NCBI GenBank assembly: GCA_011620595.1
Contig: WOYX01000058.1
Location: 40,053 to 104,052, forward strand
DNA length: 64,000 nucleotides
Source of the DNA: Bacteroidales bacterium
GTDB lineage: Bacteria; Bacteroidota; Bacteroidia; Bacteroidales; VadinHA17
Direction of reading: 5' to 3'
Notes under the pieces: model-generated
Told to the model about the DNA's origin: nothing
The model's database searches: none
The model's input: only the letters and a program-made list of their open reading frames with translations
Shown here: positions 1-64,000 of the stretch, piece after piece
Position numbering within the stretch: the first letter of the stretch is position 1
Layout: every line of letters starts with the position of its first letter
Position numbers and translations under genes: made by a program

Positions 1-105
1 CAGTCGGCAGTCTTCAGTCCCCAGTCGGCAGTCTTCAGTCCCCAGTCGGCAGTCTTCAGTCTTCAGTCCCCAGTCTTCAGTTTTCAGTTTTCAGTCTTCA
101 GTCAA
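1..105. repeat. Tandem array of CAGTNNN heptamers
   Basis: Fifteen consecutive seven-base units, each starting CAGT, fill this stretch (CAGTCGG, CAGTCTT, CAGTCCC, CAGTTTT, CAGTCAA). The first units form a higher-order 21-base period (CGG, CTT, CCC variants) seen nearly three times. No reading frame is supported. The array is cut by the window edge, so its full length is unknown. Two units of the same kind (CAGTCCT CAGTCGG) stand at 52768-52781 beside the related core repeat. Confidence 0.9.
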
Positions 106-127
106 TCAGGTATTTAGAGTTTGCCGG

Positions 128-240
128 ACTGCTGACTGCTTCCAGCCGCCGAAACCTTCTTCGACATCCGTAGTTTTAACGTAGGATATGGCGAAGGTGG
201 CCGACTGCTTCCAGCCGCCGAAGCCTTGGCGAAGGTGGCC
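128..240 (-). repeat. Dispersed repeat core, one full and one internally deleted copy
   Basis: Two direct copies begin with the same 19 bases (134-152 and 203-221) and end with GGCGAAGGTGGCC (190-202 and 228-240). The second lacks the middle of the first. The reverse complement matches 52780-52866 closely, including GGCCACCTTCGCC, CGTTAAAACT and GATGTCGAAGAAGG. The last base of the element is the first base of the mnmA stop codon. The ends are partly palindromic, so a folded transcript or a non-autonomous element are both possible. No coding capacity is seen. Confidence 0.8.
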
Positions 241-1439
241 TAATGAAATATGGCTCCTGACCCCAGCAGCTCCTCCCCGTCATACCAGGCGGCAAACTGC
301 CCCGGAGTAATACCACGCTGCTGCTTTTCGAAGATTATGTAACAGCCCTCTTCCCGGGCATAGAGTCTGGCCCTCTGCAGGGGCTGGCGGTACCGAATAC
401 GCACAAGGTAATCACGGCTTTCACCGCTCTTCATCACAAGGTCTGTACGTATCCAGTGAACCTCCTCAGCCCTTATGAAGAGTCCTTTGCGGTATAGTCC
501 GCCGTGCATCTGACCCTCACCAACATATACCAGGTTGCTGACGGTGTCGGTGCCTATTACAAACAGCGGCTCCCTGTACCCGCCCAGGTTCAGTCCCTTG
601 CGTTGTCCCACGGTGAAGAAGTGTGCCCCGTTGTGTGCTCCTGCAGTCGTTCCGTCACCCGGCCCCATAGCATGCGGTGCAGCCATAAGCTGAAGTTCGG
701 ATGAAGAAACGTCACTCTCCGGCAGACCGTCAGACCATGCCCGGAAAGGATGCTCCTTAGGGGTGTAAATGACCCTGCCTTTTCTGGCCTCCAGCTGCTG
801 CTGAAGGAAGAGAGGCAGGTCAACCTTGCCAACAAAACAGATGCCCTGCGAATCCTTGCGGTCGGCTGTCGCAAGACCCAGGTCAGCAGCTATCCTGCGT
901 ACCTCCGGCTTCAACAGGGCACCGACAGGAAACAGTACATTGTCAAGCTGCTCCTGGCTCACCTGGCAGAGAAAATAACTCTGGTCCTTATTTCCGTCCA
1001 CTCCTGCCAGAAGCCTGTGCATGGGACCGGACGGAGTCTCTGTTGTCACCGTGCGGCAGTAATGGCCCGTGGCAACATAGTCTGCACCGCTGCTGAGCGC
1101 TTCACGGACAAAAGAGTCAAATTTTATCTCACGATTACAAAGGATATCAGGATTGGGAGTGCGACCCGCACCATATTCATTAAACATGTAATTGACCACC
1201 CTGTTGCGGTACTCTTTACTGAGATCAACGGTGCGCAGCTTAATACCAAGCTTTCTGGCCACCATCTCTGCAAAGGTTACGTCCTCATCCCATGGACAAT
1301 CGCCCTTCAGCACCCCCTGGCTGTCATGCCAGTTGATCATGAAGATTCCCTCCACCTCGTAGCCCTCCTCCTTAAGGAGCCACGCAGCGACGCTGGAGTC
1401 AACGCCTCCCGACAGCCCTACTGCAACCTTCTTCTTCAC
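240..1439 (-). CDS. mnmA: tRNA-specific 2-thiouridylase MnmA
   Basis: MnmA puts sulfur on C2 of the wobble uridine of tRNA Glu, Gln and Lys, using ATP and a persulfide relay in the cytoplasm. The 399-residue protein opens with the PP-loop SGGVDSS (residues 10-16). It keeps both family cysteines, Cys101 in PDILCNREIKF and Cys201 in DSQGICFVGK. It is longer than the usual 360-370 residues because of a low-complexity insertion at about 236-270. The start is a GTG at 1439; no later start is possible because the PP-loop is only ten residues in. A promoter box ends four bases upstream, so the message may be leaderless. The stop codon abuts the repeat at 128-240. Confidence 0.96.
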   Translation of the reverse strand: MKKKVAVGLSGGVDSSVAAWLLKEEGYEVEGIFMINWHDSQGVLKGDCPWDEDVTFAEMVARKLGIKLRTVDLSKEYRNRVVNYMFNEYGAGRTPNPDILCNREIKFDSFVREALSSGADYVATGHYCRTVTTETPSGPMHRLLAGVDGNKDQSYFLCQVSQEQLDNVLFPVGALLKPEVRRIAADLGLATADRKDSQGICFVGKVDLPLFLQQQLEARKGRVIYTPKEHPFRAWSDGLPESDVSSSELQLMAAPHAMGPGDGTTAGAHNGAHFFTVGQRKGLNLGGYREPLFVIGTDTVSNLVYVGEGQMHGGLYRKGLFIRAEEVHWIRTDLVMKSGESRDYLVRIRYRQPLQRARLYAREEGCYIIFEKQQRGITPGQFAAWYDGEELLGSGAIFH

Positions 1440-1443
1440 ACCG

Positions 1444-1451
1444 CAAAGGTA
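1444..1451 (-). promoter_or_regulatory. Bacteroidota -7 box (TACCTTTG) of mnmA
   Basis: Reverse complement TACCTTTG fits TAnnTTTG exactly. Only four bases separate it from the GTG start, implying a leaderless or nearly leaderless mRNA. Confidence 0.6.
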
Positions 1452-1527
1452 GCTCTTAACTCAATATGTTGAAAACTACTTCAACGCCGGCTCGGAGCGC
1501 AACTCTTTTTTTACTATTTTTCAAAAG

Positions 1528-4500
1528 ATGAACTCTCCGGGTAAATTATTGAAATACAGTGCATCGGCCGGTTCGGGAAAGACCCACGCCCTGACTGCAT
1601 TCTATCTGTCGCGCGTGCTTCGTGATCCCGGCGCCTACCGCAGGATTCTTGCCGTAACCTTTACCAACAGCGCCGCTGCCGAGATGAAGAGCCGCATACT
1701 GCAGCGGCTGTCGCTCCTCGGAGAGGAGAGTCCCGAAGGCGAGAGGGAGAGGAGTACCTTTGCCGGTTATCTCTGCAACTTCTTCCCGGAGCTGTGGCCT
1801 GACCCTGATGACGCCATGGTGACGGTGCGAAAGAACGCCCCGCTGGCACTCAATAACATCCTGCAGGATTATTCCCGATTCACCGTCGGTACCATTGATT
1901 CCTTCTTCCAGAGGGTGATCAGGGCCTTTGCACGTGAGATGGATATTCCTTCAGGCTATGAAATCGAACTTGAACATAACAACCTGCTCTCTGATGCCGT
2001 CGACGGACTGCTGGCAGAGGTGGCAACAGACAGAAGGCTGCTGGCCTGGATATCATCGTACGTCGGCTCCCGCCTTGATGACAATAAGGGATGGGATATC
2101 CGCAGAGAGATCATGGAGGTGGCCGAACTGATCTTCACGGAGAACTTCAGGCAGCTGAGCCCCCTGGAAAAGCAGACGATTGGCGATTACGAAGTGCTTA
2201 AACGGTACGCTGACAAGATATACATCATAAAAAGAGGCTTTGAGACAGAACTGAGAGCGTTGGCTGAAAGGGGCGTCACTCTCTGCGGCGAATGCGGACT
2301 TACCCTGGATGACTTCCTCAATAAGTCAAGGGGTGGAGTGGGTGATGCCATGCAAAAGTATGCACGGGGTGAGACAAAACCTCCCAACGCCACCTGGCGC
2401 AAGGCAGCGGAAGAGGGTAAATATTATCCGGCGAGCGCTGCCCCGGAGGTGATTGCTGCCTTTGAAGCAGCCATGCAAAAGGGGCTGGGAGAGACGGTGA
2501 AGGCCATCATGTCACTCTTTGAAAAGAGATATAGGCTTTACCTCTCCGCCATGGCACAGGTCAGGACCATACACGTGATAGGAATACTGGGAGCCATAAG
2601 CGAAAGGGTACGAAGCCTTGCACATGATGAAAACCTCTTCCTCCTGTCAGACTCCGGCGAGCTGATAAACAGGCTTATAGAAGATGATGACACTCCATTC
2701 ATTTATGAAAAGATAGGCACAGCTTATGACAATTACATAATAGACGAGTTTCAGGATACCTCACGTATACAGTGGAATAACTTCCGGCCACTGATGAGTG
2801 AAACAATGTCGCGCGGTAAGGACAACCTTGTTGTCGGCGATGTGAAGCAGTCAATCTATCGGTGGAGAAACAGCGACTGGAGAATCATACATCGGGAGGC
2901 GGCGGCAGCCTTTGGCGATGAGGCAGTGCGAAACGTGCTGCTTGATACCAACTACCGCAGCCGTGACAATGTCATCAGGTTTAACAACCACATCTTCGCT
3001 CCAGGGGCTATACCCGCACTATGCGATGAAAGACTCTCCTATGATCAGCTGAAAATCAGTTCTATATATGCAGAGTCAGTGCAAAAGGGTACCGATGCCA
3101 AACCAGGTGGGATGGTGCAGGTCAGCCTTTACGGGGCTTCAGAGGATGAGAAATGGAAGGATAGGGTGCTGAATGACATTCCTGCGTTGGTGGAGAGGTT
3201 ACAGGATCACGGCTACAGGGCTGATGACATACTATTCCTGTGCCGCACAAACGAGGAGGGGAAAAGCATCATCAGCCGCCTGCTTGAGTACAGTGCTGCC
3301 TGCCCCGATGAGAGAAAGTCAAGATACAACTTCGAGGTTACCTCTGGTGACTCTCTCTTCCTCGAGCGCAACCCGGCCGTCACCCTCATTATCGCTTCAC
3401 TGCGGTACCTGGTTGACCCCGGCAGCCGTATCAACAGGAGCCTGATGGTCAGATCTTACGTTCTCGCCACGGGTGGCGATGAGCATCTGGTATATGCCGG
3501 TGACGGGAGAACAGACTCCAATGATCGTCCGGCGCATAACGGCGAGAAAGAGCCGGGTGGCACTAATCCTCCGGTGAATGCCGGAGAAATGAATACGGAT
3601 AGTGATGACCCGATGCCGGAAGGATGGGAGGAGGCACTCAATGCCTTCAGGAACGAATCGCTCTTCAGCGCCACGGAAAACATGATCCGCTACTTCGGTC
3701 TCGGCAGCCGCAGTGAAAATGTTGCATACCTCTGCTCCCTGCAGGACGTGGTGCTGACTTACTCCGGCCGCTACAGCTCTGACCTGTCGTCGTTCGTCGG
3801 ATGGTGGGACAGGGAGGGTTGCAAAAGCACCCTCAGCCAGTCCGACCGTCAGGAGGCCATGCGTGTGATGACAATACACAAGGCCAAGGGACTGCAGGGA
3901 AAGGTGGTAATCGTACCCTTCGTCTCGTGGAATTTTGGAAGACGGGGTTTCAGCCGACCACTGCTCTGGGTCACTGATGTGCCGGAGCCTTTCTCCCCAA
4001 TGCCCTTCGTGCTGCCTGAACTGAGCAGCCGCCTCGATGATTCTCTCTTTGCCGGAGAGGCGATGACTGAGAAGGTGTCAGAATGGATTGACGGCATCAA
4101 CCTTCTCTATGTAGCTTTCACCCGCGCAGTGGATGTGCTCTGCATTATGGCTCCGGAGACGACCAAACCCACCTCCGGCGGTGCCAGCGCCGAAAGCCTG
4201 CTCAATGAGGCGGTGAAAAGCCTGCCCGATGACTTCTCTCGCAGTGAGACTGACAACATAAGACACATAGTATGCGGGGAGCTTCCTCCAGTGACAACCG
4301 AAGAAAAGGAGCTAACATGGGACCTCGATAACTATGAGGTAAATGAGAGAAGCGGCAGGCTCAGACTGAGAACGGGCGGCGCCCTCCCGCTCGATGATGT
4401 CAAACTGACGGAGCGCGGGGGCAGGGCATACGGCATCATGATGCATGAACTGCTGAGCAGGGTGATAACAGCCGGTGATATCGGGGCTGCCGCTGATTAT

Positions 4501-4839
4501 GTGTGCAACAGCGGATTGCTTCCCCTTACACAACGTGATGAGATAGTCACGCGGGTACGAAAGATAATCTCTACTGAGAGGGTGAGACGCTGGTTCGACG
4601 GCTCCTGCACCGTGCTGACGGAAGCCACTATCATACTGCCTGCGGGCGCCGCCCGCCGCCCTGACCGCATCATGACAGACAACGGCAACGTCACGGTGGT
4701 GGATTACAAGTTCGGAGAACCGGATGAACGTCACCGCCGACAGGCCTCCGGCTACTGCGACCTGCTTAAGCAGATGGGATACACACAGGTGAGCGCCTGG
4801 CTCTGGTATGTGGAAAAGGATATTCTGGAGGAGGTATGA
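1528..4839 (+). CDS. addA: UvrD/RecB-family helicase-nuclease, AddA-like
   Basis: Predicted ATP-dependent 3'-5' helicase and nuclease subunit of a double-strand-break end-processing complex that feeds RecA. Walker A is SAGSGKTH (about residues 13-20) and Walker B is IIDEFQDT (about 405-412), followed by GDVKQSIYRWR of the UvrD superfamily. The C-terminal end carries a RecB-type PD-(D/E)XK nuclease with RPDRI (about 1043) and VVDYKFG (about 1056), then QASGY. Length 1103 is normal for AddA. The stop overlaps the next gene by 4 bases (ATGA), and that gene overlaps an AddB-like gene the same way, so the three form one translationally coupled operon. Naming as AddA rather than a generic UvrD/RecB protein is an inference from this pairing. 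Confidence 0.88.
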   Translation: MNSPGKLLKYSASAGSGKTHALTAFYLSRVLRDPGAYRRILAVTFTNSAAAEMKSRILQRLSLLGEESPEGERERSTFAGYLCNFFPELWPDPDDAMVTVRKNAPLALNNILQDYSRFTVGTIDSFFQRVIRAFAREMDIPSGYEIELEHNNLLSDAVDGLLAEVATDRRLLAWISSYVGSRLDDNKGWDIRREIMEVAELIFTENFRQLSPLEKQTIGDYEVLKRYADKIYIIKRGFETELRALAERGVTLCGECGLTLDDFLNKSRGGVGDAMQKYARGETKPPNATWRKAAEEGKYYPASAAPEVIAAFEAAMQKGLGETVKAIMSLFEKRYRLYLSAMAQVRTIHVIGILGAISERVRSLAHDENLFLLSDSGELINRLIEDDDTPFIYEKIGTAYDNYIIDEFQDTSRIQWNNFRPLMSETMSRGKDNLVVGDVKQSIYRWRNSDWRIIHREAAAAFGDEAVRNVLLDTNYRSRDNVIRFNNHIFAPGAIPALCDERLSYDQLKISSIYAESVQKGTDAKPGGMVQVSLYGASEDEKWKDRVLNDIPALVERLQDHGYRADDILFLCRTNEEGKSIISRLLEYSAACPDERKSRYNFEVTSGDSLFLERNPAVTLIIASLRYLVDPGSRINRSLMVRSYVLATGGDEHLVYAGDGRTDSNDRPAHNGEKEPGGTNPPVNAGEMNTDSDDPMPEGWEEALNAFRNESLFSATENMIRYFGLGSRSENVAYLCSLQDVVLTYSGRYSSDLSSFVGWWDREGCKSTLSQSDRQEAMRVMTIHKAKGLQGKVVIVPFVSWNFGRRGFSRPLLWVTDVPEPFSPMPFVLPELSSRLDDSLFAGEAMTEKVSEWIDGINLLYVAFTRAVDVLCIMAPETTKPTSGGASAESLLNEAVKSLPDDFSRSETDNIRHIVCGELPPVTTEEKELTWDLDNYEVNERSGRLRLRTGGALPLDDVKLTERGGRAYGIMMHELLSRVITAGDIGAAADYVCNSGLLPLTQRDEIVTRVRKIISTERVRRWFDGSCTVLTEATIILPAGAARRPDRIMTDNGNVTVVDYKFGEPDERHRRQASGYCDLLKQMGYTQVSAWLWYVEKDILEEV

Positions 4840-5798
4840 CCCGGGAACAGACATATCCATGGGGAACGGCAAGACGGTATAACTCATACACCGACTGGTT
4901 CACCGCTCACTTCGGGATGAGAGTGCAGAAGGTGAGCATAAACGCAGGCTTTACCTGCCCCAACCGTGACGGAACACTCGGATATGGCGGATGTACCTAC
5001 TGTAACAATGAAGCCTTCATACCCGCATACTGCACACCAGACAGCAGCGTCACGGAGCAGATTGACAGGGGCATTGCCTTCCACCGTAAAAGGTATCGTC
5101 GGGCAGATAACTATCTTGCATATTTCCAGGCCTATACAAATACATATGCAGGTATTGAAAGGCTGATGTCACTCTATGAGGAAGCCCTCCGTCACCCGGC
5201 AGTGGCCGGACTGGTCATAGGGACCCGCCCCGACTGTGTCAGCAGCGAGCTGCTCGATTACCTGGCACAACTGTCTGTTGAAAGGTTTGTTACTGTTGAA
5301 TACGGTATCGAAACTGTCAGTGATGTGACACTTAAACGGATCAACAGGGGCCATACCTTGGCTGACGCCGTGAGGGCCACAGGGGAGACCTCACGCAGAG
5401 GGATACGCACCGGGGTACACCTTATCTTCGGCCTCCCGGGTGAGAGCCGGAGCCAGATAACCGCAAGCGCAGAGGTGATCTCATCAATGCCGGTTAATGT
5501 TCTTAAAATCAGGCAGCTGCAGCTGATCAGGGGGACAGCCATGTCACACGAGTTCAGGGACAAACCGGAAGAGTTTGACCTCTATTCGCTTGATGATTAT
5601 ATAGACCTTGTCATATCTTTCATTGAGAGACTTAAACCTGCCATTATGATTGACCGCATAAGCGGTGAGGCACCGCCGCGAATGCTTGATGACCCGCGCA
5701 ACTGGAGCCTGCGAAGCAACGAAATCCTGCAACTGTTCACACAGCGTCTCGAAGAACGGGCAACATGGCAGGGCAGACTTTATAAACCCGGATTATGA
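4836..5798 (+). CDS. TIGR01212-family radical SAM protein (YhcC-like)
   Basis: A 320-residue radical SAM enzyme of the YhcC/TIGR01212 family. The iron-sulfur cysteines are Cys41, Cys53 and Cys56, with the family's unusual wide first spacing (C-x11-C-x2-C) instead of the usual C-x3-C-x2-C. The N-terminal segment RYNSYTDWFTAHFG and the later GVHLIFGLPGE are typical of the family. The substrate is unknown to me. It overlaps the addA-like gene upstream and the addB-like gene downstream by four bases each, so it is made together with a recombination nuclease; whether this has functional meaning is open. Confidence 0.9.
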   Translation: MTREQTYPWGTARRYNSYTDWFTAHFGMRVQKVSINAGFTCPNRDGTLGYGGCTYCNNEAFIPAYCTPDSSVTEQIDRGIAFHRKRYRRADNYLAYFQAYTNTYAGIERLMSLYEEALRHPAVAGLVIGTRPDCVSSELLDYLAQLSVERFVTVEYGIETVSDVTLKRINRGHTLADAVRATGETSRRGIRTGVHLIFGLPGESRSQITASAEVISSMPVNVLKIRQLQLIRGTAMSHEFRDKPEEFDLYSLDDYIDLVISFIERLKPAIMIDRISGEAPPRMLDDPRNWSLRSNEILQLFTQRLEERATWQGRLYKPGL

Positions 5799-8674
5799 TG
5801 GATTTCCTTGAGCGAGTGGCATATGAACTCCACACTAATCATGGCGAAGAGATGATCAGCCAGAGAGTGGTACTGCCCAGCAGGAGGGCCGGACTCTACC
5901 TGGCAAAATACCTCTCGCGACTGAGCGACAGGCCCCAGTGGTCGCCGGTGATGCTCACCGTGAGTGAACTTTTTCAGTCACTGACAGAGCTCAGGCCAAC
6001 CGATACTGAGACGATGATCTTCGAACTCTACCGCGTGTACAGAAAGAGATTCGGAGAGGAGATGAGCTTTGACGACTTCTGGCCGTGGGGCGAGGTCATC
6101 ATCAGCGACTTCAATGATATTGACCTCTGGCTTGCCGATGCTGACAAACTCTACAGCAATATCTCCGAGATGAAGGAGATAGATGCAAAATTCGGCGGAC
6201 TGACGGATGAGCAGAATGAGATCATAAGGGGATTCTGGAAATCGTTTAATCCCGGCTCCGCCGAGAGCGAGGCACGTTCACGTTTCCGTTCGGTGTGGCA
6301 GAGGCTTGGACCTCTCTTCAACGATTTCAGAGCAGCGATGAGGACAAAGGGATTGGCAGGAGACGGCATGCTCTGCCGCGATGTAGCTGAGAGGGCTATG
6401 GCTGGTACACTGAAGGTGCCCGAAGGGGTTGTATGGCATGTGACAGGACTTAACGCACTGAACAGTTGCGAGAGAGAGCTGTTCAGGTATCTCAGGGAGA
6501 GGGGGCAGGCTAAATTTTACTGGGATAACGACCATTTCTTCATGGAGGACCCGGGTCACAAAGCCTCTGTCTTCATGCGTGAGAATATCAGGCAGTTTGG
6601 CAATGATCTCCCGCCGGGGGAGGGTCAGCAGGCATCACATCCCCACGGTACCTGGAACATAATTGATACCCCCTCAGATACTGCCCAGGCCCGCATGGTG
6701 TCAAAGATCATTGAAAAGGATGAGATAGCAATTGAAGGAGATATGACTGACACCGCGGTGATACTCGCCGATGAGAAGCTGCTGATGCCAGTGCTTAACT
6801 CTCTGCCCGCCTCCGTGGGTGATGTCAATGTCACAATGGGCCACCCCTTCCGCCTTACCTCTCTATACTCATTCCTGAAACAGCTGATGTCGCTTATAAG
6901 ATCAGCGAGGATAAGCAGCGGCGACAGATCATTCAGGAGTGAAGAGGTGATCGCTCTCCTCAGGCACCAGTATTTCAGACTGCTGGCCGGCCGCGACGCG
7001 GGTGAGGTAATCAGCGCAATAATTTCAGGTAATATGATCAGGGTGACCGAGGAGATGCTCCGGTCACGCCTTCCCCTGGGAAAACTCTTTGACATACCCG
7101 CTGGCGGCAGCGATCTGCCGGGATTTCTCTCAGCCGTGATGGAGACGATTGAAGAGGCCACCTTCGCCGCCGAAGAGGATAAGGAATTGACTCTCAGTAC
7201 AGACCGAGAGTATCTGAGGATGGCCATGAGCAGCATGACCCGGATCGGTAACCTGATCAGCTCATACAGCCTGGACCTGAAGATTGATACATGCATCAGG
7301 CTCATTGACAGGATTCTCCGCAAGCTTGTCGTGCCCTTCTCCGGCGAGCCCCTGCGTGGCATCCAGGTGATGGGGGTGCTTGAGACCCGCGCCCTGGAAT
7401 TCAGGAACATCATCTTCCTCTCGCTCAATGAGGGTACCTTCCCGGGACAGTCGTTTGACAACACTTATATTCCATATAACATCCGCAGAGCCTTCGGGCT
7501 TCCCACCCTGAATGAGCATGAATCAATCTATTCATACTATTTCTTCAGGCTTCTGCGCAAGCCCGACAGAGGCTGGTTCATCTACAACTCGGCGACCCAG
7601 GGCCTCAGCAGCGGAGAGATGAGCCGCTACCTGGTAAGGATGAGTTACAGCCCTGTCTTCCATCCCGCTCAGCAGAGCACCCGTATCAGTGTCGGTCGCA
7701 GCCGCATGATGCCCGAACGGCTGCCAAAGAGTAAGGAACATAACAGGCTGCTGCTGGATCTTTACGGCACAGACGGCAGAACAGGAAAATACCTCTCTCC
7801 CAGTGCCATAAATACCTGGGTCACCTGCCGTATGAAATTCTACTACAGGTATGTGTGCGGAATGCCTGAGGAGGAGATACTGGAAAAGGATATTGACCAG
7901 CGCAGGTTCGGTAACATACTCCATGAGACAATCAACAGTCTCTATGCCCCGTTCAGAGAGGATCCGGGAGCACCGGCAGCAATCGCATCACTGGCCGCTG
8001 ACCGCACCCGTGTCAGAGATGCCATCATCGGCTCTGCACTGGCGGAGATGAAATGGACCATGGAGACCCTCATGGAGGGAAGAGGCCTGATAATAGTAGA
8101 AGTGCTGGAGAGGTATATTAATGACCTGTTGAAGTATGATGCCGGAAATGAGGGGCTGATATTGCTGAACCTCGAAGATGACTTCACTGCTGTCCGCACC
8201 GTGGCGAACGGAGCCGGCCGGGAAAGGGAGATCAGAATAGGAGGAAGGGCCGACAGGGTTGACAGCACTGCCGGGGTGGTAAGGGTTGTCGACTATAAGA
8301 CCGGTGCACCGAAGAAGGAGGCTGTGGTACCGGAAGATCTTTTTGATGAAGAAAAGGAAAAAAGAAACGATGCATTCCTGCAGGCGCTGATCTACAGTTG
8401 CCTGATCCGTGACCTTCATAAAGACAGACTGGTTATTCCGGCCATATACTGGGTGCAGCAGCTCTCCTCAGCTGATTTCACACCTTATGCTCCGGTGGCG
8501 GGTCTCAACGGCCCCGGCGCTGACCGGAAATCATGGGAACAGTTCATGGGAAGGTTTTCGGAAAAGCTGGATGCGACACTTGGGCGTATCTTCTCAGAGG
8601 ATGAGGAATACAGGATGACACAGTTTGAACGGCGCTGCACGTGGTGCCCCTACAGGGCCCTCTGCCAAAGGTAA
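5795..8674 (+). CDS. addB: PD-(D/E)XK nuclease with Fe-S cysteines, AddB-like
   Basis: Predicted second nuclease subunit of the AddAB-type complex (959 residues). The central part resembles an inactive UvrD-like helicase fold without a clear Walker A. The C-terminal nuclease shows GRADRVD (about 817) and VVDYKTG (about 830), then QALIYSC. Four cysteines, Cys678, Cys948, Cys951 and Cys957, have the C-...-C-x2-C-x5-C arrangement that holds a [4Fe-4S] cluster in AddB and Cas4. The start overlaps the radical SAM gene by four bases. Only ten bases separate its stop from that of the convergent ribH, with no terminator visible. Confidence 0.87.
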   Translation: MMDFLERVAYELHTNHGEEMISQRVVLPSRRAGLYLAKYLSRLSDRPQWSPVMLTVSELFQSLTELRPTDTETMIFELYRVYRKRFGEEMSFDDFWPWGEVIISDFNDIDLWLADADKLYSNISEMKEIDAKFGGLTDEQNEIIRGFWKSFNPGSAESEARSRFRSVWQRLGPLFNDFRAAMRTKGLAGDGMLCRDVAERAMAGTLKVPEGVVWHVTGLNALNSCERELFRYLRERGQAKFYWDNDHFFMEDPGHKASVFMRENIRQFGNDLPPGEGQQASHPHGTWNIIDTPSDTAQARMVSKIIEKDEIAIEGDMTDTAVILADEKLLMPVLNSLPASVGDVNVTMGHPFRLTSLYSFLKQLMSLIRSARISSGDRSFRSEEVIALLRHQYFRLLAGRDAGEVISAIISGNMIRVTEEMLRSRLPLGKLFDIPAGGSDLPGFLSAVMETIEEATFAAEEDKELTLSTDREYLRMAMSSMTRIGNLISSYSLDLKIDTCIRLIDRILRKLVVPFSGEPLRGIQVMGVLETRALEFRNIIFLSLNEGTFPGQSFDNTYIPYNIRRAFGLPTLNEHESIYSYYFFRLLRKPDRGWFIYNSATQGLSSGEMSRYLVRMSYSPVFHPAQQSTRISVGRSRMMPERLPKSKEHNRLLLDLYGTDGRTGKYLSPSAINTWVTCRMKFYYRYVCGMPEEEILEKDIDQRRFGNILHETINSLYAPFREDPGAPAAIASLAADRTRVRDAIIGSALAEMKWTMETLMEGRGLIIVEVLERYINDLLKYDAGNEGLILLNLEDDFTAVRTVANGAGREREIRIGGRADRVDSTAGVVRVVDYKTGAPKKEAVVPEDLFDEEKEKRNDAFLQALIYSCLIRDLHKDRLVIPAIYWVQQLSSADFTPYAPVAGLNGPGADRKSWEQFMGRFSEKLDATLGRIFSEDEEYRMTQFERRCTWCPYRALCQR

Positions 8675-8684
8675 AATAAGAAAC

Positions 8685-9173
8685 TTATTTTTCCATCCGG
8701 CGCTGAAGTGCTGCCATGCGTATCGCCGTAATTGCAGCTTCGTCGCCCTTGTTGCCGTGTATGCCGCCGGAGCGTTCCCGGGCCTGCTGTTGCGTGAGGG
8801 TGGTGAGCACACCGAAGATGAACGGTATGTTGTAATCGAGGTTGAGCTGCGTGATTCCCTGGGTGACTGCCTGGCAAATGTATGTGAAATGCGGTGTCTC
8901 TCCCTGGATCACGCATCCGAGGCATATAACCCCGTCGGTGTCGTCATACTCGGCCAGCCATTGTGCCCCCAGTGTTAACTCAAAAGTGCCGGGGACATGA
9001 TGTACAACGATGTTATCATCCGATACGCCATGCCCTTTCAGTGTTTTGACGGCTCCTTCAAGAAGAGTATGGGTGATCTCACTGTTCCAGTCAGCTACTA
9101 CTATGCCGAACCTCATCCCTGATGCATCGGGGATCTGTGAGGGATCGTATTCAGATAGATTGCGGGTTGCCAC
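8685..9173 (-). CDS. ribH: 6,7-dimethyl-8-ribityllumazine synthase
   Basis: RibH condenses 5-amino-6-ribitylamino-uracil with 3,4-dihydroxy-2-butanone 4-phosphate in riboflavin synthesis. The 162 residues are full length. Family signatures include VADWNSEIT near the N-terminus, [13 protein letters not shown], and [10 protein letters not shown] with its catalytic-loop His. It lies three bases after the membrane TPR gene and probably shares its promoter at 9899-9906. No other rib genes are present and no FMN riboswitch is visible. Confidence 0.95.
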
Positions 9174-9176
9174 CTG

Positions 9177-9860
9177 TCAGTCGATATGCATTTTTACCCT
9201 GGCGATGTATTTCTCAATGCTTCTTCCCTCATTGCTGTCAGGGTATTTGTCCTGTATCTTTTTGTAAATCTCCAGAGCCCTGGCATAGTCTCCTCCGGTC
9301 TCATACAGCATTCCTGCCTTCATGAGATAGATGGGAGAATGAAATGAGTTATCAGCCATATCGGCAGCCTCAAGGTAGTATTTAATACCCTCACCGGTGT
9401 CACCCAGCTCGACATTGGCATCACCTATAAGCCCTTTGGCCTGGGGGGCCAGTATCTCATCGCTGATCTTGTATTTGTTAAGGTAATCGAGAGCCTCTTC
9501 AAACTGTCCGAGGTGCATCAGTGAGGCTCCGGCATAGAAGTTGGCCAGCTTTCCCGACTTTGTGCTTCTGTATTCATCAGCTATGTCAATGAAACCGAGG
9601 TTGTTGCCGTCACCGTAGAGAGCCAGCTTAAGGGAGTCCTGCCCGAAATACTGTTCTGCCATGAATAACTGACTGAGAGCCTCTTCATTCTTCTTGTTGT
9701 TGAACAATCTGATCAGCCAGATTAGCCCAACCACGACTACGGCTCCGGCCAGCACGTACAAAAGCGGCTTGTAATTCTGCTCCAGGAAATGTTCAGTCTT
9801 TGTCAGTGTCTGTTCAACATTCTCCATTCCCTTGTTGCCGGTATCCTTTTTCTTGCTCAT
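9177..9860 (-). CDS. Membrane-anchored tetratricopeptide repeat protein
   Basis: A 227-residue protein with a charged N-terminus, one membrane helix at about residues 32-51 (LLYVLAGAVVVVGLIWLIRL), and a C-terminal TPR region containing LANFYAGASLMHLGQFEEAL and YARALEIYKKIQDKYPDS. The layout resembles the YfgM family, in which the TPR domain faces the periplasm and works with chaperones near the Sec machinery; that role is inferred, not shown. Transcribed with ribH. A clear TACTTTTG box lies 38 bases upstream. Confidence 0.85.
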   Translation of the reverse strand: MSKKKDTGNKGMENVEQTLTKTEHFLEQNYKPLLYVLAGAVVVVGLIWLIRLFNNKKNEEALSQLFMAEQYFGQDSLKLALYGDGNNLGFIDIADEYRSTKSGKLANFYAGASLMHLGQFEEALDYLNKYKISDEILAPQAKGLIGDANVELGDTGEGIKYYLEAADMADNSFHSPIYLMKAGMLYETGGDYARALEIYKKIQDKYPDSNEGRSIEKYIARVKMHID

Positions 9861-9898
9861 TTCAATGTTCTCTCTTACAGGTCAGAAAAATAACTCCG

Positions 9899-9906
9899 CA
9901 AAAGTA
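9899..9906 (-). promoter_or_regulatory. -7 box (TACTTTTG) of TPR-ribH
   Basis: Reverse complement TACTTTTG matches TAnnTTTG and sits 38 bases upstream of the TPR gene start at 9860, a normal distance for a short untranslated leader. Confidence 0.6.
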
Positions 9907-9992
9907 ATATTTCTCTACTTATTAAAAAATAAAAGCATAAAAAAATGCTCCGGCAGGCGGCAGCCGGGTGAGTGTAAGCATGAGAGATGAAG

Positions 9993-10150
9993 GATGATTG
10001 CCAGGGTTCTTGCCACTGCGGTCGTACCGTTGGTTGATCCGGCGGTTGACCCTGTTCTTGCCCTGGCAGTTGATCTGTCAGTTGACCCTGTTCTTGCCCT
10101 GTCGGTTGATCCGGGGGTTGACTCTGTTTTTGCCCCGCCGGTTGCCTCTG
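9993..10150. repeat. Degenerate 36-base tandem repeat upstream of recF
   Basis: The 338-base gap between the TPR gene and recF (9861-10198) holds the TPR promoter, this repeat and the recF promoter. Units run 10029-10064, 10065-10100 and 10101-10136, each with GGTTGAT or AGTTGAT, then GTTGAC, then TGTTCTTGCCC or a variant. A weaker unit precedes them and a partial one follows. Because 36 is a multiple of three, all frames stay open and give repetitive translations; none has gene-like composition. Confidence 0.8.
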
Positions 10151-10163
10151 CCTTTTCTTTTCT

Positions 10164-10171
10164 TAACTTTG
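10164..10171 (+). promoter_or_regulatory. -7 box (TAACTTTG) of recF
   Basis: Exact TAnnTTTG match, 27 bases upstream of the recF ATG and immediately downstream of the 36-base repeat array. Confidence 0.6.
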
Positions 10172-10198
10172 AAATTCTTTCAGAAGCTATAACTGAAT

Positions 10199-11329
10199 AT
10201 GCACCTTGCCAGGCTGGAACTGACCAATTTCAAGAATTACGGGGAGGTCTCCCTCGATCTCTCACCAGGATTCAACTGCTTTGTGGGAAACAATGGAGTC
10301 GGAAAAACAAACATACTCGACGCAGTGCATTACCTCTCACTCACCAAGAGCTTCTTCAACAATTCTGATGCTCTCAGTATAAAGCACGGTGAGGATTATT
10401 TTATCCTCAAGGGTCTCTTCGTCAGGGATGGCAATACCGATGAACTCTCCTGCGGCTTTCAGAGACAGAAGCAGAAGGTGTTCAGGCTCAACGGCAAGGA
10501 GTACCAGCGCATGTCGGATCATGTGGGCAGATACCCTGTGGTGATGCTTTCCCCGGCTGACAGCATCCTGATCACGGGCCCCGGCGATGAGCGCCGCCGT
10601 TTCATGAATATGATCATCAGCCAGTATGACCCTGTATACCTTGATGCACTCATGCGATATAACAAGGCGCTGATGCAGAGAAACAGGATACTCAGGGAGG
10701 GAGGCCGCGACAGCAGCAGTATGCTTGAGGTCTACGACGAGATGATGCAGCCTGAGGCAGAAGTCATCAACCGCTCACGCAAGGCCCTGACGGATGAGCT
10801 TGTTCCCCTCTTTGCATCCTATTATGCTCAGATATCCGGCGGAGCCGAGAAGGTGGGGATAAGATACAGGTCACATGTCAGTGATGGGGATTTCCGTCAG
10901 CAGCTTGCCAAGGTCCGGGAGAAGGATCTGGCCATGCAGTTCACTACCCTCGGTATACATCGCGACGACCTTCTCTTCGAGATAGACGGCTATTCGGCAC
11001 GTACTACGGCAAGCCAGGGCCAGCAGAAGTCATTCATCGTGGCACTCAAACTGGCAAAGTACGGACTGATAGGAAGAATGAACGGCTTTGCGCCGGCACT
11101 GCTGCTGGATGATATCTTTGACAAGTTTGACAGCAACAGGGTGGAAGAAATAATAAGACTGGTGAGTTCCGGAGAGTTCGGACAGGTGTTCATTACAGAC
11201 ACACAACAGGATCGCATACACCGCATACTCGATACCACCGGCGTCGATTTCAGACTATACCGTATCGGCAGGGGAGGAATAGAGGAGGAGATAACCAACG
11301 GAAGAAAACAGCCAGATGCGCAGGAATAA
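10199..11329 (+). CDS. recF: DNA replication and repair protein RecF
   Basis: RecF is an SMC-like ATPase that, with RecO and RecR, loads RecA at single-strand gaps. The N-terminal HLARLELTNFKNY and Walker A GNNGVGKTN (about 30-38) are typical. The ABC-type signature lies at ASQGQQKSF, and LLLDDIFDKFD provides Walker B and the D-loop. 376 residues is normal length. It overlaps the DUF721 gene downstream by 14 bases. It is not next to dnaA or dnaN, as is usual in this phylum. Confidence 0.96.
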   Translation: MHLARLELTNFKNYGEVSLDLSPGFNCFVGNNGVGKTNILDAVHYLSLTKSFFNNSDALSIKHGEDYFILKGLFVRDGNTDELSCGFQRQKQKVFRLNGKEYQRMSDHVGRYPVVMLSPADSILITGPGDERRRFMNMIISQYDPVYLDALMRYNKALMQRNRILREGGRDSSSMLEVYDEMMQPEAEVINRSRKALTDELVPLFASYYAQISGGAEKVGIRYRSHVSDGDFRQQLAKVREKDLAMQFTTLGIHRDDLLFEIDGYSARTTASQGQQKSFIVALKLAKYGLIGRMNGFAPALLLDDIFDKFDSNRVEEIIRLVSSGEFGQVFITDTQQDRIHRILDTTGVDFRLYRIGRGGIEEEITNGRKQPDAQE

Positions 11330-11606
11330 AACCATAACCATTGGCGAGGCACTGGATGACCTTGTCAGGGAATACAGGCTGGCGCCAAAGCTGAAAGAGG
11401 CATCGGTGCTTAACCTCTGGCAGGGGATCACCGGCAAGGTGATATCCGCCCGAACAAAAAAAATATACCTGAAAGAGGGTGTGCTGCACATCTACCTCAC
11501 CTCTTCAGTGGTGAAAAATGAACTGATGATGCTGCGGGAGTCGCTCTGCAACCAGCTGAATAGCAAGGCAGGAGAGGTGGTGGTCAAAGAGATCGTCGTT
11601 CACTGA
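11316..11606 (+). CDS. DUF721 family protein (DciA-like)
   Basis: A 96-residue DUF721 protein, the family that includes DciA, which loads or recruits the replicative helicase DnaB in bacteria lacking DnaC. Recognisable features are IGEALDDLVREYRL at the N-terminus, the W in LNLWQGITG, and the KH-like core with YLKEGVLHIYLTSSVVKNEL. The start overlaps the recF stop region by 14 bases, a common arrangement that implies co-translation. The family fit is good; helicase loading in this organism is inferred. Confidence 0.88.
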   Translation: MRRNKTITIGEALDDLVREYRLAPKLKEASVLNLWQGITGKVISARTKKIYLKEGVLHIYLTSSVVKNELMMLRESLCNQLNSKAGEVVVKEIVVH

Positions 11607-11671
11607 TGACCGCTCGCCGGCCGGCGCTGACATGTTGACAATCACTGATTAAGGCTGAACTGTCCCGGCCG

Positions 11672-11778
11672 GCGAAGCACTCAGATAACAACATTTGCCG
11701 GCCACGCCTCGCGAAGCACTCAGATAACAACATTTGCCGGCCACCTCGCCAGAAACACTCAGATATCAAAGTTAACCG
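11672..11778. repeat. 39-base direct repeat between convergent genes
   Basis: Two nearly identical units of 39 bases (11672-11710 and 11711-11747) contain GCACTCAGATAACAACA followed by TTTGCCGGCCAC, and a third, partial unit with ACACTCAGATATCAA follows. GGCCGGC palindromes flank and interrupt the array. It lies between the convergent DUF721 gene and the transglutaminase-like gene. No typical terminator is visible in this gap, so the repeats may serve that end. Confidence 0.75.
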
Positions 11779-11811
11779 TTCAGCGATCGCTGTACGAAAA
11801 CCTGTCACATT

Positions 11812-13563
11812 TCAGGATACTTTGTAATCACCCATCCGTATCTCTATCCTGCGATGGTGCCCCTTTGAACTGACAAAATGGTACTCTCTTCCTGCAAAGC
11901 CAAGAACCGCAGATTCTCCTTCATCCAGGTGTATCGTGACCTCTGCTCCGGGGTCGCTGTGCAAAAGCACATTGGCCATCAGAAATGCCTTCTCGGCACC
12001 GTCGCCCCGCCCGAAGTTCCATACCTCATCCGGCTGTGCCATCCTGCCCGAATCATAGATCGACTTGTTTTTCATGCCCGACAGTACTTTATAGATATCG
12101 TCAGCCGATCCACCTGCAAGTGCCGTGTGACATACCGGATTTCTCTCCATGGCAGCCTTGATGAACGGCCTCCAGTCGGCATATTCCATGTCACGGTAGG
12201 CGTAGAGCGCCAGCAGCGACATCTCCGACTGTGATGCCGAAGCCTTTATCTTGCGTATAATATCATCACGGCTGTCCGTGACAACTATTTCCGGAGACAC
12301 TGCTGAAACAAAATCTCTGTCAGCGGACGGAAGCCTTGGCTCTGTTATAGTGAATGCCCTGATATCGATGAACATCCTCCTGACACAGTCGGTATATTCC
12401 GTCGGAAATGATTCGAGGAATCCTGCTTCAAGTTCATTAAGGTCTGACCCTGCCCTTTCCCTCAGAAAGCTCTCAACATCGTTCAGGATGATCCTGCCCG
12501 GTATCGGATCCGGGAAAAACTCTTCGTTGTCCACCTCCGCCAAAAGCTTGTAGCGGGTCTCCTCGTTCATGCCGGCCCTGGATGAGTGCTCATATTCGAA
12601 AAGCTTTTCCAGGGTGATATAATAGGCGGAGCCGGTGCGCAGATAATAATACTGGAAAAGACATTTGTACTCTGACTTGAACCTCAAAAAATTGATAAAT
12701 ACTGCAGGGGTCAGGGATGTAGTAATGAAGTTCCTCAGCTTGTGGCTGAAACTCAGGTAATCATCCCTGTTGATGGTCGCCTTGTCATAGACAGCATGAA
12801 TATGCCCCGTGATGTGTGAGACTATGGTAACCTTTTCATTCTCAAGAGCCCTGCGCGCTTTCCCCGATAACGACGTGCCGTTGAACCACATGTTTCTGGT
12901 CATGATACGGCGGTTGTTGGTGAGAAGCCCCTCCTTCTCATCTATGAAATTCTGCGAGTGCAGAGGAGTGGCTATCATAAATATCTTCTCAAGGGGTATC
13001 TCCCCTACAATGAACATGGCAGCAGCATAAAGCGCCGCCAGACTGACACACTCACCGGCCCCAGTGGTGTAGTGCTCCTTGTGCCTGAAGGCATTCATCG
13101 CCTCCACAGTCTCTGTCTTCCAATATGGTATGACTGAAGAATCATACTTGTCAAGACCGAAATGCTTTCGGATGTCAATACTGAAATAATACCTGTCTCC
13201 CTCATATCCGAAAAGAGCATTTGATTGCTTTAGTAACTCCGTGTCAAAGAAATCAGAGAATCTGGCAATCTCCCTCTCCTTTTCAGTAAGCCCCCAGGTT
13301 TCAAGATCCAGGTTAAAGATATAGTTGTCAATAATATACTGCTTGATGCGGTTGGCCCTGCTGGTGAAATTCTTGCGGTGCATTTCTCTGAACCAGGGGT
13401 CGTCACGCCACTGCCAGATCAGCGGCGACATGATATTTGCCAGCACCAGGGGATAAAAGAGCTCAGGGAAGATAAATATCTCCATATCGGAGAGAGTATA
13501 GGCGGATGAGTATTTCTCAAGCGTCTTCCTGTCAGAAAAGTCGGGAGAAAGTCTGGAAGTCAT
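11812..13563 (-). CDS. Transglutaminase-like protein of unknown role
   Basis: I do not recognise a named family for this 583-residue protein. A transglutaminase-like core is visible: Cys172 in GAGECVSLAALYAAAMF, His202 in ATPLHSQNFID and Asp208, in the order and spacing of a Cys-His-Asp triad. There is no signal peptide or lipobox, so it appears cytoplasmic, which is less common for bacterial transglutaminase-like proteins. The N-terminal and C-terminal parts are rich in charged helices. It follows ndk by 44 bases on the same strand and may share its transcript. A protease or amidase role for the triad is possible; substrate unknown. Confidence 0.75.
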   Translation of the reverse strand: MTSRLSPDFSDRKTLEKYSSAYTLSDMEIFIFPELFYPLVLANIMSPLIWQWRDDPWFREMHRKNFTSRANRIKQYIIDNYIFNLDLETWGLTEKEREIARFSDFFDTELLKQSNALFGYEGDRYYFSIDIRKHFGLDKYDSSVIPYWKTETVEAMNAFRHKEHYTTGAGECVSLAALYAAAMFIVGEIPLEKIFMIATPLHSQNFIDEKEGLLTNNRRIMTRNMWFNGTSLSGKARRALENEKVTIVSHITGHIHAVYDKATINRDDYLSFSHKLRNFITTSLTPAVFINFLRFKSEYKCLFQYYYLRTGSAYYITLEKLFEYEHSSRAGMNEETRYKLLAEVDNEEFFPDPIPGRIILNDVESFLRERAGSDLNELEAGFLESFPTEYTDCVRRMFIDIRAFTITEPRLPSADRDFVSAVSPEIVVTDSRDDIIRKIKASASQSEMSLLALYAYRDMEYADWRPFIKAAMERNPVCHTALAGGSADDIYKVLSGMKNKSIYDSGRMAQPDEVWNFGRGDGAEKAFLMANVLLHSDPGAEVTIHLDEGESAVLGFAGREYHFVSSKGHHRRIEIRMGDYKVS

Positions 13564-13607
13564 GAATATTTTTTATCAGAACAGCGGAACGGTTCTTTTG
13601 TTCGTCG

Positions 13608-14027
13608 TCAGAAGATTTCTATGGCAGGGAAGAAGAACGAAGCTTCTCTCCGGGCATTTTCCGGCGAGTCGGATCCGTGGACCGCATTCTTCTGAACGTC
13701 AGTGGCAAAATCGGCCCTGATGGTTCCCTTTTCAGCCTTGGCCGGATCGGTGCTGCCTATCAGCCTGCGAAACTCCTCAACGGCGTTGGCCTTTCTCAGT
13801 ACCGTTACTATCACCGGTCCGGATGACATGAACTCCACAAGCCCTTTATAGAATCCCCGTTCACGGTGCACGGAGTAAAAATCCTCGGCCTGCTGCCTGG
13901 TAAGCCACAACATCCTTAGAGCCGCAATGGCGAATCCCGAATCGGTGATCCTTGATAGTATCTGACCCGTATACCCTCTGCTGACGGCGTCAGGTTTAAT
14001 AATGGAAAAAGTCATATCAGAGTCCAT
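13608..14027 (-). CDS. ndk: Nucleoside diphosphate kinase
   Basis: Ndk passes the gamma phosphate of ATP to nucleoside diphosphates through a phosphohistidine. The catalytic His117 lies in NAVHGSDSPENA, and SIIKPDAV and GSTDPAKA are family signatures. 139 residues is normal. The start is either ATG 14027 or the in-frame ATG at 14015 (MTFSIIKPDAV), which would match many homologues better. Divergent from nrnA. Confidence 0.95.
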   Translation of the reverse strand: MDSDMTFSIIKPDAVSRGYTGQILSRITDSGFAIAALRMLWLTRQQAEDFYSVHRERGFYKGLVEFMSSGPVIVTVLRKANAVEEFRRLIGSTDPAKAEKGTIRADFATDVQKNAVHGSDSPENARREASFFFPAIEIF

Positions 14028-14082
14028 AACCAGTTATTGATAGAGTTAGTAAGCCAATATTTTAATACTTTTTTATTTTTCT

Positions 14083-14090
14083 TACCTTTG
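14083..14090 (+). promoter_or_regulatory. -7 box (TACCTTTG) of nrnA operon
   Basis: Exact TAnnTTTG match 21 bases before the GTG at 14112. It lies inside the TTG-initiated longer frame from 14037, which argues against that upstream start. Confidence 0.6.
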
Positions 14091-14111
14091 TCGCCTTCAC
14101 AGGTCACGATT

Positions 14112-15152
14112 GTGCCAGAGTTCGGTAAATATACAAAAGAATTAAAGAAGCTCATTGAGGGAGCGGAGCATATTCTGCTCATATGCCACATCAATCCTGA
14201 CGGTGATGCTATCGGCGCCATGCTGGCACTCAGGAGATGGATCATTGCCCATGGTAAGGATCCCCGGATGATATCTCCCAATGCACTTCAGCAGTTCCTT
14301 CTCTGGATGAACGATGTGGATAAGGTTGTTGACTTCCATCACAACCAGGAGGAGGCGTCAAAAATGATCCGTGATGCTGATCTTATCATCATGGTCGATT
14401 TCAACTCCACCTCCAGGATGGGCAAGGCTGAAGAACTGGTGCTCGCATCCAAAGCGAAGAAGGTGATTATAGACCATCATCCCGATCCTGGTAACTTCGC
14501 TGACCTCGTCATCTCCGATACCGGAAGAAGCTCTACATCGGAACTCATATACTTTCTTGTCAACGACATGGAAGGGGAGGAGTTCAACGACAGCGATTTT
14601 TTTACCGCCGTCTATGTGGGAATCATAACCGACACCGGTAACTTCGAGCACGGATACTATACGGGTGATACCATGCGAACCGTGGGCCACCTGCTCGATA
14701 TGGGAGTGGACAAGGAGATAGTTTACAATCACATATTCAGCAACTTTTCGGAAAACAGGATCCGTCTCAAGGGTTTCGCACTGCATAATCGCATGGTGGT
14801 CAACAAGGCACTGCATACCGCATATATATGGCTGACACGCGAGGATCTTGATAGTTTCAGCCATGTCAAGGGCGATACCGAGGGATTTGCCAATGTGTTG
14901 CTGACTATTCAGGGAATTGTGCTCTCCGTGCTCTTCGTGGAACGCAACGGGTTTGTAAAGATGTCGCTTCGTTCCAAAGGCAGCTTCAATGCAAACCAGC
15001 TTTCGCGGCAGTGCTTTAACGGCGGCGGACACCGCAATGCAGCAGGTGGTGAGATGAAAGGCTCAATTGAAGATGTGGTACGCCACTTTGAGAATACCCT
15101 TCCCTTATTCAGGGATGAGCTTGAGGCAGCTGCCGCTGAAATAAAACAATGA
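14112..15152 (+). CDS. nrnA: DHH-family phosphoesterase, NrnA-like (oligoribonuclease/pAp phosphatase)
   Basis: Predicted to degrade short oligoribonucleotides and dephosphorylate 3'-phosphoadenosine 5'-phosphate. Motifs: HINPDGDAIGA (metal site), IIDHHPDPGNF (DHH) and the C-terminal DHHA1 motif GGGHRNAAGG. I chose GTG at 14112 (346 residues) because a promoter box at 14083-14090 lies inside the longer TTG frame beginning at 14037, and because the longer N-terminus does not look like protein. The stop overlaps the following lipoprotein start by four bases. Confidence 0.93.
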   Translation: MPEFGKYTKELKKLIEGAEHILLICHINPDGDAIGAMLALRRWIIAHGKDPRMISPNALQQFLLWMNDVDKVVDFHHNQEEASKMIRDADLIIMVDFNSTSRMGKAEELVLASKAKKVIIDHHPDPGNFADLVISDTGRSSTSELIYFLVNDMEGEEFNDSDFFTAVYVGIITDTGNFEHGYYTGDTMRTVGHLLDMGVDKEIVYNHIFSNFSENRIRLKGFALHNRMVVNKALHTAYIWLTREDLDSFSHVKGDTEGFANVLLTIQGIVLSVLFVERNGFVKMSLRSKGSFNANQLSRQCFNGGGHRNAAGGEMKGSIEDVVRHFENTLPLFRDELEAAAAEIKQ

Positions 15153-15649
15153 AACAGATCTTTACAATAATTATGCTCCTTATCGCTGTCAGCTGTCAGA
15201 ACAAGCCTGACAGCAACAGCAGATCAAAGGCGCCATCCGAGGCAGACCTGATAGAGATGAACAGGTCACTGATTACACGTGACCGTATGGAGATTACTGA
15301 CTTCATCAGTAAAAGCGACATACCCTTCACCGAAACCGGAACCGGACTCTGGTACAACGTAATCACCGAGGGAACGGGAGACAAAGTCGCCATGGGCGAC
15401 AATGTGACCTTTGACTATGAATGCACTCTCATAAACGGAGAGCGCTGCTACAGCGGTTCTCAGACAATAAGGGTGGGCTATGCGGATGCCGGGAGCGGAG
15501 TGACTGAAGGACTCCAGATGATGACAAAAGGAAGCGATTATCTTTTCATAATACCCCCTTACCTCGCTTATGGTCATACCGGCGACGGTGATATGATACC
15601 GGGCCGTGCAATACTGCTCTACAGGATCAGAATCAAGGAGATCAATTAG
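15149..15649 (+). CDS. FKBP-type peptidyl-prolyl isomerase lipoprotein (GldI-like)
   Basis: A 166-residue lipoprotein: a short hydrophobic signal ending in the lipobox IAVSC, a spacer, then an FKBP domain with WYNVITEGTG, VTFDYECTL, and IPPYLAYG. Such isomerases in this phylum, including GldI of gliding bacteria, help fold exported proteins at the membrane. Several active-site aromatics of canonical FKBP are changed, so isomerase activity is not certain. Co-translated with nrnA (four-base overlap) and followed by a second FKBP lipoprotein. Confidence 0.88.
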   Translation: MKQIFTIIMLLIAVSCQNKPDSNSRSKAPSEADLIEMNRSLITRDRMEITDFISKSDIPFTETGTGLWYNVITEGTGDKVAMGDNVTFDYECTLINGERCYSGSQTIRVGYADAGSGVTEGLQMMTKGSDYLFIIPPYLAYGHTGDGDMIPGRAILLYRIRIKEIN

Positions 15650-15682
15650 TTTGGAACAGTTTTTGCTGCAAAGAGGGAAACA

Positions 15683-16204
15683 TTGAAAAACAGGATGAGA
15701 AGTTCACTATATGCAGTCGCAGCCGTGGCCCTGGCTGCAATAATAGCATCATGTAACCCGGCAAAAGCGTACGAAGAGGAAGAGAAGAGCCTTATAGCTT
15801 CCTATATAGCTGAAAATAATATCAATATTGCTCCTGACTCTGATGGCCTTTATTATATTGAAAAGGTGCCCGGTACAGGCGAGCTTATCAAAACAGGAGA
15901 TTCCGTGGGGGTCTACTATACCCTCTTCTTCCTCACCGGAGAACAGGTTCAGAGCAATGTGGAAGCAGACACCCCATACAGGCTGAGGGTCGGATCCTAC
16001 GAGGCTATTGAGGGATGGTCACTGGGACTCAGGTATATGAAACTGGGTACGAAGGCACAGATCCTGCTTCCTTCCAGCCTGGCATACGGATCAATGGGAT
16101 TTGGGTACTACGATTACTATGGCAACTATTACTCGGTGATTCCCGGCTATACTCCTCTGCTATACCAGATGGAGGTGGTTGAACTCGTCAGGGCCAGGAA
16201 ATAA
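15683..16204 (+). CDS. Second FKBP-type isomerase lipoprotein
   Basis: A 173-residue lipoprotein with signal and lipobox IIASC, then an FKBP-like domain (GLYYIEKVPGTG, VGVYYTLFF, LLPSSLAYGS). A tyrosine/glycine-rich loop (GFGYYDYYGNYYS) is inserted before the last strand. The start may be TTG at 15683, which has AAGAGGG seven bases upstream, or the in-frame ATG at 15695; both keep the signal peptide. The gene follows a related lipoprotein by 33 bases, suggesting duplication and divergence. A strong terminator follows. Confidence 0.86.
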   Translation: MKNRMRSSLYAVAAVALAAIIASCNPAKAYEEEEKSLIASYIAENNINIAPDSDGLYYIEKVPGTGELIKTGDSVGVYYTLFFLTGEQVQSNVEADTPYRLRVGSYEAIEGWSLGLRYMKLGTKAQILLPSSLAYGSMGFGYYDYYGNYYSVIPGYTPLLYQMEVVELVRARK

Positions 16205-16251
16205 TCTGAACATTTATACAATTAGCCTCTTCCCATACCAGGACAAAAAGC

Positions 16252-16288
16252 GGGGCTGCCTCTTCTGTTGTCATAGAGAGGCAGCCCC
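16252..16288. terminator. Bidirectional hairpin terminator
   Basis: GGGGCTGCCTCT (16252-16263) pairs perfectly with AGAGGCAGCCCC (16277-16288) around a 13-base loop, between the convergent FKBP gene and the sortilin-like gene. A T-rich tract (TTGATTGATTGTTTTC) follows on the plus strand. Confidence 0.85.
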
Positions 16289-16304
16289 TTGATTGATTGT
16301 TTTC

Positions 16305-19300
16305 TTATCTTCCTATAACTACCGCATCACCTGTAACGGTTACCCTCTTCAGGGTATCGGCATACTCGGCCCACGGTCCTTCAAGGAATCCGTCAATCAG
16401 CTTCACAGCCTCAGTAAGCGCCGCCTCAGCATCGGTCATGCTCTTCTCCTCCTGCTGCGAGAGAACACCCGAAGCCATAAGCAGCGCACGGTAACCGTTG
16501 ATCCTGGAGATGAGACCTTCATCCCTGCGCCCAAAAGTCCTGTCAAGACCTGCAAGCTCCTCTTTGACAGTATTATGAATATCAGATACCGCTGCTGCGA
16601 AGTCGGGTATTCTTGATATCAGGCTATCGCTCTTCGCAATGCTCTCCCTGATCGCGGTGATCTTATTAAGCTTGTCATTCAGTTCCGCGACACGTGTACT
16701 GAATACCTCAGCCTTCTCATAGCACTTCCTTAATGCCTCACTGTCCGGAGCCTCTCTGCGCGGATCGGCACTTACCTTCACACTGGTGGTGGAACTGCTC
16801 TCTCCGGTGGTCAGGGTCACGCTGTATGTGCCGGGAATGACAACCCCGCCGAAGTTCCTGTACCACCTCGATCTCGGATCTTCACGCTGCTGCGCTGAGG
16901 GATATGAAGCCACAGGGAGAGGATCACGGTCAAACCGCCATGTAAGGCGGTTAAAACCGTGCACTGCATCTACCTCCGTCGACCTGACACTTTTGCCAGT
17001 CTCATCTCTTATTTCTGCCTTGATTTTACCTGCGGGCTCACTTGTGTAAAACGAGATCATTGCTCCCTGCTGCCGGTTCTCACCGCGGTACATGGCATCG
17101 CCGTAGAAATAGTAACCGGGAAGGTTGCGGGTAGAAACCATATAGGCTTCAGGTGCTTCGAAGGCCGTAATCTTGCTCTCCAGCAGCTTTTTTCCCTCTG
17201 ACGCGAGGGCCCTCAGGGGTCTGATGTCATCAAGGATCCAGACGGCGCGACCGAAGGTCCCGATGACCAGGTCATGCTCCCGGGGATGAATGACCATATC
17301 ATAGGTTGAGACTGTGGGATATCCGCTGTTCCACCTGTTCCACTCCTCACCGCCGTCAAACGAAACATAAAGGCCGTATTCGGTACCTGCAAACATCAGC
17401 CGGGGCTCAACGGGATCCTGAGCAAAGCAGAGCACATATCCCCGGACATCAGTATCGTCTATGATCCGCTTCCAGCTCTTGCCCAGATCCTTCGTCCGGA
17501 AGAGATAGGCTGCATTGTCGCCCTGCCGGTAATCGTTGACAACAGCAAACGCTTCCCTGGCATCATGCATTGATGCTGTTATCTGGGGCACCCATCCGTT
17601 GCGCGGCATACCCTTGATGTTCTGAGAACTGTTCTTCCAGGTGGCGCCACCGTCACTGGTGACCTGTATCATGCCGTCATCGGTGCCGGCCCAGATTATG
17701 TCCCGCTGCAGCGGGCTCGGAGAGATGGTGATCACAGTACAGTGGTTCTCCGCGCCGGTGGCCTCATGGGTGATGCCTCCGTTCTCATCCTGCTTCTGCT
17801 TTTCAGGGTCGTTGGTGGTCAGGTCAGGGGAGATCCTGGTCCAGCTGTCACCCCTGTCCCTGCTCCTGTGCACAAACTGACTTCCGAAATAGATGGTGTT
17901 ATTGTCAAAGGGATCCTGCGCCAGGGCTGAATTCCAGTTAAAACGGAGCTTCTCCTCACCCTCGGCCACCGGCCTGATACTCTTACTCCACCCGGTGGTC
18001 ACATCTATTCTCTGCAATGACCCTCCCTGCGTCTGTGCATAGCAGTAGCGGCTGTCGCCCGGGACAGGCATGGCGTCAAAGCCGTCACCTCCCACCAGGA
18101 AATCATACATCTCATTGATAAGCGGACCACGATGCCATGAGTAGGCCGGACCCCTCCATGAGCCGTTGTCCTGCAGCCCGCCGTATATATTGTAGGGCAA
18201 CTCGTTATCAACATTGATGTGATAAAACTGGCCTACGGGCAGGTTCTCAATGTGTCTCCAGGTGACTCCCTTGTCGTATGTGATGCCCATTCCCCCGTCA
18301 TTGCCGTCAAGCATCCGGTCCGGATTGACAGGATCGATGTACCAGGCATGGTGATCAAGATGGACTGACTCAGCCGTGCGTTTGTCAAAGGTCAGGGCAC
18401 CGTCTTCGCTTACGTTGACACCCGAATAGAGAGTGTAGACCCTGTTCTCATTCTGAGGGTCAACATATATCTCCGCATAGTAGAAAGGCCTGCTGCCTAT
18501 GTTGCGTTCACCCCTCTTCTCCCAGGTGACACCGCCGTCAGTGGAACGGTAGATGGCCGATGGCTTTGACTCGACATAGGCGTAGACATATGATGGATTC
18601 GATGCCGCTATAGCAAGCCCTATCCGGCCCTTCACCTCAGGCAAGCCACTGGTGACTTCGGTGAAGGTGTCCCCTCCGTCACGTGTAAGCCATAGTCCAG
18701 ATCCTTCGGGCGATGACCTGAAGAACCAGGGCCAGCGCTGATGATCCCACATGGCCACGAAGATCTTGCCGGGGTTGGAAGGATCCATAACCATATCAGC
18801 TACCCCGGAAGTCTCATTGGTAAAGAGAACCTGCTTCCAGGTATTGCCGCCGTCAGTGGACCGGTATAGTCCTCTCTCGGTATGAGGTGTCCATGGATTA
18901 CCTATGGCACCTGCAAAGATGATATCCGGATCAACAGGGTCAATGATTATCCGGTGAATGTAACGGGTAAGCTCCAGACCCATGCATTTCCAGGTTAAAC
19001 CTCCGTCGTTACTCTTGTAAATACCATAACCCCCGGTAACACTGTTGCGCGGATTGCCTTCCCCCGTGCCTGCCCAAACGATGTCAGGCCTGACGGGATC
19101 AACGGCAAGGGCACCGATTGAAGCCACAGCCTCATTATCAAAGATGGGTGTAAAGGTAGTGCCGGCATTGGTTGTCTTCCAGAGACCGCCGGAGGCGGTG
19201 CCGACATAGAAGATGTTCTCATTCCTTGGATCGACGGCAAAGGCGGTCACTCTGCCACTCATTCCTCCCGGACCAATGTTCCTTGGCTTTATTCCGCTGA

Positions 19301-19382
19301 AGAGACTCATGTCTGTTTTCTGTGCCGTAACTGTAACCGCAAGAGATACAATCAAGGCCGATAAAAAGATTTTTCTGAACAT
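16305..19382 (-). CDS. Exported sortilin/VPS10-like beta-propeller protein
   Basis: A 1025-residue exported protein. The start at 19382 (MFRKIFLSALIVSLAV...) gives a clean signal peptide ending near VTAQ; the 11 residues upstream of it do not add to that. The body has repeated Asp-box motifs of the S-x-DGG-x-TW type (SNDGGLTW, STDGGNTW, TRDGGDTF, STDGGVTW, TSDGGATW), marking a BNR/sortilin-type multi-bladed propeller up to about residue 730, followed by a beta-domain and a helical C-terminal part with EKAEVFSTRVAELNDKLNKI. Databases often call such proteins glycosyl hydrolases, but no catalytic residues can be named from this sequence. The ligand or substrate is unknown. Confidence 0.85.
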   Translation of the reverse strand: MFRKIFLSALIVSLAVTVTAQKTDMSLFSGIKPRNIGPGGMSGRVTAFAVDPRNENIFYVGTASGGLWKTTNAGTTFTPIFDNEAVASIGALAVDPVRPDIVWAGTGEGNPRNSVTGGYGIYKSNDGGLTWKCMGLELTRYIHRIIIDPVDPDIIFAGAIGNPWTPHTERGLYRSTDGGNTWKQVLFTNETSGVADMVMDPSNPGKIFVAMWDHQRWPWFFRSSPEGSGLWLTRDGGDTFTEVTSGLPEVKGRIGLAIAASNPSYVYAYVESKPSAIYRSTDGGVTWEKRGERNIGSRPFYYAEIYVDPQNENRVYTLYSGVNVSEDGALTFDKRTAESVHLDHHAWYIDPVNPDRMLDGNDGGMGITYDKGVTWRHIENLPVGQFYHINVDNELPYNIYGGLQDNGSWRGPAYSWHRGPLINEMYDFLVGGDGFDAMPVPGDSRYCYAQTQGGSLQRIDVTTGWSKSIRPVAEGEEKLRFNWNSALAQDPFDNNTIYFGSQFVHRSRDRGDSWTRISPDLTTNDPEKQKQDENGGITHEATGAENHCTVITISPSPLQRDIIWAGTDDGMIQVTSDGGATWKNSSQNIKGMPRNGWVPQITASMHDAREAFAVVNDYRQGDNAAYLFRTKDLGKSWKRIIDDTDVRGYVLCFAQDPVEPRLMFAGTEYGLYVSFDGGEEWNRWNSGYPTVSTYDMVIHPREHDLVIGTFGRAVWILDDIRPLRALASEGKKLLESKITAFEAPEAYMVSTRNLPGYYFYGDAMYRGENRQQGAMISFYTSEPAGKIKAEIRDETGKSVRSTEVDAVHGFNRLTWRFDRDPLPVASYPSAQQREDPRSRWYRNFGGVVIPGTYSVTLTTGESSSTTSVKVSADPRREAPDSEALRKCYEKAEVFSTRVAELNDKLNKITAIRESIAKSDSLISRIPDFAAAVSDIHNTVKEELAGLDRTFGRRDEGLISRINGYRALLMASGVLSQQEEKSMTDAEAALTEAVKLIDGFLEGPWAEYADTLKRVTVTGDAVVIGR

Positions 19383-19469
19383 AGTAATAGCATTTAGGGA
19401 TGACAATTTAACCAATAAAAATTTAAAGAAACAGTTACCGATATGTGTTTTACAATATGAGAGAGCTCA

Positions 19470-20171
19470 TCACGACTGCAGGAGAAAGACCACAGGCCTC
19501 TTGTCAATATCGGGTGGCGCCTCTCTCCAGGCAGCTACGCTCTTTGTAAGTACAACCTCGGTTTCGAGGGTGATGTCTGCTGCTATGCATAGCAGCGTTG
19601 AGGGTCTGCACACTGAAAGAATATCATGTAGCATCTTTCCGTTCCTGAAGGGAGTCTCCATGAATATCTGCGTCTCACCGCCGGCAGACCTCCTCTCAAG
19701 ATCCCTCAGGGCCTTTTGCCTGGCTGTGCTCTCCCTGGGCAGGTAACCGTGGAATGCAAACCTCTGCCCGTTTAGTCCCGAGGAGACCAGGGCCAGCATG
19801 ACCGAGGAGGGACCGGTAAGAGGTATAACCCTGATATTCCTTCGGTGTGCCTCAGCAGCAACCAGGCTTCCGGGATCAGCCAGCCCGGGCATCCCGGCTT
19901 CACTCATGACCCCGGCATCAGTACCCGCTGACACCCTTCCGATGAGTTCAGTGATCACGGCCGGGTCAGAGTGCTTGCCAACATGAAAAAAGTGAGCGTC
20001 GTCAAGCGGAAAACTGCTGTCAAGGCTTCTCAGAAACCGCCGCGCACTCCTCAGATCCTCAACGGCAAACAACCTTAGCGAAAGAACAAGCTCCCGTGTG
20101 CCAGCAGGTATGGTCCGGGCATGGTCAGGATTGCCAAGCGTTACCGGCACCATATATAGTACTCCACTCAT
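19470..20171 (-). CDS. SAM-dependent methyltransferase, RsmI-like
   Basis: A tetrapyrrole-methylase-fold protein resembling RsmI, which 2'-O-methylates C1402 of 16S rRNA, but of the shorter type found in this phylum (233 residues). Visible motifs are VPVTLGNPDH, MSEAGMPGLADPG (SAM site) and LTGPSSVMLALVSSG. An upstream in-frame ATG at 20219 begins two bases after a near-consensus TCACTTTG box and so would probably not be transcribed; the internal Met at 20171 (MSGVLYMVPVTLGN) is preferred. The rRNA target is inferred from the family. Confidence 0.86.
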   Translation of the reverse strand: MSGVLYMVPVTLGNPDHARTIPAGTRELVLSLRLFAVEDLRSARRFLRSLDSSFPLDDAHFFHVGKHSDPAVITELIGRVSAGTDAGVMSEAGMPGLADPGSLVAAEAHRRNIRVIPLTGPSSVMLALVSSGLNGQRFAFHGYLPRESTARQKALRDLERRSAGGETQIFMETPFRNGKMLHDILSVCRPSTLLCIAADITLETEVVLTKSVAAWREAPPDIDKRPVVFLLQS

Positions 20172-20261
20172 CCGTGCTGAATAATCATACGGTAAAGATA
20201 GATAAAAGCCTATGCTCATGCCAAAGTGACAACCGATATTGTTCTTCTATTTTTTTCGGGT

Positions 20262-20269
20262 TATGTTTG
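20262..20269 (+). promoter_or_regulatory. -7 box (TATGTTTG) of PhnP-like gene
   Basis: Exact TAnnTTTG match 20 bases upstream of the GTG start at 20290. Confidence 0.6.
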
Positions 20270-20289
20270 CATAACGAATCCGAATATCA

Positions 20290-21057
20290 GTGAAAATAAC
20301 TTTTCTTGGAACGGGAACCTCCCAGGGCGTGCCGGTAATTGCCTGCGACTGCTCTACCTGCATGTCGGCTGACAGCAGGGACAAGAGGCTCAGAACCTCG
20401 CTGCTCGTGGAGACCGGTAATAATACCCTGGTCATTGACGCAGGTCCTGACTTCCGGCAGCAGATGCTGACCAACAGGGTCAAAAAGATTGATGCCATAC
20501 TCCTGACCCATGAGCATAAAGACCATATCGCAGGGATGGATGACCTGCGCGCCTTTAACCACAGGAGCCAGGCGGCAATTGACATCTATGCAGAGGAGAG
20601 GGTCCAGAATGCCGTCAGGAAAGAGTATGCATACGTCTTCTCGGAAAACCGGTATCCCGGTGTACCCAGGATGGAACTGCACAATATCAGTGACCAGAGC
20701 TTTGAGATCAATGGCGTTGAAGTGATACCCCTGAGGGTCTTTCATTACCGGCTACCAATAGTTGGCTTCCGGATAGGGAATATGGCCTACATTACTGACG
20801 CCAACTATGTTCCGCAGGAGACAAAAGAACTGCTGGTAGGAGTGAAGTACCTGGTGATCAATGCCCTGAGGAAAGAGAAGCATGTATCACATTTCAGCCT
20901 CGGAGAGGCAGTCGATTTTATACAGGAAATCTCTCCCAAAAAGGCCTTTATTACACATATCAGCCATCAGATGGGAAAATACGAAGAGGTGAACAGGGAA
21001 CTGCCTGTAAATGTCACACTGGCATGGGACGGTCTGGAGGTGATCTGCGAAGAGTGA
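20290..21057 (+). CDS. MBL-fold metallo-hydrolase, PhnP-like
   Basis: A 255-residue metallo-beta-lactamase-fold phosphodiesterase of the PhnP group, which cleaves cyclic phosphate esters in other bacteria. The dinuclear metal site is THEHKDH (His74, His76, Asp78, His79), and Cys19, Cys21 and Cys24 fit the structural zinc site of PhnP. No C-P lyase genes are nearby, so the substrate here is unknown. Start GTG at 20290, 20 bases after a good promoter box. Confidence 0.9.
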   Translation: MKITFLGTGTSQGVPVIACDCSTCMSADSRDKRLRTSLLVETGNNTLVIDAGPDFRQQMLTNRVKKIDAILLTHEHKDHIAGMDDLRAFNHRSQAAIDIYAEERVQNAVRKEYAYVFSENRYPGVPRMELHNISDQSFEINGVEVIPLRVFHYRLPIVGFRIGNMAYITDANYVPQETKELLVGVKYLVINALRKEKHVSHFSLGEAVDFIQEISPKKAFITHISHQMGKYEEVNRELPVNVTLAWDGLEVICEE

Positions 21058-21058
21058 A

Positions 21059-21265
21059 TCACCGCTTCTTGTAACGGTACAGTTTTTTCTGGTATTTTTT
21101 TGAGAAGAAATATTTATTGCGGCCAAGTTGCGAGGTGTCTATGTATGAGTTCTTTCTTGCCTCGCGGTAAGAATTCTTTTTGGTCGATGCACAACCCGGC
21201 ATCAGCAGGATCGCCACCAGAAACAGGATGATCAACGATATGCCTTTGATCTTTTTTCTTTTCAT
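21059..21265 (-). CDS. Small, very basic lipoprotein
   Basis: A 68-residue protein with a signal sequence beginning MKRKKIKG and lipobox LMPGC. The mature part is about 43 residues, dominated by Lys, Arg, Tyr and Ser, with the partial repeat KKNSY / RKNSY and a C-terminus ending KKYQKKLYRYKKR. I do not recognise the family. The preferred Met is at 21265; an in-frame ATG at 21286 would add seven residues ahead of the signal. A weak TACTTTTA box lies at 21288-21295. Its stop is one base from the stop of the convergent PhnP-like gene. Confidence 0.7.
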   Translation of the reverse strand: MKRKKIKGISLIILFLVAILLMPGCASTKKNSYREARKNSYIDTSQLGRNKYFFSKKYQKKLYRYKKR

Positions 21266-21440
21266 CGGTTCAGCCCGGATCGGCATCTAAAAGTAGTAAT
21301 AAAATCACTGACATTCTGATAAAATTAACTTCTTTGCCTAAAATAGCTCATTGACTGTACCTTCCCCTTTTATTTTCAGATACAATATCTTAAATTGCAC
21401 TCCCGTTAAGTCGGATAGTTATTTTTCAGGTTATACTCGA

Positions 21441-24215
21441 ATGTACTGCGTAAAGTTTCGAATTTTCGTCTTTTTTTTACTCCTCCTGACGCCGCTCTCA
21501 GCCCAGAAGCTTGAAAATCTCGGCATTGTGAAGGACAACGGTGCAGATGTCGCAGCCCTGATCCTCGAAGGCAGCAGCCGCATTACCCTGACTACCCCAA
21601 GACCTCTCTTCAGCTTCAGGCTCGACGGTGTCTATTTCGATTCTGACGATGTGCCGGCCGGGCTCACGGGTAGCCGTTTTGTGATGATATTTCCCGGTGG
21701 TGTTGAGGCCGGATATACTCCAAGGGGCGGATCTCATCCCGGTTTTTTAGCCGAGCTGGTACTGAGAAACAACTGGAATGACACGGTTACTATAAGTGAT
21801 GTTGTTCCCTTCGGTGAGAATGGCAACAGTGCCTGGATCACCGGCTACGGACCGCCGGGACTTGCAAGGGCTAACCTCTTCCTGCCGGGAAAGAGCCCTG
21901 TCAGGGTGATATTGCCTGACAATGCCTGGGAGACAGGCTTTGCAGCCTTCGAAGCTGGCGGAGGAATGTCGGTGAGTGCCATTGCCAGGCGCATTGGCAC
22001 CGATAACGGAACAGTCAGACGGTATGAAACAATCTTACCGCCGGGAGCTACAGTAACATACCATATCTGGGCTGACCTCTACAGCGGGCCCTGGCAGGAG
22101 GGAGTGCGACTGATGTTCTCAGAACGATGGCTCTATGACCTGCTTAGCTTTGATGATGCCCTATACAGACGCGATGACCTGAAGTGGATACGGAAAAGCT
22201 ACCTGATGATACTGCAGATGGCATGGGACAGGGAATTCCATGACCGTTTCAGCGGCCAATATAACTTCGGCAATCTGCTGTCGGAGTACAACAGCCTCTT
22301 CGGGCATGTTGATGTATACGGTATATGGCCCACGTGGCCCAGGCTCGGTCTGGATGAGAGAAACCAGTGGGACCTCTACCGGGACCTGCCCGGAGGAACG
22401 GAGCAACTGAGAGCTGTCAGCCGGCAGGCCAGGCTGATTGACTGCCGGTTCTTTATCGCCTATAACCCGTGGGACCGCAGCACCAGGGAGGAAGACCACC
22501 TCTCGGGCATGGCAGCCATGATTGCCGAAACGGAAGCTGACGGCGTGGTGCTTGACACCGAAGGACGATCCTCGGCCGAGATGCAGTATGCGGCAGATAC
22601 CGTACGCCAGGGTGTGGTCATGTATTCCGAAGGTATGCCGGTGATAAGGGATATGCCGGAAATCGTTGCAGCACGGGTACATAATGCACTCTTCCTGAGC
22701 CCTGAACTGAACCTGAACAAGCTGGTGCGACCAGACTTTGCCATCTTTCGTGTTGCAGACGTCGGAGAGGATATCCTGCACAGAGAAATATCCGTCGCAT
22801 TCTTTAATGGTTACGGGACCGAACTGAACCTCTACAGACCGGGAAGACGCAATGCAGAATACATGGCAGACCTGAACTACCTTGCATCAACAACATACAT
22901 TCTCAGGAGAAACAGCGACGCCTTCCTCGACATGAAGTGGACCCCGCTGGTTAAAAGCATGGCAGACAGGCTCTATGTCAACAGATGGAGGGCAGGAGAG
23001 AAGAGCATTTATACCGTCCTGAACATGGATAACCTGGGTTACGACGGACCTCTCTTCTCCGTTGGCGATACTGCCGGCAAACACCTCGTCTCACTATGGA
23101 GGCATGAGGAATTGCTGCCATCAGTAATTAACGGTCAGCTGATGGTGCCGGTGAAAGCCGAGGGATGGAGCCGGTCTCATAACGGAACCAGGAAAGAGAG
23201 CTCCGTTGATTGCATAGCACTGCTGCCTCAAATTATCAGGAGCCGCATTGAAGGCAACAGCCTGCATCTCTCCTGTGACACCACCGGCCTTCTGTCAATC
23301 TACAGCGGATCACCGGGATACGGCAATAATTCATTAATGGAGCTCAGGTCGCCGGCCGACTCCCTGATTCCCCTGGAGAAACTGTTCGGGATATCCGGCG
23401 AAAAGATAGTCATCGAACTAACGGATGAGGGATTGCTGCTTGATGAAAGAGTGATTACCGCCCGGACAGGAACACCATGGCTGGTCTCAGAGAGAAGACG
23501 GACGCTACCGCCGGTGGTGATGCCGGATGATATGGTCATTGTGCCGGCAGCGACGACGAGCTACAGGCTGGATGCCAATGATGAGTTTATATCCTATCCC
23601 AATGCGGGCAAGGTGATTACAACTGAGACCGACAGCTTTCTTATTGACAAATACCCGGTCACCAATGAACAATTCCTGCGCTTTATCAGAGAGACAAGAT
23701 ACATCCCTGATGATACTGCCAACTACCTCAGACACTGGGAGATGGGACTGCCGGCAGCCGGTCAGGAACGATACCCGGTGGTATGGGTGAGCCTGGAGGA
23801 TGCCAGGGCCTATGCCCGCTGGGCGGGAAAGAGACTGCCAACGGAGGAGGAGTGGCAGCTGGCAGCACAGGGTACTGACGGTCGCGACTGGCCGTGGGGC
23901 GACGAGTTCCATGCAACAAAATGCAATAACGGATTTGGCAGGCCCACACCCGTAGATGCCTTCCCGAAAGGAGAGAGCCCCTACGGCGTGGCAGACCTGG
24001 TGGGCAATGTATGGCAGATGACCGGCGACGTCTACTCCAACGGAGCCTATTACTTTAATATTATCAGGGGAGGGAGCTACTTCAAGCCGGAATCAAGCTG
24101 GTGGTACATACAGGGTGGAGCCCAGCCGCTGACAAAGACACAGATGCAGCTTCTCGTCTCACCCGGCTATGACCGCAGCGCCACGGTGGGATTTAGGTGC
24201 GTGATGGACTTGTAG
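21441..24215 (+). CDS. Large exported protein: glycosidase-like region plus C-terminal FGE-sulfatase domain
   Basis: A 924-residue exported protein. The start at 21441 (MYCVKFRIFVFFLLLL...) yields a signal peptide ending at LSAQ; a longer TTG frame from 21351 is not supported. After a beta-sandwich-like region comes a barrel-like region with VDVYGIWPTWPRLGL, RFFIAYNPWDRS, GVVLDTEGRSS and GVVMYSEGMP, suggesting a glycoside hydrolase-type fold, family not identified. The last ~210 residues are an FGE-sulfatase/SUMF1 domain: DKYPVTNEQF, ARWAGKRLPTEEEW, DWPWGDE, VADLVGNVWQMT, IRGGSYF, GFRC. The paired active-site cysteines of true formylglycine-generating enzymes are absent, so that activity is unlikely. 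Confidence 0.75.
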   Translation: MYCVKFRIFVFFLLLLTPLSAQKLENLGIVKDNGADVAALILEGSSRITLTTPRPLFSFRLDGVYFDSDDVPAGLTGSRFVMIFPGGVEAGYTPRGGSHPGFLAELVLRNNWNDTVTISDVVPFGENGNSAWITGYGPPGLARANLFLPGKSPVRVILPDNAWETGFAAFEAGGGMSVSAIARRIGTDNGTVRRYETILPPGATVTYHIWADLYSGPWQEGVRLMFSERWLYDLLSFDDALYRRDDLKWIRKSYLMILQMAWDREFHDRFSGQYNFGNLLSEYNSLFGHVDVYGIWPTWPRLGLDERNQWDLYRDLPGGTEQLRAVSRQARLIDCRFFIAYNPWDRSTREEDHLSGMAAMIAETEADGVVLDTEGRSSAEMQYAADTVRQGVVMYSEGMPVIRDMPEIVAARVHNALFLSPELNLNKLVRPDFAIFRVADVGEDILHREISVAFFNGYGTELNLYRPGRRNAEYMADLNYLASTTYILRRNSDAFLDMKWTPLVKSMADRLYVNRWRAGEKSIYTVLNMDNLGYDGPLFSVGDTAGKHLVSLWRHEELLPSVINGQLMVPVKAEGWSRSHNGTRKESSVDCIALLPQIIRSRIEGNSLHLSCDTTGLLSIYSGSPGYGNNSLMELRSPADSLIPLEKLFGISGEKIVIELTDEGLLLDERVITARTGTPWLVSERRRTLPPVVMPDDMVIVPAATTSYRLDANDEFISYPNAGKVITTETDSFLIDKYPVTNEQFLRFIRETRYIPDDTANYLRHWEMGLPAAGQERYPVVWVSLEDARAYARWAGKRLPTEEEWQLAAQGTDGRDWPWGDEFHATKCNNGFGRPTPVDAFPKGESPYGVADLVGNVWQMTGDVYSNGAYYFNIIRGGSYFKPESSWWYIQGGAQPLTKTQMQLLVSPGYDRSATVGFRCVMDL

Positions 24216-24241
24216 TAAGGGAATGGGCAGCAGGCAGTAGT

Positions 24242-24309
24242 GGATTTGCGATTTCAGATTTTCGATTTCTGTAACTATTCGCAAATCGCAAATCGCAAAT
24301 CTCAAATCC
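24242..24309. repeat. Inverted pair of heptamer arrays overlapping the galK stop
   Basis: The left arm (24242-24271) has four GATTTNN units and the right arm (24280-24309) has GCAAATC repeated three times, then TCAAATC. The arms are imperfect inverted repeats with an eight-base loop, able to form a long AT-rich hairpin between two convergent genes. The galK stop (24302-24304) lies within the right arm. It may end transcription from both sides. The seven-base period recalls 1-105 and 52867-52900. Confidence 0.8.
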
Positions 24310-25468
24310 TCCTTGCTCCCTCGCCGATGCCGGGCATGTAGAAATCAGCCTTCAGACCTGTCCGGGCACTGTATGTCTCACCTAACCGGTTTACGAACTC
24401 TTCTGTGTGAAGGCTCTCCACTATCGAGACGGTGCAACCCCCGAAGCCGGCACCTGTCATCCTGGTGCCGATGACCCCGGGAAGCCTGCGGCCCTCATAA
24501 ACCAGTGTGTCAAGCTCGATGCCCGTAACCTCATAATCGGTACAGAGAGAATCGTGAGATTCGTTCATCAGCCGGCCAAATGTTTCAATGTCGTTCTTCT
24601 CCAGCGCTGTGATGGCTTCAAGGGTCCTGCCGTTCTCTGTAATGACATGTCTGGCCCTCTTGCGTATCACCGGGCTGTCAATGTATTTTTCAACCATCCA
24701 CAGGTCATCAACAGTGAGCTGGCTGAGGTTCCTGACAGGATGGTGCAGGGATATCAGCTCCACGGCCTTCCCGCACTCCGCGCGCCGCTCGTTGTACTTC
24801 GATTCGGTGAGACCACGTCGCTTATTTGTATTGGTTATTATCAGCCGGTGGTCACCCAGAATCAACGGTGCATAACTGTACTCCAGGGTATCGCAGTTGA
24901 GACTGATGGCATGATCTTTTCTCCCGAAACCTACCGCAAACTGGTCCATAATTCCACAATTCATCCCCGCAAAAATGTTCTCAGCCCTCTGCGACATCTT
25001 TACCAGCTCCATCATGCCGAAACCTTCCCCGGTGATCTCGTTCATGGCGACGGCCGTTACCATCTCAATGGATGCCGACGAGGAGAGACCTGCTCCGTTT
25101 GGGATGTCCCCGAAGAAGAGAAGCTCCAGCCCGGGAGCGGCAATGCCCTTCAGGGCAAACTCGTTGATGACTCCGACGGGGTAGTTGGTCCAGCTTCCCG
25201 GTATGGGCGTGTATGAGGAAGCCAGAGGAACATCCACCTCACCGGGGAAGTTGAGGCTGTTGAGCCTGATCCTGGTTCCGCCCGTCTGCCGCAACGCCAT
25301 CACCGTCCCGAAATCCAACGCACAGGGAAATACATATCCTCCGTTGTAGTCGGTGTGCTCCCCGATCAGGTTGACACGTCCCGGTGAATAAAAAAAAACA
25401 GGGTCTGCTGCCCTGTCCCCGTATGTTTTAAAGAACTCCTCCATGAGGAGATCCGGATCTGCTTTCAT
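24302..25468 (-). CDS. galK: Galactokinase
   Basis: GalK phosphorylates alpha-D-galactose at C1, the first committed step of the Leloir pathway. GHMP-kinase motifs are all present: GRVNLIGEHTDYNGG, GAGLSSSAS and GTRMTGAGFGGCTV; 388 residues is full length. The start overlaps the dnaA stop by four bases, an unusual coupling of a sugar kinase to the replication initiator. No galT, galE or galM is in the window. A run of nine T on the coding strand (25390-25398) sits near residues 24-26 and could slip. The stop lies inside a repeat arm. Confidence 0.95.
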   Translation of the reverse strand: MKADPDLLMEEFFKTYGDRAADPVFFYSPGRVNLIGEHTDYNGGYVFPCALDFGTVMALRQTGGTRIRLNSLNFPGEVDVPLASSYTPIPGSWTNYPVGVINEFALKGIAAPGLELLFFGDIPNGAGLSSSASIEMVTAVAMNEITGEGFGMMELVKMSQRAENIFAGMNCGIMDQFAVGFGRKDHAISLNCDTLEYSYAPLILGDHRLIITNTNKRRGLTESKYNERRAECGKAVELISLHHPVRNLSQLTVDDLWMVEKYIDSPVIRKRARHVITENGRTLEAITALEKNDIETFGRLMNESHDSLCTDYEVTGIELDTLVYEGRRLPGVIGTRMTGAGFGGCTVSIVESLHTEEFVNRLGETYSARTGLKADFYMPGIGEGARRI

Positions 25469-26895
25469 ACCTTCAGCTTTTTCTCTATTTCAAGTATCTG
25501 ACTCCTGAAATGGCGGTCAGTGTCAATAAGGTTGTTGACGGTCTTGCAGGCATGCAGCACGGTGGCATGATCCTTTCCACCAATGGAGAAACCTATGCTT
25601 GCCAGTGATGCCTTGGTGAGACTCTTCGAGAAATACATTGAGACCTGCCTGGCCTGAACAATCTCCCTCTTGCGTGTCTTGCCCTGCATCAGATCAACGG
25701 GGATCTTGTAATACTCGCAGACAACCTTCTGTATGTAGTCAATGGTTATCTCCCTGCGCTGGGTGTTGACGAGCCTGTCAACCATCTGTCGCGCCAGCTC
25801 CAGCGTCACCTCCTTGCGGTTCAGAGTCGACTGGGCATAGAGCGATATAAGGCCTGACTCAAGCTCCCTGATGTTCGATGAGATGTTCTCTGCAAGGAAC
25901 TCAAAGATCTCATCGGGAAGCTCTATGCCGTCATTGTAGGCCTTCTTGCGAAGTATGGCCAGCCTGGTCTCGTAATCGGGCTTCTGCAGGTCAGCAAGCA
26001 AACCCCACTTGAAACGCGACAGCAGACGCTGCTCCATCCCCTGCAACTCTACCGGAGGCTTGTCACAGGTGAGTATCAACTGCTTGCCGGATTGATGCAG
26101 ATGGTTGAAAATGTGAAAGAATGTGTCTTGCGTTTTCTCCTTCCCGGCAAACTCATGAACGTCATCAATGATCAGCACGTCAATCATCTGGTAGAAATGG
26201 AGAAAATCATTCTTATTATTGTTTCTAATAGATTCAACAAACTGCGTCTGAAACTTGTTGGCGTTTACATACAACACCGTCTTGTCCGGAAACTTCTCCT
26301 TGACAAGTATACCTATGGCCTGTACAAGATGCGTCTTCCCGAGGCCGGAGTCACCGTAGATCATCAGCGGGTTGAAGGCTGTGCCTCCGGGATTGCTGCC
26401 AACAGCTATTCCTGCCGACCGGGCAAGACGGTTGCATTCACCTTCAATGAAATTCGCAAATGAGTAGTCGGAATTGAGCTGTGGGTCAAAGTGAAGCTTC
26501 TTGATGCCAGGTATTATAAAAGGATTCCGGATGGCAGGCTGGGTTGCCTCAAAGGGCACCTGCATGGGCTTGTTGTGCAGATCACTCTTGTTCCTTGAAG
26601 GATAACGCACGGTGTAGGGCTTCCCGTTGGCATACCCGGCATTCTCCATGATGATGTTGTACTCAAGCTTGGCTTCATTGCCTATCTCACGCCGCAATGT
26701 CTTGCGGAGAATGTCAATATACTGCTCTTCAAGATATTCATAAAAAAAAGGACTGGGCACCTGTATTGTCAGTATGTTCTTTTCGAGCCTGAGCGGAACG
26801 ATAGGCTCAAACCATGTCTTGAAACTGGCCGAAGGAATTATGTCACGAATAATCTCCAGACAATTGTTCCAAACCTCATCGTGTGACTTATTCAT
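25465..26895 (-). CDS. dnaA: Chromosomal replication initiator protein DnaA
   Basis: DnaA binds DnaA boxes at oriC, oligomerises with ATP and opens the duplex. The order is standard: N-terminal helicase-interaction domain (CLEIIRDIIP, SFKTWFEPIV), short linker, AAA+ domain with Walker A GDSGLGKTHL and Walker B VLIIDDVHEF, and C-terminal DNA-binding domain with GGKDHATVLHACKTV. 476 residues is normal. The downstream neighbour is galK with a four-base overlap; dnaN is not present. No convincing promoter box or DnaA-box cluster was found upstream. Confidence 0.97.
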   Translation of the reverse strand: MNKSHDEVWNNCLEIIRDIIPSASFKTWFEPIVPLRLEKNILTIQVPSPFFYEYLEEQYIDILRKTLRREIGNEAKLEYNIIMENAGYANGKPYTVRYPSRNKSDLHNKPMQVPFEATQPAIRNPFIIPGIKKLHFDPQLNSDYSFANFIEGECNRLARSAGIAVGSNPGGTAFNPLMIYGDSGLGKTHLVQAIGILVKEKFPDKTVLYVNANKFQTQFVESIRNNNKNDFLHFYQMIDVLIIDDVHEFAGKEKTQDTFFHIFNHLHQSGKQLILTCDKPPVELQGMEQRLLSRFKWGLLADLQKPDYETRLAILRKKAYNDGIELPDEIFEFLAENISSNIRELESGLISLYAQSTLNRKEVTLELARQMVDRLVNTQRREITIDYIQKVVCEYYKIPVDLMQGKTRKREIVQARQVSMYFSKSLTKASLASIGFSIGGKDHATVLHACKTVNNLIDTDRHFRSQILEIEKKLKV

Positions 26896-27219
26896 TAAAA
26901 TTGAAATTAAAAAAGATTTTTCCCTGTTTCAGGTGACGAAACCCGTGACAATATTTGTAAAAAAAAAGGGTAAAAAAAAATTTTTTTTCTCTTGACTTTT
27001 ACATTTATTCTTTATGGTAATGAACCTCAGGTCCTTGTAGTACGAAATAAAATTCAAAAAAAATAATATATTGATAATCAGTGCATTACAGGGAAGACAA
27101 TGTTTCCCAACTACTTAAAAGAAGCGGATATTTCTGTCTTTATATTTGCCCATAGACCATTTTCCGGAAATATTCATGTAACAGGATGATACAATATCGT
27201 TTAACACTTTTCGGACATT
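26896..27219. other. AT-rich intergenic stretch upstream of dnaA
   Basis: 324 bases without a gene, very AT-rich, with long A and T runs near 26960-26990 that may bend the DNA. I looked for an origin here: no cluster of sequences close to TTATCCACA was found, and no TAnnTTTG box faces dnaA. The untranslated leader of dnaA presumably lies here. An autoregulatory or origin role is possible but unsupported. Confidence 0.5.
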
Positions 27220-28161
27220 TCACTCGCTCTTTTTGCCAAAAAGGGAGAAATGAACATATTTGCCCGGATTGTTCCTCATATCCTGCAGTAAAAGATCGAG
27301 ACTGCTGAGAGTGTTGCTGAGATTCGTATAGAGTGAGTCATCCCTCATCAGCTTTCCTGCTGATCCCTCTCCCTGACTCAGGCCTTTAGCAAGCTCATCG
27401 AGGCTGACGAGTGACGACTTCAGCGAGGTGAGCGTTGATTCCAGGTCTGCCGATACAAAAGCCTCTGAGATCAGCTCCAGGTTCTTCATTGTAGAATCAA
27501 GGGAAGAGCTGTTTGCTGACATCATTGCCGTAAAGACCCTGAGATCTTCTATCGACGCCATGAGAGCATCCTTCTTGCTTTCCGTGATCTCCTCAAGTCT
27601 GGCAGTAAGGCCGTTAACATTTGAAACTGTCGACCTGATGCCGGCTGCAAACTCGGGAGTGAATATTGCATTGACCGATGAGATAACGGAATCAAGTTTA
27701 ACGATCATTTCCGCAAGGTTATCCTCCACAGGGGCCAGGGCCTCGCTGAGCCTCTCCGTGATCGGCGTCGCCACATAACCTTCAAGCGTATCGTGATTGA
27801 GACACATCTCGTTGCTTTGCCCCATGCGAAGTATGATCTTCATGCCTGCAATCAGGGTCGCTGTTGTAATCTCAGCCCTGGTGTCCGCAGGGACATTGAA
27901 ATGCTTGTCGACGGACATAGATACCAGTATCCGTCCGGAACCGTCGTTTATCAGTCTGATGTCCTGCACGACACCTGCCTGGTAGCCGTTTATCTCAACC
28001 GGATTCGACTCGGTCAGTCCTGCAATGTTGCCGTAGACGACATGATAGGTGTCTGTGCTTGTAAAGAGGGCAGTGCCCTTAAGGAAACTGAAAAGAAGTA
28101 TGAATGCAATAATGGTGACGAGCGCAACGGCCCCTACTTTAACCTCGTGTGATATCTTCAT
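27220..28161 (-). CDS. MlaD family (MCE domain) lipid-transport protein
   Basis: A 313-residue protein with a short cytoplasmic start, one membrane helix (about 10-30) and an MCE domain (GNIAGLTESNPVEINGYQAGVV, then the DTRAEITTATLIAGMKI block), followed by a helical tail with a predicted amphipathic/coiled region. MCE proteins form rings that carry phospholipids between inner and outer membranes. The permease and ATPase partners (MlaE, MlaF) are not in this window. It follows the amidase gene by four bases and is probably co-transcribed. Confidence 0.9.
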   Translation of the reverse strand: MKISHEVKVGAVALVTIIAFILLFSFLKGTALFTSTDTYHVVYGNIAGLTESNPVEINGYQAGVVQDIRLINDGSGRILVSMSVDKHFNVPADTRAEITTATLIAGMKIILRMGQSNEMCLNHDTLEGYVATPITERLSEALAPVEDNLAEMIVKLDSVISSVNAIFTPEFAAGIRSTVSNVNGLTARLEEITESKKDALMASIEDLRVFTAMMSANSSSLDSTMKNLELISEAFVSADLESTLTSLKSSLVSLDELAKGLSQGEGSAGKLMRDDSLYTNLSNTLSSLDLLLQDMRNNPGKYVHFSLFGKKSE

Positions 28162-28165
28162 TCTG

Positions 28166-29491
28166 TTAGTCTGTTTTTTTTGCCTGTATAGCCTCCCTGA
28201 GAGGCATTGTCCTGCCGTTCCTGACAGCTATGACAAATGCGTCGGGAAATCTTAATGAAAGGATCCTCCTGTACTTCAGGGCATCATTATAAACGGGGAA
28301 TTTGCCCGCAGCGTATTTTGTAAGCTCCCCTTCCTTAATCCTGGTTACCGTATCTATGTTCTCAAGCAGTCCGGGGCTCATCTCCCTGTCACCGGGCATG
28401 GCAGCTATCTGCACCATAAAGAATATGTCGTCAGCAGAGGAGGCCGCTGCTCCGCCTGAGGTGGCGACTGCAGTCGACGCTGGCTCTCCGGAAGACTTAT
28501 GCCCTGAAACATCCGCAGTTATACCTGCTGCCTTTGCTTCAACCCCGGCTTCAGTGGCCGATGCGGCCGGCAGATCACCCTTCAGGTCAGCCGCTGCCAC
28601 TCCCGAGGTCCCATCACTGAGGCTGCCACTGACAGCCGCCGGCTCTGCCACGGTGCGCGCAGAGTTATCTATCCTGATGCCTGAACGGCTATCAATCGAC
28701 TGCTTGTAGTCCCTGAATGCCCTGAAAATAGCAGAGGCGAGGTAATCCTGACCCTGTTCTGACATAAGAAACTTCTCCTCCTCAGCATTGCTGACATACC
28801 CTAATTCAACCAATACTGAGGGCATGGTGGTCCGCCACAAAACCAGGAATCCGGCCTGTCTTACCCCCCTGTCCTTCCTGCCTACTCTATCCCTGAACTG
28901 TTGCTGTAGCAGAGAAGCAAACTCAGTGCTCTGTTTCAGATAGGTATTTTGCATCAGCGAGAAGATTATGAAAGACTCTGCCGAGTTGGGGTCATAACCT
29001 TCGTACTTGGTCTCATAATTTTCCTCCAAAGTGATTACGGAGTTCTCCTTCATGGCAACACGGAGGTTTGCTTCGTCCATGGTCTGTCCCAGAACATATG
29101 TTTCGGAGCCGGCTACCCGTTTGTCGGACCACCAGTTTGAATGTATCGAAATGAATATATCTGCCTTATGCCTGTTTGCCACATCTGCTCTCTCATCAAG
29201 ACCCGGGTAGGTGTCCTTATCGCGGGTATAAATAACCTTCACATCCTTAAGATATTCACTTATATATTTTCCCGTTTTGAGTGCTACTGCAAGATTAATG
29301 TCCTTCTCCTTTGCCTTTGCTCCGTGGGTGCCCGGATCCCTTCCGCCGTGTCCCGGGTCTATTACAACCACCCATTCTTTTTTCTCCGGTACCGGCTGTG
29401 ACCATCCGGTTAGTGGCATGGTAATTGAAGCCAACAGCAGGAGACATATCAGAATATCTTTTAACCCTCTTATTTTGGTAATATGCCGCAT
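28166..29491 (-). CDS. N-acetylmuramoyl-L-alanine amidase (AmiC type)
   Basis: A zinc amidase that cuts the bond between MurNAc and the stem peptide. Amidase_3 motifs are clear: VVVIDPGHGGRDPGT (zinc His), the Glu in NLAV..GKYI region, FISIHSNWW (zinc His) and VLVELGYVSNAEEE (catalytic Glu). After about residue 270 comes an Ala/Ser/Thr-rich linker, then a C-terminal SPOR-like region (FMVQIAAMPGD...). Start at 29491 gives a good signal peptide (ILICLLLLASIT); upstream in-frame ATG 29530 or TTG 29548 would give a long n-region. A TATTTTTG box lies at 29554-29561. Confidence 0.88.
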   Translation of the reverse strand: MRHITKIRGLKDILICLLLLASITMPLTGWSQPVPEKKEWVVVIDPGHGGRDPGTHGAKAKEKDINLAVALKTGKYISEYLKDVKVIYTRDKDTYPGLDERADVANRHKADIFISIHSNWWSDKRVAGSETYVLGQTMDEANLRVAMKENSVITLEENYETKYEGYDPNSAESFIIFSLMQNTYLKQSTEFASLLQQQFRDRVGRKDRGVRQAGFLVLWRTTMPSVLVELGYVSNAEEEKFLMSEQGQDYLASAIFRAFRDYKQSIDSRSGIRIDNSARTVAEPAAVSGSLSDGTSGVAAADLKGDLPAASATEAGVEAKAAGITADVSGHKSSGEPASTAVATSGGAAASSADDIFFMVQIAAMPGDREMSPGLLENIDTVTRIKEGELTKYAAGKFPVYNDALKYRRILSLRFPDAFVIAVRNGRTMPLREAIQAKKTD

Positions 29492-29512
29492 TACAGCCTT
29501 GAGAATTTTAAT

Positions 29513-29520
29513 TAGTTTTG
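29513..29520 (+). promoter_or_regulatory. -7 box (TAGTTTTG) of lptD
   Basis: Exact TAnnTTTG match eight bases before the first plausible lptD ATG (29529), giving a very short leader. It lies within the leader of the opposing amidase transcript. Confidence 0.55.
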
Positions 29521-29528
29521 TCGCTGGC

Positions 29529-32384
29529 ATGTCAGAGATGCACAACAACTACGCAAAAATAGCATTTAACTTGCATTTTCACGCATCCGGATTGTTTGTG
29601 GCAATTTTCATGCCGCTTCTCTTCTCCACGGCACTCAGTGCCCAGGACCCGGTGAGGGCCGGCGTCAGGGAGGTTCAGTTGCCGGACACGCTCACCGCTG
29701 TAACGCCGGATACGCTCCCGGCGGTCATTTTGGACACCCTCCCCGGTGCCAAACCTGACTCCGTTCCGTTTCCCACACTTGAGATGCTTAACGACCGCAA
29801 TGAAGAACCTGATTCCCTCTACGCGGGAGTTTATCTATCTCTACCCGATACTGCAGGTGCAAAACTACCTCTGGTAATATCTCCTGATGCCGTCGAAGAA
29901 ACAATAGTCTACACTGCTGACGGCTATATGAAAACAGATCTGAGAACCAAGAAGGTAAGCCTGGTGGAGAATGCAAGAGTTACTTATGGTACCATAGAAT
30001 TGACCGCTGACTCCATCGTGCTGGACATGGAGACAGGGTCTGTATATGCTACCGGAAGAATCGATTCCACGGGACAGATGGTTGGCAAGCCGGTATTCAA
30101 GGACAAGTCGGAAGAGTTTGAGTCCAGGGAGCTTACCTACAACTTCAAATCACAGAAGGGTGTTATCAGGAATGTCACCACGGAGCAGGAGGGAGGTTTT
30201 CTGCAAAGCCTCAAGACAAAGAGGCATGAAGACGGCACCCTTCACGTAAGCAGGAGCAAGTTCACCACCTGCGACGCCGAGGAGCCCCACTTTTATCTCT
30301 CACTGCCCAAAGCCAAGGTCTATCCTGGTGAAAAGATCGTTTCCGGTCCCGCCTATATGGTCGTTGCTGACATCCCCCTGCCGCTGATCCTGCCCTTTGG
30401 ATTCTTCCCGATACAGAAGAAAAGGGCTTCGGGAATCATTATGCCCAGGTACGGTCAGGAGGCACGCAGGGGCTATCACCTCTCCAACGGCGGTTACTAT
30501 TTTGCCCTGAACGACTACTTCGACCTGAAGCTTACGGGCACCGTTTACACCAACGGCACATGGCTGGCGGATGCAGCCACCACATACCGGCTGAGATACA
30601 AGTTTTCAGGCTCCTTCGGGTTCAGCTATGCCAACAACGTCACCAGTTACAAGGGCATGCCCGACTATGGCAAGAGCTCCAACTACCGCATCAGCTGGTC
30701 ACATTCTCAGGATGCCAAGGCCAGTCCCGGTTCACGCTTCTCGGCAAGCGTCAACATGAGCTCCAGCGGTTATGACAAGGACAACAGCTATGATGTGACA
30801 GACCACGTTACGACCACCAGGCAGTCAAGTGTAAGTTATTCGCGTACATGGGCAGGTACACCATTCAGTTTTGCCACCAGCCTTAACCAGTCGCAAAACG
30901 TGCAGAACAAGACTATGATGCTGAACCTTCCCAAAGCCAGCCTGACCGTTGCCCGGATTTATCCCCTGAAGCCAAAAAAACCACCTGTCAAACAGCGCTG
31001 GTACCACGACCTGACGACGCAGTACACTGCCTCACTTGACAACAAGATCGACACCTATGACAGCCTCTTTTTTACCAGTGCAATGTGGAGGGGGATGAAG
31101 AACGGATTCAAGCATGAGATTCCGCTAAGCCTCCAGATAAGGCCCTTCAACAATTTCTCGATCTCACCCTCGCTCCGCTATTCCGGTGTGCTTTATACAC
31201 AGAAGATTGAAAAGCGATGGGTGCCCGATTTCTATGACGAGTCCCGCAACAAGATCGTGCCCTCCGTCGTCAATGATACGGTCAGGGGCCTTACATACGG
31301 ACATGCCCTTGTACCTGCAATAAGCGCCTCCTTCAATCCTCAGCTCTACGGAACATTCCAGTTTACCGGTAAAGGATCGAGGATAGAAACCATCAGGCAT
31401 GTGATGAAGCCTTCGGTGGGATTCTCCTATTCCCCGGAGACCGACAGGCTGTCAAGTGACATGTACAGGACCGTTCAGTATGACACCCTCGGCAATACAC
31501 GGGAATACTCAATCTATGAGGGAGGTCTGTTCGGAACACCCTCGTCGGGACGGCGCTCGGGCTCGGTCACATTCAGCCTTACCAACCTTGTTGAGGCCAA
31601 GGTATATGCCAGGAATGACACCACAGGCAAGCCCAAAAAAATCAAGCTGATAGAGAGCCTCTCACTGAATACCTCATATAATATCTTTGCAGACTCTCTG
31701 CACTGGTCACCGGTGAGCTTGTCGTTCCGTACAACCCTTGCACAGAACATCAACATCCAGGCAAGCAGCAGTTTCAATCTCTACGGCATCAATGAACAGG
31801 GCGGTGCAGTGAAGGAGTTTGCCATTGTCCAGGGTCATGGGCTGGCAAGGATGACAAGCCTCAACATGAGTGTCGACTTCGACCTGGGACGCCTGCTCAG
31901 GGGTAATGAGAGCGGCAGGCAGCAGACCTCTGCAACCGGAAGCTCTCAGGGAATGGGCAGAGCTCAGGGAAGCATGCAGCCGGAAGAAACGGGATCGCAG
32001 AGCAGCCTGCCGCTGGCAGGCAGCAGCTATGATGAGTACGGGTACGTGAAGTTCGATGTGCCGTGGTCGCTCAGGATGGCATACAACTTCAGCTACAGCA
32101 AGCCGGGACTACGCACCAATATCTCACAGACCTTTACCATGTCAGGCGATCTGAGGCTTACCCCGAAGATGGCCGTCACATACAATACCGGGTTCGACTT
32201 CAAGCAGAAGGAGATAACCATGACCAGGGTCGGAATATCACGCGACCTGCACTGCTGGGAGATGAGTTTCTCATGGATACCCACGGGCTACATGAAAAGC
32301 TGGAACTTCACCATCAGGGCTAAAGCAAGCATGCTTCAGGATCTCAAGTACGAAAGACGCAAGGACTACCATGAGAATTACTAA
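29529..32384 (+). CDS. lptD: LPS-assembly outer-membrane protein LptD
   Basis: LptD is the outer-membrane barrel that inserts lipopolysaccharide into the outer leaflet. The start is ATG 29529 or 29538, both giving a signal peptide that ends at TALSAQ; the long frame upstream from 29277 is antisense to the amidase gene and lacks protein character. An N-terminal OstA/LptA-like jellyroll follows (ENARVTYGTIELTADSIVLDMETG, GRIDSTGQMVGKPVFKDKSEEF). The remaining ~700 residues show alternating aromatic strands of a large barrel and end in a short basic tail. 951 residues fits the phylum's form. A Gly/Ser/Gln-rich insert is at about residues 790-840. Confidence 0.9.
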   Translation: MSEMHNNYAKIAFNLHFHASGLFVAIFMPLLFSTALSAQDPVRAGVREVQLPDTLTAVTPDTLPAVILDTLPGAKPDSVPFPTLEMLNDRNEEPDSLYAGVYLSLPDTAGAKLPLVISPDAVEETIVYTADGYMKTDLRTKKVSLVENARVTYGTIELTADSIVLDMETGSVYATGRIDSTGQMVGKPVFKDKSEEFESRELTYNFKSQKGVIRNVTTEQEGGFLQSLKTKRHEDGTLHVSRSKFTTCDAEEPHFYLSLPKAKVYPGEKIVSGPAYMVVADIPLPLILPFGFFPIQKKRASGIIMPRYGQEARRGYHLSNGGYYFALNDYFDLKLTGTVYTNGTWLADAATTYRLRYKFSGSFGFSYANNVTSYKGMPDYGKSSNYRISWSHSQDAKASPGSRFSASVNMSSSGYDKDNSYDVTDHVTTTRQSSVSYSRTWAGTPFSFATSLNQSQNVQNKTMMLNLPKASLTVARIYPLKPKKPPVKQRWYHDLTTQYTASLDNKIDTYDSLFFTSAMWRGMKNGFKHEIPLSLQIRPFNNFSISPSLRYSGVLYTQKIEKRWVPDFYDESRNKIVPSVVNDTVRGLTYGHALVPAISASFNPQLYGTFQFTGKGSRIETIRHVMKPSVGFSYSPETDRLSSDMYRTVQYDTLGNTREYSIYEGGLFGTPSSGRRSGSVTFSLTNLVEAKVYARNDTTGKPKKIKLIESLSLNTSYNIFADSLHWSPVSLSFRTTLAQNINIQASSSFNLYGINEQGGAVKEFAIVQGHGLARMTSLNMSVDFDLGRLLRGNESGRQQTSATGSSQGMGRAQGSMQPEETGSQSSLPLAGSSYDEYGYVKFDVPWSLRMAYNFSYSKPGLRTNISQTFTMSGDLRLTPKMAVTYNTGFDFKQKEITMTRVGISRDLHCWEMSFSWIPTGYMKSWNFTIRAKASMLQDLKYERRKDYHENY
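29554..29561 (-). promoter_or_regulatory. -7 box (TATTTTTG) of amidase-mlaD
   Basis: Reverse complement TATTTTTG is an exact TAnnTTTG match. It lies inside the lptD coding start, so transcription toward the amidase would begin near 29548 and overlap the lptD leader. Confidence 0.5.
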
Positions 32385-32403
32385 TGAAATAAAGCGATCA
32401 GAA

Positions 32404-32781
32404 ATGAAGAGAATTATCAGCACAACGGCTGCCCCCGGTGCCATAGGCCCTTACAGCCAGGCCGTGGAGGCCAACGGTACACTGTACATATCCGGACAGG
32501 TGGCAATTGACCCGGCAACGGGCAAGATGGTTGATGGAGGCATCACCGAACAGACTACCAGGGTATTGAACAACATAAAGGCCATACTGCTGGCGGCGGG
32601 ATATACTCTTGACAACGTGGTGAAGTCGACCTGTCTTCTCTCAGATATGTCGGACTTCAAGGCAATGAATGAGGTATACGCACAGTTCTATACCTCTGAC
32701 CAACCGGCAAGGGCAGCCTTCGCCGTCAAAGGTCTGCCCCTTGGTGCACTCATTGAGATTGAGACGATAGCGGTCAGATAA
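32404..32781 (+). CDS. ridA: RidA family enamine/imine deaminase
   Basis: RidA hydrolyses reactive enamine/imine intermediates, such as 2-aminoacrylate released by PLP enzymes. The 125-residue form from ATG 32404 (MKRIISTTAAPGAIGPYSQAV) matches the family length; an in-frame ATG at 32371 would overlap lptD. Motifs: GPYSQAV, LYISGQ, the Arg in DQPARAAFAV and the C-terminal IEIETIAV. It lies 19 bases after lptD and shares no visible promoter of its own. Confidence 0.95.
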   Translation: MKRIISTTAAPGAIGPYSQAVEANGTLYISGQVAIDPATGKMVDGGITEQTTRVLNNIKAILLAAGYTLDNVVKSTCLLSDMSDFKAMNEVYAQFYTSDQPARAAFAVKGLPLGALIEIETIAVR

Positions 32782-32790
32782 TAAAAACAG

Positions 32791-32816
32791 AGAGGCGGGT
32801 CTCCGGACCCGCCTCT
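32791..32816 (-). terminator. Terminator of the rpsF-rpsR-rplI operon
   Basis: AGAGGCGGGTC (32791-32801) pairs with GACCCGCCTCT (32806-32816). On the minus strand the hairpin is followed by CTGTTTTTATTATC, a U-rich tail, so it ends the ribosomal transcript; it may also stop ridA transcripts less efficiently. Confidence 0.85.
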
Positions 32817-32846
32817 GCCATATTCTCATTTGAGTCTTTCAAACGC

Positions 32847-33293
32847 CTACTCGGCAATGACTTCAAAATCGATGTCTACCCTGACATCACGGTGCAGCTT
32901 GATTACAGCCTTGTAATTGCCAATCTCCTTGATAGCCTCCTCGCCCAGGATAATATTCTTGCGGTCTATATCAAAACCCTTCTCCCTGAGCGCTTCAGCC
33001 AGCTGAATGGTGTTTACAGATCCGAATATCTTCCCTGCTGAGCTCACCTTGGCTCCCAAAACCAGTCTTACCTCGGCAAGCTTGCCGGCCAGCACCTCAG
33101 CTTCTTTCTTTATCTTCTCCTCCTTATGGGCCCTCTGCTTCAGATTCTCATTGTGGATCTTCACGGCAGAGTCCGTTGCCTGAACGGCATAACCTTTTGG
33201 AATCAGGTAGTTTCTTGCATACCCGGTCTTTACGGTTACGATATCGTTCTTCTGACCGAGCTTATCCATATCCTGTGTAAGAATTATCTTCAT
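32847..33293 (-). CDS. rplI: 50S ribosomal protein L9
   Basis: L9 binds 23S rRNA near the L1 stalk and affects frame maintenance. The N-terminal MKIILTQDMDKLGQKNDIV and GYARNYLIPKGYAV are the family signature; a helix links to the C-terminal domain (KIFGSVNTIQLAEAL). 148 residues is normal. Last gene of the rpsF-rpsR-rplI operon, followed by a terminator. Confidence 0.98.
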   Translation of the reverse strand: MKIILTQDMDKLGQKNDIVTVKTGYARNYLIPKGYAVQATDSAVKIHNENLKQRAHKEEKIKKEAEVLAGKLAEVRLVLGAKVSSAGKIFGSVNTIQLAEALREKGFDIDRKNIILGEEAIKEIGNYKAVIKLHRDVRVDIDFEVIAE

Positions 33294-33306
33294 CTCTCTT
33301 CCTCCT

Positions 33307-33576
33307 TTACTTTAACAGGTCAGCAACATAAGGCAGCAGGGCAAGATGCCGTGCACGCTTAATGGCAGTGGCCACTCTCCGCTGATACTTCAGCGACGTA
33401 CCGGTGATACGGCGGGGAAGGATCTTACCCTGTTCATTGAGAAATTTCTTTAGGAACTCGGGGTCCTTATAGTCAATGTACTTGATCTTGTTCTTCCTGA
33501 ACCTGCAGTATTTCTTCTTCTTGATCTCTACTGTAGGCGGTGTCAGGTACCTGATCTCTGAATTGTTCTGTGCCAT
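33307..33576 (-). CDS. rpsR: 30S ribosomal protein S18
   Basis: S18 pairs with S6 on the 30S platform. Signatures are [17 protein letters not shown] and [20 protein letters not shown]; 89 residues is typical. Sits two bases after rpsF and 13 before rplI in the usual order. Confidence 0.98.
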
Positions 33577-33578
33577 CT

Positions 33579-33932
33579 CTATTCCTCCGTAACTTTTTCG
33601 CTTTCCTTCATTCTTCTCTTCTTCTCGGCATACTCAATGGCATGCTTGTCCATACGGAATGTCAGGAACCGGATGATCCTCTCATCCCTCCTGTACTGCA
33701 CTTCTAATTTCTCTATCAACTCACCGGGCCCACGAAACTCGATCAGATAATAAAAACCTGTCGACTTCTTCTGAATGGGATAGGCGAGCTTCTTAAGACC
33801 CCAGTTCTCTTCATGAACGATCTCACCCTCATTGTCGGTGATGATCTTCTTGAATTTCTGAACCGCTTCCTTCATCTGATTCTCAGACAAAACGGGAGTT
33901 GCAATGAAAACGGTTTCGTACTGATTCAACAT
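33579..33932 (-). CDS. rpsF: 30S ribosomal protein S6
   Basis: S6 forms a heterodimer with S18 on the 30S platform. Family features are [16 protein letters not shown] at the start, [21 protein letters not shown] in the middle and [16 protein letters not shown]-type C-terminus. 117 residues is normal. First gene of its operon, with a promoter box 39 bases upstream. Confidence 0.97.
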
Positions 33933-33971
33933 CTCTTTTTTGGTTTATAATGGTGTTAATAAATTGGGATG

Positions 33972-33979
33972 CAAAAGTA
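33972..33979 (-). promoter_or_regulatory. -7 box (TACTTTTG) of rpsF operon
   Basis: Reverse complement TACTTTTG is an exact TAnnTTTG match, giving a leader of roughly 35 bases. Confidence 0.65.
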
Positions 33980-34022
33980 AGACAATAAATCTTAAAAAAA
34001 AATAATCCCGCAACTATTTGCT

Positions 34023-34030
34023 TATATTTG
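34023..34030 (+). promoter_or_regulatory. -7 box (TATATTTG) of dnaX
   Basis: Exact TAnnTTTG match. It lies inside the longer TTG-initiated frame from 34018 and so supports a dnaX start at 34057 or 34066. Confidence 0.6.
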
Positions 34031-34065
34031 TGACTGATAAACCAGACAGACTGCTGATGCCCGCT

Positions 34066-35784
34066 ATGGATAACTTCATTGTTTCTGCCAGGAAATACCG
34101 GCCTGCCACTTTTGACATGGTCGTGGGGCAGGATACCATAACCACTACTCTTAAGAACGCAATAAAGAATAACTTTCTTGCACAGGCCTATCTTTTTTGT
34201 GGCCCCAGGGGCGTGGGCAAGACTACCTGCGCACGGATCTTTGCAAAGACGATAAACTGCTCCACTCCCGGACCTGACGGCGAAGCCTGTGACCAGTGCG
34301 AATCATGCCGCTCTTTCAACTCGCAGGCATCATTCAACATCCATGAGCTCGATGCCGCATCAAACAACAGCGTGGACGATATCCGCAACCTGACAGACCA
34401 GGTGAGGATACCCCCGCAGGTTGGAAAATTCAGCGTATATATCATTGATGAGGTCCACATGCTCTCGGCACAGGCCTTCAACGCCTTCCTGAAGACACTG
34501 GAGGAGCCACCGGCACATGCCATCTTTATTCTGGCAACCACCGAAAAACATAAGATAATTCCTACAATACTTTCACGGTGCCAGATATTCGACTTCAACC
34601 GGATAAGTGTTGACGATATCGTGCAGCGACTCACCTGGGTGGCCGGCAATGAGGGAGTGAAAGCCGAGCATGAGGCACTGCATGTGATAGCCACAAAGGC
34701 TGACGGTGCCATGCGCGATGCACTCTCCATCTTTGACCAGATCGTCAGCTTCAGTGGTAAAAACATTACTTACAACGATGTCATTGCCAACCTCAACGTG
34801 CTCGACTATGAGTACTACTTCAGGATCACCGCTGCGGCAATGGAGGGAGATGTGTCAGAAGCACTGCTTACCTTCAACGAGATACTTAATAAAGGATTTG
34901 ACGGCTATAACTTCATGGCCGGACTCAACAATCACCTGCGTGACCTGCTGGTGAGCCGCGATGAGGCAACGGTAAAACTGCTGGAGACCTCACCCTCAAT
35001 ACGACAGCGTTACCGGGAACAGGCCGTAAAGTCCTCGCTGACATTCATTTACGAGGCTCTTGAGATAGGATCCCAGTGCATGCTTAACTTCCGCAGCAGC
35101 AAGAACCAGCGCCTCCATGTAGAGCTCGCACTGATGCGCATGTGCAAAGTGTCACAGGAGCCGGTGGCTGAAGAGCCAAAAAAAAAAGCTGACCCCAAAT
35201 CCGCCGGCACGATAACTGACCCGGCTCCACCCACGGCAGCAGCTCCTGCATCAATAATTACCTCATCACCCCCGGCGGCAGCATTCACACCCCGTAAGGT
35301 GACACCTCAGGCCCCTGATGACAAGAAGATTTCAATCAAAAACCTCATCACCGCTCCTGTAACCAGGGATAACGGCGTCAGCGAACCTTCGCCGGAAACA
35401 GTCACCGGCCCTCCGGCCAGGGAGTTCTCCCCGGATGAACTGAAGGAAGCATGGAATGCCTTTGCCGCTGACATCAAAGAGGAGAGCCCAAGAATATCAG
35501 TCACACTGGCAGCCGTGACACCGGAGCTCCGCGAGGATAAGAGCGTGGTGCTCAAGCTTGACAACTCAGCACTGAAGGAGACATTCGACCATAACTTCAG
35601 GGCACGGCTGGAAAACCACCTCCGTACCTCCCTGCAGAACAGTACCCTGAAACTCAACACCACCGTGGAGGCTACAGAGAGAGGTGAGATTCTCTATTCG
35701 CCCGATCAGAAGTTCAATCATATGGCATCCAAAAACCCTGCACTGAAAGAGCTGAAAAAGAGTTTCAACCTTGATTACGAATAG
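34066..35784 (+). CDS. dnaX: DNA polymerase III subunit gamma/tau
   Basis: DnaX is the clamp-loader ATPase and organises the replisome. Start ATG 34066 (MDNFIVSARKYRP) is preferred; 34057 is also possible. Walker A GPRGVGKTTCARIF, zinc-binding cysteines around GEACDQCESC, Walker B IIDEVHML and the sensor region LATTEKHKIIPTI are intact. Domain III ends near LALMRMCKV, followed by a Pro/Ala/Lys-rich linker and a tau-like C-terminal domain to residue 572. Directly after domain III is a run of ten A (35178-35187). A -1 shift there reads AGC TGA, giving a 375-residue gamma-like form. Followed after 13 bases by a histidine kinase gene. Confidence 0.96.
   Translation: MDNFIVSARKYRPATFDMVVGQDTITTTLKNAIKNNFLAQAYLFCGPRGVGKTTCARIFAKTINCSTPGPDGEACDQCESCRSFNSQASFNIHELDAASNNSVDDIRNLTDQVRIPPQVGKFSVYIIDEVHMLSAQAFNAFLKTLEEPPAHAIFILATTEKHKIIPTILSRCQIFDFNRISVDDIVQRLTWVAGNEGVKAEHEALHVIATKADGAMRDALSIFDQIVSFSGKNITYNDVIANLNVLDYEYYFRITAAAMEGDVSEALLTFNEILNKGFDGYNFMAGLNNHLRDLLVSRDEATVKLLETSPSIRQRYREQAVKSSLTFIYEALEIGSQCMLNFRSSKNQRLHVELALMRMCKVSQEPVAEEPKKKADPKSAGTITDPAPPTAAAPASIITSSPPAAAFTPRKVTPQAPDDKKISIKNLITAPVTRDNGVSEPSPETVTGPPAREFSPDELKEAWNAFAADIKEESPRISVTLAAVTPELREDKSVVLKLDNSALKETFDHNFRARLENHLRTSLQNSTLKLNTTVEATERGEILYSPDQKFNHMASKNPALKELKKSFNLDYE
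35178..35192 (+). promoter_or_regulatory. Candidate dnaX slippage site for a short gamma-like product
   Basis: Ten consecutive A (35178-35187) encode Lys-Lys-Lys. Slipping back one base, or inserting one extra A in the mRNA, leads to AGC and then TGA at 35190-35192. The position, just past domain III, is where E. coli (A AAA AAG) and Thermus (A9) make their short forms. Confidence 0.6.
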
Positions 35785-35797
35785 TCACTCCTGACCC

Positions 35798-36598
35798 GTG
35801 AGCGAAAAAATAAAGAAGAAAAGTGATCTCCCCGCAGCGGAAGAAGCTGGAAGGCAAAATGATACTTCAGCCATGGCCTACGCCATCGCGGGAGGTATAG
35901 CCCATGACCTGAATACTATACTCACAGCTATTTACGGATACAGCGAGCTGGCACAGGAATCTGCCGGTGATGCTGCCGCAACGGAAAAATACCTGGAAAG
36001 GATTATCGGGGCCGCCGACAGGGCAAGGTCACTTACGGCACAACTGATTGATCTCAGCCGGGGGGCACTGCAGCCACCTCAGAGAGTAAATGTCGGCGAA
36101 ATACTTGCAGATGCAGTCAGATTCCTCAGACTATCGGCAGGTGACAATATCACCATTGCCGAAAAGATAACGGCGCCGGAGCTGCACGTTGATGCTGTAC
36201 CTGCGCAGCTCTTCAGGCTCTTCATTAACATTGCGGCCAATGCCCTTAATGCCATGAAGGAAAGGGGGGGCAGACTTGTGATAACCCTTGAGGCTGTGAG
36301 TGATCGCAACGGCAGCGACGGGGAAGCGGCTGACACTGCCCTGGTGAGGTTTGCTGATAACGGCAGGGGGATGGACCGTGAGACAACCGAAAGGCTCTTT
36401 GAGCCATTCTTCTCCAAAAGTGAGGAGGCGGGTGGAACAGGACTGGGCATGATGGTCGTCAGCGCTATAATACATGACCTGGGAGGAGCTGTCAGGGTAA
36501 ACAGCAACGCCGGCACCGGAACCGTCGTGGAACTGCTGATCCCGCTATCCGGATTTGGCACTGTGGACGAAAAGAGCTACCTTCGGAAAACTGATTGA
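35798..36598 (+). CDS. Soluble sensor histidine kinase
   Basis: A 266-residue kinase without membrane segments. The H-box is AGGIAHDLNTILTAIYGYSEL with His36 as the predicted phosphosite. The catalytic domain has the N-box NIAANALNAM, G1 box FADNGRGMD, the F-box EPFFSKSEEAGGTGLGM and G2. A short N-terminal tail of about 25 residues leaves no room for a sensor domain, so the signal must come from a partner. GTG start at 35798, 13 bases after dnaX. Followed by a single-domain receiver. Confidence 0.87.
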   Translation: MSEKIKKKSDLPAAEEAGRQNDTSAMAYAIAGGIAHDLNTILTAIYGYSELAQESAGDAAATEKYLERIIGAADRARSLTAQLIDLSRGALQPPQRVNVGEILADAVRFLRLSAGDNITIAEKITAPELHVDAVPAQLFRLFINIAANALNAMKERGGRLVITLEAVSDRNGSDGEAADTALVRFADNGRGMDRETTERLFEPFFSKSEEAGGTGLGMMVVSAIIHDLGGAVRVNSNAGTGTVVELLIPLSGFGTVDEKSYLRKTD

Positions 36599-36622
36599 TG
36601 AATCTATCCAACCGCTTCTGAT

Positions 36623-36988
36623 ATGGCAGGCGTACTGATTGTCGAGGATGATGCTGATCTGCGCGAGATGCTCAGAGATGCTCTTGAAAAACGTAAATTT
36701 ACCGTTATTACCGCCGCCAATGGCAGAGAGGCATTAGCCCGGTTCCGTCCCTCGGTTGTAGACCTTGTGGTTACAGACCTGCTGATGCCTGAAGAGGACG
36801 GACTGATGGTGATAATGAAGATAAGAGAGCTGAAACCCTCGGTGAAAATGATAGCCATAAGCGGCGGAGGCAAGGCAGGTCCGGGTAGCTACCTGCTGAT
36901 GGCCAGTACACTGGGAGCAGACCATGTTTTCTCCAAACCTTTTCTACCCTCCGAACTGGTGCAGAAGGTGAGGGAGATACTGGCCTGA
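36623..36988 (+). CDS. Single-domain response regulator (CheY-like)
   Basis: A 121-residue receiver with no output domain. Asp9 and Asp10 form the acidic pocket, Asp52 in LVVTDLLMPEEDG is the phosphoacceptor and Lys105 in FSKPF completes the site. The Ser80 region (AISGGGK) holds the switch Thr/Ser. Placed 24 bases after the kinase gene, it is its likely partner; with no DNA-binding domain it must act by protein contact or as a relay. Confidence 0.9.
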   Translation: MAGVLIVEDDADLREMLRDALEKRKFTVITAANGREALARFRPSVVDLVVTDLLMPEEDGLMVIMKIRELKPSVKMIAISGGGKAGPGSYLLMASTLGADHVFSKPFLPSELVQKVREILA

Positions 36989-37028
36989 ACATTATCACAT
37001 TATGATTGTTCACTGATAGGAAAAATGA

Positions 37029-37075
37029 CCTGGCATGAATGCAAATAAGGATCTGAAATTAGATTTCATGGCAGG
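37029..37075. promoter_or_regulatory. Inverted repeat upstream of ferritin
   Basis: CCTGGCATGAA (37029-37039) and TTCATGGCAGG (37065-37075) are inverted repeats with one mismatch. Within the loop, TGAAAT-TAG-ATTTCA (37054-37068) is a perfect smaller inverted repeat that overlaps the right arm. It could be an operator or an mRNA hairpin controlling ferritin, 65-110 bases upstream of its ATG, or the end of the kinase-regulator transcript. Confidence 0.45.
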
Positions 37076-37139
37076 TTCAAACCAAAAAAAGCAATTAGTA
37101 ACCTGGTACAACTCATCAAATCCATAAAACTTAAAAAAC

Positions 37140-37631
37140 ATGTTGACAAAAAAAGTTGAAGATATCTGCAACAGGCAGATAGAAAGAGAAGGATACTCAT
37201 CAAACCTTTACCTGGCAATGGCTTCATGGGCAGAGAACAAAGGCATGGCCGGCATAGCCGGATGGCTTTACACGCAGGCTGACGAAGAGAGGCAGCATAT
37301 GCTCAAGTTCATCAAATATGTCAATGAACGCGGCGGATGCGCCTGCATTCCGGCCTTAAAACAGCCACCGGTGAAATACAAGGGCGTAAAGGAGATGTTC
37401 GCAGAGGTGCTTAAGCATGAACAGTACATCACCGCCAGCATCAATGAGGTGCTTGCCACAGCCATAGCCGAAAACGATTATGCCACAACCAACTGGATAC
37501 AGTGGTTCGTTGAGGAGCAGCTTGAGGAAGAGATCAGCGTTCAACTTATAATCGATAAGCTATCAATGGCCGGAGAACACGGACTCTATTTCCTCGACCG
37601 TGACATCATGAGACTGAGGGGAGAGAATTGA
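37140..37631 (+). CDS. ftn: Ferritin (non-haem, FtnA type)
   Basis: Ferritin oxidises and stores iron in a 24-subunit cage. The ferroxidase ligands Glu17, Glu50, His53, Glu94 and Gln127 are all in place, as in bacterial FtnA, so oxidation and storage are both expected. 163 residues is normal. Preceded by an inverted repeat and followed by a strong terminator. No obvious -7 box was found; TAGATTTC at 37060-37067 differs in the last base. Confidence 0.95.
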   Translation: MLTKKVEDICNRQIEREGYSSNLYLAMASWAENKGMAGIAGWLYTQADEERQHMLKFIKYVNERGGCACIPALKQPPVKYKGVKEMFAEVLKHEQYITASINEVLATAIAENDYATTNWIQWFVEEQLEEEISVQLIIDKLSMAGEHGLYFLDRDIMRLRGEN

Positions 37632-37670
37632 CACCCTCCCTTTTGATGCGGAATCAGAAATGAAACTCAG

Positions 37671-37698
37671 GGCTGCTGCGGATCGCAGCAGCCTTTTA
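37671..37698 (+). terminator. Terminator of ferritin
   Basis: GGCTGCTGCG (37671-37680) pairs perfectly with CGCAGCAGCC (37684-37693) around three bases and is followed by TTTTATA. Confidence 0.88.
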
Positions 37699-37792
37699 TA
37701 TTAACGGCGGACAGGTCAGTTTCAGCATTAATTCCTGATTCCGGCCCGCCCTCTTATACAATGACCGCAGGCCCTGAACCGGAAAAAAGTAT

Positions 37793-37800
37793 TAATTTTG
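37793..37800 (+). promoter_or_regulatory. -7 box (TAATTTTG) of secA
   Basis: Exact TAnnTTTG match 24 bases upstream of the secA ATG. Confidence 0.65.
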
Positions 37801-37824
37801 CGAATGTTTCTAAAAACAACGTAA

Positions 37825-40800
37825 ATGAGCTTTGTCAATAAGATACTGTCATTCTTTCTGGGCAATAAAGAGGTTCGTGATCTGAAGGAGATCAATCCGT
37901 TTGTGGAAAAGATCGGCAGGGAAAGCACTCTTATTGCCTCACTGTCAAATGACGCCCTCCGGGATAGAACAGCGGAACTGAAAAAGGAGATTAAGGAACA
38001 TATTGCTGACCTGGAAAAGCAGGTAAGCGATATCAGGTCAGCGGCAGAGAATGAGGAGGATGTGAACCGGAAGGAAGAGCTTTACAATCAGATAGATAAG
38101 ATGGATAAGCTCATACTTGAGAAAATTGAAGAGAAGCTCGACGAGCTGCTGCCTGCCGCATTTGCCATAGTCAAGGAGACAGCACGACGGTTCAAGGAGA
38201 ACGAGGTGCTGGAGGTCACTGCCAGAGATTGGGACCGTGATCTTGCTGCTACCAGACCCTCAATTACAGTCAGGGGAGACAAGGCATACTGGAACAACCG
38301 CTGGATGGCAGGTGGAAACGAGATCCTATGGGATATGGTCCATTATGACGTGCAGCTCATAGGAGGAGTGGCACTCCATAAGGGCAAGATTGCCGAGATG
38401 GCTACCGGTGAGGGAAAGACCCTTGTGGCAACCCTGCCGGTATTCCTCAATGCCCTGGCAGGCCGCGGCGTGCATATTGTCACGGTGAACGACTACCTCT
38501 CAAAACGCGACTCCGAATGGATGGGACCGCTGTATGAGTTCCACGGACTGACGGTCGACTGCATCGACAAGCACGAGCCTAACTCACCGGCACGGCGCAA
38601 GGCCTACAACTCCGACATCACGTTCGGGACCAACAACGAATTCGGCTTTGACTACCTGCGTGACAACATGGCCATCAACCCTGAAGACCTCGTGCAGAGA
38701 AAACACCATTACGCCATCGTTGATGAGGTTGACTCGGTGCTGATTGATGACGCCAGAACCCCGCTCATCATATCGGGACCCACGGCCAAGAGCGATAATC
38801 TACAGTTCGATGAGTTCAAACATAAGGTTGAAAAACTGGTGAGTGCTCAGAGAAAACTCGTCACACAGCTGCTGGCCGACGCAAAGAGGCTTATCAATGA
38901 AGGCGACAATGAGAAGGGCGGACTGCTGCTGCTGAGGGCCTACAAGGGACTCCCCAGAAACAGCGCACTAATCAAGTACCTGAGTGAAGAGGGGGTGAGA
39001 ACACTGCTCCAGAAGACGGAGAACTTCTATATGCAGAACAACTCCAAGGAGATGCCAAAAGTCACCGAAGAACTCTTTTTCGTTATCGATGAAAAGGCCA
39101 ACTCCATTGAGCTTACGGAAAAGGGCCATGACCTTATATCTACATCGGTTGAAGATGCAAGTTTCTTTGTGCTGCCTGACGTAGGCTCCATGGTCGCAGA
39201 GATTGATAAAACCGTCAAGGATGAGATGGAGAGGATGCGAGCCAAGGATGAACTGCTCAAGGAATTCGCGGTCAAGTCGGAACGAGTCCACACCATGACC
39301 CAGCTGATGAAGGCATATACCCTCTTTGAAAAGGATGTGGAGTATGTCGTAATGGATAACAAGGTGAAGATCGTCGATGAGCAGACCGGACGCATCCTGG
39401 AGGGAAGACGTTATTCCGACGGACTCCACCAGGCCATAGAGGCCAAGGAGAATGTAAAGGTTGAAGCCTCTACCCAGACTTATGCCACCATCACACTGCA
39501 GAACTACTTCAGGATGTACCACAAGCTGGCCGGTATGACTGGCACGGCCATCACCGAGGCAGGAGAGTTCTGGAACATATATAAGCTTGACGTTGTGGTT
39601 ATTCCTACCAATGTGCCGGTGATAAGGAACGACCATGAAGACCTGGTCTATAAAACCAAAAGGGAAAAATACAATGCCGTTATTGATGAGATAGTCAACC
39701 TGAACAAACAGGGAAGACCTGTGCTGGTGGGAACCACCTCCGTTGAGATCTCGGAGCTGCTCAGCCGCATGCTCAAGATGAAGGGACTGAAACATAACGT
39801 CCTCAATGCCAAGCTGCACCAGCGAGAGGCAGAGATAGTGCTTGAGGCAGGAAAGGCAGGCACCATCACCATCGCGACCAACATGGCCGGCCGCGGTACT
39901 GACATCAAGCTTACACCTGAAGTGAAGAAGGCTGGCGGACTGGCAATCATCGGTACCGAACGGCACGAATCGCGTCGCGTCGACAGGCAGTTGAGAGGAC
40001 GCGCCGGTCGACAGGGAGACCCCGGGTCATCACAGTTCTTCGTTTCACTTGAGGACGACCTGATGCGCCTTTTCGGTTCGGAGAGGATATCCGGTATCAT
40101 GGACAGACTGGGACTGAAGGAGGGGGAGATGATACAGCACCCGATGATCACCAGGTCCATAGAAAGAGCCCAGAAAAAAGTGGAGGAGAATAACTTCGGC
40201 ATCAGAAAGAGACTGCTGGAATATGACGATGTCATGAACTCCCAGAGAGAGGTGATCTACAGCAAGAGACGCCACGCACTCCTCGGTGAGAGACTAGGCG
40301 TGGATATTGCCAATATGATGTATGACGTCATCGAACAGGTCGTCAACACCAGCAAGGAAGGCTCCGACTTTGAAGAGTTCCAGTTATCACTCATAAGGTC
40401 TCTGTCAGTAGACTCGCCGGTGAACAAGAGTGATTTCAACAAAAACAGCACCCAGGAAATAACAGATGTTGTCTATGACAAGGTACTGGATGCCTATCGC
40501 CGTAAGGGCGAGGTGATCGCTTCCACGGCACTTCCCATCCTGAAAGATGTATATGAGAGAATGTCTGCTACATATGAGAACGTCGTTGTGCCTATCACTG
40601 ACGGGGTCAGGACCTACAACGTAATTACCAACCTGAAGGGTGCCGTGGAGACCGAAGGCAGGGAACTGCTTCGCTCATTTGAAAAGACCTCGGTGCTGGC
40701 TACCATAGATGAGGCATGGAAGGAGCACCTCAGGGAGATGGATGATCTTAAACAGTCAGTGCAGAATGCTACCTACGAACAGAAAGATCCCCTCCTGATT

Positions 40801-41142
40801 TATAAGTTCGAATCATTCGAGCTCTTCAAAACCATGATCGATAAGATTAACCAGGATGTGGTAAGCCTGCTTATGAAGGGTACCATCCCCGTGGCCTCAC
40901 CTGACAACGTGAGAGAGGCACAGCGACGCAGACAGGCAGACATGACCAGGCTGAAGACGCAGAAGAGCGACTTTGACAGCTACGGCAGCCGTGGGGGAGT
41001 GGCACCCGAGAAAAAACAGCAGCAGATGGCCCCGGTGAGGGTCGACAAGAAGGTGGGAAGAAACGATCCGTGCCCCTGCGGCAGCGGTAAGAAGTACAAG
41101 CATTGCCACGGACAGAATCTTGGCGATTCTGCCGGTGTATAG
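37825..41142 (+). CDS. secA: Protein translocase ATPase SecA
   Basis: SecA drives secretory proteins through SecYEG. Visible are [13 protein letters not shown] (Walker A, about residue 190), [20 protein letters not shown], the family-typical [12 protein letters not shown] and [20 protein letters not shown], and the C-terminal zinc motif [14 protein letters not shown]. It is 1105 residues, longer than E. coli SecA (901), with extra residues in the preprotein/scaffold region around 330-480; this size is usual in the phylum. A charged coiled region is at residues 40-100. Monocistronic with its own promoter. Confidence 0.98.
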
Positions 41143-41168
41143 TTGCCATCCGGATTGGTATTGAATTG

Positions 41169-41735
41169 TCAGGCCCTCGTCTCCGGGGTGCTGATCATTG
41201 CCAGGTAGAGCATAGCCTGCTCAATGAAAGAGGCTGTGCTGAACGGACCGGGTGTCCTGATCATCAGGTCGTAAGGCGATTTCTCGGGTTCAGTGGCCAT
41301 GTCAGGACCAACCTTCATGGGCGATGATGAGAGGAAGACAGCAGCAGTAAGCGGAAAAACAGAACCGGGATTGATGTCTATGATCAGATCAAAGTCTGAA
41401 CTTATGAATTTCCTGGCATCTTCCGAGGTGGGTATGAAAGCCCAGTTAAGATCAGCCGGCTTCAGAAACTTCATGTATGTCAGGCCGGTAAGTCTGTCGG
41501 GAACGGTTTTGCCAGGTATCCATGCCAGCACCTCAACACTCTTGCCGGCTTGCATAAGCTGTTTATTCAATGCAGCCAGGTGCTGAAAATCCTTTTCTGA
41601 TGAGGCATCCCATAGTATGCCTACCCTTCTTACCTTTTCCAGGTCAAACTCCTTCCTGATCCTCCTGAAGGGTGATGTTCGCCTCCGGATGATCATCCTG
41701 CCGGCCTTGAGTCTGAGATTGCCTAGAATTTCCAT
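41169..41735 (-). CDS. DUF6913 family protein
   Basis: A 188-residue protein with no known function, of a type I associate with Bacteroidota (DUF6913). It begins with a basic helix (LRLKAGRMIIRRRTSPFRRIRKEF), then an alternating strand-helix part with VGILWDASSEKDFQHLAALNKQL and the short motif LIIDINPGSVFPLTAAVFLS. No signal peptide or metal site seen. The promoter box at 41743-41750 suggests it is transcribed apart from ligA, which lies upstream on the same strand. Confidence 0.78.
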   Translation of the reverse strand: MEILGNLRLKAGRMIIRRRTSPFRRIRKEFDLEKVRRVGILWDASSEKDFQHLAALNKQLMQAGKSVEVLAWIPGKTVPDRLTGLTYMKFLKPADLNWAFIPTSEDARKFISSDFDLIIDINPGSVFPLTAAVFLSSSPMKVGPDMATEPEKSPYDLMIRTPGPFSTASFIEQAMLYLAMISTPETRA

Positions 41736-41742
41736 CGTTATG

Positions 41743-41750
41743 CAAACCTA
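41743..41750 (-). promoter_or_regulatory. -7 box (TAGGTTTG) of the DUF6913 gene
   Basis: Reverse complement TAGGTTTG is an exact TAnnTTTG match seven bases before the ATG at 41735, again implying a very short leader. Confidence 0.55.
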
Positions 41751-41784
41751 TATTTTTTTTGGGTCATAGCGCATCAGGTCAACA

Positions 41785-43821
<2,037 letters not shown>

Positions 43822-44946
43822 TCAGCTCCATACGCCCGGAATAACGGCTCCGCAACCGCACCTGCCGTTTCTGATCTCATCTGTCACGATCCTGAAGCCA
43901 CTCCTGTCAATCAGCTTCTTACCGCATGACGGACAAAATGTATCGTCATGACCTGAGCCCGGCACATTACCCATGTATACGAACTTAATACCTTCATCAT
44001 GTGCAATCTTCACGGCGGTTTCCAGTATCTTAACAGGAGTGGGAGACAGGTGTTCCAGTTTGTATTGGGGTTGAAAACGGCTGAAATGGAGTGGCGTGTC
44101 GGCAAAACCGTTGTCATGCAGCCACCTGCACATCTCCCTTATCTCATCCGGCTTATCGGTCCAGCCCGGGACAATCAGGTTTGTGATCTCAAGCCAGACG
44201 CCCTCATCGCGGTATACCCCGAGAGCATCAAGGACTGGCTGGAGCTTGCCCCCGGTAAGCTTGAGATATGTGCTGTCACTGAATGACTTAAGGTCGATGT
44301 TGGCACCGTCGATATGCCTGCACAGATCCTTCAGGGGCTCCTTGTTAATATAACCGTTCGATACCATTATATTCCTGAGACCCTTTTCGTGAGCTACCCT
44401 GGAGGTCTCATAGACATACTCATAGAAAGTAACCGGTTCAGAGTAGGTGTAAGCTATGCTTTTTGATCCGGCGGCAAGGGCATGGGCCACTACATCATCC
44501 GGAGGCATATCGTAGTTTTTTGTCTTGTCGGGTGAAGTTTGCGATATGGTCCAGTTCTGGCAGTTCAGGCAGGCAAAGTTACAGCCGGCCGTAGCGATGG
44601 AAAAGACAGAGCTGCCCGGGAGGAAGTGGAACATCGGCTTCTTCTCCATTGGATCTACATTTGCTGCACAGGGATTTCCGAAGGCCATGGTGTAAAGTTT
44701 TGACCTCCTTGCTACCCTGTTGCGGCAATCGCTCACCTCGCCATCCTTAAGCGTGCACTCATTGGGGCATATCATGCATACAACCCCTCGCGCACTCTGC
44801 TGCTGGTACATGGCCAGCCTCTCATGTGAAGCCGGAAGGGTGGCATGCAACGGAAGAGGAGCGATCATCCCGGCAGCAACGGCGATAGAACTCCTGCGGG
44901 CAAAGTCCCTCCTCGTTATCTTACTTCTTTTTGCGGTTGCTGACAT
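43822..44946 (-). CDS. amrS: AmmeMemoRadiSam system radical SAM enzyme with twin-arginine signal
   Basis: A 374-residue radical SAM protein of the AmmeMemoRadiSam family. The cluster cysteines are Cys122, Cys126 and Cys129 in CNFACLNC. A second Cys set before it (CMICPNEC..., Cys74, Cys93) and a C-terminal zinc-ribbon-like pair (CPSCG, CGCG) are present. The N-terminus has ITRRDFARRS at 10-19 followed by a hydrophobic stretch (IAVAAGMIAPLPL), fitting a Tat signal, so the folded iron-sulfur enzyme is probably exported. It follows the membrane protein gene by 26 bases. The reaction is unknown to me. Confidence 0.9.
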   Translation of the reverse strand: MSATAKRSKITRRDFARRSSIAVAAGMIAPLPLHATLPASHERLAMYQQQSARGVVCMICPNECTLKDGEVSDCRNRVARRSKLYTMAFGNPCAANVDPMEKKPMFHFLPGSSVFSIATAGCNFACLNCQNWTISQTSPDKTKNYDMPPDDVVAHALAAGSKSIAYTYSEPVTFYEYVYETSRVAHEKGLRNIMVSNGYINKEPLKDLCRHIDGANIDLKSFSDSTYLKLTGGKLQPVLDALGVYRDEGVWLEITNLIVPGWTDKPDEIREMCRWLHDNGFADTPLHFSRFQPQYKLEHLSPTPVKILETAVKIAHDEGIKFVYMGNVPGSGHDDTFCPSCGKKLIDRSGFRIVTDEIRNGRCGCGAVIPGVWS

Positions 44947-44972
44947 AGGTGTATCAGTTATGGATCATAAAA

Positions 44973-47393
44973 CTAATGCTTAATCACCACTGATGCAACA
45001 GTGCCGGATATTAAAATGAGTGCTGCGAGAACGTAACAGGCACCGGCAGTGCCGGCAAGAGGCACAACCAGGGTGGCAACGGTGAGATAACCCAGTGCAG
45101 CTCCGGCAAGGTCTGAGGCATAAACCGAACCTGTCGTTTCTCCCACACCTGTTGTTGTGAGGATCCTGTAAACAGCACCTGTAATGAAACCTGCCACCGG
45201 AAGAAAAATAAACATTACCGCAATGACTGTACGGGGCGGTGCCGTAACAAGCGAAGGGCTCAGCAGTCCGGTAACCAGGTACAGAGCCGCCAGAAGCACT
45301 GTACAGACTGAGAGTCTGGTCAGGGACAGAAGGTGACCCCGGGCTGCACCGGCCGCCAGTCCGGCCATAAGAAGCGTAAGTATGATTGCGGAAAGTATGT
45401 AGATGTTGCCTGCAGTGATCTGCAGAATGAACATCATTATCATCCCAAAACCTGCCAGCGCCGCTGACGAGGTGAACATCATGATCCCTCCCCGGCGGAT
45501 GAACAGAAACGGGATCAGCAGTAAAACCGCCAGTATTGTTATCATCTCTCCGCTGTTGCCCATCCTCTCCAGCGAAAGAATGTTGGCAAAGAGCGACGAG
45601 ACAGGCCTCATGGCACTATTCATTCCGGCCCCCCTGTCAACCTGCAGGATAATCTGTTCACCCCTCATCCTTATCTCCACGTCATCAAGATAATCACTGT
45701 TCACGTAACTGTTTTCCAGTGACCGGGTCCCGGAAAGACGTGATATCGCCGGGGTGACCGGGCGATCAGAGGCGACAGCATAGAGAACGGAGCCTGGTAT
45801 CAGGGCTATGTAACTGAATGCCTCGTCCAGGGCATTGTAAAGAGGGGAGAAACTCTTCCGGTAACTCTCCGGGGAGTAGTTGTAATATGGCATGGGTGTG
45901 CAGAGGAAGATACCCTTTTCTGACAGATGCTCCTTAACCAGTTGGAAGTACTCCACCGTATAGAACCTGTTGACTGCAAGGCTGGAGGGCGGAGGTATCA
46001 GCTGCAGCACAGCATCATATGTCTCTTCACTCTCTCTCAGCTCTGTTATCGGGTCGTTTCTGACCACGGTCACCGTCATGCCTCCGGCAACAGTGTCACG
46101 GACGCCTTCAGCAGCAATGACACCAGGGTCAAGTTCAATATAAACAAGCTCTTTGATGTCATACTTCCCAAGCTCGGGCAGATGTCTGCGGAGACCTCCG
46201 GAGATGAGCATCACCTTTTGATGGCTTTCCCTTTGAAGAAGTGCATAATGAACGTTCTCCTCACTGCTGACGATGTCGCTGCTGAAAAACAGGGGCCTGT
46301 GATCGTAAAAGACGGTCTGTTCCCCGCTGTAAATGGCTGTGGTAATGTTGCCAAACGGTGTGTCAGTGCTCTTCACTGTTTTGACACCGCGCAGCAGAAG
46401 GCTCCTTGCAGGCAGATCCGGATTTGCTATAATTGCAATGATAACCAGGGGTATCAAAGTAATAATCACTAACCGTGTCGTCCTGACCGGATAGCCGAGA
46501 AGGGTCACGGCAATACCGGCGGCAAAAAGCAGTATCAGAAGATAGAGCTCGTAATTGGGTATGTGCAGCGTCACTGTCACGGCTGTAACCACCCCGGCTG
46601 CTACCGACCCGACTGTCTCAATTCCGAAGCTGCCGCCGGGAGCCAGCCCTGAAGCAGCCTTCCTGATGACCGAGAGCCTGATGAAAACCAGTGATGCGAT
46701 AAAGGTCACAGGGGCGACACTGACCGCAAGGATGGCTGCTGTCTGCAGTAGTGTGGCTGTCTCGCCGCGGTTGAGCAGAAGGATGTTCATGAGTATGAAG
46801 GCGACAGGGGCAAGGGCCGTGGCGGCAAGCAGTGTCCAGATCATCCTTCTCACCTTCGTTATCTTTGACCTGTTGCCTGCAATGGCGCCTGCAGCGGCAA
46901 TGATCAGCCAGACCCACAGGAATAGTGCTGCCGAGACCTCCGTTCCGCCACCAAGGATCACCGCCTCACGCATCATAATAAACTGCGACGATGAGCTGAC
47001 AAAACCGGTAAGCAGGAGAAGCAGCGATGAACTCTCAACCGGAACCATGTCAGGGGAGAAATCAGCTGCAGAAACAGCCTCGCTCTGCCTGCCCCTTCCA
47101 AAATAGTAACTGAGATTATGTGCAAGGTGGATAATGGTCACAAATATCATTGAAATACCGGCCTCAACATGCCAGGTCAGCAACTTGTCATAGAACGGAA
47201 TATCCCATTTGTAGGTTATCTTCAGTGCCATAAAGAGGCCGAAGAGCCCTGTCAGGGTAAAAACGGCAAGCAGCACCCAGTTCCAGAAGCGACGGTGCGA
47301 TTGCCTGGCGGTGAACCCCGTGGAAGAGAGGTAATAAGTGTAGAGATAGAATATCAGGACTGTGAGTCCTATGGGAATGACATGGTATGTCAT
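44973..47393 (-). CDS. Polytopic membrane protein with spermidine-synthase-like domain
   Basis: An 806-residue protein with about 16 membrane helices around a central soluble domain (about 335-560) of the spermidine-synthase/SAM-methyltransferase fold: VMLISGGLRRHLPEL, YIELDPGVI, VVRNDP. The catalytic Asp expected after YD (YDVIIVDSTDP type) is missing; here the sequence is YDAVLQLIPPP, so aminopropyl transfer is doubtful. The N-terminal part has three helices; His75 and His89 (His-x13-His) lie on the third, with His92, spaced like haem-b ligands. It overlaps amrBA upstream by four bases and precedes amrS by 26. Function unknown; a partner of the AmmeMemoRadiSam proteins is inferred. Confidence 0.8.
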   Translation of the reverse strand: MTYHVIPIGLTVLIFYLYTYYLSSTGFTARQSHRRFWNWVLLAVFTLTGLFGLFMALKITYKWDIPFYDKLLTWHVEAGISMIFVTIIHLAHNLSYYFGRGRQSEAVSAADFSPDMVPVESSSLLLLLTGFVSSSSQFIMMREAVILGGGTEVSAALFLWVWLIIAAAGAIAGNRSKITKVRRMIWTLLAATALAPVAFILMNILLLNRGETATLLQTAAILAVSVAPVTFIASLVFIRLSVIRKAASGLAPGGSFGIETVGSVAAGVVTAVTVTLHIPNYELYLLILLFAAGIAVTLLGYPVRTTRLVIITLIPLVIIAIIANPDLPARSLLLRGVKTVKSTDTPFGNITTAIYSGEQTVFYDHRPLFFSSDIVSSEENVHYALLQRESHQKVMLISGGLRRHLPELGKYDIKELVYIELDPGVIAAEGVRDTVAGGMTVTVVRNDPITELRESEETYDAVLQLIPPPSSLAVNRFYTVEYFQLVKEHLSEKGIFLCTPMPYYNYSPESYRKSFSPLYNALDEAFSYIALIPGSVLYAVASDRPVTPAISRLSGTRSLENSYVNSDYLDDVEIRMRGEQIILQVDRGAGMNSAMRPVSSLFANILSLERMGNSGEMITILAVLLLIPFLFIRRGGIMMFTSSAALAGFGMIMMFILQITAGNIYILSAIILTLLMAGLAAGAARGHLLSLTRLSVCTVLLAALYLVTGLLSPSLVTAPPRTVIAVMFIFLPVAGFITGAVYRILTTTGVGETTGSVYASDLAGAALGYLTVATLVVPLAGTAGACYVLAALILISGTVASVVIKH

Positions 47394-48904
47394 CTGTGGT
47401 CCTTTTCGCCGAAGACATAGGCTTCGTAGACAAAGATCTCACAGTTTTTGTCTTTCCACCCGTCCCAGCCGATACCTGCCTTGTCACGTGCGCAGTATCC
47501 AAGGAACTGCTCTGCAGTCCATCCTCTTTCTGAGGCAACCTGGGGAAGGAGGGTACCGGACCTCATGCCGTTCTTCAGATAAATGCCGTGTGTGCCAATC
47601 TTTATCTCCTCAGCCCCCCTGACTTTTTTCATCGGTCCGAGAACCGATATTTCAATCTCTGTCAGCGGATACTCGGCAGCCGTCAGCTCCGGAAACCTGG
47701 GATCGCCGAATGCTGCCTCCACAGCCATCTGAGCTATCACCTCATATAGTGGCTCCGATGAGGTGAAGCGGCCAATGCAACCTCTCAGCTCTCCCTTTTT
47801 CGTTATCGTGACGAAAGCTCCCAGCGGCTCCCTGAGACGAGGAGTGATCTTCGAGGGGTCCACAGGATCGGGACGCCGTCCCCGGAGCCTGGCAGAGATG
47901 GCACCTCGGGCGATGGCCAGCAGTGTGCTTTTCTCGCCTGCAGTCAGCAGGAACTTTTCTCCGGACCGGGATGGCTGCTCTGCTGCAACACTTTTCTTCT
48001 CCAACACAATGGCATTGTACCCTACCACCTCATCCCTGCCACCATGCGGCGAGTCACCGGAATTGGAGTAACCTGCATTACGCCAGGTAAGCCCTGACTG
48101 CCCTTCTGTAAGATAGAGAAGGACGAGACCTGCAGGCCACCCACACATGGCCGTCACCAGGTTGTGGGTGCCGGACGTCTCGATGGCTTTGACAGTTTTC
48201 AGAAAGTTGTCAGGGTCACCCTTGATGATGGCATCGGCGGTAAGCCTGTCCACCTTCCGGGCATCTTCATAGGAGGGATAGTGAGAGAAGTCGCTGCTGA
48301 TGACAAAAAGGTTGCGGTCGTTGAACCACGGCTGCAACCCCCTGGCCACGGCCTTGAGTACGTTTGTGGTGCGGGTGCCGATAAGTATTGGAACTACCGC
48401 CGGTTGACGTTCAAAATGGTACTGAATGAAGGGAAGCTGCACCTCCAGGGAGTGCTCGGGACCATGGGCAGCATCATGCCCGATGAACCACCTGTTGGTT
48501 GCCCTGAGCTTCTCTCCCGCCTCCCGGTTGACCTTGACCTTTCCCAATGGAGTAACCATGTCACCGGAGGTAAATACCGCCGCTCCCTCAAAGGTGTACC
48601 TGTGACTTACACCTATGAGAAACACATTGTCATAGTCAGCCCCGGAAGGTATGGCTGCAAAGCCTGCAGCAGCCGTGCGGCCTGAAAAAACATAACCTGC
48701 ATGCGGCACAATCAGCGCCCTGACCCTTACCCCCGGCAATGGAGCCCCGGCCTTTGCAAAACAGGCTGCAAGCTCATCCCTGAGCGCAACGCCGGAGGCA
48801 GGGTAAAAGCTGCCGGATACGGCAGGCTGCCTGTCTTGCCCCTGTCCGAATATTTTCATAGGCGATAGTATTAACGCAACCAGAATTATGCCAACAGTTT
48901 TCAT
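47390..48904 (-). CDS. amrBA: Exported Memo-AMMECR1 fusion (AmmeMemoRadiSam system proteins B and A)
   Basis: A 504-residue fusion. A signal peptide (MKTVGIILVALILSPMKIFG) is followed by a Memo domain to about 305 and an AMMECR1 domain from about 320 to the end (GAFVTITKKGELRGCIGRF, FGDPRFPELTAAEYP). The Memo metal site known from human MEMO1 is fully kept: His68 (VPHAGY), His101 (GVSHRY), His208 (SDFSHY) and Cys254 (MCGWPAG). Export of this system is unusual relative to the cytoplasmic forms known to me. First gene of a three-gene operon with the membrane protein and amrS. A near-match -7 box TACCTTTA lies at 48925-48932. Confidence 0.9.
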   Translation of the reverse strand: MKTVGIILVALILSPMKIFGQGQDRQPAVSGSFYPASGVALRDELAACFAKAGAPLPGVRVRALIVPHAGYVFSGRTAAAGFAAIPSGADYDNVFLIGVSHRYTFEGAAVFTSGDMVTPLGKVKVNREAGEKLRATNRWFIGHDAAHGPEHSLEVQLPFIQYHFERQPAVVPILIGTRTTNVLKAVARGLQPWFNDRNLFVISSDFSHYPSYEDARKVDRLTADAIIKGDPDNFLKTVKAIETSGTHNLVTAMCGWPAGLVLLYLTEGQSGLTWRNAGYSNSGDSPHGGRDEVVGYNAIVLEKKSVAAEQPSRSGEKFLLTAGEKSTLLAIARGAISARLRGRRPDPVDPSKITPRLREPLGAFVTITKKGELRGCIGRFTSSEPLYEVIAQMAVEAAFGDPRFPELTAAEYPLTEIEISVLGPMKKVRGAEEIKIGTHGIYLKNGMRSGTLLPQVASERGWTAEQFLGYCARDKAGIGWDGWKDKNCEIFVYEAYVFGEKDHR

Positions 48905-48966
48905 AAAACAGCTGTTACAACCTGTAAAGGTAAACCAAAAACCGATAAAAAACGAGGAAGTGATGA

Positions 48967-49425
48967 TCAGATAAGAACGATATTCTCCTTCAGGGTGTTA
49001 CCGTCATCATCGATGCCGTATAGCTTGATACCTACACTGCAGGTGGCATCAGCAGTGACATCCAGGAACGGCGAGAGGGATTCCCTCACATCTTCTTCGC
49101 CCATCGAGTCATACTCCTCGATGTCAAAGTAGAGATGAACAAAAAGTATGTGATCGTTCTTTTTGATTTTCGTGAGTGCCTTCAGAATCTTGCCCATCCA
49201 GAGTACTGAAGAGGTATTGAAGTAATCAACGTTGAATTTCAGGTTTGTGCTCTCTGCAGGATTCTTTGCATATTCAACCGCCCACTTGTAGAGAGGCTCA
49301 AAGAAACCAGTTGCATTCTCCGGTAACGATTTACCGGTAAATGAAAGATTCCCGGTGCTCGCGACAAAATTGACCTGCGGTGTTTTTGTGGTAGCCTCTA
49401 CCTTAATATCCTTAAGCTTTACCAT
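48967..49425 (-). CDS. SiaC-family regulatory protein (DUF1987)
   Basis: A 152-residue DUF1987 protein. In Pseudomonas, SiaC is the switched partner of a SiaA phosphatase and SiaB kinase, and activates a diguanylate cyclase when unphosphorylated. The motif DYFNTSSVLWMGKIL holds Thr71, matching the SiaC phosphosite. No siaA, siaB or GGDEF gene is in the window, so this is an orphan copy here. A near-match box TACCTTTA lies at 49480-49487. It ends 62 bases before amrBA on the same strand. Confidence 0.82.
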   Translation of the reverse strand: MVKLKDIKVEATTKTPQVNFVASTGNLSFTGKSLPENATGFFEPLYKWAVEYAKNPAESTNLKFNVDYFNTSSVLWMGKILKALTKIKKNDHILFVHLYFDIEEYDSMGEEDVRESLSPFLDVTADATCSVGIKLYGIDDDGNTLKENIVLI

Positions 49426-49609
49426 AGTATTTTAGTCGTTTCCTTCCCAGTCACGCATTATTGCCCCAATAGAACTTCATAAAGGTAACCTGTTTTTTTA
49501 GAAGGTATTTCCGTATTCGTCAAAAAAAAATAACCAGTTATCAACTTTTTTAAATAATTTGTCCCTTTGTTGTCTCATTCTTTCAGACAGTTCGTTCAAC
49601 AGGAAATAC

Positions 49610-49617
49610 TATCTTTG
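49610..49617 (+). promoter_or_regulatory. -7 box (TATCTTTG) of argS
   Basis: Exact TAnnTTTG match 19 bases upstream of the argS ATG. Confidence 0.65.
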
Positions 49618-49636
49618 CAGCCATAATTGAACGAGA

Positions 49637-51424
49637 ATGGAAAACCTGCTCAGGAAGGGCGTGCGTGAGGCTGTAAGAGAGATATGGGGAACAGATGTCA
49701 GTGATGACCTGCTGCAGATACAGAAGACCAGGAAGGAATTTGCCGGTGACCTTACACTGGTGGTCTTTCCCCTTACCCGCATCTCCCGCGGTACACCTGA
49801 AAATTGTGCTGATGCCATAGGTCACTGGCTCACCGCAAATGTCAGTGCCGTGAGTGAATATAATGTGATCAGGGGTTTCCTTAATGTTACCATCGCCCCT
49901 TCGGAATGGGCAAGACGTCTGGAAACGGTGTCTGCCACTGAAAATTACGGTTTTCTGGAGGCGGGAGACTCTTCGCCCATGATCGTGATCGAATACTCCT
50001 CACCCAACACCAACAAGCCCCTCCACCTCGGCCATATCAGGAACAACCTCCTGGGCTTCTCCCTATCCAGGATCTGCAGTGCTGCAGGAAACAGGGTGAT
50101 CAGAACCAACATTGTAAACGACCGCGGAATTCACATCTGCAAGTCGATGCTGGCATGGCAGATGTTCGGTAACGGTGAAACACCCGAAACAACCGGGAAA
50201 AAGGGAGATCACCTTGTGGGCGATTACTATGTTTTGTTTGAACACAAACTGCGTGAACAGTCAGAACAACTCATCGCAGAAGGCATGACACCCGAAGAGG
50301 CGAGGGACAATGCCCCACTGATGAAGCAGGCAAGAGAGCTCCTCCTCAAATGGGAGGCAGGCGATACCGATACCGTTGAATTGTGGAGAGAGATGAATTC
50401 CTGGGTCTATGAGGGATTTGACACTACCTATAAAGCCCTCGGAGTGGAGTTCGATAAGATATATTATGAGTCTGATACATACAAAATAGGCAAGGAGCTG
50501 GTAATCAAGTCGCTGGAGAAGGGCGACCTTATCAGGAAGGATGACGGCTCTGTATGGATAGACCTTACCGCCGACAACCTGGACCAGAAACTGTTGCTCC
50601 GCTCCGACGGCACCGCCGTCTACATGACACAGGACCTGGGAACGGCTGTGATACGGTATGCCGACTATCATTTTGACAGGCATATCTACGTTGTGGGTAA
50701 TGAACAGAACTACCACTTCCAGGTACTTGCACTGACGCTGATGCGGATGGGATACCGATGGGCAGAAGGACTGCATCACTTCTCCTATGGAATGGTTGAA
50801 CTGCCTGAAGGCAAGATGAAATCGAGAGAAGGAAAAGTGGTTGATGCCGATGACCTGATAGAGGAGATGATCGCCACTGCTACGGAAATGTCAAGAGAAC
50901 TTGGCAAATTGGAAGACTACAGCGGGATCGAAAGAGCAAATATCTGCAGACAGATAGGATTGGGTGCCCTCAAATACTTCATACTCAAGGTTGACCCAAA
51001 AAAGAACATGACCTTCAACCCGGCAGAATCAATAGACTTCAACGGCAATACAGGTCCCTTTATACAGTATACCTACGCCCGCATCAGGTCAGTAATGAAA
51101 AAGGCTGAAGAGACAGGGGCCGGTCAGGGCGAAAGAGACTGCAGTGATGTAATCCCAAACCTTAAGGAGATCAGTGTCATAAAACTGCTGAACGACTTCC
51201 CCTCCCTGGTTGTTGAAGCATCGGAAGAGCTCAGCCCCGCACTGATTGCAAATTATTGTTACGAACTGGCAAGGGAGTTCAACCAGTTCTATCATGATTA
51301 TTCCATCCTCGGTGAGAAGGATAAAAAGATACGCGACTTCAGACTGAAACTCACCGCAGTGACAGGCAGGGTGATTGAAAAAGGACTCTGGCTTCTGGGT
51401 ATTGAAGCGCCGGAAAGAATGTGA
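49637..51424 (+). CDS. argS: Arginine-tRNA ligase
   Basis: Class I synthetase that charges tRNA-Arg. HLGH (residues 130-133) is the HIGH motif. The KMSKS loop is replaced by MKSREGKVVDADD, a known variation in arginyl synthetases. The N-terminal Add1 domain and the C-terminal anticodon-binding DALR region (YCYELAREFNQFYHDYSIL) are complete; 595 residues is normal. Promoter box at 49610-49617; ffh follows after 19 bases. Confidence 0.97.
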   Translation: MENLLRKGVREAVREIWGTDVSDDLLQIQKTRKEFAGDLTLVVFPLTRISRGTPENCADAIGHWLTANVSAVSEYNVIRGFLNVTIAPSEWARRLETVSATENYGFLEAGDSSPMIVIEYSSPNTNKPLHLGHIRNNLLGFSLSRICSAAGNRVIRTNIVNDRGIHICKSMLAWQMFGNGETPETTGKKGDHLVGDYYVLFEHKLREQSEQLIAEGMTPEEARDNAPLMKQARELLLKWEAGDTDTVELWREMNSWVYEGFDTTYKALGVEFDKIYYESDTYKIGKELVIKSLEKGDLIRKDDGSVWIDLTADNLDQKLLLRSDGTAVYMTQDLGTAVIRYADYHFDRHIYVVGNEQNYHFQVLALTLMRMGYRWAEGLHHFSYGMVELPEGKMKSREGKVVDADDLIEEMIATATEMSRELGKLEDYSGIERANICRQIGLGALKYFILKVDPKKNMTFNPAESIDFNGNTGPFIQYTYARIRSVMKKAEETGAGQGERDCSDVIPNLKEISVIKLLNDFPSLVVEASEELSPALIANYCYELAREFNQFYHDYSILGEKDKKIRDFRLKLTAVTGRVIEKGLWLLGIEAPERM

Positions 51425-51443
51425 GTGACAATTTTAGAAAGTT

Positions 51444-52766
51444 ATGTTTGAAAATCTGAGTGAGAGACTTGAACGGTCGTTCAAGATACTGAAAGGCGAA
51501 GGAATAATTTCTGAGATTAACGTCTCGGAGACTCTGAAAGATGTTCGCAGGGCACTTCTGGATGCTGATGTTAACTTTAAGATAGCCAAGCAGTTCACAG
51601 ATACCGTGAAGCAGAAGGCGCTGGGACAGAATGTGCTGCAGGCTGTTAAACCTTCACAAATGATGATCAAGATCGTCCATGACGAACTTGTTCACCTTAT
51701 GGGCGGTGAGAAGATTGACATCAATATCAGGGCAAATCCCGCCGTAATACTTATAGCAGGATTGCAGGGAAGTGGTAAGACAACCTTCAGCGCCAAGCTG
51801 GCCAGGTACCTGAAGAGCAAGAGAGGGAAGAATCCGCTGCTGGTGGCAGGCGACGTCTACAGGCCGGCGGCCATAGAACAGCTCAAGGTGCTGGGCTCGC
51901 AGATAGAGGTGCCTGTCTATAGCGAAGAGGGAAGCCTGAAACCGGTTGAGATAGCAAGGAATGCCGTCAGAGAGGCTAAGAAAAACGGCAATGACCTTGT
52001 CATCATAGACACGGCCGGACGCCTGGCCGTTGATGAGGAGATGATGAACGAGATCGCAGCCGTGAAAAACGCCGTCACACCCCACGAGACCCTCTTCGTA
52101 GTCGACTCCATGACAGGCCAGGATGCTGTCAATACTGCCTTCGAATTCAACGAGAGAATAGACTACGACGGTGTGGTGCTGACGAAACTTGACGGTGATA
52201 CCAGGGGAGGGGCAGCACTTAGCATAAGGGCGGTGGTCAATAAACCCGTGAAATTCATAAGCGCGGGAGAAAAGATGGATGCCATTGATATCTTCTATCC
52301 AGAGAGAATGGCCGACAGGATACTTGGCATGGGAGACATCGTCAGCCTGGTGGAAAAGGCACAGGAACAGTATGATGAGGCTGAAGCACGCAAGCTCCAG
52401 AAGAAGATCGCCAGGGACCAGTTTGATTTCAACGACTTTATCTCCCAGATTCAGCAGATAAAGAAGATGGGAAACATGAAGGAGCTAATAGCGATGATAC
52501 CAGGTGTGGGCAAAGCGATCAAGAACCTTGATATTGACGACGATGCCTTTAAGGGTATCGAGGCAATAATATCAAGCATGACGCCGGACGAGAGATCAAA
52601 TCCCATGCTGCTCAACGGAAGCCGGAGAAAACGTATTGCTGAAGGCAGCGGCACAACGGTAACCGAAGTGAACAGGCTACTGAAGCAGTTTGATGAGACA
52701 CGTAAAATAATGAAGACGGTCGCAAAGGGAGGCGATCTGTCAAAACTGGCAGCGAGAAGGCAATAG
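51444..52766 (+). CDS. ffh: Signal recognition particle protein Ffh
   Basis: Ffh binds 4.5S RNA and signal sequences and targets ribosomes to FtsY. The N domain, G domain with [28 protein letters not shown] and [14 protein letters not shown], and the methionine-rich M domain ([32 protein letters not shown]) are all present in 440 residues. No SRP RNA was found in the window. Co-transcribed with argS; the gap to folD is occupied almost completely by a repeat. Confidence 0.98.
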
Positions 52767-52767
52767 C

Positions 52768-52900
52768 CAGTCCTCAGTCGGCCACCTTCGCCACACCCTG
52801 CGTTAAAACTTCGTACTTCGTCCGTCGAAGTCGGATGTCGAAGAAGGCTTCGGTGGCTGAAGCAGGCAAAATCGAAAATCGAAAATCGAAAATCGAAATC
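52768..52900 (+). repeat. Composite dispersed repeat filling the ffh-folD gap
   Basis: Two CAGTNNN heptamers (52768-52781), a palindrome-rich core (52780-52866) and four GAAAATC-type heptamers (52867-52900) fill the gap exactly, from one base after the ffh stop to the folD ATG. The core matches the reverse complement of 128-202 but carries about 21 extra, partly palindromic bases (TCGTACTTCGTCCGTCGAAG). No gene is encoded. The repeat would form part of the folD leader or an ffh-folD read-through message. Confidence 0.85.
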
Positions 52901-53767
52901 ATGTATCAGATCATTGATGGAAAAGCAACTGCCGCCGAAATACGGGCGGAGATAGCTACAAAAGTAGAGAAGATGAAGGAACGCGGTTTGCGCGTGCCCC
53001 ACCTTGCAGCCATACTCGTCGGCAACGACGGTGGAAGCGAGACCTATGTTTCACACAAAGTGAAGGATTGTGAAGAGGTTGGCTTCCGGTCAACGCTGAT
53101 CAGGCTTCCGGCTTCTGTCACCTCTGAGGAGCTTTTTGAAAGAGTGAAAGAGATGAACAGCAACCCGGAGATCGACGGGCTGATAGTGCAACTACCTCTC
53201 CCTGAACACATCCCGGAGAGCAGGGTCATCGAGGCCATAGCGCCGGAAAAGGACGTCGATGGTTTTCATCCCGTGAATGTGGGACGGATGGCGGCCGGAC
53301 TCCCCTCGCTTGTCTCTGCGACTCCGGCAGGCATCATGGAGCTGCTGAAGAGGTACAAAATAACCCTCAGGGGAGCGGAATGCGTCGTGGTCGGCCGGAG
53401 CAACATCGTCGGCAGACCTGTGAGCATCCTGTTGTCACAGAAAGGTGCTGATGCAACCGTGACCGTGGTTCATAGCCGCACCGCCAATATTGCAGGGATA
53501 ATCAGGAGAGCAGATATCATAGTTGCTGCCATAGGGTCACCGGGATTTATCACTGCTGACATGGTGAAAGAGGGCGCGGTGGTTATCGACGTGGGAACTA
53601 CCCGTGTGCCGGCACCGGAAACAAAGGCTGGCTGGAGGTTGAAGGGTGATGTCGACTTTGAAAACGTAGCCCCGAAATGCTCATGGATAACACCGGTGCC
53701 CGGTGGAGTGGGACCGATGACCAGGGTCTCACTGCTGCTCAATACACTGAAGGCCTGTAACCGGTAG
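52901..53767 (+). CDS. folD: Bifunctional methylenetetrahydrofolate dehydrogenase/cyclohydrolase
   Basis: FolD interconverts 5,10-methylene-, methenyl- and 10-formyl-tetrahydrofolate. Start ATG 52901 ([15 protein letters not shown]) gives 288 residues, the family length; the longer frame from 52835 runs through repeat DNA. The catalytic region [15 protein letters not shown] (Tyr and Lys), IVQLPLPEH, and the nucleotide motif [17 protein letters not shown] are intact. No promoter box was found; the gene follows ffh through the repeat. Confidence 0.97.
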
Positions 53768-53785
53768 AGCTGTTCTGCGACAGAA

Positions 53786-53903
53786 TGCTTCTGCTGCCGG
53801 ATTGCGTCTGCCAGTCTGAAACTGCTGAAGTAACAAGTTTTCAGCCCGTCGGGTTCTGCCGCTCAGCTTTATATGCCGTCAGTTCTGCTTCTGCTGCCGG
53901 ATT
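53786..53903. repeat. 18-base direct repeat, 100-base period
   Basis: TGCTTCTGCTGCCGGATT occurs at 53786-53803 and again at 53886-53903, exactly 100 bases apart, between folD and the convergent lipoprotein gene. The spacer holds no gene. It may be remnant duplication. Confidence 0.7.
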
Positions 53904-53922
53904 TCTCTCTTGCTTCCTGCTG

Positions 53923-54918
53923 CTACGGAAGGTCTACCCCGGCAAAATAGAGATCGTATCCCCCCTTGCCTCCCGGACGGTCAGATGAGAAGACCATGAA
54001 CAGGTTGTCATATCTCAGATCATTGTTCAGTACCGGACGGTATTCGTTGGAGGAACTGTTGATTCCAGGTCCCAGGTTCACCGGTGAGCTCCATTTACCG
54101 TCGCGGAATACTGAATAGTAAAGATCAAAACCCCCGTACCCGCCATCCATGTCCGAGGCAAAAACCATGTACTTCCCCCTGACAAACGGACATTTATCGT
54201 CGCCGCTGCTGGTTATGCTGTCCACAACAACAGCAGCAGCAGGCTCGGACAGGAACCACTCATCAATGGAAATGAGAGTGGGCCTTGTCATCATGTAAAT
54301 ATCATAACCCCCTCTCCTGTCAGAACAGAAATATGCCGTATCAAGGGTGATGCTCATAGAGAGATAAGCATCATTGTATGAAGAGTTCATAACATTGACC
54401 GGCACAGGTTCAGAAAGGGAAGGAGAAGAGGCAAAAGCCGGTATGTAAACGGTGTAGACAAGGTCAAGGCCGTTGCCTTCCCGGGCCGATGAGACTGCCA
54501 TGTATTCCAGCCCGTTGCGGCCATTGAAGAACCTTAAAGGTCCAAAATCATCACCGGCAGTGTTGAAAAGGGAGAGAAGCCTGCCGGTGAATTGTTCGTC
54601 AGCCATCCCGGCGTCAATCTGAAAATAACCGGTGGTCTGTCCAAAGCTGTAGTGTAATCTGCCCTGGACAATATCAAATTCACCGCCTGTACTGTTGCGG
54701 TTTGAAGAGAAAATAACCTGGCGACTTGAAAATATGCAGGCAGCTTCAATATCCGCATTGTAATCATCATACACTGTATTGAACCCCTCCATGGCCAAAA
54801 CGGTATCAGGGAAATGCCCCAGCTCATAGTTGATTTTGAGCAGGGAATCATCACGGCATCCGGTCAGCAAAGTCAGAATGATAAATGCTGCTGTAGCACA
54901 AAAAAGCCTAAAAGTCAT
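53923..54918 (-). CDS. PD40-type beta-propeller lipoprotein
   Basis: A 331-residue lipoprotein with signal and lipobox LLTGC. Repeated blades with SSNRNSTGGEFDI, CSDRRGGYDIYMM, ASDMDGGYGGFDLYYS and FSSDRPGGKGGYDLYF mark a TolB/PD40-like propeller, common in this phylum as cell-envelope proteins often joined to OmpA domains. Here no OmpA domain is present. Function unknown; a peptidoglycan or outer-membrane binding role is plausible. A strong minus-strand terminator lies upstream (54985-55002), so its own promoter must be between 54919 and 54985. Confidence 0.85.
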   Translation of the reverse strand: MTFRLFCATAAFIILTLLTGCRDDSLLKINYELGHFPDTVLAMEGFNTVYDDYNADIEAACIFSSRQVIFSSNRNSTGGEFDIVQGRLHYSFGQTTGYFQIDAGMADEQFTGRLLSLFNTAGDDFGPLRFFNGRNGLEYMAVSSAREGNGLDLVYTVYIPAFASSPSLSEPVPVNVMNSSYNDAYLSMSITLDTAYFCSDRRGGYDIYMMTRPTLISIDEWFLSEPAAAVVVDSITSSGDDKCPFVRGKYMVFASDMDGGYGGFDLYYSVFRDGKWSSPVNLGPGINSSSNEYRPVLNNDLRYDNLFMVFSSDRPGGKGGYDLYFAGVDLP

Positions 54919-54976
54919 GCTTGATGCGGTTTTATCTTGGATAACGCACGGGAAATGGGTTTTAATATGAAATCCA

Positions 54977-55002
54977 AAAAAAAACCGGGCCTTGTGGCCC
55001 GG
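54977..55002 (-). terminator. Strong minus-strand terminator without an upstream gene
   Basis: CCGGGCC (54985-54991) pairs with GGCCCGG (54996-55002) across TTGT. On the minus strand it is followed by eight T. No minus-strand gene ends here, so it should end a non-coding transcript that starts between it and the TPR gene. Confidence 0.85.
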
Positions 55003-55100
55003 TCAGAAGGTAGAATTCAGGTTAATTCCAGGGTAATATTTGGTTTGAGGGTAACCTTTTGATTTCAATTATAAGATGAAAAGAGTGGCTTGATGGTTGC
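54977..55100 (-). ncRNA. Candidate small RNA
   Basis: A minus-strand transcript of roughly 120-125 bases is predicted from a TATTTTTG box (55107-55114) to the terminator at 54985-55002. It would have a single-stranded, A/C-rich body and a strong 3' hairpin with a U tail, the usual form of a bacterial trans-acting RNA. No family is recognised. Evidence is limited to promoter and terminator spacing. Confidence 0.35.
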
Positions 55101-55106
55101 GTCAGC

Positions 55107-55114
55107 CAAAAATA
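55107..55114 (-). promoter_or_regulatory. -7 box (TATTTTTG) of candidate small RNA
   Basis: Reverse complement TATTTTTG fits TAnnTTTG and lies about 110 bases upstream of the orphan terminator. No -33 element is clear. Confidence 0.4.
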
Positions 55115-55204
55115 TTTTTCTAATGTGCTGCTTTTCATGTTTATAAAAATGACCCCCTGTTGATAATTGATTTTCCTTTGAGTTACACATTGGCGATTAT
55201 CTAT

Positions 55205-55212
55205 TACATTTG
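55205..55212 (+). promoter_or_regulatory. -7 box (TACATTTG) of the TPR gene
   Basis: Exact TAnnTTTG match 17 bases before the ATG at 55230, with TTTG at 55177-55180 as a possible -33 element. Confidence 0.6.
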
Positions 55213-55229
55213 CAGAATATTCGGGGAGA

Positions 55230-56636
55230 ATGGAAGAAGAGAAATACGGTTTTGTACATGATGGCGAGGTGGAAGAGGTTATTCTCCGGTTTGAAAGAAT
55301 GCGGAAGAATAAGGAGACCTTGTATTTTGATGTTATTGAATTCGAAGCTATTATAGATTATTATCTTGAGGATAACAATCCTGTCAGTGCCTTTGAGGCC
55401 ACTCTGCTGGCCTGTGAACTGCATCCCAGATCAGTGCCCATACTCATAAGGAAAGCACGTGTGCTGCTTGAAAAGGGCAGACCTGCCGAGGCCCTGGCCA
55501 TTACCAACAGCCTGGAAAATATTGAACCCGGAAACTATGACATCTATCTCTGTAAGGGCACGGCCCTGGCAATGATGGGTGACATCGACGGCTCCAGGCG
55601 CGTTTTTGACCTGGCACTCTCAGGCGATTCGGAAGACCGGGAGACAATCCTCTACGGCATCACCTCCATTCTTCAGAATCTCAATTACTACGTGGAGATG
55701 ATACCCTATCTCCATATGCTGGCTGAACTGGAGCCTGATTTTCCTGCCCACATCTATGACCTTGCCTATGCCTACGACAGGAAGGGCGACCTCGATAACA
55801 GTATCAGGTACTATATGCTCTATCTTGACGAGGATCCCAATTCTGAAAGTGCATGGTACAATCTTGGCATAGTATACAACAAGGCGGAAGAATACGGCAA
55901 GGCGCTGGAGGCCTATGACTATGCCCTGGCCATCAACCCCGAAAACACCTTTGCTCTCTTCAACAAGGCCAATATTCTCAGTAACATGGAGAAGTTCACC
56001 GAAGCCATGGCCGTCTACCGCGAATTTGTGGAAGAGGAACCTGACAGCATGGAGGGACTTACCTACCTGGCGGAATGCTATGACAAGACGGGAGACGAGG
56101 AGATGGCCCGCAAATATTATACGGAAGCCATTGATCTGACCCCCGACTTCCCCGATCCGTGGTATGGGCTGGCCCTTCTCTCACTGTCGCGCAACAAGCC
56201 GGCAGAGAGTATCACCCCGCTCAAAAGGGCCATTGAGATTGACCCTGACAACCCCGACTACTGGTTCTCACTCGGCAAGGCACATATCATGACGGGCAAC
56301 ATCAGGGAGGCCCTCAGATGCTTCTGTGATACCCTCAGGCTCGATGGGTATTATGACGAGGCATGGATAGAGATCGGCATCATAGTAATGATGACGGGCT
56401 CATACACCGGGGCATTGCGCATACTTAAAAAAGTAAGGAAGATTAGCGGTGACCTCCCGGGAGTCTGGTTCCTTCTGGCATCATCATATCTCCATACCGG
56501 TAACCTGCCCGAAGCAGCCCGCGCACTCATAAAGGCATCAAGACTCGATAACGACCTTCTTGAGGAATATGCCGTATTGCTCCCGGAAGCCAAACTCACC
56601 CAGACAATGAAACAACTGTTCAGAAAAACCGACTAA
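55230..56636 (+). CDS. Tetratricopeptide repeat protein
   Basis: A 468-residue cytoplasmic protein made almost wholly of TPR units (for example SAWYNLGIVYNKAEEYGKAL, FALFNKANILSNMEKFTEAM, YWFSLGKAHIMTGNIREALR). At least ten units are visible. The first ~60 residues are acidic and distinct (EEVILRFERM). It has no signal peptide or membrane segment. Such solenoids act as protein-binding scaffolds; the partner is unknown. It starts an apparent operon with the phosphosulfolactate-synthase homologue and aroE. Confidence 0.9.
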   Translation: MEEEKYGFVHDGEVEEVILRFERMRKNKETLYFDVIEFEAIIDYYLEDNNPVSAFEATLLACELHPRSVPILIRKARVLLEKGRPAEALAITNSLENIEPGNYDIYLCKGTALAMMGDIDGSRRVFDLALSGDSEDRETILYGITSILQNLNYYVEMIPYLHMLAELEPDFPAHIYDLAYAYDRKGDLDNSIRYYMLYLDEDPNSESAWYNLGIVYNKAEEYGKALEAYDYALAINPENTFALFNKANILSNMEKFTEAMAVYREFVEEEPDSMEGLTYLAECYDKTGDEEMARKYYTEAIDLTPDFPDPWYGLALLSLSRNKPAESITPLKRAIEIDPDNPDYWFSLGKAHIMTGNIREALRCFCDTLRLDGYYDEAWIEIGIIVMMTGSYTGALRILKKVRKISGDLPGVWFLLASSYLHTGNLPEAARALIKASRLDNDLLEEYAVLLPEAKLTQTMKQLFRKTD

Positions 56637-56639
56637 GAT

Positions 56640-57419
56640 ATGAAACAGGCCAGACAACTGCTCACCCATATTCCGGAGAGACCTCCCAAACCAAGAGATG
56701 AGGGCCTTACCATGGTGATGGATAAAGGCTTGAGCACCAGGGAGGCAGAAGATATGGCAGCCGTGGGAAGCAATTATATCGATTATGTGAAGCTCGGATT
56801 CGGCACTTCAGTAATAACCCCAGACGTCGAAAGCAAAATCAGAATCTATCATGATGCAGGCATGACGGTATATTTCGGGGGCACCCTCTTTGAAGCTTTT
56901 ATCATCCGGGGTCTCTATGACGAATACGTCAGACTGCTCAGGGAATCAGGCATCAGAATGGTCGAAGTCTCAGATGGCTCCTATGAGTTCGAACACACTG
57001 ACAAGCTTGAATATATCAGGAGACTTTCACAGGAGTTTACGGTCGTTTCCGAAGTGGGATCAAAGAAGAAAAATGTTATTTACAGCCCCGATCAGTGGGT
57101 CGGGATGATGAAATCAGAGCTGGAAGCCGGATCTGTGAAAGTGATCGCGGAGGCACGCGAATCGGGAACAGTGGGTATCTATAACGACGACGGGTCGGTC
57201 AACCTTGAACTGATAAATACCATCAGCAAGGAAATAGGATTCGCAAATGTCCTCTGGGAAGCACCTTTGAAACAACAACAGGCATGGTTTATATCCAATT
57301 TCGGGGCAAATGTAAATCTCGGCAACATTGCTCCGAATGAGATCATCGCACTTGAGTCACTGAGACTAGGCCTGCGCGGTGATACCTTCTTTACATTCCT
57401 CCCTGATGAGATGAAATGA
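56640..57419 (+). CDS. Phosphosulfolactate synthase homologue (ComA-like)
   Basis: A 259-residue TIM-barrel enzyme of the ComA family, which joins sulfite and phosphoenolpyruvate to make 2-phospho-3-sulfolactate, the first step of methanogen coenzyme M. Family features are RDEGLTMVMDKGLS, YVKLGFGTS, YFGGTLFEAF, VEVSDGSYEF and ARESGTVGIY. Homologues occur outside methanogens, where sulfolactate or other sulfonates are possible products. No comB or comC is in the window. It lies four bases after the TPR gene and overlaps aroE by four bases. Confidence 0.88.
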   Translation: MKQARQLLTHIPERPPKPRDEGLTMVMDKGLSTREAEDMAAVGSNYIDYVKLGFGTSVITPDVESKIRIYHDAGMTVYFGGTLFEAFIIRGLYDEYVRLLRESGIRMVEVSDGSYEFEHTDKLEYIRRLSQEFTVVSEVGSKKKNVIYSPDQWVGMMKSELEAGSVKVIAEARESGTVGIYNDDGSVNLELINTISKEIGFANVLWEAPLKQQQAWFISNFGANVNLGNIAPNEIIALESLRLGLRGDTFFTFLPDEMK

Positions 57420-58168
57420 GACTATTCGGAATAATAGGATATCCGCTCGGACACTCATTCTCACAGAAATACTTTACCGAAAAATTTGAAAGGGAACAGC
57501 TGACAGACCACTGCTACCGAAAGTTCGAACTTACTGATATTTCCCGGCTGCCTGCACTGATTGAGAACGAACCGGATCTGCAGGGATTCAATGTCACCAT
57601 ACCCTATAAGGTGAGGGTGATCGATTACCTTGACGAAATCGATGAGACTGCCGCCGGCATAGGAGCAGTAAATACCGTCAGGGTAACACGGAGAGAGGGC
57701 AGACCTTTCCTGCAGGGTTTCAATACCGATGCCCCCGCCTTCAGGGAATCACTGCTGAAGAACCTGATTACACTTCCTGAATCTGCACTGGTACTCGGTA
57801 CCGGAGGTGCGGCAAAGAGCGTAGTGCATACTCTTATAGACTTGAATATCATTGCTATACCGGTGTCGCGACAGCCTGTCAGAGGCGGGTACTCATACGA
57901 TGAGCTGCCCGGAGATGTGATAAGTGAGGCTGGACTGATCGTCAATGCCACTCCGCTGGGTACGGAGCCTGACGTTGAAGCTATGCCACCTATCGACTAC
58001 AGTTATCTGAGAGAGGGACAGATGCTCTTTGACCTTGTGTACAACCCTCCTGTAACCTCCTTTCTTGCACTGGGAGAGGAACATGGTTGCCAGACGGTCA
58101 ACGGTGAAGAGATGTTCCTTGTTCAGGCCGAACTGGCTTGGGAGATATGGAACGCCGAAATCAGATAA
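57416..58168 (+). CDS. aroE: Shikimate dehydrogenase
   Basis: AroE reduces 3-dehydroshikimate with NADPH in aromatic amino acid synthesis. The substrate site GYPLGHSFSQKYFTEKF and GFNVTIPYK (catalytic Lys) and the nucleotide motif VLGTGGAAKSV are present; NATPLG is also family typical. 250 residues is slightly short but complete. Start overlaps the ComA-like gene by four bases; the stop overlaps convergent truA by eight. Confidence 0.96.
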   Translation: MRLFGIIGYPLGHSFSQKYFTEKFEREQLTDHCYRKFELTDISRLPALIENEPDLQGFNVTIPYKVRVIDYLDEIDETAAGIGAVNTVRVTRREGRPFLQGFNTDAPAFRESLLKNLITLPESALVLGTGGAAKSVVHTLIDLNIIAIPVSRQPVRGGYSYDELPGDVISEAGLIVNATPLGTEPDVEAMPPIDYSYLREGQMLFDLVYNPPVTSFLALGEEHGCQTVNGEEMFLVQAELAWEIWNAEIR

Positions 58169-58913
58169 AAAGCTCTGCAGGATACTCAATTGCAGTAAGA
58201 GAGAGACCGTGAGCCGGTGCCGACTGCCCGGCGAGACCCCGGTTCCTCCCTGTGATTATCTCCTCAAATCCTTGCGGATCGAGTACTCCCCTCCCGACAG
58301 GTATCAGGGTGCCAACTATAGCCCGCACCATGTTTCTGAGAAAACGGTCTGCGCTGACAGTGAAGACCGTCATGCTGCCCTCCTCGTGCCATTCCGCCTT
58401 TGTTACCCGGCATATGTTCGTCCTGTTGCCCCCGTGAAGGCGGCTGAAACTGGTAAAATCGTTGTGCCGCAATAAGATGGCCGAGGCTTCGTTGAGCCCC
58501 TGCAGGTCAAGCGGCCAGAAAAGCAGCCATGAGGTGTCAGCGGCAAAGGGGTCCTTCACCCTGCTGATGCAGTACCGGTAGGTGCGCGACAGGGCGTCAA
58601 AACGGGCACTGGCATCAGACCTGACTTTTACGATCCTGCTGACAGCTATGTCATCAGGCAAGATGCTGTTAAGATTGTAAATCAGCTGACTGTCAGAGCC
58701 GAGGTCGTCACGTACTGCATCAAAATGGGCACAGAAGAATGAGGCATGCACACCGGTATCGGTGCGGCCGGCACCTGTCACAGCCGTGGGCCGCGACAGA
58801 ACCGTTCCAAGAGCACCTGCCAGTACACCCTGAACCGTACGCCTGCCCGGCTGCAGTTGCCAGCCGTAATAGGCTGTGCCCTTGTAGGAAAGAAAAATAA
58901 AGTATCTTGTCAT
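58161..58913 (-). CDS. truA: tRNA pseudouridine(38-40) synthase TruA
   Basis: TruA makes pseudouridine at positions 38-40 of many tRNAs. The catalytic Asp lies in GAGRTDTGVHA; YKGTAYYGWQLQPGRRTVQGVL at the N-terminus and RFLRNMVRAIVGTLI near the end are family features (quoted in part). 250 residues is normal. Converges on aroE with an eight-base overlap. A near-match box TATCTTTA lies at 58929-58936. Confidence 0.96.
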   Translation of the reverse strand: MTRYFIFLSYKGTAYYGWQLQPGRRTVQGVLAGALGTVLSRPTAVTGAGRTDTGVHASFFCAHFDAVRDDLGSDSQLIYNLNSILPDDIAVSRIVKVRSDASARFDALSRTYRYCISRVKDPFAADTSWLLFWPLDLQGLNEASAILLRHNDFTSFSRLHGGNRTNICRVTKAEWHEEGSMTVFTVSADRFLRNMVRAIVGTLIPVGRGVLDPQGFEEIITGRNRGLAGQSAPAHGLSLTAIEYPAELFI

Positions 58914-58997
58914 AACAGACTGAATATGTAAAGATAGCTAAAGAACATTGCAACAAGAGCAGCTTTTGGCTAAATTGCGCTGTCAAAAAGTTAAACA

Positions 58998-60053
58998 ATG
59001 AATGAGCCTGTACTGAAACGCGGATTCGCAAGCGACAATAATTCCGGTGTACATCCTGCCGTCATGAATGCAATAGAGCGCGTCAACCGCGGACATGTGG
59101 TTGGCTACGGTGATGATCCCTTCACAGTAAAGGCATTGGAGATGCTGAAAAAGGAGCTTGGAGAGGCAGCAGAGATATTTTTTGTCCTCACCGGTACGGC
59201 CGCCAATGTTCTGGGACTAACGGGCGTGACCCGGTCATGGAATTCGGTGATAACGGCCTATACCGCTCATATAGAGCAGGATGAGTGCGGGGCGCCGGAG
59301 AAATTTGCCGGTTTCAGGGTGCTGACGGTTGATACCCCGGACGGCAAGCTGAGACCGGAGATGCTGAAAAGGCATATGCACGGCTTCGGCTTCGAACACC
59401 ACAGCCAGCCCGGCGTCATCTCCATATCGCAGGTCACGGAGATGGGAACGGTTTACACCCCGGAAGAGGTGAAAGAGCTGGCGGACTACGCCCACAAATC
59501 AGGCCTTCTGCTGCATATGGACGGTGCACGGATAGCCAATGCAGCCGTTACACTTGGATTGCCCTTCAAAGCCTTTACCACCGATGCAGGGGTTGACCTC
59601 CTCTCATTCGGAGGTACCAAAAACGGCATGATGTACGGAGAAGCAGTATGCTTTCTCAAGCCCGGACTTGCGCCGGGATTCAGGTACCTCAGGAAGCAGG
59701 GGATGCAGCTGGCATCAAAAATGAGGTTCATTGCCGCACAGTACATCGCCTACCTCACCGACGGATTATGGAAGGAGTGCGCCTCACACTCCAACAGCAT
59801 GGCCCTGGAGCTTGAGAAGAGACTGCGGGAAATTGAGGGTGTGACCATAACCCAGAAGGTTGAGGCAAACGGTATCTTTATCATCATGCCCGCCGTGGTG
59901 GCTGAACGGCTCAGCAAAGAGTACTTCTTCTATCCCTGGGATCCTCAAACATCTGAATATCGGCTGATGACAAGCTGGGATACAACTTTAGATGATATAA
60001 TACAATTTATTGAAAGACTTAAATATATATTTCTGGAAGAGAAGTCTTGCTGA
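58998..60053 (+). CDS. ltaE: Low-specificity L-threonine aldolase
   Basis: A PLP enzyme splitting threonine or allo-threonine into glycine and acetaldehyde. Lys208 in SFGGTKNGMMYGEA binds the cofactor; FASDNNSGVHPAV at the start and HMDGARIANAAV are signatures. 351 residues is normal. It stands alone, divergent from truA and convergent with queA, with no clear -7 box. Confidence 0.94.
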   Translation: MNEPVLKRGFASDNNSGVHPAVMNAIERVNRGHVVGYGDDPFTVKALEMLKKELGEAAEIFFVLTGTAANVLGLTGVTRSWNSVITAYTAHIEQDECGAPEKFAGFRVLTVDTPDGKLRPEMLKRHMHGFGFEHHSQPGVISISQVTEMGTVYTPEEVKELADYAHKSGLLLHMDGARIANAAVTLGLPFKAFTTDAGVDLLSFGGTKNGMMYGEAVCFLKPGLAPGFRYLRKQGMQLASKMRFIAAQYIAYLTDGLWKECASHSNSMALELEKRLREIEGVTITQKVEANGIFIIMPAVVAERLSKEYFFYPWDPQTSEYRLMTSWDTTLDDIIQFIERLKYIFLEEKSC

Positions 60054-60121
60054 CTAGTCTGAATCTCTCCGTCATCTTTCGCACCAGCTTCCTGCTTACT
60101 CTCCGGATACGAATCTGACTA

Positions 60122-61387
60122 TTATCCGTTCTCCTCACCGGCCTCCGGCAGACTATCCGGATTTGCATCCCTTCCAGGCATCAGCAGCATACTGTCGCCG
60201 TAACTTAAGAAACGGTAGCCTGCAGTGAGGGCGTGATCATAAATTTCTCTCCATACATTGCCTGCGAAGGCCGCCACAAGCAGGAGCAGAGTGCTGCGCG
60301 GCTGGTGGAAGTTGGTGATCATGCTCCCGACAATACGAAAACGGTATCCGGGCACAATGATAATGTCTGTCTTTGCCTCAAGCACCTCCACACCCCTGCG
60401 GTCCATTACATCCAGCAACCGGTCAAGGGCAGCCTCTGCTTCCATTCCGTCACCAGTTTCATAAGGCTCCCACTGTGAGACAGAGGGTATACCATCCCCG
60501 GACCACCGGCCGGCAGCAGAGCTCAATCCGAGCCAGTAGAGGCTTTCAAGGGTGCGGACAACAGTTGTACCCACTGCGGTTATCTTTCTGCCTCTGAGCC
60601 TCTTTAAAGTCTCCCTGGAGACAAAAAAATGCTCAGTGTGCATCATATGATCGCATATTAGCTCCGATTTTACCGGTCTGAAGGTGCCGGCACTCACGTG
60701 CAGCGTTATCTCAGCCTTTTCAATGCCTTTTTCATGAAGCCGGCCAAGAAGGGCGGGAGTGAAGTGCAAGCCTGCCGTAGGAGCGGCGACGGAACCGTCA
60801 TGGCGTGCATAGAGGGTTTGATAACTGGCAGCATCACTCTCCTCATCGTCGCGACCGAGATAGGGAGGGATCGGCATATGGCCCATCGACTCGAGTACCT
60901 CGGCAAAGGTGAGATCACCGGCATCCCAGGTAAACCTGACGATGAACGAGTCACCTTCACAATCGATTCTCTCTGCGCGAAGGTGATAGCTGTACCCCGA
61001 ATTCACGAACTCAGCCTCGAGAGTACCGTGCTTCCATCTCTTCAGGTTCCCTATCAGACATTTCCACTCAACCGAACAACATGATGAGAGATTATTTGCG
61101 AAGTCAACCGGCAGATAGGGCTCAAGACAGAAGATCTCAATACCGGCACCGGATTCCCTCCTGAATTTCAGCCTTGCCCTGATCACCCTTGTATTGTTGA
61201 ATACCATCAGATGTTCGGGATCGGCCAGATCCGGAAGATCACTGAATACCCTGTCGGTGATGCCGGAGCCGTCCCATACCAGCAACCTTGAACGGTCACG
61301 CTCCGCCAGCGGATACTTTGCTATCCTCTCAACAGGCAGGTCGTACGCATAATCGGTGATCCTGATATTTCCGTAAAGCTCTTTCAT
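60122..61387 (-). CDS. queA: tRNA preQ1(34) S-adenosylmethionine ribosyltransferase-isomerase
   Basis: QueA transfers and isomerises ribose from SAM to preQ1-modified tRNA in queuosine synthesis. Visible are FNNTRVIRARL, MPIPPYLGR, VAAPTAGLHFTPALL, LHVSAGTFRPV and MITNFHQPRSTLLLLV. The ATG at 61387 (MKELYGNIRITDYAYDLP, 421 residues) is chosen over 61405, since the promoter box at 61403-61410 overlaps the latter. The longer form than the usual ~345 comes from inserts at about 85-115 and 280-315, the second with DGIPSVSQWEPYETGDGMEA. Convergent with ltaE. Confidence 0.93.
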   Translation of the reverse strand: MKELYGNIRITDYAYDLPVERIAKYPLAERDRSRLLVWDGSGITDRVFSDLPDLADPEHLMVFNNTRVIRARLKFRRESGAGIEIFCLEPYLPVDFANNLSSCCSVEWKCLIGNLKRWKHGTLEAEFVNSGYSYHLRAERIDCEGDSFIVRFTWDAGDLTFAEVLESMGHMPIPPYLGRDDEESDAASYQTLYARHDGSVAAPTAGLHFTPALLGRLHEKGIEKAEITLHVSAGTFRPVKSELICDHMMHTEHFFVSRETLKRLRGRKITAVGTTVVRTLESLYWLGLSSAAGRWSGDGIPSVSQWEPYETGDGMEAEAALDRLLDVMDRRGVEVLEAKTDIIIVPGYRFRIVGSMITNFHQPRSTLLLLVAAFAGNVWREIYDHALTAGYRFLSYGDSMLLMPGRDANPDSLPEAGEENG

Positions 61388-61402
61388 CTCTCTCAGGAAG
61401 CT

Positions 61403-61410
61403 CAAAAATA
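61403..61410 (-). promoter_or_regulatory. -7 box (TATTTTTG) of queA
   Basis: Reverse complement TATTTTTG is an exact match, 15 bases from the queA ATG at 61387. A near-consensus box TATCTTTC for the Smr gene lies 14 bases away on the plus strand (61424-61431). Confidence 0.6.
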
Positions 61411-61439
61411 ACTGATTTTTGACTATCTTTCATCTCACA

Positions 61440-61751
61440 ATGAAAGGCAACATAACAAAGAGGGAAAAGAGCCCCGGAAAGCGTACCAGGGAGGTTGACC
61501 TGCACCTCAGAAGCGGCTATAGCCATCCTGATGCCATTGAACGGCAGCTCGCACGATTCAGGGGTGAACTTGAGAGCGCTGTAAGAAGAGGAGACAGGGA
61601 GATTATCTTTATTCACGGGGTGGGTAGCGGGAGGCTCAGGGAAGAGATAAGGAAAATACTATATCACGATTATCCCTCTTTCATCTGTCAGGATGCCCCT
61701 TTCAGCCGATACGGATTTGGTGGGGCCACACTTGTAATCATCAAAAAATAA
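61440..61751 (+). CDS. Small Smr-domain protein
   Basis: A 103-residue protein made of an Smr (MutS2 C-terminal-like) domain. Motifs are EVDLHLRSGYSHPDAI, IIFIHGVGSGRLREEI and YGFGGATLVII, including DLHL and HGxGxGxLR. Smr domains of MutS2 cut nucleic acids, recently linked to collided ribosomes; this stand-alone form could act on RNA or DNA but the role is inferred. Start ATG 61440 is preferred over TTG 61419. It precedes an aldehyde dehydrogenase gene by five bases. Confidence 0.85.
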   Translation: MKGNITKREKSPGKRTREVDLHLRSGYSHPDAIERQLARFRGELESAVRRGDREIIFIHGVGSGRLREEIRKILYHDYPSFICQDAPFSRYGFGGATLVIIKK

Positions 61752-61756
61752 GATAT

Positions 61757-63121
61757 ATGACGTATTTGAGTTTTAATCCGTGGCTCCAGAGGCCGAATGC
61801 CCGCTTTCCGGAGATGAGTGACAGGGAACTGGGTGATATACTGGATGAGAGTGAGAGGCTCTTTCATGAATGGCGCCGGAGCGACATAGCATACCGATGC
61901 AGCAGGCTTACCGCCATGAGCACTGTCCTGCTCTCACGCCGCAGCGAGCTGGCTGAGATGATGGCCGCGGAGATGGGTAAGCCCGTGACACAGGGACTGG
62001 CTGAGATTGACAAGTGTGCGCTGCTCTGCCGATGGTATGCTGAACATGCACCTGAGATACTCAGGCCTGAGAAGAGAGCCTCCGCAGCGCGTGAGAGTTA
62101 CATATTTTATGAACCGCAGGGTATTATCCTGGGAATTATGCCATGGAACTTCCCCTTCTGGCAGGTGTTTCGGTTTGTCATCCCTGCACTGACAGGGGGC
62201 AATGCGGGGCTTCTCAAGCATGCCTCCAACGTTCCCCGTTGTGCTCTGGCAGCGGAGGAGATAATAAATGCATCCGGTTACCCTGCGGGCCTCTTCAGGA
62301 CGCTTTTCCCGAACCACTCCCAGGTGGCACGACTGATCGCCGACCGCCGCATACGAGGTGTCTCGCTGACAGGCAGCAACGTTGCCGGGAAAAAGATAGC
62401 CGCATCCGCAGGAGAGAATCTCAAAAAAATGGTCATGGAGCTGGGAGGAAGTGATCCGTTTATCGTATTTCCGGATGCGCATATCGAGAGGGCCGTGGAA
62501 GCCGCCCTGACCGGACGGTTCCAGAATGGCGGTCAGAGCTGTATAGCAGCAAAAAGGATCATCGTTCACAACCACATCTACGGTGAATTCAGGGAAAAGT
62601 TCCTTGCCGGAGCAACGCTACTAAGGACCGGTGACCCGATGGATCCCGCAACAGATGTCGGACCGATGGTGAGTGTTTCTGCAGCCGAGGAGCTTGAACG
62701 ACAGCTTGAAGCGGGCATCAGGGCAGGAGCAGTGCTGCTCTGCGGCGGTCGCGCAGGTAAAGAACACCCTGCACTCTTTATTCCGGCAGTGGTTGAAAGT
62801 GTTCCTCTCACATCACCCCTGGCATGCGAGGAGACCTTCGGACCCGTGGCACCGTTGTTCAGCTTCAGCACAACGGAAGAAGCAATTGAAATGGCAAACA
62901 GCACACCCTTCGGACTTGGTGCAACGGTATGGACTGCCGATGAACGGCTGGCCATGGCTATGGCACATGAGATCGATACGGGCACTGTGGCTGTAAATGG
63001 CTTTGTCAAAACGGAGCCGGGACTCCCCTTTGGGGGCGTAAGAGAATCGGGCTACGGACGTGAGCTGGGCGTGGAAGGACTGCGTGAATTTTTGAATATC
63101 AAGACAGTAAATATTTTCTGA
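61757..63121 (+). CDS. NAD(P)-dependent aldehyde dehydrogenase, succinate-semialdehyde type
   Basis: A 454-residue aldehyde dehydrogenase. Cys262 in QNGGQSCIAAKR is the nucleophile and Glu228 in MELGGSDPF the base; GIMPWNFPFWQ is typical of the Sad/GabD (succinate semialdehyde) group, as is the start YLSFNPW. The exact aldehyde is uncertain. It probably shares the Smr promoter. No 4-aminobutyrate transaminase lies nearby. Confidence 0.92.
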   Translation: MTYLSFNPWLQRPNARFPEMSDRELGDILDESERLFHEWRRSDIAYRCSRLTAMSTVLLSRRSELAEMMAAEMGKPVTQGLAEIDKCALLCRWYAEHAPEILRPEKRASAARESYIFYEPQGIILGIMPWNFPFWQVFRFVIPALTGGNAGLLKHASNVPRCALAAEEIINASGYPAGLFRTLFPNHSQVARLIADRRIRGVSLTGSNVAGKKIAASAGENLKKMVMELGGSDPFIVFPDAHIERAVEAALTGRFQNGGQSCIAAKRIIVHNHIYGEFREKFLAGATLLRTGDPMDPATDVGPMVSVSAAEELERQLEAGIRAGAVLLCGGRAGKEHPALFIPAVVESVPLTSPLACEETFGPVAPLFSFSTTEEAIEMANSTPFGLGATVWTADERLAMAMAHEIDTGTVAVNGFVKTEPGLPFGGVRESGYGRELGVEGLREFLNIKTVNIF

Positions 63122-63138
63122 TCTCCGCCTGATTGTTG

Positions 63139-63146
63139 TATCTTTG
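63139..63146 (+). promoter_or_regulatory. -7 box (TATCTTTG) of rnpB
   Basis: Exact TAnnTTTG match ending six bases before the predicted RNase P RNA 5' end. Confidence 0.7.
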
Positions 63147-63151
63147 CAGCA

Positions 63152-63521
63152 TGGCAGGCCGGTCCGTCGCTCCGGCATTTTGCCGGGGAGGAAAGTCCGG
63201 GCAACAGAGAGCACCATCCTTCCTAACGGGAAGATATCCGAAAGGGTATAGTAGTGTAACAGAAAATAACAGTCCCGACTTGTCGGGATAATGGTGAAAA
63301 GGTGAGGTAAGAGCTCACCGGTCCCGACGGTGACGCCGGGAGCCGTACACCTGATGGGTTGAAAGACCGCGTATACCGGCATCTGAGGGCTGCTCGCCCG
63401 AGCCGGGGGGTAGGTCGTATGACCCAGTTAGCAATAACTGGGCAAGATAAATGACGGAACAGGTGCATAAGTCCTCTTGCAGGATACCGCATCGCGACAG
63501 AACCCGGCTTACAGGCCTGCC
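63152..63521 (+). ncRNA. rnpB: RNase P RNA (bacterial class A)
   Basis: The catalytic RNA that trims tRNA 5' leaders. The 5' GGCAGGCC (63153-63160) pairs with GGCCTGCC at the 3' end (63514-63521). Conserved blocks are GAGGAAAGTCCGGGC near the 5' end, AGTGTAACAGAAAATAAC, GGTGAGGTAAGAGCTCACC, AAGATAAATGACG and GACAGAACCCGGCTTA near the 3' end. About 370 bases, a normal size. Promoter at 63139 and terminator at 63533 bracket it. Confidence 0.95.
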
Positions 63522-63532
63522 TTAAGAATAGA

Positions 63533-63559
63533 AGAGGGTGTTCTTTCAAGGGACACCCT
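63533..63559 (+). terminator. Terminator of rnpB
   Basis: GAGGGTGT and ACACCCTC form a stem just after the RNase P RNA, followed by a short T-containing tail (CGATTTATG). The U-tract is weak, so termination may be incomplete. Confidence 0.7.
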
Positions 63560-63652
63560 CTCGATTTATGATTATTGCCAGGGAACCATACCTGGTGCGG
63601 AAATCTTCTCTTCCTCCCGGGCACAGGCTTCACTCAGTAATCAAGGCCTGTA

Positions 63653-63668
63653 CTCCGGCATGCCGGAG
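63653..63668. repeat. 16-base perfect palindrome
   Basis: CTCCGGCATGCCGGAG reads the same on both strands, between rnpB and the convergent LolA-like gene. Without a loop or U-tract it is a weak terminator candidate; a binding site is possible. Confidence 0.5.
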
Positions 63669-63704
63669 ACGGAGATTATCCGATGTTTAATGACCAATGA
63701 GACA

Positions 63705-64000
63705 TCACTGTATCACGAAAACGGAGTCGTCCATCTCCCTGTCGAGCTCTATCTTGTTGAATGTCATGCCTCCCAGCTCCATGCCGTTGACAAACTGCTT
63801 GATGACTTTACTGAATTTTGCCCCGTTGACATCCATGTACTCCTTCACATATGATTCCACCTCCATTTCCTGTCCCATCTGTTCAACCTTTGCGACAGTC
63901 TTGACAGTGAGGCAGCTCTCCTTGTCAACAAAAGCTGTCGTGGTATTGCCGGCCTCATCGGTGATGGTCAGCTTGTATGCGGGATTGCCGTCAACAGCTT
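63705..64000 (-). CDS. LolA-like outer-membrane lipoprotein-sorting protein (3' part)
   Basis: The window holds the last ~98 codons; the 5' end lies beyond 64000. The visible part reads NPAYKLTITDEAGNTTTAFVDKES, then KVEQMGQEMEVESYVKEYMD with MTFNKIELDREMDDSVF at the end (quoted in pieces). The pattern, ending in DDS-F, matches the LolA/LolB-fold family annotated as outer membrane lipoprotein-sorting proteins in this phylum, which carry lipids or lipoproteins in the periplasm. The call rests on the C-terminal part only. Confidence 0.65.
   Translation of the reverse strand, partial: AVDGNPAYKLTITDEAGNTTTAFVDKESCLTVKTVAKVEQMGQEMEVESYVKEYMDVNGAKFSKVIKQFVNGMELGGMTFNKIELDREMDDSVFVIQ

Follow-up and report, generated by a model that had tools for sequence, protein, structure and literature searches.

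The closest described relatives of the locus analysed here are the AmmeMemoRadiSam systems, which are defined by three protein families (TIGR04335, TIGR04336 and TIGR04337; genes amrA, amrB and amrS). The last of these three families contains radical SAM enzymes, which are regarded as cytoplasmic since their work depends on SAM, on electrons of low potential and on a cluster sensitive to oxygen. In the literature searched, which left most subscription papers outside, we found neither a functional study of AmmeMemoRadiSam nor any description of a radical SAM enzyme in the periplasm. The locus lies in a window (the whole stretch of DNA analysed) of 64,000 nucleotides and shares with the described systems all three families, the neighbouring arrangement of the genes and the conserved metal ligands and cluster cysteines. 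However, it adds export signals on both the Memo-AMMECR1 fusion and the radical SAM enzyme and has a further gene for a transporter-like membrane protein, here called MID. Judged by its sequence, the system is AmmeMemoRadiSam, in an apparently exported version with MID. The features concerned are as follows.

47390..48904, minus strand: Memo-AMMECR1 fusion (AmmeMemoRadiSam proteins B and A), 504 aa, with an N-terminal signal peptide MKTVGIILVALILSPMKIFGQG
44973..47393, minus strand: MID, a large membrane protein of 806 aa with 17 predicted transmembrane helices
47094..47393, minus strand: N-terminal domain of MID (residues 1-100), three-helix and His-rich
45555..46424, minus strand: spermidine-synthase-like domain of MID (residues 324-613), predicted periplasmic
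43822..44946, minus strand: radical SAM enzyme of TIGR04337, 374 aa, with a Tat-like N-terminal extension ITRRDFARRSSIAVAAGMIAPLPLHA before Cys57
41785..43800, minus strand: ligA, which by sequence encodes an NAD-dependent DNA ligase and begins 21 bases past the radical SAM gene

A preliminary description of this DNA had reported three adjacent minus-strand genes joined by a four-base overlap and a 26-base gap, and the coordinates, strand and spacing were all verified. The gene run probably extends into ligA and a DUF6913 gene; ligA is probably co-transcribed with the triplet, although no functional link is claimed, and the order radical SAM gene then ligA recurs in many relatives. With the flanking positions 41169-43800 and 48967-51424 included, this part of the window reads argS, a SiaC-like gene, fusion, MID, radical SAM gene, ligA and DUF6913, an order also present at L154, L166 and L183 and kept in many Bacteroidales. 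Among 80 loci of MID relatives, all complete ones are ordered fusion, MID, radical SAM gene, except L158, where an opposite-strand gene of 798 aa and a small frame (9470-12157) separate MID from the radical SAM gene and break the usual spacing. The source names of many relatives point to anoxic settings (fens, lake sediment, a sulphidic cave), which suits oxygen-sensitive chemistry.

In profile searches the fusion exceeds the cut-offs of both TIGR04336 (220 bits) and TIGR04335 (165 bits), so that a Memo-like and an AMMECR1-like part are found in one fused gene, one gene away from the radical SAM gene, as expected of an AmmeMemoRadiSam system. The only Memo and the only AMMECR1 of this genome both lie in this exported-type fusion. 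The four Memo metal ligands said to be retained (His68, His101, His208 and Cys254) are indeed invariant in 24 homologues, as is Asp205, and these five residues align with H49, H81, H192, C244 and D189 of MEMO1, whose metal ligands were taken from PMC9477392. The signal peptide assigned earlier to the fusion is borne out by comparison between loci, since a hydrophobic N-terminus is present in all 100 loci that have MID and in none of the 13 that lack it. In some relatives the signals are lipoprotein-like, several of them with lipobox-like cysteines.

The radical SAM enzyme scores 336.6 bits against TIGR04337 (cut-off 220). Its CxxxCxxC cysteines (122/126/129) are invariant in 36 homologues, both exported and cytoplasmic, and the two forms also have in common the Tyr-Ser-Glu-Pro region and N- and C-terminal cysteines. 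The earlier claim of a twin-arginine motif followed by a hydrophobic stretch stands. The Tat model TIGR01409 matches residues 9-29 at 13.8 bits, below its cut-off of 16.7, and the protein is for this reason called Tat-like rather than a proven Tat substrate, with export judged instead by comparison of homologues. The window protein carries TRRDF, the intact members of its genus that were seen carry RR, and [KR]R-x-F is found across the wider clade; many members of the family and order have KR instead, the weaker motif. Without exception, the intact signal-bearing relatives of the first survey showed [KR]R-x-F and, after it, a moderately hydrophobic stretch, a combination seen in none of the signal-less paralogues. 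Among 60 related genomes, the signal-bearing type has 51-87 residues ahead of the first cysteine motif, whereas most of the signal-less type have about 11-21 and lack both [KR]R-x-F and the hydrophobic stretch. A few longer signal-less frames also lack the motif, and their extra length probably reflects the choice of the longest start codon. TatC is encoded in this genome and in 56 of the 60 genomes searched, and the twin-arginine motif, the moderately hydrophobic segment and TatC expected for a Tat substrate are thus all found together. Chance signal peptides were considered and are ruled out by the clean separation of signal-bearing from signal-less paralogues. The genome itself holds two TIGR04337 genes, one of each type: the second (G000:C5:36582-37544; L004 6550-7557) is a stand-alone gene with neither extension nor signal.

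The preliminary description had proposed a survey of genomes comparing exported with cytoplasmic versions, and in this survey the signals on both genes and MID occur and vanish together. Where at least 3 kb of flank was available, MID lies within 4 kb of 79 of the 80 signal-bearing radical SAM genes, the one exception being L050, in whose genome MID sits on another contig, and beside 0 of the 33 stand-alone signal-less genes. These totals, like those for the N-terminus of the fusion, include 80 loci drawn from named genomes among 445 MID relatives and fetched with MID as bait, so that only the survey of 60 genomes, which started from the radical SAM gene, and the survey of the phylum are unbiased. 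In the former, a signal-bearing radical SAM gene was found in 37 of 39 genomes with MID; the remaining two (G009 and G012) are only 70-79% complete, and in one MID-less genome (G004, 71% complete) a contig end truncates a radical SAM gene that belongs to the exported clade. In the latter, full-length MID occurs in only four of 118 genomes (G000, G098, G137 and G156), which are also the genomes of this sample with radical SAM genes of exported type; the first three have signal-bearing genes, and that of G156 is cut. In G061, G123 and G125 the match covers part of MID only, the frames being some 520 aa long. The apparent exceptions L051 and L077 are located at contig ends. Two signal-less genes do accompany MID, namely a tandem copy within a triplet and L168, whose open frame begins at the first cysteine and which is probably truncated or frameshifted. 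Signal-less tandem copies directly adjoining an exported triplet were seen at L079 (318-1328), L177 and L180.

Three changes suffice to explain the signal state on a tree of 125 rows, where shuffling gives a mean near 41, and the signal-bearing radical SAM genes of Bacteroidota relatives form essentially one clade by sequence. This clade comprises 57 signal-bearing rows and three others: L168, the tandem copy L009/L079 beside its triplet, and L025/L092, which belongs to G058. G058 (L092 4446-6992) has its exported-clade fusion and radical SAM gene on opposite strands, both of them signal-less, and no MID was found in a genome-wide search; this appears to be a return to the cytoplasm in which both signals and MID were lost together. 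The plasmid copies examined from Ideonella and Sinorhizobium carry no signals. That the operon is entirely exported or membrane-bound, as was first suggested, is strongly supported by this comparison, in which signals and MID are present together and lost together. The proteins of the system very probably share a periplasmic location, and in silico there is good support for export of both soluble partners, the fusion and the radical SAM enzyme.

The membrane protein between the two enzymes had been described as having about 16 helices; 17 are predicted, and a spermidine-synthase-like domain of about 290 residues had been overlooked. Residues 1-100 form the three-helix His-rich domain, 116-323 and 614-806 two halves of a transporter of the major facilitator superfamily (MFS), and 324-613 the predicted periplasmic domain. 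Pfam recognises the spermidine synthase domain only. The AlphaFold2 model of MID (pLDDT 87, pTM 0.87) was compared with known folds, and for residues 116-806 the matches include SV2A (Z 22.7, rmsd 3.8, 324 residues), with NorC (Z 20.1, rmsd 4.1, 315 residues), the human nucleoside transporter ENT1 (Z 20.0) and GLUT1 (Z 18.3, rmsd 4.0, 342 residues) also matching MID, so that the membrane region of the predicted model has an MFS fold. The inserted domain is flanked by seven helices on each side, resembling 14-helix MFS proteins. The loops predicted to be inside are richer in Lys/Arg in 42 of 42 MID homologues, a bias that predicts both the N-terminus of MID and its spermidine-synthase-like domain to be outside, in agreement with the usual MFS orientation. 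The shared fold says nothing on the substrate of MID, and transport or binding of SAM would be our inference.

This domain (residues about 326-608 of the predicted model) matches the Thermus thermophilus spermidine synthase 1uir with Z 22.7 and rmsd 3.3 over 273 aligned residues. It shares with SpeE (e.g. 1uir/3anx) the fold and the acidic positions which, from the alignment and general knowledge of the family, we take to bind the adenosyl group, Asp447 being invariant and Glu420 nearly invariant among MID homologues. Unlike SpeE, it is predicted to be periplasmic, and the catalytic DxxDP is replaced in all MID examined by L-x-P-P-P or similar, followed by N-R-x-Y-T. An active spermidine synthase (aminopropyltransferase) was considered for MID and rejected, as the catalytic aspartates are lost throughout. 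With the adenosyl-binding Glu/Asp kept and the polyamine-handling aspartates lost, an adenosyl ligand fits better than a polyamine. Transporter-like helices combined with a spermidine-synthase-like domain are also found in the fused MFS/spermidine synthase family (NF037959), which 30 of 42 MID members match at E<=1, and in the membrane polyamine aminopropyltransferases (PRK03612), matched by 42 of 42 at the same threshold; the window MID itself has no NF037959 match at E<=1 and scores 54 against a PRK03612 cut-off of 472. MID differs from both families in the loss of the catalytic aspartates, the position of the domain between two seven-helix halves, the additional His-rich domain and the linkage to exported AmmeMemoRadiSam genes.

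The N-terminal domain, when residues 1-100 are modelled alone, forms three helices with a pLDDT of 94.5. Among MID homologues His33, His75 and His89 are nearly or fully invariant and His4 is frequent, and these four are candidate ligands of b-type heme, for which the helix boundaries suggest one pair (His33/His89) near the cytoplasmic face and another (His4/His75) near the periplasmic face. Conserved histidines near the ends of transmembrane helices are shared with b-type cytochromes, of which the DUF4405, cytochrome b561 and ferric reductase families match repeatedly but weakly, all below Pfam cut-offs; most MID members match DUF4405 over its full length, again below cut-off. A fold search with the domain returned no cytochrome among its best hits, but this search was uninformative and the absence is not evidence. 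The domain differs from these cytochrome families in having three helices and in not being universal in MID: it is present in most relatives and missing from the MID of at least seven genomes (G008, G026, G041, G047, G098, G137 and G156), and hence cannot be essential everywhere. No strong separate copy of it was found by genome-wide search in the MID genomes that lack it, and its role as an obligatory electron donor is accordingly rejected as a general rule.

In the genus of G098, which belongs to a distant class and has MID without the His-rich domain, the radical SAM extensions of four of five species (L233, L234, L235 and L237) carry CxxCH and (F/Y)DH after RR-x-F, while the fifth (L236) has YxxCH. 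These motifs suggest a possible heme c site. Covalent attachment of heme c occurs outside the cytoplasm, and such a site, if real, would require the radical SAM enzyme to be located there.

The reading we prefer is that the triplet is an envelope-facing variant of AmmeMemoRadiSam in which MID handles SAM or its products and sometimes electrons, a reading for which we judge the chances to be even. The radical SAM enzyme would be exported folded, most likely via Tat, so as to receive its iron-sulphur cluster while still in the cytoplasm, and the fusion would leave through a signal of Sec or lipoprotein type. MID, seated in the inner membrane with its MFS core and with its catalytically altered spermidine-synthase-like domain in the periplasm, would move SAM, or return 5'-deoxyadenosine or methionine, across the membrane and present SAM to the exported enzyme. 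In most lineages the His-rich domain might also carry electrons from quinol to the cluster of the enzyme, which would perform radical chemistry on an envelope substrate whose product the fusion would bind or process. What the comparison shows are signals, co-occurrence, predicted topology and folds; we infer transport, ligand, electron flow, complex formation and substrate. A role for MID with SAM or another adenosyl compound is put forward tentatively; the complete arrangement, in which a periplasmic radical SAM enzyme is given SAM and in most lineages electrons by a dedicated MID, is slightly more tentative still, and the electron role of the N-terminal domain is rather doubtful. The original suggestion that the membrane partner provides either SAM or electrons therefore remains conjectural: the transporter fold, the periplasmic domain with adenosyl-binding residues and the cytochrome-b-like domain of most members favour it, whereas the half concerning electrons is weakened by the genomes whose MID lacks that domain.

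It could instead be that the three proteins are exported together and that MID transports the substrate or product of the system rather than feeding the enzyme, its spermidine-synthase-like domain binding that compound, which might for instance be akin to polyamines or nucleosides, or be a precursor of the envelope. SAM would then be bound before export and serve for one or a few turnovers. Proteins of MFS fold handle many different substrates, the fused MFS/spermidine synthase is the NCBIfam model closest to MID in architecture, and Tat exports folded, cofactor-loaded proteins, which fits SAM being carried out already bound. However, the pattern of acidic residues kept and lost favours an adenosyl ligand over a polyamine, and MID goes with whether the radical SAM gene is of exported type rather than with its mere presence; we regard this alternative as unlikely.

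Iron-sulphur chemistry at low potential would be hard to supply outside the cytoplasm, and the exported proteins might have given up radical SAM chemistry, serving in the envelope to bind metals or in redox binding, or as an enzyme with another role. Human MEMO1 is a copper-binding protein whose active site is called vestigial in the paper on its structure (PMC9477392 and its reference 17), in keeping with such a loss. Against this, the exported forms keep the cluster cysteines, the Tyr-Ser-Glu-Pro region and the terminal cysteines, and even distant exported homologues are at least 53% identical to the window protein, which together suggest selection for activity and make the loss of chemistry improbable. 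Less probable again is a cytoplasmic radical SAM enzyme held at the membrane, its N-terminal extension being a tether or a misprediction, as the Tat score below cut-off and the many relatives with KR might suggest. Even with an N-in anchor or an inserted N-terminal signal the catalytic part would come to lie outside, the signals of the fusion track the radical SAM extensions, and TatC is present along with, in one lineage, CxxCH in the extension.

If envelope-facing AmmeMemoRadiSam chemistry is real, the system would amount to radical SAM catalysis beyond the cytoplasm, and we met with no precedent for this in the literature searched. The conserved module couples export signals to the plausible adenosyl-binding domain of MID, making periplasmic chemistry directly testable. 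The AmmeMemoRadiSam proteins have human relatives in MEMO1 and AMMECR1, and the presence of exported and cytoplasmic paralogues in one genome, together with a lineage that has lost both signals and MID, offers natural comparisons for finding the function of the family.
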